From: Tannerella sp. | GTDB lineage: Bacteria > Bacteroidota > Bacteroidia > Bacteroidales > Tannerellaceae | Assembly: GCA_031265585.1 (NCBI GenBank) | Contig: JAISCL010000038.1 | Span: forward strand, 1-51,989 | Length of the DNA: 51,989 nt | Direction: 5' to 3' | In this document: positions 1-51,989 of the stretch, in pieces | Layout of the letters: every line of letters begins with the position of its first letter | Numbering within the stretch: position 1 is the stretch's first letter | Position numbers and translations under genes: made by a program | The notes under the pieces: model-generated | Database searches by the model: none | Seen by the model: the letters and a program-made list of their open reading frames with translations, nothing else | Told to the model about the DNA's origin: nothing

Positions 1-2916
1 GAAAGCCAGTATCAGTCATTTGCTCCCGACGGGATTCCGTTTGTTGTAGCCGATTCGTCGTGGGATGTCGACGGGCGGGGCAATCATCGTGCTGTCGTTA
101 GCGTAAAGCAGTCGAAGCATGATGCTGTGAAGGTTACGCTGCCGTGGCGGCGTCCCGACATGCGTCCGGAAACCAAAAAAATCATTGTCGTGGATGCCGC
201 GACCGGAAAGGAAATACAGAATGTTCTCATTCTTGATTTCTCGTCCGAAAAAGGCGAGATCGCGTTTCAGCCCGAAACCGTACCGGGCGCATATGATGTG
301 TATTATCTGCCGTATAAGTTCCGGAAAGGATGGTGGGAAACGCGCCACAGCCAGGTGAACGATTATCTGAAACCCGATTACGACATCGACGGAGAATGGG
401 AAAAAGCCGTAAAAGAACATCATCAGGATATACCGGCAGGAAAAACAGAACGGTTTGAAACACGTTCCCGGTTTGACTTTTTCACATCCATGGGCCTGAT
501 TGCTACCGGAAAAGAAACGGATGCGCTGAAAACTGCGTCGAAAGGCGATTATCTCGTTTTTCCCGAAGACCGTGCTTTTCCCATCCGTCTGACTGCGATT
601 CCTGCACGCTGGGCTGAAAAAGGATCGTCGGATTCCTTTGAAGGATATGCACAGCCAAATGAGTATTATACCTGGCAGTTAGGCGTCTGGGCGGCGAATA
701 AACAGTTGAAGAATGTCCGTCTCCGGTTCGGCGATCTCGTGAACAGCGCGCAGAACGACACCATTCACAGCGCCGGCGTAACCTGTTTCAATCAGGAAGG
801 CGTGAACTGGGACGGCAAACCCCTGCATTTCAATATCGACGTGGACGAAAACAAAGTGCAGGCCTTGTGGTGCGGAATGCAGATACCGGAAAACGTAACG
901 AAGGGTAAATATACGGGTAAAGTAACGGTTCTTGCCGACGATTTGTCGCCGAAAGACATTGACGTAACAATTCATGTCGAAGGAAAAACCTTGCCCGACA
1001 AAGGCGATGGCGATTTGTGGCGTCATGCCCGGCTTCGCTGGCTGAACTCCACGATCGGCGCGGACGACCTGCCCGTAGCGCCGTATCAAAAAATGCTGCT
1101 GGAAGAACGGCAAATCACGGCAAGCGGAAAATCCGTCAAACTCGACAATTCGGGATTGCCGCAATCTATCGAAATCAATGCTTGCCGGATTCTCGAAAAG
1201 CCGGTAACATTCACGGTTCGCACATCAGGCGGGGATGTGGTTTTCACGGCAGACAATCTCGAAATTTCCCCAAAAGCAGACGGTTTGATATGCTGGAAAG
1301 CCTCGTCGGTGCAGTCCGGTTTGCATTTCAGTTGCGAGGCGTACATGGAATACGACGGATACCTTCGCTATAATGTCCATCTGTCGTCGGAAACGCCGGA
1401 AGACGTCAAAGACATTCGCCTGGAGACGGTTTACACAGCCGAATCGTCCACTTATTATATGGGGACGGGATTCAAGGGAGGATTTCGTCCGGCGAAGTAT
1501 GTCTGGAACTGGAAAGGCCCGTTCGACAGTTACTGGACAGGCGATTACCGTTCAGGCTTGCACGTCGAGTTCCGTGGCGGGACGTATCACGGGCCTCTGT
1601 TGAACGATTACAGACCTGCTCCTCCGGCAGTCTGGGAAAACGCCGGAAAAGGACGGATTTCTCTTAATTCCATGCCGAACCGTTCGGTCCGGGTTGTGGC
1701 TTCGACAGGCGAATGCCGTATCACAGACAAGCCGCTCGACTTCGAATTTGGCCTGCTGATTACGCCCGTCAAGCCCTTGAACACTGCCAAACATTTTTCG
1801 GAACGCTATTTTCATTCCGCAGTCAACTTCGATAAAGCGGCGGAAGAAGGCGCAAACATCAACAATCTGCATCATTCCACACCTCTGAATCCGGTGATAA
1901 ATTATCCGTATATCGTGCGGGATTCGCTGGTGGCGCAGATTCAAAAACAACACGATGCAGGCAGAAAAATAAAACTATACTACACCATCAGGGAGCTGAC
2001 CAACTACACGGTCGAAATTTTCGCGCTGAAAAGCCTCAATCACGAAATCTTCGCTGCCGGACAGGGATATGGATTGCCATGGCACTGCGAACATCTGATT
2101 GACGACTACAAATCGGCATGGTACACCGAATTGCCCGGACAAAATGCCGACGCGTCCTTAGTATTGACCGGTTTTTCGCGCTGGATAAATTATTATCTCG
2201 AAGGCTTGCGCTGGATGTTCGAAAACTACAAAATCGATGGAATCTATATGGACGACGTGTCTTTCGACGGTGAAGTGATGAAACGCATACGTAAAATCAT
2301 GGCTCAATACCGTCCCGGAGCGCTGATTGATTTACATTCGAACACGGGTTATTCCATCGGTCCGGCAAATCAGTATGCACGTTTCTTTCCATACGTTGAC
2401 AGGCTCTGGTTCGGCGAAAGTTTTCAATACAACGCAATGACGCCCGATGAATGGTTCGTTACTTTTTCGGGGATACCGTTCGGAGTAATGAGTGAAATGC
2501 TTCAGGACGGCGGCAATCCTTATCTCGGAATGGTCTATGGCGCCACCGCCCGTCACAGTTTTGGAAACGTTGACAACGCTCCGATATGGAAACTGTGGAA
2601 AGAGTTCGGGATAGAAGACGCTCAAATGACCGGCTACTGGGATGCCGCCTGCCCGGTGAAAACCGATCGTCCGAATGTGAAGGCCACCGCGTATGTCCGT
2701 CCGGGGGAAACGCTGATTGCTGTCGGTAATTTTGATGCGGAAGACCGCTCTATCCGTCTGTCGTTCGACTGGGACAGGCTGGGAATCGACCCGTCGAAAG
2801 CCGTGCTTCGGGCGCCGGCAGTGAAAAATTTCCAGGATGAACAGACCTTCGACGCCAATGCTTCTATTCCCGTCAAAAGCAAGAAAGGCTGGCTGCTGAT
2901 ACTGAGTCAAAATTAA
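1..2916 (+). CDS. Glycoside hydrolase-like protein, DUF6067 type (5' partial)
   Basis: The frame is open from base 1 to the TAA at 2914-2916, so 971 residues are visible and the N-terminus lies outside the window; the first internal Met is not a real start. The N-terminal two thirds look like beta-rich DUF6067/GH123-like domains. The C-terminal third resembles a TIM barrel, with the strand-end motif DGIYMDDVSFD followed by IDLHSNTG and a short beta domain at the very end. Acidic residues after such strands are typical of glycosidase active sites, but I cannot name the catalytic pair or the substrate. A 42-bp gap separates it from the convergent waaA. It may belong to a carbohydrate locus lying upstream of the window. 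The family call is from memory of its appearance, not from a search. Confidence 0.75.
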   Translation, partial: ESQYQSFAPDGIPFVVADSSWDVDGRGNHRAVVSVKQSKHDAVKVTLPWRRPDMRPETKKIIVVDAATGKEIQNVLILDFSSEKGEIAFQPETVPGAYDVYYLPYKFRKGWWETRHSQVNDYLKPDYDIDGEWEKAVKEHHQDIPAGKTERFETRSRFDFFTSMGLIATGKETDALKTASKGDYLVFPEDRAFPIRLTAIPARWAEKGSSDSFEGYAQPNEYYTWQLGVWAANKQLKNVRLRFGDLVNSAQNDTIHSAGVTCFNQEGVNWDGKPLHFNIDVDENKVQALWCGMQIPENVTKGKYTGKVTVLADDLSPKDIDVTIHVEGKTLPDKGDGDLWRHARLRWLNSTIGADDLPVAPYQKMLLEERQITASGKSVKLDNSGLPQSIEINACRILEKPVTFTVRTSGGDVVFTADNLEISPKADGLICWKASSVQSGLHFSCEAYMEYDGYLRYNVHLSSETPEDVKDIRLETVYTAESSTYYMGTGFKGGFRPAKYVWNWKGPFDSYWTGDYRSGLHVEFRGGTYHGPLLNDYRPAPPAVWENAGKGRISLNSMPNRSVRVVASTGECRITDKPLDFEFGLLITPVKPLNTAKHFSERYFHSAVNFDKAAEEGANINNLHHSTPLNPVINYPYIVRDSLVAQIQKQHDAGRKIKLYYTIRELTNYTVEIFALKSLNHEIFAAGQGYGLPWHCEHLIDDYKSAWYTELPGQNADASLVLTGFSRWINYYLEGLRWMFENYKIDGIYMDDVSFDGEVMKRIRKIMAQYRPGALIDLHSNTGYSIGPANQYARFFPYVDRLWFGESFQYNAMTPDEWFVTFSGIPFGVMSEMLQDGGNPYLGMVYGATARHSFGNVDNAPIWKLWKEFGIEDAQMTGYWDAACPVKTDRPNVKATAYVRPGETLIAVGNFDAEDRSIRLSFDWDRLGIDPSKAVLRAPAVKNFQDEQTFDANASIPVKSKKGWLLILSQN

Positions 2917-2958
2917 AGAATTAATAAACCAATATAAATGAATGAGTTTCGCAGGGGA

Positions 2959-4188
2959 TCAGGCGTTAAAGAATGAAAGTATTTTTTCTGTGGCGCCGGC
3001 GTTTTCATGGACAAAATGGCCGGCTGCCGCTCCGGCTTTATGGCGTGAGGCGGAATCTGAGATAAAATGATCCATGCAATCGGTAAAAGCGGTGGCATTG
3101 TCAATCGAAAATCCGCCGCCGCAGGCAATCAGGTTTTTGGCTTCTTTGAATTTATGGTATTTAGGGCCGAAAATAACCGGGATGCCATAGACGGCAGCTT
3201 CCAGCGTATTATGGATACCGCCGCCGAAACCGCCGCCGATATAGGCTACATCGCCGTAACGGTAAATAGACGAAAGCAGTCCGAAGCTGTCAATGATCAG
3301 GCAATCATTCCCCGGCAATGATTCTTCGCTTGATTCGGACAGGCGGATGGAAGGACGGTTCAGCAATGACTGGATATATAAAAGGTGCTCGCTGTGAATC
3401 TCATGCGGTGCGATGATCAGTTTCATTCCGGGATGCGTATTAAAATACGGAATGATCATCTCTTCATCTTCCGGCCAGGAGCTTCCGGTGATCAAAACCG
3501 GACTGCCGCCTTTCACAAACAGCTCGACTTCGGGAAGAAGGCGTGCATTTTGCTGTATTTCCAGCACACGGTCGAAACGTGTATCGCCGCAGACTTCCAC
3601 ATTGTTGATTCCGAATCCGGACAGCAGTTTCCTGGAATCTTCATCCTGGACAAAGAGTTTCTCAAAGCAGGTCAGCGCCTCGCGGTACCATTTGCCGTAC
3701 CACTTGAAAAATAACTGGCCGGGACGGAATATGGCCGAGATAAGATAGGTTTTAATACGGCGCCTTTTCAGTTCGGTCAGGTAATTCAGCCAAAATTCAT
3801 ACTTGATAAAAACAGCTATCGCCGGATTGGCAAGGTTCAGGAATTTGCGCACCTTATAGGGGGTATCAAAAGGCAGGTAGCAAATCACATCGGCGCCATC
3901 ATAATTCTTCCGCACTTCATATCCGGAAGGCGAAAAAAACGTCAACAGTATTTTATATTCCGGATAACGTTTCCGTATGGTTTCGATCATCGGGCGTCCC
4001 TGCTCAAATTCGCCTAAGGATGCGGCATGGAACCATATATATTTAGCATTGCGGTCTATGTTTTTCCGCAAAATCCCGTTGGTAAACCACTGTCCGATGC
4101 GTGTCATCCGGGCTTTCCGGTTAAAAAAGGAGGCGATCTCGACTGACAGGGCGTATATATGTAACGCTAAAGTATATAAATTATGCAC
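2959..4188 (-). CDS. waaA: 3-deoxy-D-manno-octulosonic acid (Kdo) transferase
   Basis: Transfers Kdo from CMP-Kdo to lipid A precursor at the inner face of the cytoplasmic membrane, an essential step of lipopolysaccharide core synthesis (GT30). The 409-residue length is normal for the family. The N-terminus has a hydrophobic anchor, then the GT30 signature FHAASLGEFEQGRP, whose Glu is the family's catalytic base. LLTFFSPSGYE and FIKYEFWLNYL follow, and the C-terminal nucleotide-sugar lobe has GDTRFDRV, GSSWPEDE and GGGFGGGIHNTLE. It starts 38 bp after the gltX stop in the same direction, so the two are probably co-transcribed. Start ATG at 4186-4188. Confidence 0.95.
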   Translation of the reverse strand: MHNLYTLALHIYALSVEIASFFNRKARMTRIGQWFTNGILRKNIDRNAKYIWFHAASLGEFEQGRPMIETIRKRYPEYKILLTFFSPSGYEVRKNYDGADVICYLPFDTPYKVRKFLNLANPAIAVFIKYEFWLNYLTELKRRRIKTYLISAIFRPGQLFFKWYGKWYREALTCFEKLFVQDEDSRKLLSGFGINNVEVCGDTRFDRVLEIQQNARLLPEVELFVKGGSPVLITGSSWPEDEEMIIPYFNTHPGMKLIIAPHEIHSEHLLYIQSLLNRPSIRLSESSEESLPGNDCLIIDSFGLLSSIYRYGDVAYIGGGFGGGIHNTLEAAVYGIPVIFGPKYHKFKEAKNLIACGGGFSIDNATAFTDCMDHFISDSASRHKAGAAAGHFVHENAGATEKILSFFNA

Positions 4189-4226
4189 GAAAATGAATGA
4201 TTAGTGATTAATGGATTCATTAAAAA

Positions 4227-5747
4227 TCAGGCTAATGTTTGGATGGCGCGTTTCAGCCGGCTGAGGGTCTCTTCCCGGCCTATCGTTTCGATAATCTGAA
4301 AAATATGCGGCCCCGTTGCCTGCCCGACAAGCGCCAGGCGTGCGGCATTCATAACGTTGCCGGAGTTATAACCCTTTTGTTTGATCCAGGACTTTACCTC
4401 TTCTTCCGTTCCTTCCGCGTCAAAAGATTCACGCCTGCTCAACAGGTCGGTCAACTCCGCCAGTTGCACCGCACTGTCTTCTTTCCAGCGTTTCTTGCGT
4501 GTTTTTTCATCATATTCGGTTGGAGCCTTAAAAAAGTAACAGGATTGTTCCCACAGCTCCGGGACAAAATTCACACGCTCTTTCATCATGCCGGCAACTT
4601 TTTCCACATAGCACGGATCCGGATGAAGGACGCCGTGACTTTCGAGGACAGGGATAAACATCTCCGCGATTTCCCTGTCACTGCGTTTTTGTATATATTG
4701 ATGATTGAACCATATACCTTTCCCGTAATCAAACTTGGCGCCGCTCTTACTGCAACGGCTCAAATCAAAAAGCCGCGTCAATTCATCCACGGTCATCAGT
4801 TCCAGGTCATTTCCGGGATTCCAGCCCAGCAGTGCCAGGAAATTAACGACAGCCTCCGGCAAATAACCGCTCTCACGGTACCCGGATGAGACCTCGCCGC
4901 TTTCAGGATCGCGCCATTCGAGCGGAAAGACCGGAAACCCCAGGCGGTCGCCGTCACGCTTGCTCAGCTTGCCGCCACCCTCCGGTTTAAGCAGCAGCGG
5001 GAGATGCGCGAATGCCGGCATGGTTTCACTCCAGTCAAGATAGCGGTAAAGCAATACGTGCAGCGGGGCGCTTGACAGCCATTCTTCCCCCCGTATCACA
5101 TGGGTGATTTCCATTAACTGATCATCCACAACATTCGCCAGGTGATAGGTCGGCAGGTTATCCGCGGATTTAAACAGCACCTTGTCGTCGAGGATGGAAG
5201 AATTGACAACCACCTCGCCGCGCAGGAGATCCTGCACATGAATATCCTCGCCCGGTTCGATTTTTACGCGCACCACATACCGCTTGCCGGCATCCATTAA
5301 TGACCGGACTTCTTTTTCCGGCAAAGTCAGCGAATTGCGCATCTGCATCCGTGTGGAAGCATCGTACTGGAAGTTCGGCGTTTCTTTTCTTTTCGCTTCC
5401 AGTTCTTCCGGCGTATCGAAGGCGATATACGCCAGCTCATCATCAAGCAGTTGATCTACATACCGGCCATAGATTTCTTTCCGTTCGCTCTGGCGATAAG
5501 GCCCGAAGTTTCCGCCATATCCCGGCCCTTCATCAAACCGGATGCCAAGCCATTTGAAAGAGGCGATGATATACTCCTCCGCACCCGGTACAAACCGCTG
5601 CGAGTCCGTATCCTCAATACGAAGAATCAGCTCGCCGCCCTGCTGTTTTGCAAACAAATAATTATATAAAGCCGTTCGCACGCCCCCTATGTGAAGAGGC
5701 CCCGTAGGACTCGGTGCAAAGCGTACCCTTACTTTCTGTTCCGACAT
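4227..5747 (-). CDS. gltX: Glutamyl-tRNA synthetase
   Basis: Cytosolic class I aminoacyl-tRNA synthetase that charges tRNA-Glu. The 506-residue protein opens with the signature [20 protein letters not shown] (HIGH motif) and has KLSKRDGD as the KMSKS loop. Between them lies [20 protein letters not shown], typical of the bacterial enzyme, and the C-terminal third is the helical anticodon-binding domain. Divergent from the HD-domain gene across a 93-bp gap containing a promoter-like box, and upstream of waaA. Nothing unusual in the sequence. Confidence 0.97.
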
Positions 5748-5778
5748 ATATTTTCATTTACATTAGTTAAGAATGACG

Positions 5779-5786
5779 CAAAAGTA
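5779..5786 (-). promoter_or_regulatory. Promoter -7 box for gltX-waaA
   Basis: On the minus strand the sequence is TACTTTTG, a full match to the Bacteroidetes -7 consensus TAnnTTTG, 31 bp upstream of the gltX start. No clear TTTG element is visible at the usual -33 distance, so this rests on the -7 box and its position. Confidence 0.5.
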
Positions 5787-5840
5787 ACGTTTTTTTTTCT
5801 CATACTAAATTTTTTACGTATTTTCGCCATAAAAAAAATC

Positions 5841-7901
5841 ATGACGACAAAAAAATCTACGGCTATATCTGCATTGTACATACTCATCGCAGCTTTTATT
5901 ATTGCGTTTTTCTTTCCGCGTGAAGGAAAGTTCCGCTACCAGTTTAACGAAGGAAAGCCCTGGAGATACGACCTGCTGACGGCTCCCGGCGACTTCCCGA
6001 TATACAAGGAAGCAGCCGAGATTGAAGCGGCCAAAGACAGCATACGTAAAAAGTTCGAACCCTATTTCCGCTTCAACGCGGAGGAAGAAAATATAAAACT
6101 GGAAAACTGGCGCAACCGGATGCCGGCTCTGCAGGAGGCCGGGGTGCCGTATGCCATCCTCCGGTACGTAGACAAAAGCCTGTATGACGTATATAAGAAG
6201 GGGATTATCTCAGGCAGCGACTTCGAGCTGATGAACAGGGACAGCCGGACACGCATCACCGTCCTGACCAACAGTGTCGCGGAGGTGAAGGCGCTCACGG
6301 ATTTCCATTCCGTCAAATCGGCATACGAAGAAATCATCAACAGCGCGCCCGAAAATATAAACAGGGACATCCTCAAGGGATGCAACATCAATGAATACAT
6401 GACCGAGAATATATTCTATGACCCCGAAACGTCCGGCAAGATACTGGAAGACCTGATCCAGAACATCCCGCTATCCAGCAGTATGGTACAGGCCGGTGAA
6501 CGGATTGTGGACCGCGGCGAAGTGATCGACCGGCATATATACAGCGTCCTGCGTTCCCTGAAAACAGTCCACGAAACCAAATCCGGGGGCACACAGCGCC
6601 AGAACATCATACTCACCGGACAGTTCATCCTTATCTTTGGCATCATGGCCTGTTTCGGGCTTTACATGGCTACGTTCAACCCGAGAATCTACTTCAAGCG
6701 CAAGAACCTCTTCTTCATCCTGTCCTGCATTTCAGTAACATGCCTCCTGTCCGAAATGTGCATCAAGTACAGTCTTTTCAATCTTTACCTGATTCCATTC
6801 GCCATCATCCCGATTGTGATCCGCACGTTTTTCGATTCCCATACGGCGCTGTTCACGCACCTGATCACCGTCCTGATCTGTTCGCTGACGGCCCTGTTCC
6901 CGTTCGAGTTCCTGCTGCTGCAGATACTGACCTGCATCGTTGTGATCTTCAGCCTGAAGGAGCTTTCGCAGCGTTCGCAGCTTATCAGGTGTTCCCTGTT
7001 TGTCTTTCTTTCCTATACGGTCTTTTACCTCAGTCTCGTCGTCTACCAGGAGGGGGATTTCAGCAAGATAAACTGGGAGATGATACTCTATTTCTGTATC
7101 AATTTTATTTTACTTATGTTTTCTTACGTACTTATTTATGTGCTGGAAAAGATATTCGGCTATCTCTCTCCTATCACGCTGGTTGAACTGTCGGATATGA
7201 ACAGTCCGCTGCTGAAAAAGCTTTCCGAGACGGCTCCCGGAACGTTCCAGCATACCCTCCAGGTATCCGTACTGGCTTCCAAAGCCGGCGAAAGGGTCGG
7301 AGCAGACACGCAACTCCTCCGCACCGGGACGCTTTACCACGATATCGGGAAAATGAACAATCCGGCCTTCTTCACGGAAAACCAGAAAGGATTCAATCCG
7401 CATGAAAAGCTGCCTTTCGAGCAAAGTGCGCAGATTATCATTTCGCACGTTACCGATGGAATAAAGGCGGCGGAAAAGGCGCATCTCCCCAAAGCGATCA
7501 TTGACTTCATCCGCACGCATCACGGAAGGGGGAAAACAAAATTCTTTTATAACTCCTTCCGGAATGCTTATCCGGACAGGCCTGTCAATGAGGAAGCCTT
7601 CACCTATCCGGGGCCTGACCCGTTCAGTAAGGAAACGGCCATACTGATGATGGCGGACTCCGTCGAAGCCGCCTCCCGCAGCCTGAAAGATTATACGGAT
7701 GAAAGTATCGGAATGCTGATCGACAGGATCATCGACGGCCAGATCGAGGATGGACGGATGAAAAATGCGCCGCTGACATTCAAGGACATCGAAACCGTCA
7801 AAAATGTATTCTTTGAAAGGTTAAAAACAATGTATCACACGCGCGTCAGCTATCCCGACCTGAACGTTGTTACTGCGGATCCACATCATAATGCAGAATG
7901 A
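5841..7901 (+). CDS. 7TMR-HDED/HDIG membrane phosphodiesterase (PgpH/YqfF type)
   Basis: Predicted cyclic-di-AMP phosphodiesterase of the PgpH family. I chose the ATG at 5841 (686 aa) because it directly precedes the first membrane segment (ALYILIAAFIIAFFF); an upstream in-frame ATG at 5691 would overlap gltX and add an unrelated stretch. Order: N-terminal anchor, extracytoplasmic domain of about 240 residues, several membrane segments (roughly residues 260-460), then a cytosolic HD domain. Metal ligands are visible as TFQHTLQVS, LYHDIGKM (His500-Asp501) and IRTHHGRG, so the active site appears intact. Its 3' end overlaps the 3' end of the convergent priA by 32 bp. The c-di-AMP role is family knowledge; the sequence alone shows an HD phosphohydrolase. 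Confidence 0.88.
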   Translation: MTTKKSTAISALYILIAAFIIAFFFPREGKFRYQFNEGKPWRYDLLTAPGDFPIYKEAAEIEAAKDSIRKKFEPYFRFNAEEENIKLENWRNRMPALQEAGVPYAILRYVDKSLYDVYKKGIISGSDFELMNRDSRTRITVLTNSVAEVKALTDFHSVKSAYEEIINSAPENINRDILKGCNINEYMTENIFYDPETSGKILEDLIQNIPLSSSMVQAGERIVDRGEVIDRHIYSVLRSLKTVHETKSGGTQRQNIILTGQFILIFGIMACFGLYMATFNPRIYFKRKNLFFILSCISVTCLLSEMCIKYSLFNLYLIPFAIIPIVIRTFFDSHTALFTHLITVLICSLTALFPFEFLLLQILTCIVVIFSLKELSQRSQLIRCSLFVFLSYTVFYLSLVVYQEGDFSKINWEMILYFCINFILLMFSYVLIYVLEKIFGYLSPITLVELSDMNSPLLKKLSETAPGTFQHTLQVSVLASKAGERVGADTQLLRTGTLYHDIGKMNNPAFFTENQKGFNPHEKLPFEQSAQIIISHVTDGIKAAEKAHLPKAIIDFIRTHHGRGKTKFFYNSFRNAYPDRPVNEEAFTYPGPDPFSKETAILMMADSVEAASRSLKDYTDESIGMLIDRIIDGQIEDGRMKNAPLTFKDIETVKNVFFERLKTMYHTRVSYPDLNVVTADPHHNAE

Positions 7902-10347
7902 TCTGCCGGAAAAGAGGGTTTTCCTGCATTTCGGAACGCACGCGCTCCAGTATGCGGCGGGTTTCGTGAACCGGCGCCGAAAAATCCGTTTTCAGCATAA
8001 TCTTGCGGATAAACAATGTCCGGACGCGGGCTACGGGAGGATATACGGGATCGGATGCGCGGTCTCCGAAAAAGGCTTTCAGTTTGGCGGAATATTCGGT
8101 TGCCGTGCGGTCCAGCGCTTCTTCGTTGCGGCTGCGCAGGATGATCATGATAAGGCGCGTGTAGGGGGGATAGTGAAAGGCATGACGTTCTTTCAGCTGC
8201 GTCTGCGCCATGTCCGCGTAATCAAAACGGGACACCTGCTTTAACAGCAGGCTGCCGGACTGTGATGTCTGCAGGACGACAGTCCCCTGCCTGTCCCGGC
8301 GTCCGGCGCGGCCGCCGGCCTGGAGCATCAGCTGGAAAGCCCGCTCGCAGGCGCGGAAATCCGGGAGGTTCATCATGCTGTCTGCGTTCAGGATCCCGAC
8401 GACGCTGACGTTCCCGAAGTCAAGTCCTTTGCAGATCATCTGCGTGCCGACCAGGATTTGCGTCCTCCCCTCTTCAAAATCAGTCAGGATGCGGCGGTAA
8501 GCGCTGCGTGTACGGGCCGTATCCGTGTCCAGGCGGGCTGTACGGGCGGAAGGGAACAGGGCGGAAATCTCTTCTTCCGCCTTTTCGGTGCCGAATCCCT
8601 GCATCGCAAGCTCCGGGCTGCCGCATGACGGGCATGTTGAGGGGACGGGGATCGAATAGCCGCAGTAGTGGCACGTCAGGCGGTGCAGCCGCTTGTGAAA
8701 GGTGAGGCTGACGTCGCAACGGATGCAGCGGGGCGCCGCGCCGCAAGCCCGGCAGGCGACGAGGGGAGCGAACCCGCGGCGGTTCTGAAATAGGATCACC
8801 TGCTCCCGCCTCGACAGGGCAGAGGCGATTTTTTCCCGCAGTAACGGGGAGAACAGCGTGTCTTTCATCTGTTTCCGGCGCCGCAGTTCCTTGACGTCTA
8901 CGATCTTTATGTCCGGAAGGGTTCCTCCGCCGTACCGGCGGTCGAGCTTCACCAGCCCGTATTTGCCGCTTAATGCCCACAGGAATGATTCGAGGGAAGG
9001 GGTCGCCGAACCCAGCAGTACTTTCCCGCCATGCGCCTGGGCGAGCATCATCGCCGCGTTGCGCGCATGGTAGCGCGGCGACGGATCCGCCTGCTTGTAG
9101 GATGGCTCCTGCTCTTCGTCGATAATGACCAGCCCGAGCCGGGCGTACGGGAGGAAGACGGACGAACGGGCGCCCAGGACTACGACCGGGTCATCCTTCC
9201 GCAGCAGGTGGTTCCATACTTCTACCCGCTCATTGTCCGGAATCCCGGAATGATACGCCAGCAGCCGGCTGCCGAAGACGCGCCCGAGGCGTTCCGTGAC
9301 TTGTGTCGTGAGCGCAATCTCCGGCAGGAGGTAAAGCGCCTGCAGGCCCTTCGACAGTATGGCGGATATCAGGTGCATGTATATTTCCGTTTTGCCGCTT
9401 GAGGGAACGCCGTGCAGGAGTGTGATGTCTTTCGTTTCGAAAGATTTCGTGATTTCTTCGCAGGCTTTCTGCTGGGCTTCCGACAGGACGGACAGCGGGC
9501 CGGTGGCCGGGGAGGCGCGTTCGATGCGGCTTACCGTCCTTTCTTCCGGGACGAGGATGCCTTTTTTCACGAGGCCGTCCAGTGCGGGAGGTTTTATTCC
9601 GGATTGTGCCAGGAGCGTCTTTTTCGATATGGGCGCGCGGTTCAGGCCGGAAGCGGGAGCGGGAGCGCCGTCGCCGGGCAGGAGATAGTGCAGCAGGAGC
9701 TTTTCCTGCTGTTTCGAGCGCTTGAGCGAGAGGAGCGCGGCGCGGAGGTCGTCTTCTTCTTTCAGGTCGGCGGACAGGCGGAGGTACGTTTCGGTCCGGG
9801 GGCGGAAGTCGGGTTTGAGTGATTCGCCTGTTTCAAGGGCGCCTTTTTCGAGCAGGGTACGGATCGCGGGGAAGATGTTTTTCAGGCCGGAGATGCGCTC
9901 CAGTCCGGATACGGGCAGGCTGCCCGGGGGGGAGAGCGCGTCCAGTATCTTTTGTTCGTTCGGGCGGAGCGGGCCGGCGGCTTCAAAGGTGCGGTTGAGC
10001 GTGATGAGGGTTTCGCTTTCAAGTTTCAGCCCGGATGGGAGGGCGGCCCGGTATACTTCGCCGATTGGACAGATGTAGTAGGAGGCGATCCATTGCCAGA
10101 AGTGCAGTTGTGCGGGGCGTATGATTGGCTTTTCGTCCAGCAGGGCTGTGATTTCTTTTATTTCGTGCGTCGTGCCGGGATCCGCGTCGTGTATCGCGGT
10201 GACGATGCCGGTGTAGCTGTGCCGCTTGCCGAAGGGGACGATTACGCGGCTGTACAGGGTTATGTAAGAAGCCATTGCTTCCGGTATGCCGTATGTGAAG
10301 GCAGTGGCCGGAGGCAATGGCAGGATGACTTGCGCATATTTCTTCAT
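7870..10347 (-). CDS. priA: Primosomal protein N' (PriA replication-restart helicase)
   Basis: DNA helicase that reloads the replisome at stalled forks. 825 residues, slightly longer than the E. coli enzyme. The N-terminal 3'-OH-binding region is followed by a winged-helix area, then helicase motifs: Walker A GVPSSGKTE (about residues 313-321), the DEEQ box in VIIDEEQEPSYKQ, and GSATPSLES. Four paired-Cys elements (CRAC, CIRC, CHYC, CPSC) form the zinc-binding insertion. GTQMICKGLDF and QAGGRAGRRDR mark the second RecA lobe. It starts 15 bp downstream of the outer-membrane protein gene on the same strand, so the two may share a transcript, an odd pairing with no obvious functional link. Confidence 0.95.
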   Translation of the reverse strand: MKKYAQVILPLPPATAFTYGIPEAMASYITLYSRVIVPFGKRHSYTGIVTAIHDADPGTTHEIKEITALLDEKPIIRPAQLHFWQWIASYYICPIGEVYRAALPSGLKLESETLITLNRTFEAAGPLRPNEQKILDALSPPGSLPVSGLERISGLKNIFPAIRTLLEKGALETGESLKPDFRPRTETYLRLSADLKEEDDLRAALLSLKRSKQQEKLLLHYLLPGDGAPAPASGLNRAPISKKTLLAQSGIKPPALDGLVKKGILVPEERTVSRIERASPATGPLSVLSEAQQKACEEITKSFETKDITLLHGVPSSGKTEIYMHLISAILSKGLQALYLLPEIALTTQVTERLGRVFGSRLLAYHSGIPDNERVEVWNHLLRKDDPVVVLGARSSVFLPYARLGLVIIDEEQEPSYKQADPSPRYHARNAAMMLAQAHGGKVLLGSATPSLESFLWALSGKYGLVKLDRRYGGGTLPDIKIVDVKELRRRKQMKDTLFSPLLREKIASALSRREQVILFQNRRGFAPLVACRACGAAPRCIRCDVSLTFHKRLHRLTCHYCGYSIPVPSTCPSCGSPELAMQGFGTEKAEEEISALFPSARTARLDTDTARTRSAYRRILTDFEEGRTQILVGTQMICKGLDFGNVSVVGILNADSMMNLPDFRACERAFQLMLQAGGRAGRRDRQGTVVLQTSQSGSLLLKQVSRFDYADMAQTQLKERHAFHYPPYTRLIMIILRSRNEEALDRTATEYSAKLKAFFGDRASDPVYPPVARVRTLFIRKIMLKTDFSAPVHETRRILERVRSEMQENPLFRQIILHYDVDPQ

Positions 10348-10362
10348 GCTGCGGGCGGGCGT

Positions 10363-10962
10363 TTAGAAGAAGACGGAGGCGCTGATCATCCAGGTATGCG
10401 GTTTTCCGCGGTAGCTTTTCGGGTCGCCGGCCTGGAAGGTTTTAAAGTCGTCCGTCAGGCCGAGGCTGTAGGTGACGCCCAGCTGCACGGATCCGAAGAG
10501 TTCGGCGCCGGCCGTGAAGTTCAGTCCGGCTCCGAAGCTTTTGGCTCTGACCTGGTCTTTTACGCCGTCTACGGTTTTTACGTCCCAGACTTTATCGCCG
10601 GCTACCCGGAAGCTGGCATACGGGCCTGCCGACAGGTAAGGGTTGACGAGGGGCAGCCCGAATTTGAACTTGATGTTTACGGGCACGTCGAGGTAGGAGT
10701 TTTTTACCTTTTTTTCGCCGGAATTAAATCCGCGCTGCGTGTAGAGTACCGCGGCGTCGAAGCCGATGCCGCCCTGTCCCGTTGTTACCTCGGCCGCAGG
10801 CCCGATGTGGAAGCCTGTGATGTTGTCCGATTTGAAAACTTCTTTACTGAATTTTACCTTGGAGATGTTGGCTCCGCCTTTTATTCCGAAGCGGAACTGC
10901 GCCTGCATTGTTGAAAAGGTGAACAGTGCTGCGATAACCATAATAATTTTTAATTTTTTCAT
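10363..10962 (-). CDS. Outer-membrane beta-barrel protein (porin family)
   Basis: A 199-residue protein with a Sec signal peptide (MKKLKIIMVIAALFTFSTMQAQ) whose mature part starts FRFGIKGGANISK, the usual opening of the small PorT/OMP_b-brl family in Bacteroidetes. Alternating hydrophobic strands run to a C-terminal aromatic (WMISASVFF), as expected for insertion by the BAM machinery. Small eight-stranded barrels of this type have no assigned transport function and may be structural. It lies 15 bp upstream of priA. A consensus -7 box is at 11029-11036, and a GGAAGCG/CGCTTCC hairpin (10997-11013) lies in its leader. Confidence 0.85.
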   Translation of the reverse strand: MKKLKIIMVIAALFTFSTMQAQFRFGIKGGANISKVKFSKEVFKSDNITGFHIGPAAEVTTGQGGIGFDAAVLYTQRGFNSGEKKVKNSYLDVPVNIKFKFGLPLVNPYLSAGPYASFRVAGDKVWDVKTVDGVKDQVRAKSFGAGLNFTAGAELFGSVQLGVTYSLGLTDDFKTFQAGDPKSYRGKPHTWMISASVFF

Positions 10963-11028
10963 AACATATATTATTTAAATATTTAACATTGGCAGGGGAA
11001 GCGTTACGCTTCCTTTTGCCTGCGAGTG

Positions 11029-11036
11029 CAAATATA
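11029..11036 (-). promoter_or_regulatory. Promoter -7 box for the outer-membrane protein gene
   Basis: Minus-strand TATATTTG matches TAnnTTTG, 66 bp upstream of the start at 10962. No matching -33 TTTG was found at 19-21 bp. Its position just after the terminator of the preceding gene supports it. Confidence 0.45.
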
Positions 11037-11069
11037 ATAAGAAAAAGTGAAAATCCTTCTCGCCGGCGC

Positions 11070-11117
11070 AAAAAAAATACCGCCGGCGCCGGCATTGCGG
11101 GATGCCTGCGCCGGCGG
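11070..11117 (-). terminator. Rho-independent terminator of the 229-aa gene
   Basis: Arms 11080-11095 and 11102-11117 form a long GC-rich stem (16 bp with one mismatch) around a 6-nt loop. On the minus strand it is followed by an eight-base T run (11070-11077). It lies 23 bp beyond the stop of the hypothetical gene at 11141. Confidence 0.85.
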
Positions 11118-11140
11118 TTTCGTTCCGAGCTGTGTGCATT

Positions 11141-11830
11141 CTATGGGACGATTATTTTGATGATGGAGCTCCACGGGCCGAGTTCGCCGCGTGCGTTTTG
11201 CCAGCGTCCGGCCAGGTAGAGGGTTTTGCCTTGCAGCGCCGGGTCGAGGGTAAGCTCGTACGGCGCACGGGTGGCCAGCCTGGAGAAGGCGAGGTCTGCC
11301 GGGTTCTCGATGGGCGTGCTGCTGACGACGTAGTAGATGACGACTCCGGTGAGGTAGTCGGGTACGTTGGACTTGCCGGTGTCTCGGTTGACGAATGTGA
11401 CCCGGATGGTGTAGTTTCCCATCGGACTGGCGTTGATGTCTACGAAGAGCTTGTCGACGGGATGCGGCGAATGTCCGCCCGACGGGCGCGGCGGGAAGCC
11501 CATTTCTTCGAGGGAGGCGTTCGAGACGAGCGGACTGCCTTTTACCGCTCCGTAGAAGGTGCGGTAGATGGGAAAGAATTCCTTTTCGGAGTCTTTGAGG
11601 TTGTCGAGCGCCGTGGAGCTGTTCGTCGCAGGGTCGGCCCATTTCTGGTAGGCCGCTTCATAGATGGTGCTTTTCGGCGCGTAGGCCGTGTCAAACCATG
11701 CACCGCTCGGTGTAGTGGTTGCGAAGCCGATGGTGGCGCGGTTTTCAGGGTCGGACATGAAAGTCGCTGTTTTTGCAATCAGAACGTGGCGGTCTGCGCG
11801 CGTTCCGGGGAACCATTTACTTTCTGACAT
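11141..11830 (-). CDS. Conserved hypothetical protein without a signal peptide
   Basis: 229 residues, function unknown. It begins MSESKWFPGTRADRHVLIAK with no signal peptide or membrane segment, so it is probably cytosolic or exported by a non-Sec route. The N-terminal half is alpha-helical in character. The C-terminal half, from about residue 130, looks like a beta-sandwich with YTIRVTFVNRDTG, YYVVSSTPI and AGRWQNARGELGPWSSIIK, reminiscent of a fibronectin-III fold. I recall similar SKWFP...A-start proteins in Bacteroidetes, none with a known role. It is monocistronic: its own strong terminator lies downstream, and a 20-bp tandem array starts 110 bp upstream. No -7 box was found in the 110 bp before the start. 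Confidence 0.7.
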   Translation of the reverse strand: MSESKWFPGTRADRHVLIAKTATFMSDPENRATIGFATTTPSGAWFDTAYAPKSTIYEAAYQKWADPATNSSTALDNLKDSEKEFFPIYRTFYGAVKGSPLVSNASLEEMGFPPRPSGGHSPHPVDKLFVDINASPMGNYTIRVTFVNRDTGKSNVPDYLTGVVIYYVVSSTPIENPADLAFSRLATRAPYELTLDPALQGKTLYLAGRWQNARGELGPWSSIIKIIVP

Positions 11831-11940
11831 AGTTTTTAAGTTTAATTATTAATATTCAGTGAAAACATTCTGTATTTTTCTGTAACCGTATTTTTCCTTT
11901 GGATTCCCGCTGCATTTTTAACCGCCTGTAAATCAGCAAC

Positions 11941-12300
11941 TATTTTCCGGTATTCCCGCCATTCTCCCGGTTTATTCGCCATTCTCCCGGTTTATTCGCC
12001 ATTCTCCCGGTTTATTCGCCATTCTCCCGGTTTATTCGCCATTTTCCCGGTTTATTCGCCGTTTTCCCGGTTTATTCGCCATTCTCCCGGTTTATTCGCC
12101 ATTTTCCCGGTTTATTTGCCATTCTCCCGGTTTATTCGCCATTTTCCCGGTTTATTTGCCATTCTCCCGGTTTATTTGCCATTCTCCCGGTTTATTTGCC
12201 ATTCTCCCGGTTTATTCGCCGTTTTCCCGGTTTATTCGCCGGATTCCCGGTTTATTCGCCGTTTTCCCGGTTTATTCGCCGGATTCCCGGTATTCCGGCC
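11941..12300. repeat. Tandem array of 20-bp units (about 18 copies)
   Basis: Seventeen units run without interruption from 11961 to 12300, preceded by one degenerate copy at 11941-11960. The plus-strand unit is ATTCTCCCGGTTTATTCGCC. The segment TCCCGGTTTATT(C/T)GCC is invariant in all but the last copy; the first four bases vary (ATTC, ATTT, GTTT, GGAT). The last four copies alternate GTTT/GGAT, giving a 40-bp higher-order repeat. There are no spacers, so it is not CRISPR. The 20-bp period is not a multiple of three and contains no stop, so all plus frames are open with the same cycling peptide; I read it as non-coding. It fills most of the 602-bp gap between the hypothetical gene and the antiporter gene; the remaining 12301-12432 is T-rich with nothing recognisable. 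Confidence 0.95.
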
Positions 12301-12432
12301 GGGGCCTGGGTTGCGGAAATATTTCAAGGAACTTTTTACGGATGCGAAGATACTGCTTTTTTTTTATACCGTGCAAATTTTTTCCGGTTTTTTTTTAAAA
12401 ATTAATCGGATACGCTGCCGGGGGCGCTTCTT

Positions 12433-14760
12433 TTAGCGGATATTCTTATCGAACCGGTCCAGTTTTTCCTGTTCGCCGGCCAGGAGCAGCGTGTCGCTTT
12501 CACGGAAGATGAAATCGGATGAAAAATTGACGATGGACTCGTTCCCGCGCTCGATTGCGAGGAGGAGGGTTTCCGTCTTTTCGCGCAGGCGGAGTTCCTT
12601 GACGGACTTTCCGGCCAGCGGGGAACCGGCCTCAATCCCGTACCGCGAGAGGCTGATGTGATGCGACGGCGGGTCTTCATAATTGCCGGCAGATTTCCGG
12701 TCTTCAATCGAGAGCGTCAGTTTTTGCAACTCTTCATCGCATCCGGAGACGACAATCCGGTCATGCGGGTAGATATATTCGCCGGCCCCGGGGATGTTTA
12801 TCTTCCGGCTTCCACGCAGGATCGTGATGACGGAGACGCCCGTTTTCTGTTTAAACCGCAGTTCCGACAGCGTCTTTCCGATGATGGGGGAATCCGGCGA
12901 TATTTCAAACTCTTCTATATGGATTTCCCTTGCCTTCATATCATTAGCGACAGCCGCCGGGATGGCCGCCTTTTTTTCTTCGTAAGCCTGTTTCCGGTCC
13001 AGGTTTTTCAGGAAATGCGCTTCGAGCCTGCGCGACTGCCTTTTCAGTCCGCGCGAGAATATAATCCCCGCAGTTACGGCCAGGGCGATGAGAATCAGCA
13101 GCGCCCTGGCTATCGAAAAGAGCGGAAAGAGGACGACGGATACGAACAGGATGGCGATGGCGATCCGCAGGACAGTCAGCGACGCGAGCACGGCCCGGTT
13201 AAAGCGTCCGTCGTTCCACAGCTCCCGGAACTCCGGCGATCTGTTCTTCTTCATAATCATAGCCCTCAGGAAAGGCGCCATCAGCGCCAGCGTAACGGCG
13301 GCCGACAGTACCGCCCCCCAGACGCCGGGAAGGCCCTTCACAATAACCGGTATGACATAAGCCCTGCCTAAAAACAGGACCGCAAGCGAGAGCGTACCGT
13401 AAACGCCCGTCTGCACCAGGATACTGCGCAGCAGCCTGCGCCGGCTGTCCGGCCTGTTCACCACGCTGACGCCCGAAGAGGCATAGCCGCGGATCAGCTT
13501 ATTCCATCCGGCCGGCGCATGCTTTTCGATGTAGCCGGACAGGGCCGGGGAGATTTTAATAAAATAAGGCGTCGTGAACGTCGTAATGACCGATACGGCC
13601 ACAATAATCGGATAGAGCACCTCGCTGATCACGCCCAGGCTCATCCCCAGCGTGGCGATGATAAAAGAAAATTCCCCGATCTGTGCAAGGCTGAATCCCG
13701 ACTGTACGGCCACCTTGAGGCCCTGCCCGGATGCAATCACGCCCAGCGTGGCGAAAATAACCCGCCCGGCCAGTACCGTGGCCGTCAGCAGCAGCACGAG
13801 GCCGCCCTGTTGCCACACAACCGCAAGGTCCATCGTCATCCCGACAGAGACAAAAAAGATGGCTCCGAAGAAATTCTTCAACGGCTCTATCAGGTGTTCG
13901 ATATGCCTGGATTCGATCGTCTCGGCCAGGATCGACCCCATAATAAAGGCTCCCAGCGCTGCCGAAAACCCGACGGAGGAAGCAAACAGAACCATCCCCA
14001 GGCACAGTCCTGCAGTGATAATCAGCAGCGTTTCATCATTCAGGTACTTCCCCGTTTTTTTCAACACGGAGGGAATCAGGTAAATACCGGCAACAAACCA
14101 TATAAATATGAAAAATAACAGCTTAAAGAGGCTGCCCGCCAGTTCCGCTCCCTCAAAATGCCGGCTGACGGCCACGGTCGACAGCAGCACCATCATCAGG
14201 ATAGCCGCCAGGTCTTCGACGATCAGCATGGCGAATACGATATTGGCAAGTTTCGTTTTCTGCAGCCGCATGTCGTTAAAAGCCTTTATAATTATCGTCG
14301 TAGACGACATGGACAACATGCCGCCCAGGAAGACGCTGTCCAGGTCTTCCCACCCCAGCAGCTTTCCCACGCCATACCCGATCACAATCATGGATCCCAT
14401 ATTAATCAGCGTCGCAACGGAAGCCGTCCCGCCTACTTTCAGCAGCTTCTTGAAACTAAACTCCAGCCCCAGGGCGAACAGCAGGAAGATAACGCCGATA
14501 TCCGCCCACGTCGTTATATCATCCATATCCTTCACCGTAGGAATCCGTTCAAAATAACCGGCAATCTGTTCACCCCGGCTGCCGAAAAGATCCCTCGCCA
14601 GTTTTACAAGCGCATTATTAATATGCGGCCCCGCAAAAAAGCCGGCCACAATATAGCCCAGCACAACCGGCTGCTTCAGCCACTTAAACAGTACCGTAAA
14701 CAGGCCGGCAGATATGAGGATGAGCGCAAGGTCTTGTATAAAATCAGGCAAATGTCCCAT
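12433..14760 (-). CDS. CPA2-family monovalent cation/proton antiporter with TrkA-C domains (KefB-like)
   Basis: Inner-membrane antiporter exchanging K+ or Na+ for protons. 775 residues. The N-terminal half (about residues 1-420) has a dozen membrane segments with the CPA2 motifs FKWLKQPVVLGYIVAGFFAGPH and FLLFALGLEFSFKKL. A second membrane cluster spans about 450-570, followed by two TrkA-C (RCK-C) ligand-sensing domains: one at about 625-690 (SPIIGKTLSELRF) and one from about 700 to the end (GSPLAGKSVKELRLREKTE). The Rossmann RCK-N domain of KefB/KefC is not apparent, so gating probably differs from the glutathione-regulated proteins. It is divergent from the nucleoside phosphorylase gene. 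Confidence 0.9.
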   Translation of the reverse strand: MGHLPDFIQDLALILISAGLFTVLFKWLKQPVVLGYIVAGFFAGPHINNALVKLARDLFGSRGEQIAGYFERIPTVKDMDDITTWADIGVIFLLFALGLEFSFKKLLKVGGTASVATLINMGSMIVIGYGVGKLLGWEDLDSVFLGGMLSMSSTTIIIKAFNDMRLQKTKLANIVFAMLIVEDLAAILMMVLLSTVAVSRHFEGAELAGSLFKLLFFIFIWFVAGIYLIPSVLKKTGKYLNDETLLIITAGLCLGMVLFASSVGFSAALGAFIMGSILAETIESRHIEHLIEPLKNFFGAIFFVSVGMTMDLAVVWQQGGLVLLLTATVLAGRVIFATLGVIASGQGLKVAVQSGFSLAQIGEFSFIIATLGMSLGVISEVLYPIIVAVSVITTFTTPYFIKISPALSGYIEKHAPAGWNKLIRGYASSGVSVVNRPDSRRRLLRSILVQTGVYGTLSLAVLFLGRAYVIPVIVKGLPGVWGAVLSAAVTLALMAPFLRAMIMKKNRSPEFRELWNDGRFNRAVLASLTVLRIAIAILFVSVVLFPLFSIARALLILIALAVTAGIIFSRGLKRQSRRLEAHFLKNLDRKQAYEEKKAAIPAAVANDMKAREIHIEEFEISPDSPIIGKTLSELRFKQKTGVSVITILRGSRKINIPGAGEYIYPHDRIVVSGCDEELQKLTLSIEDRKSAGNYEDPPSHHISLSRYGIEAGSPLAGKSVKELRLREKTETLLLAIERGNESIVNFSSDFIFRESDTLLLAGEQEKLDRFDKNIR

Positions 14761-14832
14761 AAGAGATAATTTTTATTGATTATTGATTCTCCGGATCGAC
14801 AGGGTCACGCGTACCTGTCCGGTTCCCGGCGG

Positions 14833-14862
14833 CAAAGGTAATACTTTTTTTGTCCCTTCAAA
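14833..14862 (-). promoter_or_regulatory. Promoter of the antiporter gene
   Basis: On the minus strand a -33 TTTG (14859-14862) is separated by 18 bp from the -7 box TACCTTTG (14833-14840), a close match to the Bacteroidetes promoter architecture. It is interleaved with the divergent promoter of the phosphorylase gene. Confidence 0.65.
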
Positions 14863-14879
14863 AGGATTTGTTAAATTTG
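14849..14879 (+). promoter_or_regulatory. Promoter of the purine nucleoside phosphorylase gene
   Basis: A -33 TTTG (14849-14852), a 19-bp spacer and the -7 box TAAATTTG (14872-14879) match the Bacteroidetes consensus well. The predicted transcript start is about 15 bp before the ATG at 14902, giving a very short leader. Confidence 0.7.
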
Positions 14880-14901
14880 CAGGGCAATAAACGAAAAGGC
14901 A

Positions 14902-15720
14902 ATGAAAACAGATTATCAGGAAGCGGCAGATTATATTGCCGGACGAACAGAAGGACAAAAGCCGGCTACGGCAATCATACTGGGAAGCGGACTGGGCGCG
15001 CTGGCTGACAGGATAACGGATCCGACCGTGATCCCGTACCGCGAAATACCGCATTTTGCACACTCCACGGCAGCCGGCCACCGGGGCCGCCTCATCTCCG
15101 GGAACCTGGCGGGAAAGCCCGTCCTGGCCATGCAGGGACGGTTCCATTATTACGAAGGATATACGATGCGGCAGGTAACTTTCCCCGTCCGCGTAATGAA
15201 ATTGCTGGGGATTAAAAACCTGCTCGTCTCGAACGCTGCGGGCGGCATCAACAGCGCCTTTAAGACCGGCGACCTGATGATCATCCGCGACCATATCAAC
15301 CTGCTCCCCAATCCGCTTATCGGGAAAAACGACGATTCGTTCGGCCCGCGCTTCCCGGATATGACCCGCGCTTATGACCGCGAACTGATCCACCGCATGG
15401 AAGAAATAGCCGCTTCACAGGGTATCCCGGTAAAAAAAGGCGTCTATGTCGGGCTGACGGGGCCGTCTTATGAAACGCCCGCCGAATATGCCTTCTACGG
15501 GAGAGCCGGCGGTGATGCTGTCGGGATGAGCACCGTACCGGAAGTAATCGTAGCCCGCCATGCCGGACTGCGCGTATTCGGCATGTCCGTTATTACAAAC
15601 GAAGGATATCATTTTGCAGACGATTTCGTAAACAATGGCGACGACGTAATCAAAACCGCCGGCCGAACCGCCGATAAAATGAGCCTGCTATTCGCTGAGC
15701 TTGTTTCCGGAGCCGGATAG
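14902..15720 (+). CDS. punA: Purine-nucleoside phosphorylase (trimeric, PunA type)
   Basis: Cytosolic enzyme cleaving purine (deoxy)ribonucleosides with phosphate in purine salvage. 272 residues, the normal size for the trimeric class. Visible signatures are the phosphate-binding IILGSGLG near the N-terminus, [10 protein letters not shown] with the catalytic-loop His, NAAGGIN, the purine-site [13 protein letters not shown] with its Glu, [13 protein letters not shown], and ITNEGYHF, which supplies the base-contacting Asn. The ATG at 14902 follows a consensus promoter closely. It is the last housekeeping gene before the mannan locus. Confidence 0.95.
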
Positions 15721-15898
15721 CTTCCGGCACGCGAAAGATACACCCCTACATATATGGAAGAGCAAAAGCATGACATAAATTTCAAATTTCAACTTTCCAC
15801 TCAATAAGTCCGGTTTTGATACAAATTAGGCGAAGGATCAGATGGCCGTTTCCCCAAAAAGTTATATTTTCGCGCCCGAACAATTATTATATGTATAC

Positions 15899-18049
15899 AT
15901 GACAAAACAAATTCTTTCTTTCCTGACTCTTTTTACCCTGTTTGCCTGCAACATGCCGGGCAGGCAGCCGGCGGATTACGTAAATCCCTTCCTCGGAACG
16001 GCAACCCTCTGGGAACGCGAAGACCTGGGATATACCCGCAAGCTAAAAGAACGTACCTGGGGCGCCGAAGTATTCCCGGGCGCATCGCTTCCCAATGCAA
16101 TGGTTCAGTTAAGCCCCGTCACCCGCTTCCGCAGCGGGGCGGGGTATCAGTATGAAGACACCGTCATCTACGGATTCAGCCACACCAACAAAGGGCACTG
16201 GAACCTGCTGCATTTTCCGGTGCTTCCCGTAACGGGCGCCCTGTCGCCGGGAGATTTCCGTTCGGGATTCAGCCACCGCAACGAGTCGGCGCGACCGGGA
16301 TATTACCGGGTTTTCCTGGAACGGTACGGAGTAAATGCCGAACTGACCTCCACACTTCGCTGCGGATACCATAAATATACGTTCAGAGAAGGCGATGATA
16401 AAAAACTGCTGGCGGATATGACACGGTCGAATAACCGCGTCAGCGAATGGAACATCCGGAAAACGGACGAAAACGTATTTACCGGCTTCCAGCACGCGGA
16501 GGGAAAGATGTATTTTTATGCCGTATCCAATTATGAAATTGAAAATATTGAACAACTGGTTGACGACCGGCACGAGGTATCGGTCGTTAACTTCAGAGAC
16601 AGTAAAGGTAAAAAGCCGCTGGAACTGAAGATCGGCTTCTCGTTTGTCAGTGTGGAAAACGCGCAGATGAACCTGGAAAAGGAAATGCTCCGTAAGCCTT
16701 TTGAACAGGTTTGCCGGGAAGCGGACGAGACGTGGGGCAAGCTGTTATCCGCCATACGCGTGACGGGAGGAACCGAACGCGAAAAAGGCATCTTCTATTC
16801 CTGCCTCTACCGCTCCTTCCTCTGGCCCGCCCTGCGCAGCGATGTGAACTGCGACTACACGGACGCCCGCGGAGAACAGGCCAATAGCGGTTTCCACTAT
16901 TATACCGACCCCTCCTTCTGGGATGATTACCGCAACAAGCTGGTTCTCCTGGCCATGCTCTCCCCGGAGGTAACGGTCGACGTGATCAAGTCGATTACCG
17001 ATCGCGGAGAGAAACGGGGCGGCGGCTATATGCCCACCTTCTTTCACGGCGATCACGCGTCCGTCTTTGTGGCCGGGACCTACCTCCGCGGGATCAGGGA
17101 TTTCGATCTGGAACGCGCGTACCGGCTGCTGCTCAAAAACGCAACCGTCCCGGGACGCGGAGGCCGCCCCTACCTGGATGAATATATGGAACGGGGCTGG
17201 ATTGCAGAAAAAGATACGGTAAATGTGCCTACATGGGACGAATACAAGGCTGCCGTCACCAAAACCGTAGAATATGCGTATGACGACTATGCAACCGCCC
17301 TGATCGCCGGAGAACTCGGAAAAGAAAATGATTATCAGATGCTGATGGCGCGCGCGGGCAACTATAAAAAACTCTTTGACCCCTCTACCGGATTCTGGCG
17401 CGGACGGATTGACAGCGGAGACTGGATCGAAGACTTTGACCCGTATTATCCCTACTATGCCTATATGTACAGGGAAGCCAACGCCTGGCAGTCGCTCTTC
17501 TTCGCCCCGCATGATCCGGAGGGCATGATCGCGCTTTATCCAAGCCATGAAGCGGTGGAGAAAAAGCTTGACTCGCTCTTCTCCGAACCATGGAGGGGAT
17601 ACGAGGCGCACAACCTCACCGGATTCATCGGCAATTACTGCCACGGCAACCAGCCTGACCACAGCGTCCCGTACACCTATTATTTTATAGGAAAGCAGGA
17701 AAAGTCGCAGGTAATCATAGACAGCATCCTGAATCATTATTATGACATGGGCGCCGAAAAATTAGCATATGCGGGGATGGATGATGCCGGTGAAATGTCG
17801 GCCTGGTATGTATTTAACGCCATCGGGCTGTACACCTATTCGCCTGCCGATCCCCGGTATATCATCTCGGCGCCGTTATTTGAGAGCGTGAAGTTCACGC
17901 TGGACGATCACACGGCTTTCACGGTCACCAGGCAGGGGCGCGGAAAGAAAATCACCGGAATCACGTACGGAGGCGAAGCGCTCGACGGCTGGTTTATCTC
18001 CCATAAAAAACTGAAAGAGGGAAAAGAACTGATTATCTCCCTCGAATAG
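15899..18049 (+). CDS. GH92 exo-alpha-mannosidase-like lipoprotein with Gln at the acid position
   Basis: I start it at the ATG at 15899 (716 aa) because the lipoprotein signal MTKQILSFLTLFTLFAC begins there; an upstream in-frame ATG at 15842 adds unrelated residues. Family GH92 is recognised from YVNPFLGTA near the mature N-terminus, FPGASLPNAMVQLSP, the central helical catalytic domain, and MDDAGEMSAWYVFNAIG with the paired acids near the C-terminus. GH92 enzymes are calcium-dependent inverting exo-alpha-mannosidases. The motif that is usually GNEP reads GNQPDHS here, so the expected general acid is Gln585. The motif near residue 95 (SHTNKGHWNLLHFP) also departs from the usual SHTHLSG form. 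It is 45 bp upstream of the GH125 gene and probably co-transcribed with it. Confidence 0.88.
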   Translation: MTKQILSFLTLFTLFACNMPGRQPADYVNPFLGTATLWEREDLGYTRKLKERTWGAEVFPGASLPNAMVQLSPVTRFRSGAGYQYEDTVIYGFSHTNKGHWNLLHFPVLPVTGALSPGDFRSGFSHRNESARPGYYRVFLERYGVNAELTSTLRCGYHKYTFREGDDKKLLADMTRSNNRVSEWNIRKTDENVFTGFQHAEGKMYFYAVSNYEIENIEQLVDDRHEVSVVNFRDSKGKKPLELKIGFSFVSVENAQMNLEKEMLRKPFEQVCREADETWGKLLSAIRVTGGTEREKGIFYSCLYRSFLWPALRSDVNCDYTDARGEQANSGFHYYTDPSFWDDYRNKLVLLAMLSPEVTVDVIKSITDRGEKRGGGYMPTFFHGDHASVFVAGTYLRGIRDFDLERAYRLLLKNATVPGRGGRPYLDEYMERGWIAEKDTVNVPTWDEYKAAVTKTVEYAYDDYATALIAGELGKENDYQMLMARAGNYKKLFDPSTGFWRGRIDSGDWIEDFDPYYPYYAYMYREANAWQSLFFAPHDPEGMIALYPSHEAVEKKLDSLFSEPWRGYEAHNLTGFIGNYCHGNQPDHSVPYTYYFIGKQEKSQVIIDSILNHYYDMGAEKLAYAGMDDAGEMSAWYVFNAIGLYTYSPADPRYIISAPLFESVKFTLDDHTAFTVTRQGRGKKITGITYGGEALDGWFISHKKLKEGKELIISLE

Positions 18050-18094
18050 GGAGAATGTACGGAAAATTTATCGCAAAATAAAAAAAAAACAGAA

Positions 18095-19540
18095 ATGGTA
18101 ACAAGAAGAAATTTTATCAGGAGAAGCGGTGCCGGTCTGGCAGCGATAGCGATGGGCAGCAGTTCTGTCCTGGCGGGAAAAACCCGTGCAGGAGGAAGCT
18201 TCGCCGCCTCGAACCGCCGTCCGGAGGCATCCGAAAGGAACTTTACCTCCCGGGCGGTTGAAGAAACAATCCGGCAGACGGGCAAACAGTTGACAGACGC
18301 AAAACTGTCACAGATGTTTGAAAACTGTTTTCCCAACACGCTCGATACAACCGTCCATTACAGGCTGCAGGACGGACGGCCCGACACGTTTGTCTATACG
18401 GGAGACATCCATGCGATGTGGCTCCGTGATTCGGCCGCCCAGGTATGGCCCTATCTGAAACTGGCGGAAAAGGACGAACCGCTGCAGAAACTGATTGCCG
18501 GCGTCGTCAATCGCCAGACGAAATGCATCCTCCTCGACCCGTATGCAAATGCATTCAACGACGGCCCCACCGGCAGCGAATGGAAGACCGACCTGACGGA
18601 TATGAAACCGGAACTGCACGAACGCAAATGGGAAATCGATTCCCTCTGCTACCCCGTCCGGCTCGCCTGGCATTACTGGAAGATTACGGGCGACACCTCC
18701 GTCTTTTCCGAAGCATGGCGGAAAGCAGCCGCACTGACCCTTAAAACCTTCCGCGAACAGCAGCGGAAGGAAAACCCCGGACCCTACCGGTTCCAGCGGA
18801 AGACCGAACGCCAGCTCGACACCTTATGCAACGACGGCTACGGCGCTCCCGTAAAGCCGGTCGGCCTGATCGCCTCCTCCTTCCGTCCCTCCGACGATGC
18901 CACTACGCTGAACTTCCTCATCCCGTCAAACCTCTTTGCCGTGACATCCCTCCGGCAACTGGCCGAGATCTCGACCCGGGTGACAAACGACAGCGCTTTC
19001 GCCTCCGAGTGTACCGCCCTGGCCGGAGAAGTACAGGCGGCTATCGACACATACGCCGTTGCCGACCACCTGCACTACGGGAAAGTCTACGCCTTTGAAG
19101 TAGACGGCTTCGGCAACCGCCTGTTTATGGACGACGCGAACGTCCCGAGCCTCCTCGCACTGCCCTACCTGGGATGCACAGACCACAGCGACCCCGTCTA
19201 CCGCAACACCCGCGCCTTTATCTGGAGCCTTGACAACCCCTACTTCTTCACCGGCCGTGCAGCCGAAGGAATCGGCGGCCCCCATATCGGCTTCGACATG
19301 ATCTGGCCGATGAGCCTCATCATGAAAGCGATGACAAGCCTCGACGAGCACGAAATCCGCTACTGCGTAAAGACCCTGCGCGACACCGACGGCGGAACAG
19401 GCTTCATGCACGAAAGTTTCCACAAAGACAATCCTGCAAAATTCACCCGTTCCTGGTTTGCCTGGGCCAACACCCTGTTCGGAGAACTGATCCTCAAACT
19501 GATCAGCGAAGGCCACCTCAAACTGCTCAACAACTTATAA
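18095..19540 (+). CDS. GH125 exo-alpha-1,6-mannosidase with a Tat-like signal
   Basis: Removes terminal alpha-1,6-linked mannose, as from a debranched yeast mannan backbone or bacterial N-glycan processing. 481 residues; family GH125 is recognised from [39 protein letters not shown] with the likely catalytic Asp182, [15 protein letters not shown], and [15 protein letters not shown] with the likely catalytic Glu. The N-terminus [17 protein letters not shown] fits a twin-arginine signal followed by a hydrophobic stretch and Ala-x-Ala-like region, unlike the lipoprotein signals of its neighbours. It follows GH92 and ends before a strong terminator at 19650. Confidence 0.93.
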
Positions 19541-19649
19541 TATAAGGGCAGCGTTTATGGCATTAAACTGTGTAGCTTTGTGTTTTTTACGGATGTTCTA
19601 ACGGCCATCCATCGATTCCGGACTTCACACCTGAACGCGGCACAAAAGA

Positions 19650-19685
19650 AAAACCGCCCTGCACGAAAGCAGGACGGTTTTTTGC
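19650..19685 (+). terminator. Rho-independent terminator of the GH92-GH125 operon
   Basis: Arms 19650-19662 and 19669-19681 form a 13-bp stem with one mismatch and a six-base loop, ending in a T run (19678-19683). It lies about 110 bp after the GH125 stop. Confidence 0.85.
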
Positions 19686-19818
19686 GTGAAGTAAGGTACA
19701 AAACCGGGCTGCGCGGAGTATAAAAAACGGAAATTTAATGGAAATGAAATAAAAAAGTAATGTGATGTTATTTAATTTGCATCAATATTGTAATAATGAA
19801 TTTTTAATTTTGTTGACG

Positions 19819-19898
19819 ACGGGCAGAAAGCCCTTATTTCTTTAATTTCATTTTAATTAGTTAACGGGTTGCCCGAAAAAACGGGCAACCCTTCTTTT
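19819..19898 (+). ncRNA. Candidate small RNA with two hairpins
   Basis: A -7 box TAATTTTG lies at 19805-19812, predicting a start near 19819. A small hairpin (GGGC-AGAAA-GCCC) follows at once, then an AT-rich linker, then a 10-bp GC-rich hairpin (arms 19866-19875 and 19882-19891) with a T-rich tail. No gene follows on this strand, so it would be a free-standing RNA of about 80 nt. The arm CGGGCA of the first hairpin could also pair with TGCCCG of the second. The nearest TTTG is 25 bp from the -7 box, longer than usual. The rest of 19541-20079 holds only the GH125 terminator and no convincing gene. Confidence 0.35.
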
Positions 19899-20079
19899 GA
19901 TTATTTCCTGCCTGCAAGCCTGATGCCATCAACAACCCTAACGGATTACGGCCATTTTGCACCGGAAGGCGCCGCCATCGGTGACAATGCGGACTTCGGA
20001 TAGTCGGTGCCGTTCGTGCCGGTGTTATAGTGAGGGTTGTTTCCGGGCCGGAGTATACGGGTTTCAGCGTCCGTGGATC

Positions 20080-21459
20080 CTACAGCGGGGATTGCGAGCG
20101 GCGGTCAACAGGGAACCATAAATCGTCTTCGGTCAGGCCGCATGCTTCGATGGCTTTCAGGCAATATTCAAGTTTGCCGATGTCCGGGGTGTTGTTGTTT
20201 GTGCCGAATGTGAATTTTATGCCGGCGGCTTTTGCGGCCCGGATTATTTCAATACCGGGTATTTCGTAGCGTGCATTGATCTCGAGTGCAATGCGGTTGT
20301 CCTTTAAGGCTTTTATTATCCCGGCGTAGCGCTCTTCCGTCCATAAGCGGCTGTAATGATCGCGGATTACATGCGGCAACAGGGTCGGGTTTACATAGAT
20401 GTCGACTGGCTCGGTGTTGAGGATCATTACCGTACGCTCGACTATCAGATCCATATATTCCTCTTCCGGAATATCGACAAACGTTTCTTCGGAAATCCAC
20501 ATCCTTGTACGGCGACCTTTGTGATCGTGAAAAGTCAGGGCGTCGGTGAAGACATAGTCAAAAAGAGCACGTGATTCGTGTGAAAACGTGGCGGGCCATT
20601 CGCGGCCTTCCCCCTGCATGCCGAAGAAGAAAGGCTTATGCTTGACCGAATCCATAAAAAGCCGGACGCCGGCATCGTCCGTAATCGGGAAACCGCGCCC
20701 GCAATTCGGGGCGATACCATAGTTGATGCCGTAATTCATTGACGCGGCATGTGCCTGATCCATCGACCAGCCCTTCAGGTGGACGTGGCAGTCGATTAGC
20801 GGGAAAAGCCGCTGCTGGAGGCGGATGACCGGGTCTGACTGTTCATCAACGGCGCCCAGCGTATCCGCCGGATTTACCGCATTCGCCGGAAGCCGGTTAA
20901 CCAGCAGGTCTCTAAATTCAACCTTCCCCCGGTAGCCCGCCAGGAAAAAATTTCCCTTCCCCAGGAGCCTGTTGCGGTAGTCCGCGGTACGGAAAGGCGC
21001 CTCCGGCTCCGTATAGCAGACTACATCCGTATCGCCGATCCGTACGGAAATATTCTTTCCGCGCACGGCAATGGTGAAGGGGAACCACGTCCCGTCTTCC
21101 ACGATGCTTTTGTACAGGTTCCGGACGGCCGTGAGGCTGCCCGTTTTCCGCGAACTGTCCAGCGGGCCGTTATGGAACAGCACCTCGTATCCCCTTCCGT
21201 CCGGCGCGCTGTGGAAGCGGATTCCCGCCTCCGCTCCCGCTGTGGTTCTGGCCAGTCCGCTCATTTCAAAATTTACAAATCCTTTCGCAGCCCCGGCTCC
21301 CCCGTAACAGAGGGTAAGGCCTTCCTCGACCGTCAATAGCCCGTTTTTAAGCGCAAAATCCGGCTGGTCCGGCGCCGTCCACCGATCCATCTTCTGAGGA
21401 CCGGAACATCCGGCCATGAAAAGAACAGCCGGCAAAAACAAATAAACTAACTTTCCCAT
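20080..21459 (-). CDS. Lipoprotein: DUF1080-like domain fused to a metal-dependent hydrolase
   Basis: The start at 21459 (459 aa) is chosen because the lipoprotein signal MGKLVYLFLPAVLFMAGC begins there; 42 in-frame upstream codons do not look like a signal. Residues about 30-200 form a beta-sandwich of the DUF1080/concanavalin type (AGIRFHSAPDGRGYEVLFHN, FTIAVRGKNISVRIGD). From about residue 225 a PHP or amidohydrolase-like TIM barrel follows: LIDCHVHLKG supplies the first metal histidines, then IAPNCGRGFPI, GMQGEGREWP, VDIYVNPTL, ALEINARYEIP and IKFTFGTNNNT. Known DUF1080 proteins act on keto-sugar derivatives, but the activity here is unknown. It is the last gene of the minus-strand arm of the mannan locus, 168 bp after GH76. 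Confidence 0.75.
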   Translation of the reverse strand: MGKLVYLFLPAVLFMAGCSGPQKMDRWTAPDQPDFALKNGLLTVEEGLTLCYGGAGAAKGFVNFEMSGLARTTAGAEAGIRFHSAPDGRGYEVLFHNGPLDSSRKTGSLTAVRNLYKSIVEDGTWFPFTIAVRGKNISVRIGDTDVVCYTEPEAPFRTADYRNRLLGKGNFFLAGYRGKVEFRDLLVNRLPANAVNPADTLGAVDEQSDPVIRLQQRLFPLIDCHVHLKGWSMDQAHAASMNYGINYGIAPNCGRGFPITDDAGVRLFMDSVKHKPFFFGMQGEGREWPATFSHESRALFDYVFTDALTFHDHKGRRTRMWISEETFVDIPEEEYMDLIVERTVMILNTEPVDIYVNPTLLPHVIRDHYSRLWTEERYAGIIKALKDNRIALEINARYEIPGIEIIRAAKAAGIKFTFGTNNNTPDIGKLEYCLKAIEACGLTEDDLWFPVDRRSQSPL

Positions 21460-21627
21460 GATTCCATTTTTTAACTGCACGCGACCCGGTTTTGTACATT
21501 CAAACTGACACCGGAAGGTGTCCGAATCGGACGCTTTCCGGCGTCGGCCTGCACAACAGGGCATTACGGCGCGAAGATATAACATTTTGATTATTTCCGC
21601 CGATAAATTACCGTAAAAAAAAATATT

Positions 21628-22758
21628 TTACATGATTTCTTTGTTTCTAAGTAACGCGGCGGCTTCGATGAGCATGCAGCCGCTTAGCTGTTCCGTTAAT
21701 CCGGTGGAGGAGCTGGGACTTGTCCGCCAGTCGGGGCCGTAAAAGACGGAGGGCTGGCTTGTTCCATCATTCCACAGCGTTTCGGCGTTGTATTTCAGGA
21801 ATTGCACGTAACGCTTTTTTACTGCGGCATCCAGGCGCTCCTGCTGGATCAGGACGGTAAAGTAGCGGATGAAAATGCCTTTGAAAAGTCCGCCGTCACC
21901 GGTTCCTTCGCTTTTCAGGATGGAACTGCTGACAAGGCTGCCGGTTGCATGATCGGCGGCCAGGACGGCATCATTCAGGTAGGATCTTTCGCCTGATATT
22001 TGATGCAGTTCAATGGCGGAACCGATGAAGGTGCCCTGGTTGTAGGTGAAGACCCAATTTTTCTGGATTTCGCCTGTTTCGCTGTTTATGTTGTCGTATA
22101 CCGTCCCGTTATTGCTGTTGAACAGGGTGGTCTTCTCCCAGTTGTATATCCTGAAGGCCCATTCCCGGTTTTTCTCGTCGCCGAACTCCTGATACAGACG
22201 GGCGGCCAGTATGCAGGCCGGGCCGTTTGAACAGGCGTTCTTGCTGTACTCCATCCCTTTTTTCCAGGTGATGCCGCCACCTGCGTTATCGTTCCAGCCG
22301 GCTTTTATGTATTCCCAGATCTGGAGGGCGGCCTCTTTATATTTTTCATCATTCGTTGCTTTCCAGGCACGCAGCATGGCGAGGGCATTCCATTCCATGT
22401 CATCATAATAATCGTTCCGGAAGGTGTTCCCGTTCCGGATCCTGACGCCTTCAAACCAGCGGTCAAAATAATTGCGGTACGTATTGTCGCCCGTCCTCAG
22501 CCAGGCGTCAACCAGCACATCCAGCGCATGCGCCTGCGGCCAGTAATGGAAATCCGCTTTGCCGTTACTGTCATAGTTAAAATAGTTATCGCCGGCGTTC
22601 CAGAACGAGCGGATTAAAGCCTGGCTGCTTTTATCGGCCGCACTGTTCCAGTCTATGGCCGTATCGTCACCGTTCCCGTTGGGATCCGGATTGTCTTCGC
22701 TTTCTCCGCACGCAAAAAGCAGGAGACACAAAGGCAGTAGAAAAAAATTCCGTTTCAT
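21628..22758 (-). CDS. GH76 endo-alpha-1,6-mannanase lipoprotein
   Basis: Cuts the alpha-1,6-mannan backbone. The start at 22758 (376 aa) gives a clean lipoprotein signal, MKRNFFLLPLCLLLFAC; an in-frame start ten codons upstream adds only polar residues. The GH76 fold is supported by the catalytic Asp pair in DYYDDMEW (Asp119-Asp120), the WNDNAGGGITWKKGMEYSKN segment and SNGPACILAARLYQ, with (alpha/alpha) barrel-like helices throughout. As a surface lipoprotein it would generate oligosaccharides for the SusCD transporter encoded upstream. The 103-bp gap before it contains an imperfect repeat (AAACCTAAAA) but no clear terminator. Confidence 0.92.
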   Translation of the reverse strand: MKRNFFLLPLCLLLFACGESEDNPDPNGNGDDTAIDWNSAADKSSQALIRSFWNAGDNYFNYDSNGKADFHYWPQAHALDVLVDAWLRTGDNTYRNYFDRWFEGVRIRNGNTFRNDYYDDMEWNALAMLRAWKATNDEKYKEAALQIWEYIKAGWNDNAGGGITWKKGMEYSKNACSNGPACILAARLYQEFGDEKNREWAFRIYNWEKTTLFNSNNGTVYDNINSETGEIQKNWVFTYNQGTFIGSAIELHQISGERSYLNDAVLAADHATGSLVSSSILKSEGTGDGGLFKGIFIRYFTVLIQQERLDAAVKKRYVQFLKYNAETLWNDGTSQPSVFYGPDWRTSPSSSTGLTEQLSGCMLIEAAALLRNKEIM

Positions 22759-22861
22759 ATTTATATTATTTTTAATCCTGTATTCCAACAGATAAGGATT
22801 AAGAACTAACGAGTAATTCTTAACCCTTAAATGCCCTTAGAAACCTAAAAACCTAAAAAAC

Positions 22862-24004
22862 CTATTTACTTATAGTGTGCGTATAAGGCCCGTCCGCATT
22901 CAGGTAGACCGTATAGTCGACGGGTACGCCATCAAAATCACTCATCAGCTTCCACTTGTCATCCCATTGTGAAGCGCTTTCAATCAGCCTCAAATAATAA
23001 TAGGATTCCGGGCTTGTCGCGTTCGGACGGGAATCGGTTGCATTCAGCGTCCCCCACTCTACTTCCCTTTCAGCTCCGGCACCGGCGTTTTCTTTGATGA
23101 ACATCCTGAACTTGTAACGCTCATCTCTTCCCCAGCTTTCCTGCTTGAAAGTAACGGTCTGACCCTTTGCCCTGAAAATCCCGTAGCCTTCGTACGGCAG
23201 TTCAAACAGCGACGCGCCTTCCGGACAGAAATAGAACATGATCCGGTTCACCAGCGTGTACGTACAGGCGCCGATATTAAAATCAAGCGTAATCCGGTAG
23301 ATCCCGTCAACAGGGACCGTGACTGTTCCGTTTTCCTTTATCAGGCCGTTATCCGTATAGAACTCCCTCGCAGTACCCGATGCGGCATCCGTAAAATAGA
23401 ACGGCTTCCCGCCTGCCAATTTTGTATATACTTCAAATTCGCCGCCTGCAACCGCTTTCATCCGGTGAGACCGGGAACGGTCTGCGCCGCCTTCCGAGCC
23501 TTCGCCCGTGACAAAGACATCCACCGGGAGGTCTTCAAATCCGGCCAAGCGGGTCACCGTCAATGTATTTTCCTGCCCCGACTTAACGGCTTTCAATCCT
23601 TTCGATGAAAAGACAGCCCATTTAACAGCGCCCGTTTCGGACGATTTCACGCCCGCCTTCCCCGCAATGGCGTTCAATTGCTTGTGGCTTACGGAGACAC
23701 TGTTTTTCATCCCATTATTGTCCGCATAGAGCACGTAGGTGGGAGATGAGAAATCCCCGTCCGGCCTGTCAAATGCGACCTGGTACACAGTCATGCCTCC
23801 CTCTGCCACCGTTACATAATCCCATTCAAAATAAAGCGCTGCCGAAGCCGACGGTTCCAGGACAATCGCCCTCCCGCTCGCAGGCTCTACAAGATTTTTA
23901 ACCCCGGACAACCGCGTATCCGTATCTCCCATGTTATCACCGCAAGCTAAAAACGAGATAACGGAAGAGATCATTACTGTTATTTTTAAAACTGTTGATT
24001 TCAT
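22862..24004 (-). CDS. SusE-like surface glycan-binding lipoprotein (copy 2)
   Basis: 380 residues with the lipoprotein signal ending VISFLAC. The N-terminal domain (about residues 30-140) carries the SusE-family pattern: LVEPASGRAIVLEPSASAAL followed by YFEWDYV and a PTYVLYADNNGMKN strand. The rest consists of beta-sandwich modules expected to bind mannan oligosaccharides at the cell surface. It is a clear paralogue of the gene ten bases upstream: both have ASASAxLYFEW, VSHKQLNAIAG/ITHKQLNRIA and GEEWG-like C-terminal repeats. No enzymatic motif was seen. Confidence 0.85.
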   Translation of the reverse strand: MKSTVLKITVMISSVISFLACGDNMGDTDTRLSGVKNLVEPASGRAIVLEPSASAALYFEWDYVTVAEGGMTVYQVAFDRPDGDFSSPTYVLYADNNGMKNSVSVSHKQLNAIAGKAGVKSSETGAVKWAVFSSKGLKAVKSGQENTLTVTRLAGFEDLPVDVFVTGEGSEGGADRSRSHRMKAVAGGEFEVYTKLAGGKPFYFTDAASGTAREFYTDNGLIKENGTVTVPVDGIYRITLDFNIGACTYTLVNRIMFYFCPEGASLFELPYEGYGIFRAKGQTVTFKQESWGRDERYKFRMFIKENAGAGAEREVEWGTLNATDSRPNATSPESYYYLRLIESASQWDDKWKLMSDFDGVPVDYTVYLNADGPYTHTISK

Positions 24005-24014
24005 ATCTCCTGTG

Positions 24015-25139
24015 TCATTTAATTACTAAATTATGCGTATAGGCACCTTCCGGGTTCAGGGAGAACATCACATCATACGTTTTACCGTTCCAGCCGTCCG
24101 TTGCCGGATTTTTCCAGATCTGGTTGTTTGTCCACTGCTCGACGTTTGTCCGTTCTACCATATAATAGTAGGCTTCATTTCCGGTCGGTTTGCTGTCGTT
24201 GTTAATCGCCCGCCATTCCGTTTCGCCGGCGGAACTCTGCATCCGGAATTTATACCGGTCGTCCGAGCTGTCGTTGCCTTCAAGTCCCGTAACCGCATGA
24301 TTCAGCAGTTCCCAGACGCCCATTCCCTTATACGGCAATTCGATTTCACGCTGCGACCAGTTCAGGAATAAACTCACCTTCGTGACTTCCTTTGAAATGA
24401 AAGATCCCGCATTGAAATCAACGTAGAACATATAAATACCGGTTTTGGATACCGTCGAAGCGCCTCCTTCCACCAGTTTTTCTCCGCTCAGCGAATATTC
24501 GACGGGTGTTCCGGTCTTCGTGTTTACAAATTTAAAGGTCTTGCCTTCCGTAAACTTCATATAGATTTCAAATTCCCCATCCGTCACTTTTCTCAGGACA
24601 AGCGCGTTGGAAATATCTCCACCCGCTTCAGTCGCTTCCCCGGTAATATATAGCTGGCCGGGGACATCGGCAAATCCGGCCAGACGTGTCAGGGTCAGCG
24701 TGCGTTCCTGTCCGGCTTTTACAGGGTTGATGCCTTTTGAAGAAAATACAGTCCATTTCAACGCGCCCTGCTGCGAAGATTCAACACCGGCCATCGCTGC
24801 AATCCGGTTCAGCTGCTTGTGGGTAATGGTGGCATGATTCGCCCCCCCGTTATTATCGGCCGTCGCGATGAAGAGCGGATCCGAAAAATCACCGTCCGCC
24901 TTATCAAACACAACTTCATACAGGACGGCGCCGCCATCTTCCGCCCTCGCAGGTTCCCATTCGAAATAGAGGGTGGCCGAAGCGGATGCCTGTAAAACGA
25001 CCGCTTTCCCGTTATCCGGTTCATAAAGCGTCTGAACGGCCGTTACGCCAAGATCTCTTACTTCACCGTTACTGCTGCATGCAACAAGGGCGACGGTTAA
25101 AGAGATTATCATTGTCAGTTTTATCATTACTGTTTTCAT
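24015..25139 (-). CDS. SusE-like surface glycan-binding lipoprotein (copy 1)
   Basis: 374 residues, lipoprotein signal ending VALVAC. Same architecture as the next gene: an N-terminal SusE domain (LYEPDNGKAVVLQASASATL, then YFEWEPA), the THKQLNRIAAMAGV helix, LTLTRLAGFADVPGQLYITG, and C-terminal beta modules. It lies 35 bp after susD in the usual SusE position, so it most likely cooperates with the SusCD complex in capturing mannan. The two copies probably arose by tandem duplication and then diverged. Confidence 0.85.
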   Translation of the reverse strand: MKTVMIKLTMIISLTVALVACSSNGEVRDLGVTAVQTLYEPDNGKAVVLQASASATLYFEWEPARAEDGGAVLYEVVFDKADGDFSDPLFIATADNNGGANHATITHKQLNRIAAMAGVESSQQGALKWTVFSSKGINPVKAGQERTLTLTRLAGFADVPGQLYITGEATEAGGDISNALVLRKVTDGEFEIYMKFTEGKTFKFVNTKTGTPVEYSLSGEKLVEGGASTVSKTGIYMFYVDFNAGSFISKEVTKVSLFLNWSQREIELPYKGMGVWELLNHAVTGLEGNDSSDDRYKFRMQSSAGETEWRAINNDSKPTGNEAYYYMVERTNVEQWTNNQIWKNPATDGWNGKTYDVMFSLNPEGAYTHNLVIK

Positions 25140-25174
25140 AAGATTTTTATTTTTACATTAAAGTCGTATCCTTA

Positions 25175-26797
25175 TCAATACCCCGGGTTCTGAGTAAGAT
25201 TTTTATTGATGTCCCGCTGAGACTGCGGAACGGCAAACAGGTAATCCCTTCCGCTGTCGAACTTGCGCGCGTCTAACTGGATGTACCGGGTATTGTCGTC
25301 TGCAAATTTCGCTCCGCGGGGAGTTACGTTCAGAACGGTTTCGATTGTCTTCCAGCGACGGATATCAAACAGCCTCAGTCCTTCAATCGCCAGCTCGCAA
25401 CGACGTTCACGGCGAATAACGTCCTGCAGGTTCGAAGATGAAGAAGGGTAATCAAGCGCCGAGGCATCCGTAAATCCGGCACGCTGACGTATCGGACGGA
25501 TCGTCCTGTTCCAGACGTCCTCAGTCATTTGACCCGATTCATATTTCGCTTCCGCATACATTAACAATATATCCGCATACCGCATCAGAATCAGGTTCAG
25601 TCCCGCCGCCATGCCTGCCGGGGCTGTCGGGTCGAAATATTTCCGCAGGTAATAGCCCGTTGCCGTCGCATTCTGTCCGGGTCCCGCATATTCATCCAGG
25701 TTTGAAACGCCCGCCTCCCGCGAAGATCCGGGTTTGATATAGATGGTGGAAACCGTACCGTCTCCCTTTTTCCATTGATAGCCGTGATAAACGATTGTCT
25801 TTTCAAAACGCGGATCCCTGTTTACGGAAGGATCGTCTTCATTGTATCCGGAACCTCCTTCGCTGATAGCTTTCCCGTTTTTCATGATATAATCTTCAAC
25901 CAGTTCCTGCGTAGGCGCAAAGCCGTGGATGCGTCCCCCTACGGTGAGCGGAATCGCGTCATAATATTCACCCCATGTCCGGAGCGTCAAGACATAACCG
26001 AGATCGAGGATGACTTCACTGTTATACTCGTTTTCGGGTAAAAACAGTCCCTCATACGAAGGGAACAATTCATAATGGCCGTATTCGTCATTCATGATCT
26101 TTTCGCAGATGGAAGCTACATTTGCCCAGTCGCCTTCGTATAAGTAGGTACGGGCAAGCAGCGTCATCACGGCGCCTTTGGTGATCCTGCCGTTATCTTT
26201 TTCCGCATACGCCTGCCTGGTCGGAAGGATGCTTACGATCTCGTTCAGTTCTTTCCTTACAAAATCAACGACCTCCGATTTCGGGGAACGGGCGATCGTA
26301 TTGGCTTCCTGCATTGAAATATCCTGATCAAACAAAGGGATATCCCCATAATGACAGGCAAGGCGGAAAAACAGGTAAGCGCGGATGAAACGGGCTTCCG
26401 CCCTCATCCTTGTTTTAAGCGCTTCATCCATATCGGGCACACGGTCTACATTTTCAAGGAAAATATGACAGGTCTTTATTCCTTCGTAACATTTTTTCCA
26501 TTCATCGGCAAAGCGGTTGAGGGAAGGAAGCGCCTGTCCGGAAGTGATCATTTTCTCATTGGAGCTGCCGCGCCCCTCATACAGGTTGTCGGATAATTTT
26601 TCATTGACAAAAAACTGTTCGGCGCCAAACAACTGGCTATACCCCATACTCAAAACGGCAGACGCCTTCTCTGTTGATGTCCAGTAATTCAGGTCCGTAA
26701 ACTTGTTCGTGGGAGCCAAATCCAGTTCGTTGCAGGAAGAAAATAAAAGCGACATCAGGCAAACAGCTCCGGCATAATTTAATATTCTATTTTTCAT
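25175..26797 (-). CDS. SusD-family outer-membrane glycan-binding lipoprotein (PUL1)
   Basis: 540 residues. The lipoprotein signal ends MSLLFSSC, followed by the family opening NELDLAPTNKFTDLNYW. SusD features include helical TPR-like repeats (ARFIRAYLFFRLACHYGDIPL), LILMRYADILLMYAEAKYE and the C-terminal RRERRCELAIEGLRLFDIRRW with LTQNPGY at the end. It forms the lid on the SusC barrel and binds the imported oligosaccharide. It starts 12 bp after susC. Confidence 0.95.
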   Translation of the reverse strand: MKNRILNYAGAVCLMSLLFSSCNELDLAPTNKFTDLNYWTSTEKASAVLSMGYSQLFGAEQFFVNEKLSDNLYEGRGSSNEKMITSGQALPSLNRFADEWKKCYEGIKTCHIFLENVDRVPDMDEALKTRMRAEARFIRAYLFFRLACHYGDIPLFDQDISMQEANTIARSPKSEVVDFVRKELNEIVSILPTRQAYAEKDNGRITKGAVMTLLARTYLYEGDWANVASICEKIMNDEYGHYELFPSYEGLFLPENEYNSEVILDLGYVLTLRTWGEYYDAIPLTVGGRIHGFAPTQELVEDYIMKNGKAISEGGSGYNEDDPSVNRDPRFEKTIVYHGYQWKKGDGTVSTIYIKPGSSREAGVSNLDEYAGPGQNATATGYYLRKYFDPTAPAGMAAGLNLILMRYADILLMYAEAKYESGQMTEDVWNRTIRPIRQRAGFTDASALDYPSSSSNLQDVIRRERRCELAIEGLRLFDIRRWKTIETVLNVTPRGAKFADDNTRYIQLDARKFDSGRDYLFAVPQSQRDINKNLTQNPGY

Positions 26798-26809
26798 AAT
26801 TGCATAATT

Positions 26810-29800
26810 TTAAAAGTCCAAATCCAGTCCAAAGCCAACGTATCTCAATGTAGGATAATTACGGGCGCTGTTGGCTGCGACACCGCCAATGCCTCCCATG
26901 TTATTGCCAAATTCCGAAGATTCGGGATCAATGAAGGAGCTTCCGGCGAACGTAAACGGATTCTGTGCATTCACGCTGACACGCAACCGTTGAATCCCTA
27001 TTTTTGAAGTCAGCTGACGGGGCAGTGTGTAGCCCAGCTTGACATCCTTTACTCGGATGTATTTCCCGTCCAGCAAGTAAATATCCGTACCCGGATAAGA
27101 CCAGTTATTCGTCGTCGAAGGAGAGCCGGGCGCTACCAGGCGCGGCCATTTCGCATCCGGATTGGTCGGCGTCCAGAAATCAAGCTGATGCTCATAAATA
27201 CAATACGAATAATTGGAGTGGAAGGGTTCGATCAACTCGCCGCGCACATACATGTCACGCTTTCCGACGCCCTGGAGCATCAGGCTAAAATCAAACCCGC
27301 CATACTCCAGCGTATAGGTAAAACCAAACGTATACCGGGGAAAGGCATTTCCAAGCACTACGCGGTCTTTGTCGTCAATTACGCCGTCGCCTGTTGTATC
27401 CACATATTTTACATCGCCGGGCTGAACCGTCTGCCCAACAGGAAGCGCGCTGTTTGCAATCTCCTCATAGCTCTGGAACAGTCCGTCGGTCTTGTAGCCG
27501 AAATACGATCCGAGCGCTTCGCCTTCGCGGATGATCTTATACAACTGGTCATTCTGGTCAATGCGCTCCTTACCGCCAAAGTCCGTCACCTTATTTTTAG
27601 AATCGGAGATGTTCAGGTTAAAATGGTGCCTGAAGTCACCGGTTGTCAAGCGATAGTTCACTGTCGCTTCCCAGCCCCGGTTTTTCATCTCTCCGGCATT
27701 CTCCTTGGCGGCGCCGGTGCCGAAAACAGACGATACTTCGGGTGATAACAGGATATCCCAGGTTCTCTTGTTGAAATAGTCTAAAGAAACATACAGGCTG
27801 TTATTAAAAAAGGTGGCATCCAGTGCGATATTAAAATTCGCCGATTTCTCCCAGGTCAAAAATGAATTGCCGTACGTAAAGCCTGTTCCCGGCACGATCT
27901 GGTTGCCGAACACGTACGAATTGGTATACATTTGGTAGACCGTCTGATAGGAATAGTTATCCACGTTCTGATTTCCCAGTACGCCATAGGAAGTTCTCAA
28001 TTTCAGGTCGCCGAATCTTGTCCGGTATTCTTCCATAAAATCTTCTTCGGAAAGTCTCCACGCCGCAGAAAAAGAAGGAAAGAATCCCCACCGGTGCTCT
28101 TTTGCAAATTTGGAAGAACCGTCGTAACGGAAGGAGGCGTCAACATAATACCGGTCGCTGTAACTGTATCCCAAACGGCCAAAAAACGAGGTGATACTTG
28201 TCTGATCCGTATCTCCGTTTGAAGTTTTATTGTCTTTATCCTGTTCGGAATCTTCCGTAGTGGGAAGTCCCAGGTCATCATCCGTATAGTTCCAGGCAAT
28301 GCGGCTGGCGTTTTTTGTATACGACTCGTTCGATACGCCTGCCAGTCCCGACACATTATGAACCCCAAAGGTACGGTTATAATCCAGGAGGAACTGCGTG
28401 CTTAACGTATGTCTTTTTTCATTGTAATCTTCCGTAAATTTCTTGTCGTTCAGGTACAGGACGGGTGTTTCCAGGTCTGCGGCCGCATAAAGCGGGACTT
28501 TCATATCCCGGCGGAAACGGTGGTGCTGCGTCAGATCCAAACCGACCAGGCCTTTGGCGGTCAATCCTTCCATGATCTTCACATCCAGGTTCAGGCTTCC
28601 GATGAAATTATCTTCATCTTTCCGTTCATATCCGCCGTCTTTCAGCTTGGCCATTGTATTGTCATCGCCAATCACATCGTTGATCAGGTACTTGTCGCCT
28701 TCCATAAATTTATAGTAATAATACGGAGGAATACGTGAGGAGTTGATGATCACGTTGCCGGTTCCCCCGGCAACCGTCCGTTCATTTTTACGGGTATAGG
28801 CCATCAGGGAAGTTAATTTAAAGCGTCCGTATTCGGTCGTGAGGTTGCTGCGGAAGTTGTAGCGTTCGACCCCGAAATTCCCGGCAAAGTTACTTTCCTG
28901 GTTCAGGTAGCCGGCAGAAACCATATAGGTTGTGTTCTCGTTCCCGCCGGTAACGTTGACATTATACGTCTGCTGAAGCGCTTTCTCCATGATTTCGTCC
29001 AGGTACCAGTATTCTTCACTGCGATGTTCGTACAGGTCGCGAATCTGGGCAGGCGTGAAGGCCGGCGTATTGCCGACATTCAGATTGGCCTGATTCCTGT
29101 ACATGGCATTTTGCCATCCTTCCACCGGCTGATACAGGATGTCGGGATTCTGATAGCCCGCCATGCCGCTAAACCTGACGGACGGCTTCCCGGTTTTGGA
29201 GCCTTTTTTGGTGGAAACAAGGATGACGCCGTTTGCCGAACGCGAACCGTAAATGGCGGCGCTGCCGGCATCTTTCAATACCGAGACGTTCTCAATATCG
29301 TTCGGATTGAGGCTGTTCAGCGTCGACGTGCTTGAGATCAGCCCGTCAATTACAATCAGCGGATCATTATTACCCATCGTGCTGATCCCGCGAATATTAA
29401 TGTTCATACTGTTGTCGTTCGGGTTCATGTTCTTCTGCTGGATGATCAGGTTGGCGGAAGCGCCCTGCAGCGCCTGCATCGCATTACTTACCGGCCTGCT
29501 TTCAAACAGATCCGTTCCTACCTGGTCGACGGCGCCCGTAATGCTCCTGCGCTGGCGCGTACCGTAGCCGATCACCACTACTTCCGACAGTTTTTGAATG
29601 TCTTCCCTTAATATAATGTTCATTGGAACGGCATCTTTTGCGACCACTTCTTCGGTTACATATCCGATGTAATGAACCGTCAATACTGCGCCTTCGGACA
29701 CTTCCAGGGAAAAGTTGCCGTCCGGATCCGTAGCGGTTCCGTTCGCAGTGCCTTTCTGGACTACATTTACGCCGAACAACAATTCCCCGGCTTCATCCGA

Positions 29801-29944
29801 AACGGTGCCGGTCACTTTCACTTTTTTACCGCCGGTTTGCGCCTTTATATCCTCCGATGCCAGCAGCATCATACAGCATGACATAAAGAGAATGCAGGCC
29901 ATCTTCCGGTGATTCTTCTTTTGCTTTCTTCTTAAATTATCCAT
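26810..29944 (-). CDS. SusC-family TonB-dependent outer-membrane transporter (PUL1)
   Basis: The start at 29944 (1044 aa) is chosen because MDNLRRKQKKNHRKMACIL begins a normal signal peptide ending at SEDIKAQ; 39 upstream in-frame codons look like leader. Order: CarboxypepD-regulatory-like domain (VKVTGTVSDEAGELLFGVNV), TonB box and plug (LSEVVVIGYGTRQRRSITGA, NIRGISTMGNNDPLIVIDG, GSAAIYGSRSANGVILVSTK), then the 22-stranded barrel ending YVGFGLDLDF. It imports mannan oligosaccharides using TonB energy. There is no STN domain, consistent with control by the divergent hybrid regulator rather than by a sigma/anti-sigma pair. Confidence 0.96.
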   Translation of the reverse strand: MDNLRRKQKKNHRKMACILFMSCCMMLLASEDIKAQTGGKKVKVTGTVSDEAGELLFGVNVVQKGTANGTATDPDGNFSLEVSEGAVLTVHYIGYVTEEVVAKDAVPMNIILREDIQKLSEVVVIGYGTRQRRSITGAVDQVGTDLFESRPVSNAMQALQGASANLIIQQKNMNPNDNSMNINIRGISTMGNNDPLIVIDGLISSTSTLNSLNPNDIENVSVLKDAGSAAIYGSRSANGVILVSTKKGSKTGKPSVRFSGMAGYQNPDILYQPVEGWQNAMYRNQANLNVGNTPAFTPAQIRDLYEHRSEEYWYLDEIMEKALQQTYNVNVTGGNENTTYMVSAGYLNQESNFAGNFGVERYNFRSNLTTEYGRFKLTSLMAYTRKNERTVAGGTGNVIINSSRIPPYYYYKFMEGDKYLINDVIGDDNTMAKLKDGGYERKDEDNFIGSLNLDVKIMEGLTAKGLVGLDLTQHHRFRRDMKVPLYAAADLETPVLYLNDKKFTEDYNEKRHTLSTQFLLDYNRTFGVHNVSGLAGVSNESYTKNASRIAWNYTDDDLGLPTTEDSEQDKDNKTSNGDTDQTSITSFFGRLGYSYSDRYYVDASFRYDGSSKFAKEHRWGFFPSFSAAWRLSEEDFMEEYRTRFGDLKLRTSYGVLGNQNVDNYSYQTVYQMYTNSYVFGNQIVPGTGFTYGNSFLTWEKSANFNIALDATFFNNSLYVSLDYFNKRTWDILLSPEVSSVFGTGAAKENAGEMKNRGWEATVNYRLTTGDFRHHFNLNISDSKNKVTDFGGKERIDQNDQLYKIIREGEALGSYFGYKTDGLFQSYEEIANSALPVGQTVQPGDVKYVDTTGDGVIDDKDRVVLGNAFPRYTFGFTYTLEYGGFDFSLMLQGVGKRDMYVRGELIEPFHSNYSYCIYEHQLDFWTPTNPDAKWPRLVAPGSPSTTNNWSYPGTDIYLLDGKYIRVKDVKLGYTLPRQLTSKIGIQRLRVSVNAQNPFTFAGSSFIDPESSEFGNNMGGIGGVAANSARNYPTLRYVGFGLDLDF

Positions 29945-30019
29945 ATTAATTAGTTTTTGTAAAACGATAAGGCTGTCGTGAATTTCGTACAATATTTTCC
30001 ATGTGACTAATCGCGAGAG

Positions 30020-30027
30020 CAAAAATA
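30020..30027 (-). promoter_or_regulatory. Promoter -7 box of the PUL1 susC operon
   Basis: Minus-strand TATTTTTG matches TAnnTTTG, 75 bp upstream of the susC start. No TTTG lies at the -33 distance, which suits an activator-dependent promoter. The direct repeats at 30044-30092 lie just upstream. Confidence 0.5.
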
Positions 30028-30043
30028 AAATAACCGCCGGACA

Positions 30044-30096
30044 GGATATGTACGTTTTCACGACATTATATTACGATTTTCGGATATGTCCGAAAA
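30044..30096. promoter_or_regulatory. Candidate operator: repeated GGATATGTnCG and an inverted repeat
   Basis: GGATATGTACG (30044-30054) and GGATATGTCCG (30082-30092) form a direct repeat spaced 38 bp. The second copy sits within an inverted repeat with eight-base arms TTTTCGGA/TCCGAAAA (30077-30096). They lie between the divergent susC and HTCS genes, right upstream of the susC -7 box, where binding by the AraC-type output domain is expected. Confidence 0.35.
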
Positions 30097-30135
30097 TAAT
30101 ACGAAAGTTTTAAAAAAACACTCGCCGGATTTGCT

Positions 30136-30143
30136 TATTTTTG
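30136..30143 (+). promoter_or_regulatory. Promoter -7 box of the HTCS gene
   Basis: TATTTTTG matches TAnnTTTG and lies 36 bp before the chosen start at 30180. No good TTTG at -33. Confidence 0.45.
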
Positions 30144-30179
30144 CAATATGCCCATCCGGCAGGACAAATACGCAAAAAC

Positions 30180-33100
30180 ATGAACAGAATTTACACACTT
30201 ATCCTATTCGTCTCTCTGACATCTGCGCTGAACGCATACAATTTACGTCAACTGTCCAACAAGGAGGGACTGTCGAACAGCGCGATCCTGTCCATCTGCC
30301 AGGACAGCGAGCGGTTTGTCTGGATCGGCACCGCAGACGGACTGAATATGTACAACGGATCCGAAATAGAGGTGTTCAAACCGGAGCTGAATCCGCTCGG
30401 CTCGCTGTCCGGCAATCTCATCGAGGAGGTCTGGGAGGGAGAGAAGGGTATTATATGGATCAATACCAATCATGGACTGAACAGGTATAATAAAAGGACG
30501 AAGGTGATTGACAGTTACGATGAATTTGAAGGAAAATATTTCTGGACAAAGACATCCGGGAACGAGATCTTCGTGATCAATGCAAACAATACCATTAATT
30601 ATTATGACCGGCGCCGGAATAAATTTACGCCCATCGAATACGCCGGGATTGTGAAAGACGATATCCGGCGAATCTTTATCGACCGGAGCGACCTGTTATG
30701 GATCGTTACCGGCAAGAACACGGTTCATACCGTCCGAATATCGTTTGAAACGGAGGAGGCGCCGCCGGCGCTGGCGCGTGCGGACGATTTTGTGCATGAC
30801 TGCGGGATCCGTTATGCTTTTCCGGAAAAGAACACGGTTTATTTCATTGACGAGAAGTATTATTTATTTGAGATGGATGCGGTATCGCGGAAAAAGAGTC
30901 TGGTGCTGAACCTTAAAAAGGAGGTGGAGGAACGCGGCGCCGTATCGTCGATCGTAAGAGACAACGACGACTACCTGGTGGCGTTCCAGACCAACGGTGT
31001 GATACGGATTAAAAACACGCCTGAAAATACGGTTAAATATGAAGTGGAAAACATCGGCATCAACTGCGGCGTGTTCTGCCTTCACAAGGACTGCGAGCAG
31101 GATATTCTGTGGATCGGCACGGACGGGCAGGGACTGTATATGTATACAGGGGATCTGTTTTCGATCCGCTCCTTTACGTTCGAGAACCTGCAGTTCTCCA
31201 TACAGAAACCTACCCGGGCCCTGTTTCCGGACAAAAACGGGAATTTGTGGATCGGGACAAAAGACGACGGGATTCTGCGGATAAACGGTTACGCGGTCGA
31301 CGGCGATATGCCGCCAAAGAAAATAGACCATATTACGACTCAAAACAGCGCGCTGAACAGCAATTCCATTTATGCCTTCGCCGGCAGCCGGCGCAATATA
31401 ATCTGGATCGGCAGTGACGGGCCGGGCCTGAATTATTATTCCTGCCGGGACAAATGTATCCGTAAACTGCCGTCGGACGATCCGGAAGAGATCCTTTATA
31501 TCCACAGCATCCATGAGACGGACGATTCCACCCTCTGGCTGGCATCCGTCGGGTCGGGCATCTACAAGGTCATCATCGCAGGAACGGAAGACGCCCCGGT
31601 CGTCAAATCCGTCAAGCGGTATACGTTCGAGAAGGATGAGATGTCGTACAATTTCTTCTTTACGGCCTGCCGGGAGAACGACAGCATCCTCTGGTTCGGT
31701 AACAGGGGATACGGGCTGCGGAGGCTGAATATCCGCAACGACACGTTCCGGAGGGTGCAGTTCCCGCCCAGTCAGATCCATACGGTGAACGATATCCTCA
31801 GTATAAACAGGGACAGCAGGGGGAATATCTGGGTCGGGACAAGCTTCGGGATTCTGAAGATCGTAAATTATAATCCCGAAACAAACGAGGTGTCCTGCAC
31901 GAACTACAGCGATATGCCGAACAATACCGTACACGGGATTCTCGAAGATGACAGGGGACGCCTGTGGATCAGCACAAACGACGGGCTGGTACAGTTCGAT
32001 ACGCAACAGGAGAAGTTCCGCAAATACAACCACCGGAGCGGACTGAGCGTCTTCGAGTTCAGCGACGGCGCTTCCATGAAGGATGAAAAGACCGGGACGC
32101 TGTTTTTCGGAGGCATCAACGGATTCGTGACCATCTCGCCGGACGAATACAGCAGCAAAAAGGAGTTTGTGCCCCCGATCTTTTTCACGGGACTTAAAAT
32201 ATACGAAGAAAAGCAAAACCTGAACGATTTTATGCGCACCGGGAAAAATACGGAATTTCTGCAGCTGAAATATGACCAGAACTTCTTTTCCATCTCCTTC
32301 GTCGCCCCGGACTATATCAACGGGCAGAACTGCCGGTACTTCTACAATCTGGAAAATTTCAGCTCCAAGTGGATCGAAAACGGGAACTCCACGAGCGCCA
32401 GTTTCACCAACATTTCGCCCGGCAGGTACGTGCTGCATGTAAGATGCGACAACAGCGATGCGGTGACCGGCACGTACTCCCTGCCGGTCGTGATCCTCCC
32501 GCCCCGGTACATGACGGCGGGTGCTTACGCCGCCTACCTGCTGCTGTCGATCCTGACCCTGTTTTCCATCATACAGCTGACGAGGAGAAGGTACCGGCTG
32601 AAGCGCGAAATGATCATCGAGAAGATGCGGCAGCATCAGAAAGAAGAAATCTACGAATCCAAACTGCGCTTCTTCACCAATATAACGCATGAGTTTTCAA
32701 CGCCCCTGACGCTGATCTACGGCCCGTGCAACCGCATCATTTCGTATGAAAAAGCGGACGGCTTCATCAAAAAATACGCCGGCATGATCCTGAAAAATAC
32801 GGAACGGCTCTACCTGCTGATCCAGGAACTGATCGAGTTCCGCCGCATCGAGACCGGACATAAGGCGTGCCTTATCGAGCCGCTTGCCGTAACGGAACTT
32901 TCCGGTAATATCGCCGACTCGTTCGCCGAACTGGCCGAATCGAAAAAGATCCTCTTCCAGTGCGACGTCCCGCAGGACCTCTGCTGGAATTCGGACCGGG
33001 GCTGCCTGACGAAAATCCTGACAAACCTGCTGTCGAACGCATTCAAATACACGCCGGACGAAGGCAGCATCGACCTCCGCATCCACCGGCAGGACGGGAC

Positions 33101-34256
33101 GCTGGACATCGCCATCCGCAATACCGGACGGGGCATCCGGGAAAAGGACATCCCGACCATTTTCGACCGCTACCATGTGCTGGACAGCCTCGAAAAACAG
33201 ACGCAGAACGGATTCTTTTCCAGGAACGGACTGGGACTGGCCATCTGTTACAGCATGGTGAAAATACTCGGCGGCGAAATCCGGGTCGAAAGCATCCTGA
33301 ACGAATATACCGAGTTCCGCGTAAGCCTCCCGCACCGGGAAGCCACGGCGGACGGGCAGGGCGGCGGCGAACTGCGCATGCCCCCCGCCGCCGCCCTGCA
33401 GCAAAAAGAAGCGGACGAAACCCCGGAAAGAATCTCCCCGTCCGCCAAACCGACTGTTTTCGTGATTGACGACGATCCCGAAATGCGCTGGTTTATCGCC
33501 GAAATAATGAAGGATCACTACCATGTCATTGCGATAGAAAACCCGCTGACGGTAAACGGCATCCTCGAAACGGTGCATCCCCGCCTGATCATTTCGGATA
33601 TCATGATGCCGGAACTCGACGGGATTACACTGATGAAACAGATCAAAGGCAACAGACGGACGGCGCATATCCCGTTCATCCTGCTTTCCGCCAAAAATAC
33701 GCCGGAGGAACAGACCGAAGGGATCGCCGCCGGAGCGGAAGCCTACGTCGTAAAACCGTTTAACGTAGAATACCTGCAGTCCGTCGCCGACCGCCTCTTA
33801 AAGCGCCAGACAGACCTCAGGGACTATTACCGTTCCCCCATCAGCGCCTTTGAATTTTCAGACGGCAGGTTTATCCACAGCGAAAACAAAGCCTTTTTTG
33901 AAAAGATACTGAACATGATCGACCGTAACATGGCCAACCCGGACTTTACGACCGAAGACCTGGCACGGGAACTCGGCCTGAGCGCCCGCCATCTGTACCG
34001 CCGGATGAAAGATTTTTCCAAACAGACCCCCGCCACCCTGATCCGGGAATACAAGCTCTCGGTCGTGGAAAAGTTACTGGTGACAAGCAAATACTCCGTC
34101 GACGAGATCATGTACATGTCCGGTTTCAACAACCGCGGCAGCTTCTACCGCCTCTTTTCCCAAAAATACGGAATGACGCCAAAAAAATACCGGGACGCCA
34201 AAATCAGTGCAGACATCGGCCCGGAAAACCCTGTACACCACCCGGTAAAAGACTGA
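30180..34256 (+). CDS. Hybrid two-component system regulator (HTCS) of the mannan locus
   Basis: One-protein sensor and transcription factor, 1358 residues from the ATG at 30180, where a signal sequence begins (MNRIYTLILFVSLTSALNAY); an upstream ATG at 30141 is less likely. A periplasmic two-propeller sensor carries repeated WIGTxDGL-type blades (WIGTADGLNMY, WIGTDGQGLYMY, WVGTSFGILKI), then comes a Y_Y_Y domain and a membrane segment near residues 775-800. Next are the histidine kinase core with His837 in TNITHEFSTPLTL and the G box GLGLAICYSMVKILGG. A receiver domain follows with Asp1140 in ISDIMMPELDG, and last an AraC-type DNA-binding domain (LARELGLSARHLYRR, GFNNRGSFYRLFSQKYG). All key residues are present. 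It is divergent from susC, and its likely ligand is a mannan oligosaccharide. Confidence 0.96.
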   Translation: MNRIYTLILFVSLTSALNAYNLRQLSNKEGLSNSAILSICQDSERFVWIGTADGLNMYNGSEIEVFKPELNPLGSLSGNLIEEVWEGEKGIIWINTNHGLNRYNKRTKVIDSYDEFEGKYFWTKTSGNEIFVINANNTINYYDRRRNKFTPIEYAGIVKDDIRRIFIDRSDLLWIVTGKNTVHTVRISFETEEAPPALARADDFVHDCGIRYAFPEKNTVYFIDEKYYLFEMDAVSRKKSLVLNLKKEVEERGAVSSIVRDNDDYLVAFQTNGVIRIKNTPENTVKYEVENIGINCGVFCLHKDCEQDILWIGTDGQGLYMYTGDLFSIRSFTFENLQFSIQKPTRALFPDKNGNLWIGTKDDGILRINGYAVDGDMPPKKIDHITTQNSALNSNSIYAFAGSRRNIIWIGSDGPGLNYYSCRDKCIRKLPSDDPEEILYIHSIHETDDSTLWLASVGSGIYKVIIAGTEDAPVVKSVKRYTFEKDEMSYNFFFTACRENDSILWFGNRGYGLRRLNIRNDTFRRVQFPPSQIHTVNDILSINRDSRGNIWVGTSFGILKIVNYNPETNEVSCTNYSDMPNNTVHGILEDDRGRLWISTNDGLVQFDTQQEKFRKYNHRSGLSVFEFSDGASMKDEKTGTLFFGGINGFVTISPDEYSSKKEFVPPIFFTGLKIYEEKQNLNDFMRTGKNTEFLQLKYDQNFFSISFVAPDYINGQNCRYFYNLENFSSKWIENGNSTSASFTNISPGRYVLHVRCDNSDAVTGTYSLPVVILPPRYMTAGAYAAYLLLSILTLFSIIQLTRRRYRLKREMIIEKMRQHQKEEIYESKLRFFTNITHEFSTPLTLIYGPCNRIISYEKADGFIKKYAGMILKNTERLYLLIQELIEFRRIETGHKACLIEPLAVTELSGNIADSFAELAESKKILFQCDVPQDLCWNSDRGCLTKILTNLLSNAFKYTPDEGSIDLRIHRQDGTLDIAIRNTGRGIREKDIPTIFDRYHVLDSLEKQTQNGFFSRNGLGLAICYSMVKILGGEIRVESILNEYTEFRVSLPHREATADGQGGGELRMPPAAALQQKEADETPERISPSAKPTVFVIDDDPEMRWFIAEIMKDHYHVIAIENPLTVNGILETVHPRLIISDIMMPELDGITLMKQIKGNRRTAHIPFILLSAKNTPEEQTEGIAAGAEAYVVKPFNVEYLQSVADRLLKRQTDLRDYYRSPISAFEFSDGRFIHSENKAFFEKILNMIDRNMANPDFTTEDLARELGLSARHLYRRMKDFSKQTPATLIREYKLSVVEKLLVTSKYSVDEIMYMSGFNNRGSFYRLFSQKYGMTPKKYRDAKISADIGPENPVHHPVKD

Positions 34257-34360
34257 CGCCCTCCGGCGTCCGAAATGAACCGCCCCGGACGGCATCCGAA
34301 GGAAAGGCGCCCTGTTTCCTGAAACCCCCTTCCCGCGTATCCCGTCCGGAGGAGGATTTC

Positions 34361-34611
34361 CTTCTCCACGGGAAGGCGGCCCTCCTTCCCGGAAAGGCCT
34401 CCCTTCTTCCCGGAAACGGCTTCCTTCTTCACGGGAACGGCTCCCCTCTTCATGGGAGCGGCTCCCTTCTTCATGGGAAGGGCATCCTTTTCACGGGAAA
34501 GTCCCCCCACTTCATGGAAATGATTCCCTTCTTCATGGGAGCGGCTCCCCTCTTCACGGGAATGGCTCCCCTCTTCATGGGAATGGCCCGCATCTTTTTC
34601 CCGGAAAAGAT
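34361..34611. repeat. Tandem array of 21-bp units (about 12 copies)
   Basis: Units such as CTTCTTCATGGGAGCGGCTC repeat every 21 bp, with one 20-bp copy at 34508-34527. Most carry an imperfect inverted core, best seen as GGGAGCGGCTCCC. Although 21 bp equals seven codons, the 20-bp copy breaks the frame, and the only long open frame through it also runs antisense into the HTCS gene, so coding is unlikely. The array occupies most of the 476-bp gap after the HTCS stop; the rest (34257-34360 and 34612-34732) shows nothing else recognisable. Confidence 0.9.
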
Positions 34612-34732
34612 TCGTCACTGCGAACCTGCCGATTCCATGAGCAAAGCAGGGTTGATGGAATTAAAAGGTACAACTTTTCGAGGGGCCGGAGGGTGGATTT
34701 TTACCGGATAATCATACATCCGGGAAGAAACA

Positions 34733-35489
34733 TTATTTCACACCGGCGCCGGAACCCGTACCGTCAGGCAAAACTACTTTGGCGATATCGTCAAACCAAA
34801 ATACGTTGGCAATATCCTTCAGGCAGGAATCGAAGTTTTTGTAACTGTCCTTTGTCAGCATAAAATACAGGAAAAAACTCAACCCGCTTTTTTCTGCCAC
34901 TACCGCCCTGCAAACCGTATATTTATCCTCATATACATTGCCCAGCAGGTTTACGGGATACATGACCATCGCCGTCCGCATTAAACAGTTCCCGCGCCCG
35001 CTCCCGGGGATAATGCGTAAGCATCAGATCCAAATCATAAACTTCCTGTTCGCTGACACTTCTCATTTTTACTCCATAATTGAAGTCGAATTTTATTCTG
35101 CCGAATGGAAGCACTTCATTCAGGGTATATATCTTTGTATCGTCGGTTTTAATGTCGCCATGCGGGTCGTCGCCTCTTCCCGGCAAAGCGCATACAAAGA
35201 TTACATACTCTTCATTTTCATGCCTTATGATAGCATTCACCAGTCCGAAAAATGCTTTAAATGCAGTAGAGCCATACGCCGGCTGGACTTTGTAGGCTTG
35301 CGCGAGTGTCGGAATCGAGTCTTTTTCCGTTATTTCCGTGACATAGATTTGGTCTTCGTTTTGCGATGCGTGGAAACAGGAAGGCATGTTTATGCCGACG
35401 CTGATCCTTTTCATCCCTTTTTCCAGCGAAGTCTGTCCGCCGGCTGCAATCACAAATAAAGAGAACAGAATTGTGAAATGTGTTTTCAT
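34733..35489 (-). pseudogene. Secreted hypothetical protein gene split by a frameshift
   Basis: A 186-codon frame starting at 35489 has a signal peptide (MKTHFTILFSLFVIAAGGQ) and ends at 34929. A second frame covering 34733-34981 continues in the next phase. They overlap by 53 bp around ARELFNAD in the first frame and MVMYPVNLLGNVYEDKYT in the second. The continuation has no signal and reads like the natural C-terminal half of the same small, probably periplasmic, protein (CRAVVAEKSGLSFFLYFMLT, CLKDIANVFWFDD). The simplest reading is one gene of about 250 codons with a single-base frameshift, real or from sequencing. Function unknown. It lies 71 bp after the PUL2 lyase-end genes in the same direction. 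Confidence 0.65.
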
Positions 35490-35560
35490 ATTTTCAAGTT
35501 TGTTTATTTTTAATCAGTTCTCAAATGACTGTATTCCTATTGGCAAATTCTTCATATATG

Positions 35561-37354
35561 CTAAAACAGGAGATTCCAATTGCCGGAGAAATAGGCTTTA
35601 TACAGGTTTTTTAAATGGGTTTGGTCATTTTGTCTGAGGAAACGGTTTTGCAAATCTTTAAACAGATAGAACTGAAGCCAGTAACCGTTGGAATACTTTT
35701 CAAAAACGGATGCCGATTCGTGCAGCTTGGCATACCACGAAACGTTAAGGCCGTATTTCTGCGCTGCCTTTTCCGCTAAAAGGGCATTGCTCCACATCGC
35801 ATCCGACACGTTCCTTTTCAACTGATGGAAGCCGGCATATTCGAAGTCCGAAATGTTGATGATTTCACAGGCATCATCCAGACCCAGCTGTTTCAGGTCT
35901 ACGGTTTCCTCAAAGAGCGTATCGCCATCCAGGTCGTATTCGATGTAATCGAAGAATCCGTTGCCGTCCCTGTCGGTATATTTGACGGTGGCAAACTGTT
36001 TGGGGTCTCTGTTCAGCCAGTGCCGGTCATAACCCTGGTAAGCCGACGCATTTTTGTCTATTCTCCAGCAGCCCCATTCGGCGCCGAAGAGGTGCAGCCG
36101 TCCGTCGAATTTGCCGATATACAGCTGTCCCTTGCCGGAAGCGTCCAGATCCCATTCGCCACGGTCGCCGGCGGCATCGGACTGGGAGTTATTATCTATA
36201 CCGCCCTTCCGCGTTCCGATTTTGAACGGGTCGAGGGGATCATACAGTTCTACCCTCTCCCATCGCTTGCAGTCGTCATCCTCGTCATAGACAAAGTATA
36301 CCTGCTCCCATTCGCCGTCGAAAATCAATTTGGGCGCCGCCTTATGGTCGGGATAGATCAGCTCCGTCAGCTGCCGGAAACGCGGATCCGTGAAGTACCG
36401 GTCGGACTCGGGCAGGCCACGCATATTCGGGACAGGGTGCACCTGATCCATATAGTTGAAGCCCTTCCCGCGGAAACTGACCGTCATGTCAAAATCGAAA
36501 CTGTTGCCCGGCCCGTTATCGTTATCCATGTCTACGGCCATGGATACCCAGTCAATCCAGCCGCTCAGCTTCAGCCGCTGGGTGGCTTTGCCATCCACCT
36601 CGCCGTCGTAATAGCGCGGCGAATCTACTAACCGGATAGCCATCTCGGACAGTCCGTCGCCATCCGGGTCGTAAAAGAGGAACGGGTTTTCCCAGTTCAG
36701 CCTCAGATCGTCAATGCCGCCGGTGTAGGCATGGATTTTCAGGAATGCCGTGTTGCCGCTGTAGTCGGTGTAAAAATCGGAGGTTTCCATCCGGTCCCAG
36801 TTGTGGAGTTTGAGTGTATTCCAGTCAATATAATTGAACACCCGGTCGCGGTCGGTGTCCAGGATCCACATATAATGTCCGTTAGGCCATACTCTTCCGG
36901 GGATACTGTCGGGGTACTCCACCACTACCTGCATGTCTGCTTTCCCGTCGCCGTCGGTATCTACCCAGTCCACAATCAGGTCGCCCCACGATCCGTATTT
37001 GCCGTCCCTGTTACGGTCTATCAGGAGGCAGTCGCTGTCGGTATCGCCTTCCAGGTCGTCCGGCATCAAATCCCCGTCGTCATCCAGCCAGAGTATGGGG
37101 ACATCGTTGGCTGTTACCGAGATGATGGCATCCGGTCTGCCGTCGCCGTTGAGGTCGATGAGTTTCGGCTTGTAACCGGCGGGGGGTGGCGGCAGGCGGT
37201 AAGGCGTGAGCGGCGTTTTGATGTTCCAGTAATCCGGCGACGGCTTGCTTTGGGCGCAGGTATCAACCGGCCACCATCCGGCGACGAAAGCGGAGAGTAA
37301 TAACAGGAGATTTGCAGGCAACAACCTGATTGTACGTACAGATGCAGTATTCAT
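35561..37354 (-). CDS. Secreted protein rich in DxDxDG calcium-binding loops
   Basis: 597 residues with a Sec signal ending VDTCAQ. The N-terminal half carries at least six acidic loops of the FG-GAP/thrombospondin-3 type: DLNGDGRPD, DDDGDLMPDD, DRNRDGKYG, DTDGDGKAD, DTDRDRVFN and DPDGDGLSE. More follow further on (DRDGNGFFDYIEYDLDGDTL). The C-terminal quarter is helical (EYAGFHQLKRNVSDAMW). Such loops usually bind calcium and stabilise a propeller or solenoid. No catalytic motif is evident. It is 36 bp downstream of the lyase gene on the same strand, so it may be a carbohydrate-active or binding partner of the PUL2 lyase. I recall similar proteins in pectin-type loci but cannot assign a family. 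Confidence 0.75.
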   Translation of the reverse strand: MNTASVRTIRLLPANLLLLLSAFVAGWWPVDTCAQSKPSPDYWNIKTPLTPYRLPPPPAGYKPKLIDLNGDGRPDAIISVTANDVPILWLDDDGDLMPDDLEGDTDSDCLLIDRNRDGKYGSWGDLIVDWVDTDGDGKADMQVVVEYPDSIPGRVWPNGHYMWILDTDRDRVFNYIDWNTLKLHNWDRMETSDFYTDYSGNTAFLKIHAYTGGIDDLRLNWENPFLFYDPDGDGLSEMAIRLVDSPRYYDGEVDGKATQRLKLSGWIDWVSMAVDMDNDNGPGNSFDFDMTVSFRGKGFNYMDQVHPVPNMRGLPESDRYFTDPRFRQLTELIYPDHKAAPKLIFDGEWEQVYFVYDEDDDCKRWERVELYDPLDPFKIGTRKGGIDNNSQSDAAGDRGEWDLDASGKGQLYIGKFDGRLHLFGAEWGCWRIDKNASAYQGYDRHWLNRDPKQFATVKYTDRDGNGFFDYIEYDLDGDTLFEETVDLKQLGLDDACEIINISDFEYAGFHQLKRNVSDAMWSNALLAEKAAQKYGLNVSWYAKLHESASVFEKYSNGYWLQFYLFKDLQNRFLRQNDQTHLKNLYKAYFSGNWNLLF

Positions 37355-37390
37355 AGGATAATATTCTTTTGGCGGGCAAAATTAATAAAT

Positions 37391-39508
37391 TCAAAATGAT
37401 ATAACGACGGGCTGTTTCCCTTTTTTTTCGTAAATGATCTTTTTCTTTTCAAGCGTCAGCTGTTCGGCGATTTTTCCGGACGACACCGTAATGCTTATTT
37501 TCCCGTCCGTTTCCTGCCGGATCCGGATGTCCGGCTGTTTTTTTTCGCCTTGCGCCGGTTTTATGAGCGCTACAAAATCCGCTTCATTCAATTCCTGCCG
37601 AAGTACGAGCAGAGGCGCTTTTTTGTCTCCTTCACCGGTTGGCATGGCAGCGGTAAATACTGCCTGTTCCTTACCGTCGTGCATGAACCACAGGTTCAGT
37701 CCGCAACCGTCCGCGTCCCAGTGCGCCTTTCCGGAAGCGCCTGCCGGGTGCTGTTTTTTTACATCCGTGATGAACGGATATGCAAATTCGCCGGATGAAA
37801 CAGCCGTACCGGAGTTTATGGCAACCGCCTTCCCCTCCGCGTGAAAAAACCAGTCATAGCGGTGCTTTTCCTTTCCTGCCACATGATCCCAGACGACGGC
37901 ATAACCGTCCGTCAGCATGACCGACCGCGTCCATTCGCATCCTTCGATTTCGGAAGTCGTTGCCGACGCAAATTTAAAGGAGGGATGGATTTCGAAAGCG
38001 GTCAGGTTCCGGTCTTTGGCAGGCGGTTGATTTTTCCCGTCAATGACAAGGGTATTGTGCGACGGGGTGCTTTTCAGAAACTGATTCGATGCGGAGGCAT
38101 ATCCTGTTGTTCCGTAATCGGGCGCTACGATTTTTCCCCCGGCAAACAGGGTGATGCCCATTTTGTCAGGATGTCCGTGTCCCAGGTACGGGCCATAATC
38201 AAACGTCATCATCATTTCCCTGTCGGCCGGAAGGTTTGAGTTTTGCCTCAGTATGGCAATGCCCAGCGTCGGGAAATCGACGGATGAAAAAACAGGTGCG
38301 GCCAGCTTTGCCGGAAGTTCTTCACCGTACAGTACATTCCTGTAGTGTGCATCCAGCAGGTCTCCCGGCACGCCGCTTTTCCCGCCTTTGCGGATTCGGC
38401 GCGCAGCCCATGCAAATTCGGGCAGCCTGTAGCGGTAATAGCCGGCCGTATACTGATCCTGCGGCAGCCAGGAATCATACCAGCCATCGTTTATGGCTGC
38501 CAGCCGCATATCGGGATATGCGTACCAGAGCGGTGTTGCAAGCATTTTCCGGATGCCTTTCCCGTCTTTTATTTCCCAGTTGTATAAATCGTCGCCATGG
38601 TTGGCTGCCGCTTCAACAAACGAGAGGAAAGCGTTTAAGGGATAAAAGTGGTAGGTGTGTACCGATTCGGGCCACAGTCCGTCGTCTCCCAGCTGGTCAC
38701 TGATCTGCGCCTTGAACTGTTGGGTCGCGTAATCAATGAAGCGCTGGTGGCGGGTAGCGTATCCCACGACGCCTACCGCCGAAAGATGCCATGAGCCCCA
38801 GTTGCCGCCGAGGCCGGAATTGGCAAGCATTTGTGCGGCAGGCCACAGCAAATCCTGTTCGATATGCGTCCGCTGACCGTCTGTCATGGCATTGTACAGC
38901 AGGTCGTATCCTTCGGCCAGGGGAATCATCACAACCGCTTCTTCAAGTGTTTGACGCAACAGGGTTTGACGCGGGTATGCGTCCGCATAGCGGGAAAGGA
39001 TTTCGATGCCTTTCTCCGCATACTCCCTTTTCCCTTCGACGGCATAAACCATTCCCAGGTGACGGACAGCGCCACACAGCCAGTAGTGTATCAGGGCGCG
39101 CCGCACAGCCAGTACCTTGTCGTTGAGATACGTTTTCCCGCATACCGGACAGCGGCTGGGGACATTATCGCGGAATATTCTGTCGTCCGGGATTTCCAGC
39201 ATCGTACCGTCGGTACAGAAAAAATCGTGAAACCATCCTCCCGTTTCGGGAATGACAGCCGGACGCTGCAGCCAGCGGTCGGCATCCGCTTTTACATATT
39301 TTTCGTAGATCGCCTTCCGTTCGGATTTCCCGTGCAGTATGTCTTCGCGGATAAAGTCAAGCCGTTCGCTGCCGACCGCCACACAGGGATGCGGAAGGGC
39401 ATCGTATTTGCAGGGTTTGGCGCCGACGGCGGCGCCTTCCCTTTTTTCCAAATTCTGTCCCCACAGCATGGCAGGAACCAACAGGCAGACAATTAAAAGT
39501 TTCTTCAT
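37391..39508 (-). CDS. Polysaccharide lyase with alginate-lyase and heparinase II/III-like domains
   Basis: 705 residues with signal peptide MKKLLIVCLLVPAMLWGQ, so periplasmic. The N-terminal (alpha/alpha) domain (about residues 50-370) has RCPVCGKTYLNDKV, an unusual Cys pair, and GGNWGSWHLSAVGVVGYATR, typical of the Alginate_lyase domain. The beta-sandwich half matches heparinase II/III: TFDYGPYLGHGHPDKMGITL, GGKIVAPDYGTTGYA, SHNTLVIDGKNQPP and VWDHVAGKEKHRYDWFFH. Such enzymes cut uronic-acid-containing chains by beta-elimination, and the Tyr/His pair in YGPYLGHGHPD fits catalysis. The exact PL family and substrate cannot be given. It lies 17 bp after the upstream lipoprotein gene within PUL2. 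Confidence 0.85.
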   Translation of the reverse strand: MKKLLIVCLLVPAMLWGQNLEKREGAAVGAKPCKYDALPHPCVAVGSERLDFIREDILHGKSERKAIYEKYVKADADRWLQRPAVIPETGGWFHDFFCTDGTMLEIPDDRIFRDNVPSRCPVCGKTYLNDKVLAVRRALIHYWLCGAVRHLGMVYAVEGKREYAEKGIEILSRYADAYPRQTLLRQTLEEAVVMIPLAEGYDLLYNAMTDGQRTHIEQDLLWPAAQMLANSGLGGNWGSWHLSAVGVVGYATRHQRFIDYATQQFKAQISDQLGDDGLWPESVHTYHFYPLNAFLSFVEAAANHGDDLYNWEIKDGKGIRKMLATPLWYAYPDMRLAAINDGWYDSWLPQDQYTAGYYRYRLPEFAWAARRIRKGGKSGVPGDLLDAHYRNVLYGEELPAKLAAPVFSSVDFPTLGIAILRQNSNLPADREMMMTFDYGPYLGHGHPDKMGITLFAGGKIVAPDYGTTGYASASNQFLKSTPSHNTLVIDGKNQPPAKDRNLTAFEIHPSFKFASATTSEIEGCEWTRSVMLTDGYAVVWDHVAGKEKHRYDWFFHAEGKAVAINSGTAVSSGEFAYPFITDVKKQHPAGASGKAHWDADGCGLNLWFMHDGKEQAVFTAAMPTGEGDKKAPLLVLRQELNEADFVALIKPAQGEKKQPDIRIRQETDGKISITVSSGKIAEQLTLEKKKIIYEKKGKQPVVISF

Positions 39509-39525
39509 GTACCGTTCATTCGCCC

Positions 39526-40752
39526 TTAATCTAACTGAAGCAGCTGGAACCGGCTGCCGCGCAGGTTTTGCCGCGTAGAGACAAAATGTACCAGCAGCCC
39601 GGCTGATATTTCGGTTGGTTGCGTGATTTCAAATTCGACGGATTTGCTGCCGGTCTCGGTCGTGCTGACCGCCATTCCCGCGAGGGAAGCCGAAGCTATA
39701 GCCGAACTTATATTGTCCACATCGGGCAGCGTGTTTCCCCTGGCAACGACCAGGTATCTTGCATCATTTCCCGTATTGCCGATGGCATTGTCCGGCCCTC
39801 CGAAGTCGAATACAAGCTGATAACGGCCCGGGTCTATCGTAAATGTCTGGTATATTTTCCCGTTATTGATGGCCGGGTCGGTTGTCCACTGCTCGGCGCC
39901 CATACAGCCGCCGCCGTTCAGGTCGTCGTAACCGCCGTATCCGCCTTTATTTTTTACGGCATCATTGGTTATCCAGTCGCGGAGGATACCGTACCTGCTG
40001 CCGTCCCAGGAGGACCAGGCAAACGGGCGCCCGGTATTTTTCATATACCTGGACGTTACAACTTTCCGTGTGATTTTCAGCGGCTCCGGATCGGTATATA
40101 ACGTGTCTATGGCCAGTGTATCGGGGAGATAGAGCGTCCGGATAAAATAGTCCACGCTTGTGTCGCCGGACCATTTGGTAACAGCCTCTTCCACGTCAAT
40201 ACGCTCGCCGAAGGTTTGACCGTTACGGACATAAAACAGTTCGACGGCAATTGCGCCGCCTATTACATCGGCTGCACCCCAGGTAATAGAGAGCGTCCCG
40301 TCTTCGACCATCTCACTGAACAGAACCGGACGGGGAAGCAGGTTGGAACGGAATTTTTCGCCATATACGGTGCCCAGCACTTCCGTCGCAATAGAGGCAT
40401 TGCCTTCATCGTCATACAGCGTGATGAAAAAGGAATAAAGATTTTCGGGAAGGTTATCTATCAGAATTTCTACCGAATTCTGTTCCCTGGCAATATCCAT
40501 CATGATGGAATCCGTATAGTTATTCCAGGATACTTTCGCCTTCGTCACGCTGGGCGATGCTCCTTTCAGCCAGGACAGTTTTATCCGGTTATATCCGGGA
40601 TGGGCAACAGGATTTACCGGCTTTCCGGTATAGATCTTTCCGCCGGGGACAATGAAGTCCTTATAGACGCTTTCCATGTCCTTGCAGGTAGTGAAACATA
40701 CGATTGCAAGTACCCCTGCGGTGTATTGAATAATTTTTTTTAGCTCATTCAT
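39526..40752 (-). CDS. SusE-position surface lipoprotein (DUF4998/DUF5013-like)
   Basis: 408 residues; lipoprotein signal ending AIVCFTTC, followed by KDMESVYKDFIVPGGKIYTG, the typical DUF4998 opening. Two fibronectin-III-like modules come next (RIKLSWLKGASPSVTKAKV, TLSITWGAADVIGGAIAV). The C-terminal domain, from about residue 250, resembles DUF5013/carbohydrate-binding jelly rolls (EQWTTDPAINNGKIYQTFT, RYQLVFDFGGPDNA). Probably displays a glycan-binding site at the surface for the PUL2 substrate. A 225-bp gap containing two copies of a 14-bp palindrome separates it from the preceding gene. Confidence 0.8.
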   Translation of the reverse strand: MNELKKIIQYTAGVLAIVCFTTCKDMESVYKDFIVPGGKIYTGKPVNPVAHPGYNRIKLSWLKGASPSVTKAKVSWNNYTDSIMMDIAREQNSVEILIDNLPENLYSFFITLYDDEGNASIATEVLGTVYGEKFRSNLLPRPVLFSEMVEDGTLSITWGAADVIGGAIAVELFYVRNGQTFGERIDVEEAVTKWSGDTSVDYFIRTLYLPDTLAIDTLYTDPEPLKITRKVVTSRYMKNTGRPFAWSSWDGSRYGILRDWITNDAVKNKGGYGGYDDLNGGGCMGAEQWTTDPAINNGKIYQTFTIDPGRYQLVFDFGGPDNAIGNTGNDARYLVVARGNTLPDVDNISSAIASASLAGMAVSTTETGSKSVEFEITQPTEISAGLLVHFVSTRQNLRGSRFQLLQLD

Positions 40753-40824
40753 AAGTCTGTTTGTTAAGAAATAAAAGATAAATACTCTGGGTTGTGTTAA
40801 TTTGAAATCAAAAGAGCCGGTTTT

Positions 40825-40889
40825 GCCTTTCCGTACATGTACGGATTGATGAAATCAACTGATTTGGCCTTTCCGTACATGTACGGATT
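40825..40889. repeat. Two copies of a perfect 14-bp palindrome spaced 42 bp
   Basis: CCGTACATGTACGG occurs at 40831-40844 and 40873-40886, inside longer near-identical direct repeats that share GCCTTTCC before it and ATT(G/C)ATGAA after it. The 42-bp period is about four helical turns. It lies between two same-direction PUL2 lipoprotein genes in an otherwise featureless 225-bp gap. It could be a protein-binding site, an mRNA processing/stability element or a REP-like repeat. No -7 box was found nearby. Confidence 0.85.
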
Positions 40890-40977
40890 CATGAATCGAA
40901 CCTTTTTTGGCCGGTCGCTCCATACACCGGAACATATACAAAAAAACGTCACACTTTGTTTATTTCGCATCACCATG

Positions 40978-42156
40978 TCATTTTACTATCTGTCCCCAGA
41001 ATGACAGTTCATTGAGCGAATAAAATTTGCCGCCGCCACCACGGATCGTCAGCACTTTGAAACGCATGTAGCGCACGGCGGGAATCCCGACAGGAAAACT
41101 GTAGTCTTCGCCGGCCCGCTCATATTCCATATCTTCGGCCGTATAGGTAGGATCCGGAAGGCCGGAAGGCTTGAAACTTTCGAAATGTCCCAGCAGAATC
41201 CATTTATCCCAGTCGTCCACCAGTTCGTTAGACCCCCATATTTCAAAGTCTTTCACCCAGTCAGGTACGTAAGGATATCCAATACACTGAAACAGCCTCA
41301 TCCGGCCGAAAACAACCGGTTGTTGCATGTCCATTGTAAACCATTGGGGGTAGGTGTCATCTTCGGATTTATACCAGGTATCGCCGGCTCCGACCTTGCC
41401 GTCAAACAGCCTGTCTACCGAATTTGTTCCCTGTCCTTTGTTTTTATCACTCGGCAACGATACTAATTTAAAATTAGAATAGGGAATCGGTTCTTCAAAC
41501 AGGGGCGTCAGGTTTTTCACCAGCGTGTCGGACTTGTTATTCCAGCGGTCGCGTATGTATATGCCGAAATCTGCGGCTTTTGCTTCCATGTCCCGTATGG
41601 CAAAATTACCCTCGAGGGAAGACGTAAAATGCGGCGCCAGTTGAAACCATTCCCGGTTGCCCGTTGTGTCGGCCATGACAAAAATAGCCAGATCGGCCTG
41701 GGCTTCATTTTTATAGGTTATTTGTACCCCGCCGAAAGTAACGTCGAGGGTCAAGGTTTTAAACGCACTTTTCACGGGAGGAAGATCCGGCCTTACATTA
41801 ACGGTAATGGGGGCCGATTCTTTTTCATTCCGCCCGACACTGTAGATATTCACCTTATATTCCGTCGTATCGCCGAAGCCTACCAGATACAGGCTGTCCT
41901 GATAGGAGGAAGATTTGGCCTCGCGATAGACGCCCGGCTGAATTTCATAAACGGCTTTCACATACGACAGCGATTTGTCTTCCGGCAGTTTATAAGTAAC
42001 AATCGCACCGCCAGGAATGCTTTCCCATTTCACATCGTGTACCTGTCCGGGTATCGCGGCATCCGTATCCGGATACGAAAGATGCTCTTCTTCCTTGCAG
42101 CCATACCACCCAATCAATACCAACGCTGACAGCGTCATAAAAATATTTGTTTTCAT
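40978..42156 (-). CDS. Surface lipoprotein with DUF4959/DUF5126/F5-8C-like domains
   Basis: 392 residues; lipoprotein signal ending LIGWYGC. After IPGQVHDVKWESIPGGAIVTY (DUF4959 start, a fibronectin-like domain) comes a second domain (LTLDVTFGGVQITYKNEAQA) and a C-terminal discoidin/F5-8 type C-like module (SVDRLFDGKVGAGDTWYKS, PQWFTMDMQQPVVFGRMRL, ending SLNELSFWGQIVK). Such DUF5000-type modules bind carbohydrate. It follows susD by 24 bp and is the probable SusE equivalent of PUL2. Confidence 0.85.
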   Translation of the reverse strand: MKTNIFMTLSALVLIGWYGCKEEEHLSYPDTDAAIPGQVHDVKWESIPGGAIVTYKLPEDKSLSYVKAVYEIQPGVYREAKSSSYQDSLYLVGFGDTTEYKVNIYSVGRNEKESAPITVNVRPDLPPVKSAFKTLTLDVTFGGVQITYKNEAQADLAIFVMADTTGNREWFQLAPHFTSSLEGNFAIRDMEAKAADFGIYIRDRWNNKSDTLVKNLTPLFEEPIPYSNFKLVSLPSDKNKGQGTNSVDRLFDGKVGAGDTWYKSEDDTYPQWFTMDMQQPVVFGRMRLFQCIGYPYVPDWVKDFEIWGSNELVDDWDKWILLGHFESFKPSGLPDPTYTAEDMEYERAGEDYSFPVGIPAVRYMRFKVLTIRGGGGKFYSLNELSFWGQIVK

Positions 42157-42180
42157 AGCTCTTAATTATATAGTTATTAA

Positions 42181-44073
42181 TTACCAGCCCAAATTCTGTA
42201 TTAAATTCGGGTTTACGGAAATTTGATTATCATTAATCGGCCAAAAGTAGTCTTTTGATCCGAAAGTTTGATCAAACAAGGTCGCTTTTCTGTAATATGC
42301 TTCGGCGCTTTCCTGCTGCCTGTCCCAGCCCTGTACCGGATTGTTCAGGATCCCGGCTGCTGTTTTCCAGCGGCGCAAATCCCAGAAACGCTGCCCCTCG
42401 AAAGCCAGCTCGTTCAGCCGCTCGCTGCGGATGATCTCCCGCAGGCCCGACTGCGACCTGTATTTGTCCGGCGTTATGGAATAATTGTCCCAGGCATCTT
42501 CGACCGTGGGCAATCCCGCTCTTTCGCGGACGCGGTTCAGGTATTGGTATACGTCTTCACCCGGGCCTTCCGCTTCGTTGAGCGCTTCGGCATACAGCAG
42601 GTAGAGATCCGCCAGCCGTATGACCGGCCATGGATAACCACTTACGGAATAGGTTCCCGATCCGATCACGTTTTCAAAATGAATCAGTTTCTTAATGTAA
42701 TATCCCGTAACGGTGCTTCTGTCGCTGCCGGCCGCATGACGCTGCCCCTTTTTGGTCTGTACGTAAAACAAATCACTCGGCTTGGCATTGTCATAGATTC
42801 CCTGCCCGTACCAGATGCCTCCGTCGAAGCCCAGGGAGGCATAAAACCTCGGTTCGCGGTCGAAATGCATGTATACGGTGGTATAGCCTTCGCGAATGTA
42901 CAGGCCTTCCGCCGCCGTGCTTTCCCGCAGCGTGTAACGGTTGTTGTAGTCCCAGGTTTTGTCTTCACTGATCGGGACTCCGTGGCGGGTGTAAAACTGT
43001 TCCACTATTTTCAGCGTGGGCGAATAGTCGCCGCGCGGGGTAGTATTCGATAGATATAGCGGATTCAACGGCGGAATCGCCGATCCCTGGATGGCGCAGT
43101 AACTCTGGGTATTGGCCCAGATCACCTCGCTGTTCCACCGCTCGCAGACGCTGTTGCGAATACTCAGCTGATGCCGGATCGTATCCGTAAGCCTGAACTG
43201 CTGGTAAATCTCCGGATACACGTACAGTTTCATGGCGTCATAATCGCATACTTCAATCGCTTTCCGGCATGCATCCATTGCCAGGCGCCATTTTTCCGCA
43301 TCATATTCCTGATTGAACAGAGGCTGTCCGCCCGGATATTTTAAAGTGGCCTGATCCGTATTGCCATTGTATAAATCGCTGGCAGCCGTTACCAGGATTT
43401 TGGCTTTCAACGCCAGCGCAACCGGCTGTGTGATACGGCCGGCCTCCTGTTGCCTGTTCAGCGTGTAAACGCTCGGTTCAAGAAATTCTACGGCTTCATC
43501 AATTAAGTTGACGATGTATGCAAAGCACGAATCTACCGGATCCCGAACGGTTTTCACCTCGTCGATACTTGCATCAACGGGCATGTTTTCCTTTATTAAC
43601 GGTACCGGCCCGTACATCTGTACCAGGTAGAAATGGTAATAGGCCTTGAGTACCTTTACTTCCGCTATCCATTGATATCTTTCCGTTTCATATATATCGG
43701 GCACATTGTCAATATTTTCCAGAAAGATGTTACAGTCGCGCAATCCCCGGTATAAGTTTACCCAATAGTTATCCCCGTACGGGCTTGTTTTACTCTGGTA
43801 TCCCCTTGCCAGGCTGAAGTACGCACTTCCCTGATTATTCAGCCGCCAGATCTCGTCTCCGCCTTCCATTGCGGGATCCTGTCCCGGATTGCCGTGCCGC
43901 GGCAAATACGAATAACAGGTAAACAAATATCTCTCCGCTTCATTTCTCATGGCAAAAGCATGGCTCAGCGTGGTTACGTTGTCGGGAATCAAACCCAGAA
44001 AATCCGAACAGGATCCCGATAATAATACAATCAGCCAGCCCAACAGGAAACGATTTGTGTATATTGCTTTCAT
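42181..44073 (-). CDS. SusD-family outer-membrane lipoprotein (PUL2)
   Basis: 630 residues, longer than the PUL1 SusD. Lipoprotein signal ending IVLLSGSC, followed by SDFLGLIPDN. The helical scaffold includes IAEVKVLKAYYHFYLVQMYG, VIRLADLYLLYAEALNEAEG and IIRSERLNELAFEGQRFWDLRRW, with a C-terminal LIQNLGW. It caps the adjacent SusC and binds substrate. It begins 29 bp after susC. Confidence 0.95.
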   Translation of the reverse strand: MKAIYTNRFLLGWLIVLLSGSCSDFLGLIPDNVTTLSHAFAMRNEAERYLFTCYSYLPRHGNPGQDPAMEGGDEIWRLNNQGSAYFSLARGYQSKTSPYGDNYWVNLYRGLRDCNIFLENIDNVPDIYETERYQWIAEVKVLKAYYHFYLVQMYGPVPLIKENMPVDASIDEVKTVRDPVDSCFAYIVNLIDEAVEFLEPSVYTLNRQQEAGRITQPVALALKAKILVTAASDLYNGNTDQATLKYPGGQPLFNQEYDAEKWRLAMDACRKAIEVCDYDAMKLYVYPEIYQQFRLTDTIRHQLSIRNSVCERWNSEVIWANTQSYCAIQGSAIPPLNPLYLSNTTPRGDYSPTLKIVEQFYTRHGVPISEDKTWDYNNRYTLRESTAAEGLYIREGYTTVYMHFDREPRFYASLGFDGGIWYGQGIYDNAKPSDLFYVQTKKGQRHAAGSDRSTVTGYYIKKLIHFENVIGSGTYSVSGYPWPVIRLADLYLLYAEALNEAEGPGEDVYQYLNRVRERAGLPTVEDAWDNYSITPDKYRSQSGLREIIRSERLNELAFEGQRFWDLRRWKTAAGILNNPVQGWDRQQESAEAYYRKATLFDQTFGSKDYFWPINDNQISVNPNLIQNLGW

Positions 44074-44102
44074 TTTATTTAAATTTAAATGGTGTTTTAT
44101 TG

Positions 44103-47100
44103 TTAAAATCCAATATTCAAGCCAACGTTGAATGTTTTCTGCAACGGATAACCCAGGCCTTTACCTCCCATTTCCACGTCCCACATCTTGAAGCGGCTCA
44201 ACAGGAATAAATTAGTTCCCGTAAAGTAGATCCTGAGATTATCCATCCTCATTCTATTCAAGACTTTCTGAGGCAGGGTATACCCTATCTCCATCTGTTT
44301 CAATCTTAAAAAAGACCCGTCGCGCATAAACCAGGTATTGGTCTGGTTATTGTTTGATATGACGGTTGTGCTCAACCTGGGCCACAGCGCATGGATGTTC
44401 CGGTTGTCTTCCGACCAGTAATTGTCGGCATACGCCTTCAGCAACTGGGTTTCATTATAAAACGGGGATGTTTCCGAATAATTGATCCAGAACGACTCGT
44501 TTGCCAGCCCCTGGAAAAAAGTCGAAAAGTCAAATCCCTTATATCCCGCCGAAAACCCGAATCCGTAGACGATTTCAGGCAACGTCGGGTTTCCTATCGG
44601 CACCTGGTCGGCTGCCGTGATGATATTATCCCCGTTTACATCCAGGTATTTGATGTCACCGGCTTTATAATCTCCAAACTGAACGGGTGCATTGGCTACT
44701 TCCGCTTCATCAATGAACAGCTTTTCCGCTATGTATCCCCATGACTGGTAAATGGAGGAACCGACCCTCGAACGCCACCATTCCTGATAATTCGGCTCTT
44801 CATACACCTCATAACTGCTGGTAGCGTAAGTGAAATTACCCCGGGCCGTAACCCACAAGCTGTTTCTCCATGCCTGCTGGTAGTCGACGGATATATCGGT
44901 TCCCCTGCCGGAAGCTTCTCCTACATTGGCGCGGATTTTATAGATGCCCGAAGTGTTCAAGCCGGTCGTATTGGGAATCGTCGTGCGATCCATGAGGATA
45001 TTCTTCCGGTATTCGTTAAAATATTCGGCAATAACATTCACTTTTCCCCACAATCCTACTTCCAGAGCGAAGTTCTTTTTTTCGGAAACTTCCCATGTGA
45101 TGTCATCGTTGGCATACCGGTCTACGGTAACGCCGTTTTTTTGGTATGAACCGGCATTTTCCCCGAATGATGCCGCCTTATTGGCATCGTTCATGTTCAC
45201 GATCGAAATAAAGAAGAACCTGTCTTCCGCAGAACCGATCGCATCATTTCCGGCCAGTCCGTAGGATGTTCTTAAACGAAGGTTGGATATCGTTTGTTTC
45301 ATGGGTTCCCAGAACGCTTCGTTGGAAATACTCCATGCCAGGCCGCCGGACGGGAAAAAGCCGAACCTGTGCGATTTGTGAAAACGCTCGGAGCCATTGT
45401 ATCCGAAATTAAATTCGGCAAAATAACGGCTGCCGTAAGAATAGGTGGCACGCCCGGAAAGCCCGATGTTCCGGTAAGGCAGTGTCTCCTGAAAAGAGCT
45501 TACATTTGCCTCCATCCTGTCCTTCAAAATAAAAATCAGCAAACCGCTCACGCCGTGCTTTTCGGCAAATGTCCGGCTATAATCCACTGCGGCCTCAAAA
45601 TACATGTCGGAATCTACCGTTTTCTTTCCTTCGGCCCAGTCGAGATATTCCGAACCGGAATCTTCATTCAAGCTGGTCAACTGATAATCACCGGTGACCG
45701 GGTCCGTATAGGCTAATTCGTAAAAATACGGTCTGTACCCGCGGGTTATTTCATAATAGGAATCGCGCGTTACGTTAAACATGGCCCTGGCTTTAAGCCC
45801 TTCCGTAATCATACTCAGATCCTGCTTTAAATCAACCTGAGCAAGCATTTGTGAACGGTTATAGTCTTTGTAGCCCCTCACCATTTGAGCGTAAGGATTG
45901 ATATACTGGGCACGGTCATAGTTGCCGAACATAATGTGATTCACATACTTATATCTTTCCGTTGTGGGATAATAGGCGGGAAACAGCACCGGATTGGAAT
46001 GCATCACCAGCGTGTACATATCGGAACCGCTGCTTAACGGACCTGTGTAATTGTCAAAATTCCCGTTTAGCCGGACAATCATTTCCGTACTTTTTGTGAG
46101 ATCAATATTAATATTCGACCGCAAGGTGTATTTCTGCAGGTTGATATTGTTATTGAAATTGTTTCGCTTGTCGACTTCCAGTATCCCGTTATCCTTACTG
46201 TAAGATGCCGACACAAAATACCGGGCGATGGTTCCTCCTCCGCTTACATTCAGGTTGACGCGCTGGTTCGTGGCATAATCGCGAAAAAGCAATTGATACC
46301 AGTCGTTTGCCGGGTAAAGTATCGGATCCGTCCCGGCTTCCGTATAGGCGATTTTCCTGTCCGAATAACGCGTAATTCCCAGCGGATCCCGTGTCAGTAC
46401 GGCTTCATTGGCTAATCGCATGTAAGTTACGGGATCTGCCAGTTTTATATTTTTGGTAGGAGTAGATACCGAATTTTCTATCCTGACGCTCAACTTCGTC
46501 TTACCCTCGCTTCCCTGCTTGGTCGTCACCAGAATCACGCCATTGGCGCCGCGAGCGCCGTATAAAGCCGTCGCTGTGGCATCTTTCAGGATACTGAAAC
46601 TGGCGATATCGTCGGTATGAATGCGGGCCAAATCGGTGGTTGACAATTCAATCCCGTCAATCAGGATCAATGGACTTGTTTTATAGCCGAAAGTCGTTAC
46701 GCCACGCACGAAAAAATCCGCATTGTCCTGTCCGGGTTCTCCGCTCCGCTGATAGGAAATGATACCGGCAAGATTACCGGCAAAAGAGGTAGTCAGGTTA
46801 CTGGAAGGAACTTTCAGTTTTGACGGATCAATTGTTGTAATCGACGCCACCACGCTTTCTTTCTTTTGCATGCCGAAAGCCACAACGGTCACTTCGTCAA
46901 GCTCGTTTGCTTTGACCTCAAGCCGGATGTTAAATTCATTTTTATCGCCTACGGTTACCGTATACGTCTGATAACCGAGGTAATTAATCTCCATAATATC
47001 GGCAGGCTTCACTTCGATCTTGAATTTCCCGTCTAAATCGGTTATTACGCCGCGTGTAGTGCCCTTAATGGCTACCGTAGCGCCGGGGACAGGCTCGTCG

Positions 47101-47489
47101 TTCTCGTCAAACACCGTCCCTGTAACCCATTTATCGGATTGATTGAAGACCGTTGACATTGGGCTAACTTCGGTTTTACCTGCTTCTTCAAGGTAGACGA
47201 CTACCTGTTTGCCCACTATGCGATAATTCAGCATTGTGCCGGCAAACAAACGGTCAAGGAGTTGATCAATGGCGGTATTTTCCATATCAATACTGACCTT
47301 TCTGTTCGTTTCGGCATGGACATTGTTACTCCAGGCGAAAGCGTAATCGCTGTTCTTTTCAATCTCTGCAATTACCTCCCGGATGGTCATGTCTGTTAAA
47401 CGTATCGAGAGATTGACGCCCTGCGAAAAAACGTTATCGGCAGATACGGTACAGATACCAATCACTAATAATACTATTGTTGCTTTCAT
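44103..47489 (-). CDS. SusC-family TonB-dependent transducer with STN domain (PUL2)
   Basis: I take the ATG at 47489 (1128 aa), where MKATIVLLVIGICTVSADN starts a good signal peptide; an in-frame ATG at 47564 would add 25 residues and cannot be excluded. After the signal comes an STN (secretin/TonB short N-terminal) domain (TIREVIAEIEKNSDYAFAW), the signalling module that contacts a FecR anti-sigma factor. Then follow a carboxypeptidase-regulatory-like domain (VTGTVFDENDEPVPGATV), TonB box and plug (LDEVTVVAFGMQKKESVV, FFVRGVTTFGYKTSPLILID) and the barrel ending TFNVGLNIGF. The STN domain matches the FecR/ECF pair encoded directly upstream, so substrate import and gene activation are coupled. 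Confidence 0.95.
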   Translation of the reverse strand: MKATIVLLVIGICTVSADNVFSQGVNLSIRLTDMTIREVIAEIEKNSDYAFAWSNNVHAETNRKVSIDMENTAIDQLLDRLFAGTMLNYRIVGKQVVVYLEEAGKTEVSPMSTVFNQSDKWVTGTVFDENDEPVPGATVAIKGTTRGVITDLDGKFKIEVKPADIMEINYLGYQTYTVTVGDKNEFNIRLEVKANELDEVTVVAFGMQKKESVVASITTIDPSKLKVPSSNLTTSFAGNLAGIISYQRSGEPGQDNADFFVRGVTTFGYKTSPLILIDGIELSTTDLARIHTDDIASFSILKDATATALYGARGANGVILVTTKQGSEGKTKLSVRIENSVSTPTKNIKLADPVTYMRLANEAVLTRDPLGITRYSDRKIAYTEAGTDPILYPANDWYQLLFRDYATNQRVNLNVSGGGTIARYFVSASYSKDNGILEVDKRNNFNNNINLQKYTLRSNINIDLTKSTEMIVRLNGNFDNYTGPLSSGSDMYTLVMHSNPVLFPAYYPTTERYKYVNHIMFGNYDRAQYINPYAQMVRGYKDYNRSQMLAQVDLKQDLSMITEGLKARAMFNVTRDSYYEITRGYRPYFYELAYTDPVTGDYQLTSLNEDSGSEYLDWAEGKKTVDSDMYFEAAVDYSRTFAEKHGVSGLLIFILKDRMEANVSSFQETLPYRNIGLSGRATYSYGSRYFAEFNFGYNGSERFHKSHRFGFFPSGGLAWSISNEAFWEPMKQTISNLRLRTSYGLAGNDAIGSAEDRFFFISIVNMNDANKAASFGENAGSYQKNGVTVDRYANDDITWEVSEKKNFALEVGLWGKVNVIAEYFNEYRKNILMDRTTIPNTTGLNTSGIYKIRANVGEASGRGTDISVDYQQAWRNSLWVTARGNFTYATSSYEVYEEPNYQEWWRSRVGSSIYQSWGYIAEKLFIDEAEVANAPVQFGDYKAGDIKYLDVNGDNIITAADQVPIGNPTLPEIVYGFGFSAGYKGFDFSTFFQGLANESFWINYSETSPFYNETQLLKAYADNYWSEDNRNIHALWPRLSTTVISNNNQTNTWFMRDGSFLRLKQMEIGYTLPQKVLNRMRMDNLRIYFTGTNLFLLSRFKMWDVEMGGKGLGYPLQKTFNVGLNIGF

Positions 47490-47563
47490 CCTTATAATTA
47501 GATGTTCATAGTCCCCGGATGTTTTTTTTCTTCCGGAATTGAATAGGATTTTAAAAAAAATCA

Positions 47564-47571
47564 TACTTTTG
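47564..47571 (+). promoter_or_regulatory. Promoter -7 box of the candidate antisense RNA
   Basis: TACTTTTG on the plus strand matches TAnnTTTG. It points away from susC, across its leader, with no protein-coding gene downstream on this strand. An ATTG lies 22 bp upstream as a weak -33 element. Confidence 0.5.
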
Positions 47572-47577
47572 CATGGT

Positions 47578-47658
47578 TTTAATTGTTATTAAATTTGTTT
47601 AGAGATGAATTTGATTACAATCCGCCGGACGGTATCTGCGGTACTGTCCGGCTTTTTT
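47578..47658 (+). ncRNA. Candidate cis-antisense small RNA of PUL2 susC (DonS-like)
   Basis: The RNA is framed by the -7 box at 47564-47571 and the Rho-independent terminator at 47625-47658, predicting about 80 nt. It lies on the strand opposite to susC, within the region that should form the susC mRNA leader (between fecR, ending 47787, and the susC start at 47489). The unstructured 5' part (47578-47624) is AT-rich and would be perfectly complementary to the leader. DonS-type RNAs with this placement and size are known next to ECF-sigma-controlled susC genes in Bacteroides and repress them. No conserved sequence comparison was possible here. A 29-codon frame starting at 47605 runs through the terminator and is unlikely to be translated. 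Confidence 0.55.
47625..47658 (+). terminator. Rho-independent terminator of the candidate antisense RNA
   Basis: Arms 47625-47634 and 47642-47651 pair over 10 bp (one G-T wobble) around a seven-base loop, followed by six T residues at 47653-47658. There is no T run on the opposite strand, so it works only in the plus direction. Confidence 0.85.
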
Positions 47659-47786
47659 GTTATCGCGGGCATTTGTAGATTCACACTGCTTACCCGTAAC
47701 CAGTATAAATGTTGTAGCCGGTGCATTTGTTCTTTTATGTGTCTCTCGCTCTCATAATCTTTGGCATTAAAGGTTAATAATCATAT

Positions 47787-48950
47787 TTACTCGCATTTGA
47801 TAAAAATTGTTTTTCCGTCCCGTTCGTATTTGGCTGACATGAGCAGGGCCACGGTTTCCATGACTTCATACGTGTTTTCGACCAGGATTATCTTACCGGA
47901 ACAGGTTTTACCGGCCAAATCGACGTCGTCGCTGACCCGGAACGAAAGATTGTAGTAACGTTCCAGTTGTCGCAGCATTTCTTCCATTGGCGTATCGTCG
48001 AGCAGGATATAACCGTTTTTCCAGCTCAAGTATTCCGTGACGTCGACAACGGATGTATTCCATTCGTCCTGCGTACATGTCAGCATGTCATTTGGCCGGA
48101 GGAATGTTTCGTCACGCGAGGCGCTTTTGACGCTAACTTTACCTTCAACAAGCACTACCCGGTGCATTCCGGCGTCACGATAGGCGGAGATGTCGAACTT
48201 TGTACCATAAACCTGCACATCAAAATCATCTGTATGGACAAGAAACGGTTTCCGTATATCCTCTGCTACTTCCAGGTATATTTCACCGACAAGCCTGACT
48301 TCACGGAATTTGCCCGTGAATGTAGCAGGAAATTCGAGTACCGACCCGGAGTTGAGCCAAACTTTTGTTCCGTCCGAAAGTTCGAGCTGCGACCGTTTGC
48401 CGTAGGGGACTACCAGTGTCTGTTTCGCTGTTTTTTCCGTTTTGACGACAATCGCCGATTCGTTATCGGCTTCGTGTATGGTTGTCTTACCGTCTTCATC
48501 GATGCTGATCTGCACATCTTTTGCAAATGTTTTTGTTTCCCTGTTTATTATCAGGTGGATATCCTCGGCTTCGAGGTTTTCGCAAACGATGGTGTAAGTG
48601 GAATCCGGTTGATCTTTGCTTTTATATACATTATTATAGATATATAATGCCGCCATGAATATGATACAGGCAGCTGCGACATAACGAACAAAAACCTGTA
48701 CGGCATGTCGCCTCGTGCGGAGGGACAGGGTCGCCTTGATACGTTGCAGGAGGTGTTCCGTATCGCCCGCATCAGGCCGTATTTTGTTCAGGCGTAAACG
48801 GGAAAACTTGCTGATCGCTTTTTCAAATTCCTCTTTTACAGCAGGATTGGCTGACACAAACCCGTGCCAATATGCTTCCAGTTCGCTGTCGCGTGTCAGT
48901 CGCCAGAGAAGAAATTTTTCGTCGTTCAGAAAATCTTTGTCCTTTTTCAT
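47787..48950 (-). CDS. FecR-family anti-sigma factor
   Basis: Inner-membrane anti-sigma factor that holds the ECF sigma until the STN domain of SusC signals substrate binding. The start at 48950 (387 aa) is taken at MKKDKDFLNDEKFLLWRL; a start eight codons upstream is possible. Order: cytosolic sigma-binding region (about residues 1-80), one membrane segment (VRYVAAACIIFMAALYIY), then the periplasmic FecR domain with YGKRSQLELSDGTKVWLNSG, VRLVGEIYLEVAED and PFLVHTDDFDVQVYGTKFDI. Last is a C-terminal DUF4974/STN-like module (MEEMLRQLERYYNLSFRV). It lies 42 bp after the sigma gene. Confidence 0.94.
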   Translation of the reverse strand: MKKDKDFLNDEKFLLWRLTRDSELEAYWHGFVSANPAVKEEFEKAISKFSRLRLNKIRPDAGDTEHLLQRIKATLSLRTRRHAVQVFVRYVAAACIIFMAALYIYNNVYKSKDQPDSTYTIVCENLEAEDIHLIINRETKTFAKDVQISIDEDGKTTIHEADNESAIVVKTEKTAKQTLVVPYGKRSQLELSDGTKVWLNSGSVLEFPATFTGKFREVRLVGEIYLEVAEDIRKPFLVHTDDFDVQVYGTKFDISAYRDAGMHRVVLVEGKVSVKSASRDETFLRPNDMLTCTQDEWNTSVVDVTEYLSWKNGYILLDDTPMEEMLRQLERYYNLSFRVSDDVDLAGKTCSGKIILVENTYEVMETVALLMSAKYERDGKTIFIKCE

Positions 48951-48992
48951 ATCTATATGACGACGAACGTTCATTTTTGTTCCCTCTTTTTC

Positions 48993-49538
48993 TCAAAAAT
49001 GAATTAAAAATAACAGAGATACTTTCCAGGCCTGTTCGCGCAGTTTGCTTATTGTTTTGTGAATCAATTTACGGCATGATGATTCCGTGATACACATTAT
49101 TTGCGATATTGATTCATAATCAAAGTTTTGTTCGTATCTGAGCCAGATGATTTCGCGCTGCCGGTCGGTCAGGTTCTTCAGCAGTTGTTCGACCTTCCTT
49201 TTGAGTTGTGCCTGTTCCTCGTCTTCTATCAGTTCGTCTTCGACGGAAGTTTCAATTCTGAACGGTACCATTTCTGCGATTTCGTCCACAGGTGCCGGCG
49301 TATCATGCCGGGTTTTACGAATATCAAGCAAACGGTTTTTTACGGAGCGGAAAAGGTATGCACGGATATTAGCCACATTTCCGACAAGCGGTTTTTCAGC
49401 ACATATCCGGCAAAACACGTCGTGGATTGCATCCATTGAAGTGTCACTGTCAAAACCGAAACCGATTGCGTATGCAAAAAGTTCGTTGATATGTGCACGA
49501 TACAGTACGTCTATTTGTTTATTATGCCGGTCTGTCAT
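48993..49538 (-). CDS. ECF RNA polymerase sigma factor (PUL2 activator)
   Basis: 181 residues. Sigma region 2 is seen at the N-terminus (LYRAHINELFAYAIGFGF, MDAIHDVFCRICAEK, IRAYLFRSVKNRLLDIRK), and region 4 in the C-terminal third (LKNLTDRQREIIWLRYEQNF, ISQIMCITESSCRKLIHKTI). It should direct transcription of susC and downstream PUL2 genes when released by FecR. The C-terminal tail VSLLFLIHF is unusually hydrophobic. It is the first gene of the minus-strand cluster; 239 bp upstream lies a (TC)21 tract. Confidence 0.94.
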   Translation of the reverse strand: MTDRHNKQIDVLYRAHINELFAYAIGFGFDSDTSMDAIHDVFCRICAEKPLVGNVANIRAYLFRSVKNRLLDIRKTRHDTPAPVDEIAEMVPFRIETSVEDELIEDEEQAQLKRKVEQLLKNLTDRQREIIWLRYEQNFDYESISQIMCITESSCRKLIHKTISKLREQAWKVSLLFLIHF

Positions 49539-49775
49539 TTGTGATTAGATTTTCTCTGTAAAAACAAGTTCATTAAATCTGAAATCGCCAATAAATACCG
49601 AACGCACATAACGGAACTTATCCATAAAAACAGGACAGGCATAACTTTTATCCGATAAAAAATTTCGCATAAAATCGGGACAAAATTCAGCCGGAAATAA
49701 AGGATGATAAAGCAGGTATCCGAAAAGTAAAGAATTATTTTTGTATATTCGCGCGCGCGACCGGCTAACCTGCGC

Positions 49776-49820
<45 letters not shown>

Positions 49821-49922
49821 AGAAATTCACGATAACATCCAAATTACGGATGTTAAAAAGAGTTGTCAGGGCATAGAATATGGAGAGACACATCATTTGT
49901 CGTTAATTTTGAGTTTTCTCTG

Positions 49923-49930
49923 CAAAAATA
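49923..49930 (-). promoter_or_regulatory. Possible distal -7 box of the sigma/anti-sigma operon
   Basis: Minus-strand TATTTTTG matches TAnnTTTG. A transcript from here would run through the (GA)n tract and give a leader of roughly 380 nt before the sigma start. There is no -33 element, and a promoter nearer the gene could exist. Confidence 0.25.
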
Positions 49931-49993
49931 AAATATTTTTTTGTCATTTAACAGCAATGATGCCAGAGATTTTCATCATGGGAGAATACTTCC

Positions 49994-50351
49994 TTAGTTT
50001 ACGCCAAAATCCGACAATTTTTTCTTCAACTTTTTTGCCGTTTTCAAGTCCCTATCGACAACACTTTCTTGATGCTGCTGTTTTCAATTACAGCGATATC
50101 CCTGATGCCTGTACCACGAACAGGCATCCATAATATCTTTTTCGTCAAACCGGAATGACATCCTTTGTAATACATGGCATAGTCGCCAATAAACTGACGG
50201 CCACATACTTTGCACAAACAATTTTGCTTATTCGATATTTTTTTGCCGTTTTTCTTTACTGTACTTTGGCAATCGGGGCAATGGTTATTGAGCCTGTTGA
50301 AATATGGAGGGTAATTTTTATTTGCATTTATAAAAATACCAATTCATCACC
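49994..50351 (-). mobile_element. Internally deleted IS1-family element fragment
   Basis: Reading leftward, the outer edge at 50351 begins GGTGATG, like an IS1 terminal repeat. An InsA-like frame (open 50343-50044) follows, with a zinc finger (CPDCQSTVKKNGKK, CLCKVCGRQFIGDYAMYYKG) and KKILWMPVRGTGIRDIAVIE ending IKKVLSIGT. Directly overlapping in another phase is a stretch typical of InsB, RDLKTAKKLKKKLSDFGVN (49994-50053). In an intact IS1 these pieces are a few hundred bases apart, so the middle, including the DDE residues, is missing. The left terminal repeat was not found. The element is inactive. Confidence 0.75.
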
Positions 50352-50365
50352 TGATTGCCAAATAT

Positions 50366-51319
50366 TTAATGGAGCATACTTTTTACATCACCACCAAAAC
50401 TCCCTATTAATGAGTAAGTGCCTTCTGTTATATTCGTATCTTCTATCTCGCCTGTAGCATTGTTCAGTATCTTAATACCATTGTTACCACAAAAATATGT
50501 CCTGTCATTTGAAGCTATACCCATTGCATCATAAGTACCTGTTGTTATGTTTGTATCTTCTATTACTCCCGTGTCATCGTCTAATACTTTTATGCCGTAT
50601 TGGAGGCTGCAAAAATACGTCTTGTCATTTGAAGCTATACCAACTGACCAATAACTGCCTGTCGTTATGTTCGTATATTCTATCTCGCCTGTGTCATCGT
50701 CCAATACTTTTATGCCGCTGTTTTGACTGCTAACATACGTCTTGCCGTTAGAAGCTATACCCATTGCATTATAACGACCTGTCGTTATATTCGTGTCTTC
50801 TATCTCGCCTGTGTCCCTATTCAGTACCATTATGCCGTGACTGTCGCTGCAAAAATACGTCCTGCCATCTGAGGCTATAACCACTGCCCAATACGTGCCT
50901 GACACTACATTCGTACCCTCAATTTGCCCCGTGTCTTTATTCAGTACTTTGATGCCTCTGCCGTTATTGCCACAAAAATATGTTTTGCCATCAGAAGCTA
51001 TGCCCATTGTTAGATAGCCGCCCGTAGTTATATTCGTTTCTGCAACCTCGCTGCTCACAATTTCGGGGTTCGGCACTTCCTTTACGTAGCCCTTCAACAC
51101 TTCGGGACTTACGCCGCCGCCGCCCGCCTTAAAAGAGCCGATAAAGCTGTTTAACAGCGCTACGCACTCCTGCGCGTCCGTCTGCTGAACGTCATCGATG
51201 TATATTTCGCTTGCGTTAACAGGATTTACCGTTATGTTCGACAGCCATTTCCCCTCTGTCGTGATTACTACCTTGCCGTCTCTTGACGATGCACAACTCC
51301 TTCTTTTTCCCGAATTTCT
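50366..51319 (-). pseudogene. Repeat protein gene lacking its 5' end (40-residue repeats)
   Basis: The frame is open from 51319 to the stop at 50366 (about 317 codons) but has no ATG, and its upstream side meets transposase sequence, so the N-terminus is lost. A GTG at 51100 could start a shorter product. From about 51040 five full repeats and one truncated one of about 40 residues follow, with consensus TNITTGxYxxMGIASN(D/G)KTYF then GIKVLDDDTGEIED, recalling a beta-propeller or T9SS/phage-tail type repeat. The last unit breaks off into an unrelated end (GGDVKSMLH) next to the IS1 edge. The non-repeat part includes KAGGGGVSPEVLKGYVKEVP. Function unknown. Confidence 0.6.
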
Positions 51320-51381
51320 TTAAACTTTTTACGACAACTTGTCTCGTCGGGATAGCTGGTTACAAAATTCAATAAATTCAT
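51268..51381 (-). pseudogene. N-terminal remnant of an IS1595-family (ISXO2-like) transposase
   Basis: From the ATG at 51381, 30 codons read like an IS1595-type transposase start (MNLLNFVTSYPDETSCRKKF, then KEIREKEGVV), where the zinc finger CPKC should follow. Instead the frame runs into HRQETAR and a stop at 51268. The break near 51292 is a junction with the repeat protein gene. A minus-strand -7 box TATATTTG lies at 51401-51408, 20 bp upstream. Confidence 0.65.
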
Positions 51382-51449
51382 ATATCCTCTAATTTATATG
51401 CAAATATAATCTTTTTAGGTAAACTATCCGACATTCATTTTGATTTTAT

Positions 51450-51457
51450 TACCTTTG
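51450..51457 (+). promoter_or_regulatory. Promoter -7 box for the candidate structured RNA
   Basis: TACCTTTG matches TAnnTTTG and predicts a start near 51463, at the first base-paired element of the structured region. No -33 TTTG at the usual distance. Confidence 0.35.
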
Positions 51458-51462
51458 CCGTA

Positions 51463-51715
51463 ATTCTCAAAATCAAAGAACAGATTTCGAGAAAGACATA
51501 ATTAACGAAGCGTTTTAATATTACTTTGCTTTAGAAAATCGCCAATTTTCAAGTCACACAAGGTAAAGACGGCAAGCGTTCGTGTTTCTTATTAGTATGT
51601 AATTGCTTTATGTACAATAAGAAGCGCGGGATTGTTGTTCGCATTTGTGTGACGGGTGTTTGGCGATACCTATAAAGCAGATGGAATATTAACAGTTCCC
51701 GCGCTTTCTATTTTA
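51463..51715 (+). ncRNA. Candidate structured RNA with pseudoknot topology (unknown class)
   Basis: Complementary segments: 51464-51474 with 51483-51493 (10 of 11 bp); 51534-51539 with 51545-51550; 51553-51561 with 51645-51653 (9 bp); a 16-bp hairpin 51586-51623 with one bulge; and 51622-51631 with 51697-51706 (10 bp, GC-rich). The 51622 arm lies inside the loop of the 51553/51645 stem while its partner lies outside, which is a pseudoknot. Several extensions use G-T pairs that work only on the plus strand, although the first hairpin fits the minus strand better. No convincing protein frame covers the region. The 3' end is U-rich without a strong terminator. It lies between two transposase remnants. 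Confidence 0.35.
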
Positions 51716-51815
51716 AATTATTACTGTCCGGTAAAAAACGGGATAGGCAAAAAAGCAATGCTCAACGGCTGTAAAATTGCGGTTGAGTACTGTTTTTTTA
51801 ATGTACAAGCCCCCT

Positions 51816-51989
51816 TTAATCAAAAAGTGTCGGTTCGGGGGGCGATTCATCGGCTTGTTGGAGTATTAGCTGCCAGTCTTTTTCCGGATGATTGAAGAAG
51901 CTGTAAAAATCGATGTAGTACATTAGCAAAATCCTGACCATTGTAGCCAATCCGGAAAAGCTCCACGATTTAGTAAGTCCTTTTTGCAT
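51816..51989 (-). CDS. C-terminal end of a probable transposase (partial at window edge)
   Basis: The frame is open from the window edge to the TAA at 51816 (57 residues); the ATG at 51989 is probably internal. The sequence WSFSGLATMVRILLMYYIDF, then HPEKDWQLI and the end PPEPTLFD, resembles the C-terminus of DDE transposases (IS4-like) that I recall from Bacteroidetes, but this is not certain. About 90 bp past the stop, TACTGTCCGGTAAAAAACGG (from 51722) could be the element's terminal repeat. Confidence 0.45.
   Translation of the reverse strand: MQKGLTKSWSFSGLATMVRILLMYYIDFYSFFNHPEKDWQLILQQADESPPEPTLFD

Follow-up and report, generated by a model that had tools for sequence, protein, structure and literature searches.

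Organization of the susC locus

The DNA that was analysed, here called the window, is a stretch of 51,989 nucleotides (52 kb) from Tannerella sp. Open reading frames and domain matches place on its minus strand an ECF sigma factor gene (48993 to 49538), the anti-sigma gene fecR (47787 to 48974, its ORF ending at 47787; PF04773 and PF16344), susC (44103 to 47564; STN, CarbopepD_reg_2 and Plug domains, TIGR04056) and, downstream of susC, susD (42181 to 44073). Further neighbours are two proteins of DUF4959/DUF5126/DUF5000 and DUF4998/DUF5013 domains and a heparinase II/III- or alginate-lyase-like protein. From these neighbour genes we conclude that this is a polysaccharide utilization locus under sigma/anti-sigma control, and the adjoining fecR and ECF sigma genes agree with the preliminary description, in which this susC was called ECF-controlled. 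The heparinase II/III- or alginate-lyase-like and DUF4959/DUF5000/DUF4998 proteins, at 37391-39508 and 39526-42156 of the window, hint at an acidic polysaccharide as the substrate.

A predicted antisense RNA gene between fecR and susC

In the gap between fecR and susC the plus strand carries, in this order, a -7 box (TACTTTTG, 47564 to 47571), an AT-rich stretch, a hairpin of 13 pairs, 8 of them G-C, with a 3-nt loop (47624 to 47652), and a tract of six T (47653 to 47658). Together these would make up the gene of an antisense RNA of about 81 nt (47578 to 47658; model match at 47561 to 47658), complementary to positions -14 to -94 of the susC leader, whose 5' end near 47578 we infer by counting about 7 nt past the -7 box. 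It had been claimed beforehand that a -7 box and a 10-bp terminator hairpin with six Ts define an RNA of about 80 nt opposite susC; the box, the six Ts, the strand and the approximate length were all found again, but the stem has 13 pairs and not 10. Because no -33 element was conserved across 130 aligned promoters of relatives, the promoter is assigned from the -7 box alone. A box of the same kind precedes a tRNA-Gln gene in the Tannerella sp. genome.

The fold of 47578-47660 had a free energy of -33.2 kcal/mol (z -7.1) and none of 200 shuffles was as stable. When both strands of the whole window were searched, five hairpins of -15 kcal/mol or lower with T5 behind them were found and the antisense terminator was the strongest, and when the fecR-susC gap was shuffled by dinucleotides such a terminator arose on the antisense strand in 0 of 1000 cases. 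A cruder consensus scan of 7 kb gave nine terminators against 7.6 expected from shuffles, and the one in the fecR-susC gap had the longest and most G-C-rich stem of the nine. The terminator is not due to chance. On the plus strand of the window no protein gene that it could serve was seen, just as had been stated in the preliminary description.

Distribution of the RNA among relatives

A BLASTN search of 119 related genomes found the hairpin in the fecR-susC gap of two of them (G036 and G048, the latter of another genus), and a search for copies of the 201-bp region returned mostly promoter-like stretches and weak candidates only; no near copy of the window RNA was found by BLASTN in its own genome. 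Two covariance models, which contain the box and the hairpin and no SusC or FecR information, were built. The first, R1, was limited to four members because MAFFT misaligned some hairpins of the first members, and the second, R2, was built from 36. With R1 at E<=0.05 the RNA was found in 83 of 123 family genomes (own genome and training genomes counted), and many of the 40 genomes that gave no R1 match are incomplete. With R2 at E<=0.01 it was found in 51 of 295 genomes of the order and in 9 of 198 genomes of the phylum, the own genome being counted in both. In the own genome there were 14 model matches at E<=1, all 14 at SusC 5' ends. At the 86 loci examined (L085-L170), which are best matches only, a SusC ORF on the opposite strand opened less than 200 nt from the RNA 5' end in 82, FecR lay beyond the RNA 3' end in 74, and neither was present at four (L095, L134, L136 and L155), as judged with SusC and FecR profiles that were made from the examined loci and seeded with the window proteins.

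An independent scan used the hairpin pattern alone, with no box and no T tract, although the pattern was drawn from members already found. It was directed at a genome collection of 84,980 species and matched at least 119 places; among the 119 listed, 97 were at SusC and/or FecR in the expected orientation and 86 were beside both. Among these listed matches a T tract was present in 97 of the 97 SusC/FecR-linked places and in 6 of the 22 others, and the carriers in SusC/FecR context include Flavobacterium, Arenibacter, Maribacter, Zunongwangia, Belliella, Echinicola, Fulvivirga and a Bacteroides sp. One Flavobacterium johnsoniae strain carries the element (L285). When eleven genomes with pattern matches were searched in full with R2, nine had matches, and the two with none, Megasphaera and Chryseolinea lacunae, were ones in which the pattern matches lay outside SusC/FecR context; 20 loci were returned from the eleven genomes and SusC was present at 19, whereas L302 had neither SusC nor FecR. 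Thus the RNA recurs in the susC leaders of relatives, a search for which had been proposed, both by the models and by the hairpin scan, while the STN-type SusC loci L029, L060 and L064 have no comparable antisense terminator. Two genomes are among the closest relatives by SusC: in G002 (63% identity) the sequence ends 60 nt upstream of susC, and in G005 (69%) no such terminator was seen in 700 nt; the match in G005 starts at residue 108 and it may be another type of locus.

The hairpin covaries. An alignment of 84 members has 93.7% of its stem cells paired, changes on both sides in 13 of 13 pairs, and a covariation score of 0.597 compared to 0.250 when shuffled and at most 0.156 in slid controls; in 36 members the pairing is 96.8%, 10 of 13 pairs are changed on both sides and the score is 0.596. 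The alignments were fitted to the model, so these figures lean towards it, and the slid controls show to what extent. By the comparative evidence the predicted RNA gene is real, and it is very probably a real switch.

In the own genome, L125, L126 and L127 (contigs C321, C241 and C360) have very similar SusC N-termini and leaders, spread over several contigs and with FecR not found beside them; they could be duplicated or recombining susC heads.

The promoter box and the susC start codon

The -7 box begins with the complement of the A in the ATG of susC (47564-47562), so that start codon and box share one base and the promoter lies across the codon. CAT was found at the box in 79 of the 86 loci examined and it opens the SusC frame in 71. 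In the hairpin-only set, among the matches listed, the box with CAT was present at 90 of the 97 places linked to SusC/FecR compared to none of the 22 others, and it was in frame with susC at 85 of the 97. This box-start context was seen at 67 of 80 SusC genes at model matches, a figure that is partly by construction, and elsewhere at 2 of 25 other SusC genes and 2 of 71 FecR genes. All other long ORFs (209 of 857) did not serve as a control since SusC ORFs were still among them, and FecR ORFs were used instead. The protein read from the ATG at 47564 opens with a GRKK...HLI.KMK stretch that is partly common to other SusC of the same type, and for this reason the start of susC is probably 47564 and not 47489.

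Stand-alone copies in Bacteroides

R2 gave matches in 42 of 60 genomes of the genus to which the Bacteroides sp. record belongs. Thirty loci of that genus were examined and 17 had SusC or FecR whereas 13 had neither (L302, L328, L330, L331, L334, L339, L343-L345 and L347-L350). Most RNAs of that genus are nearly identical in sequence, and when one of them was used in BLASTN a single copy was found in five of seven genomes, four at 96% identity, and none was found in G652 or in the own genome of the window. In some of the five single-copy genomes susC lies opposite the RNA and in others it does not. That a copy stays alike without susC opposite it hints at targets elsewhere. Two of these places, L348 and L349, also occur among the 86 loci as L134 and L136, and L136 is near an ORF that resembles a butyrate/acetate kinase, as named by eye.

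Comparison with known small RNAs

The DonS family of Bacteroides (Cao et al. 2016, J Bacteriol, known here through papers citing it) comprises RNAs of 78-128 nt that are divergent to susC (PMC7366714). The RNA predicted here is like it in being antisense, divergent to susC and located in a polysaccharide utilization locus; by position its gene lies opposite and overlaps the leader of a susC homologue, against which it would be transcribed, and its length falls within 78-128 nt at 81 nt if it starts about 7 nt past the box. The match to DonS-type RNAs in layout and size put forward earlier is thus upheld by the antisense place in the susC leader, the length and the fecR/ECF setting, and, as compared by description, layout, size and setting all bear out the DonS-type reading. 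Unlike DonS, which was reported for Bacteroides, this family is also present in Flavobacterium, Arenibacter, Maribacter, Echinicola, Belliella and others. No Rfam family matched at gathering score in the window, in 20 loci or in 20 further loci, and other Rfam searches gave matches only far below gathering scores. Among the papers listed by literature searches, none describes, by title and the start of the abstract, an antisense RNA family of this kind outside Bacteroides. In Flavobacterium psychrophilum 287 antisense regions have been reported, and section 18 of that paper cites the DonS work and names none of them at susC (PMC9723704).

In B. thetaiotaomicron there are 32 PUL-associated antisense RNAs (PMC7366714, PMC10994844, PMC11697453); RNAs of similar layout are made in this species, and repression has been reported for one in B. 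fragilis (PMC7366714, PMC10994844, PMC9723704). The RNA-PUL pairs of B. thetaiotaomicron show both anti-correlation and positive correlation and so repression is not automatic (PMC10994844). That the window RNA would repress susC is what its place, its strand and the published DonS case suggest. FopS represses SusC translation and has 14 paralogues (12-15 per genome reported) with a shared 5' seed that act in trans, 4 of the 14 being classed as antisense RNAs (PMC11697453). Like FopS and GibS (PMC11697453, PMC7366714), the predicted RNA is short with a terminator hairpin at its end, and its putative promoter is of the housekeeping type, as in FopS. As to the number of paralogues, the own genome has 14 model matches, and BLASTN gave no close copy of the window RNA in it. 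Unlike FopS, the Bacteroides relative of the window RNA is present as one copy per genome, and for this reason its identification as FopS is not supported.

Proposed mechanism and alternative explanations

We consider it likely that 47578-47658 encodes a DonS-type cis-antisense RNA, which would work as follows. Without substrate, the housekeeping sigma factor would make the antisense RNA, which would pair with the susC leader from -14 to -94 and block ribosomes, and the RNA duplex would be exposed to double-strand cleavage so that leaky susC mRNA goes unused. When FecR frees the ECF sigma factor, polymerases that arrive from the direction of fecR would cross the antisense gene and its promoter, and this read-through would shut off the antisense RNA and titrate the remainder, giving a sharper OFF/ON switch. 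What speaks for such a gene is that it has its own -7 box and its own terminator, both conserved, that it lies across the susC leader, and that the hairpin is selected on the antisense strand.

The last point bears on whether the conserved element could instead be a leader hairpin of the susC mRNA, with the box being an A-rich susC start context. A-rich start contexts are common in Bacteroidota, and the sense strand can form part of the hairpin, since 862 of 1077 stem cells still pair on it. On the antisense strand, however, 1009 of the 1077 cells pair and 160 of these are G-U, all of which turn into A-C on the susC strand, and in 77 of 86 loci the antisense version of the hairpin is more stable than the sense version (Wilcoxon p 6e-13); by these counts and the stability bias, selection acts on the antisense RNA. 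The T tract is moreover on the antisense side in every one of the 97 linked places among the matches listed, and the rarity of the box-start context at other SusC and at FecR genes shows that it is not a general one. A sense-strand leader hairpin was rejected on the G-U counts and the T tract, and we regard it as improbable. A small protein gene, for example a type I toxin, could be read from the ORF at 47605-47757 (50 aa, with a hydrophobic stretch), but this ORF runs through the terminator and has its ATG in a part of the RNA that homologues do not conserve, and so it was rejected as well and appears hardly credible.

Two other explanations accept the RNA gene and differ in what it does. If promoter firing against susC were all that mattered and the RNA were a by-product, the one-base overlap of start codon and box in 71 of 86 loci, and in 85 of 97 of the hairpin-only set among the matches listed, would be readily understood; transcriptional interference has no need, however, of a terminator that limits the length of the RNA and is conserved with covariation, though the terminator also shields fecR from read-through, and interference by itself seems to us rather unlikely, if less so than a sense-strand hairpin. 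The RNA might also act mainly in trans on other susC-like mRNAs as FopS does, the place opposite susC being its birthplace. The 13 of 30 loci without SusC or FecR in the Bacteroides genus, where the RNA is about 96% identical with or without susC opposite and is present once in each of five of seven genomes, are in favour of this, but the RNA lies opposite susC in 82 of the 86 loci, and what is alike across loci is mainly the hairpin and the box; the middle part, through which pairing in trans would occur, is not conserved between homologues. Action mainly in trans is therefore about as improbable in our view as the sense-strand hairpin.

A mini-ORF in the susC leader

An element GCCTATG was found on the susC strand in 60 of the 86 loci L085-L170, in 48 of them exactly and in 12 with one mismatch, and it lies 7-61 nt before the 3' end of the antisense RNA. 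It opens a mini-ORF such as M*, MK*, ME* or MEK* (L085-L170 and L183-L301). The frame of its ATG ends after a median of 2 codons, within 10 codons in 57 of 59, compared to medians of 17 and 12 in the other frames. In the hairpin-only set, among the matches listed, the exact GCCTATG was present in 42 of 97 and all 42 frames end within 10 codons, with 15 and 20 for the other frames. In the window GCCTATG is broken, and a possible degenerate counterpart is MPKIMRARDT* at 47735 to 47768 on the minus strand, as translated by eye. GCCTATG as an ECF promoter is disfavoured because many paralogous loci have it in identical form although they would require different sigma factors, and also because the ATG frame ends within a few codons; translational coupling to fecR is disfavoured because the frame and the distance to the fecR stop vary. 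As judged on titles and abstract starts, nothing that fits this mini-ORF was seen among the papers listed by literature searches.

The pattern of stops suggests that the mini-ORF frame is probably read by ribosomes, in which case transcription of susC should begin upstream of the mini-ORF and the mRNA should span the entire antisense gene. PUL24 of B. thetaiotaomicron is in line with this, as the mRNA 5' end was mapped there 291 nt before susC (PMC11501099). As here, the anti-sigma gene in PUL24 is directly upstream of susC, and the mRNA 5' end lies inside the anti-sigma gene, so that such an mRNA would cover the whole antisense gene (PMC11501099). PUL24 differs in that the end was mapped in another species, and the word antisense is absent from the main text of that paper.

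A wider and more tentative reading, which we hold as possible and with less confidence than the cis-antisense gene itself, is that FecI-FecR-SusC loci have an old leader switch of three parts found throughout the phylum: a promoter placed across the start codon of susC, a short antisense RNA whose hairpin is conserved, and an upstream start-stop mini-ORF (GCCT-ATG, mostly 0-10 codons) whose translation would set how open the leader is to the antisense RNA, one Bacteroides copy having left its locus and become trans-acting. What is new here is the breadth of the RNA family, the promoter at the susC start codon and the mini-ORF, while the window locus itself adds to a known kind; the mini-ORF in many leaders and the stand-alone RNA copies in Bacteroides go beyond the preliminary description. 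SusC genes under FecI/FecR control are one of the main ways in which Bacteroidota choose their food, and if the same antisense RNA spans Bacteroidales to marine Flavobacteriaceae, RNA control would belong to the basic design and not be a peculiarity of Bacteroides, and it would be open to study in Flavobacterium johnsoniae and other species that are easy to work with in the laboratory. The mini-ORF raises the question of how a start-stop ORF helps to control a leader, and the stand-alone copies that of how cis-antisense RNAs become trans-acting.

In the own genome the longer form TGCCTATGRAA is not over-represented (12 occurrences against 19 for the reversed pattern), and 11 of the 12 exact occurrences precede a SusC gene. 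The sole exact one without SusC behind it (L173, contig C170) opens an MK* before a small cysteine-rich ORF, as seen by eye.
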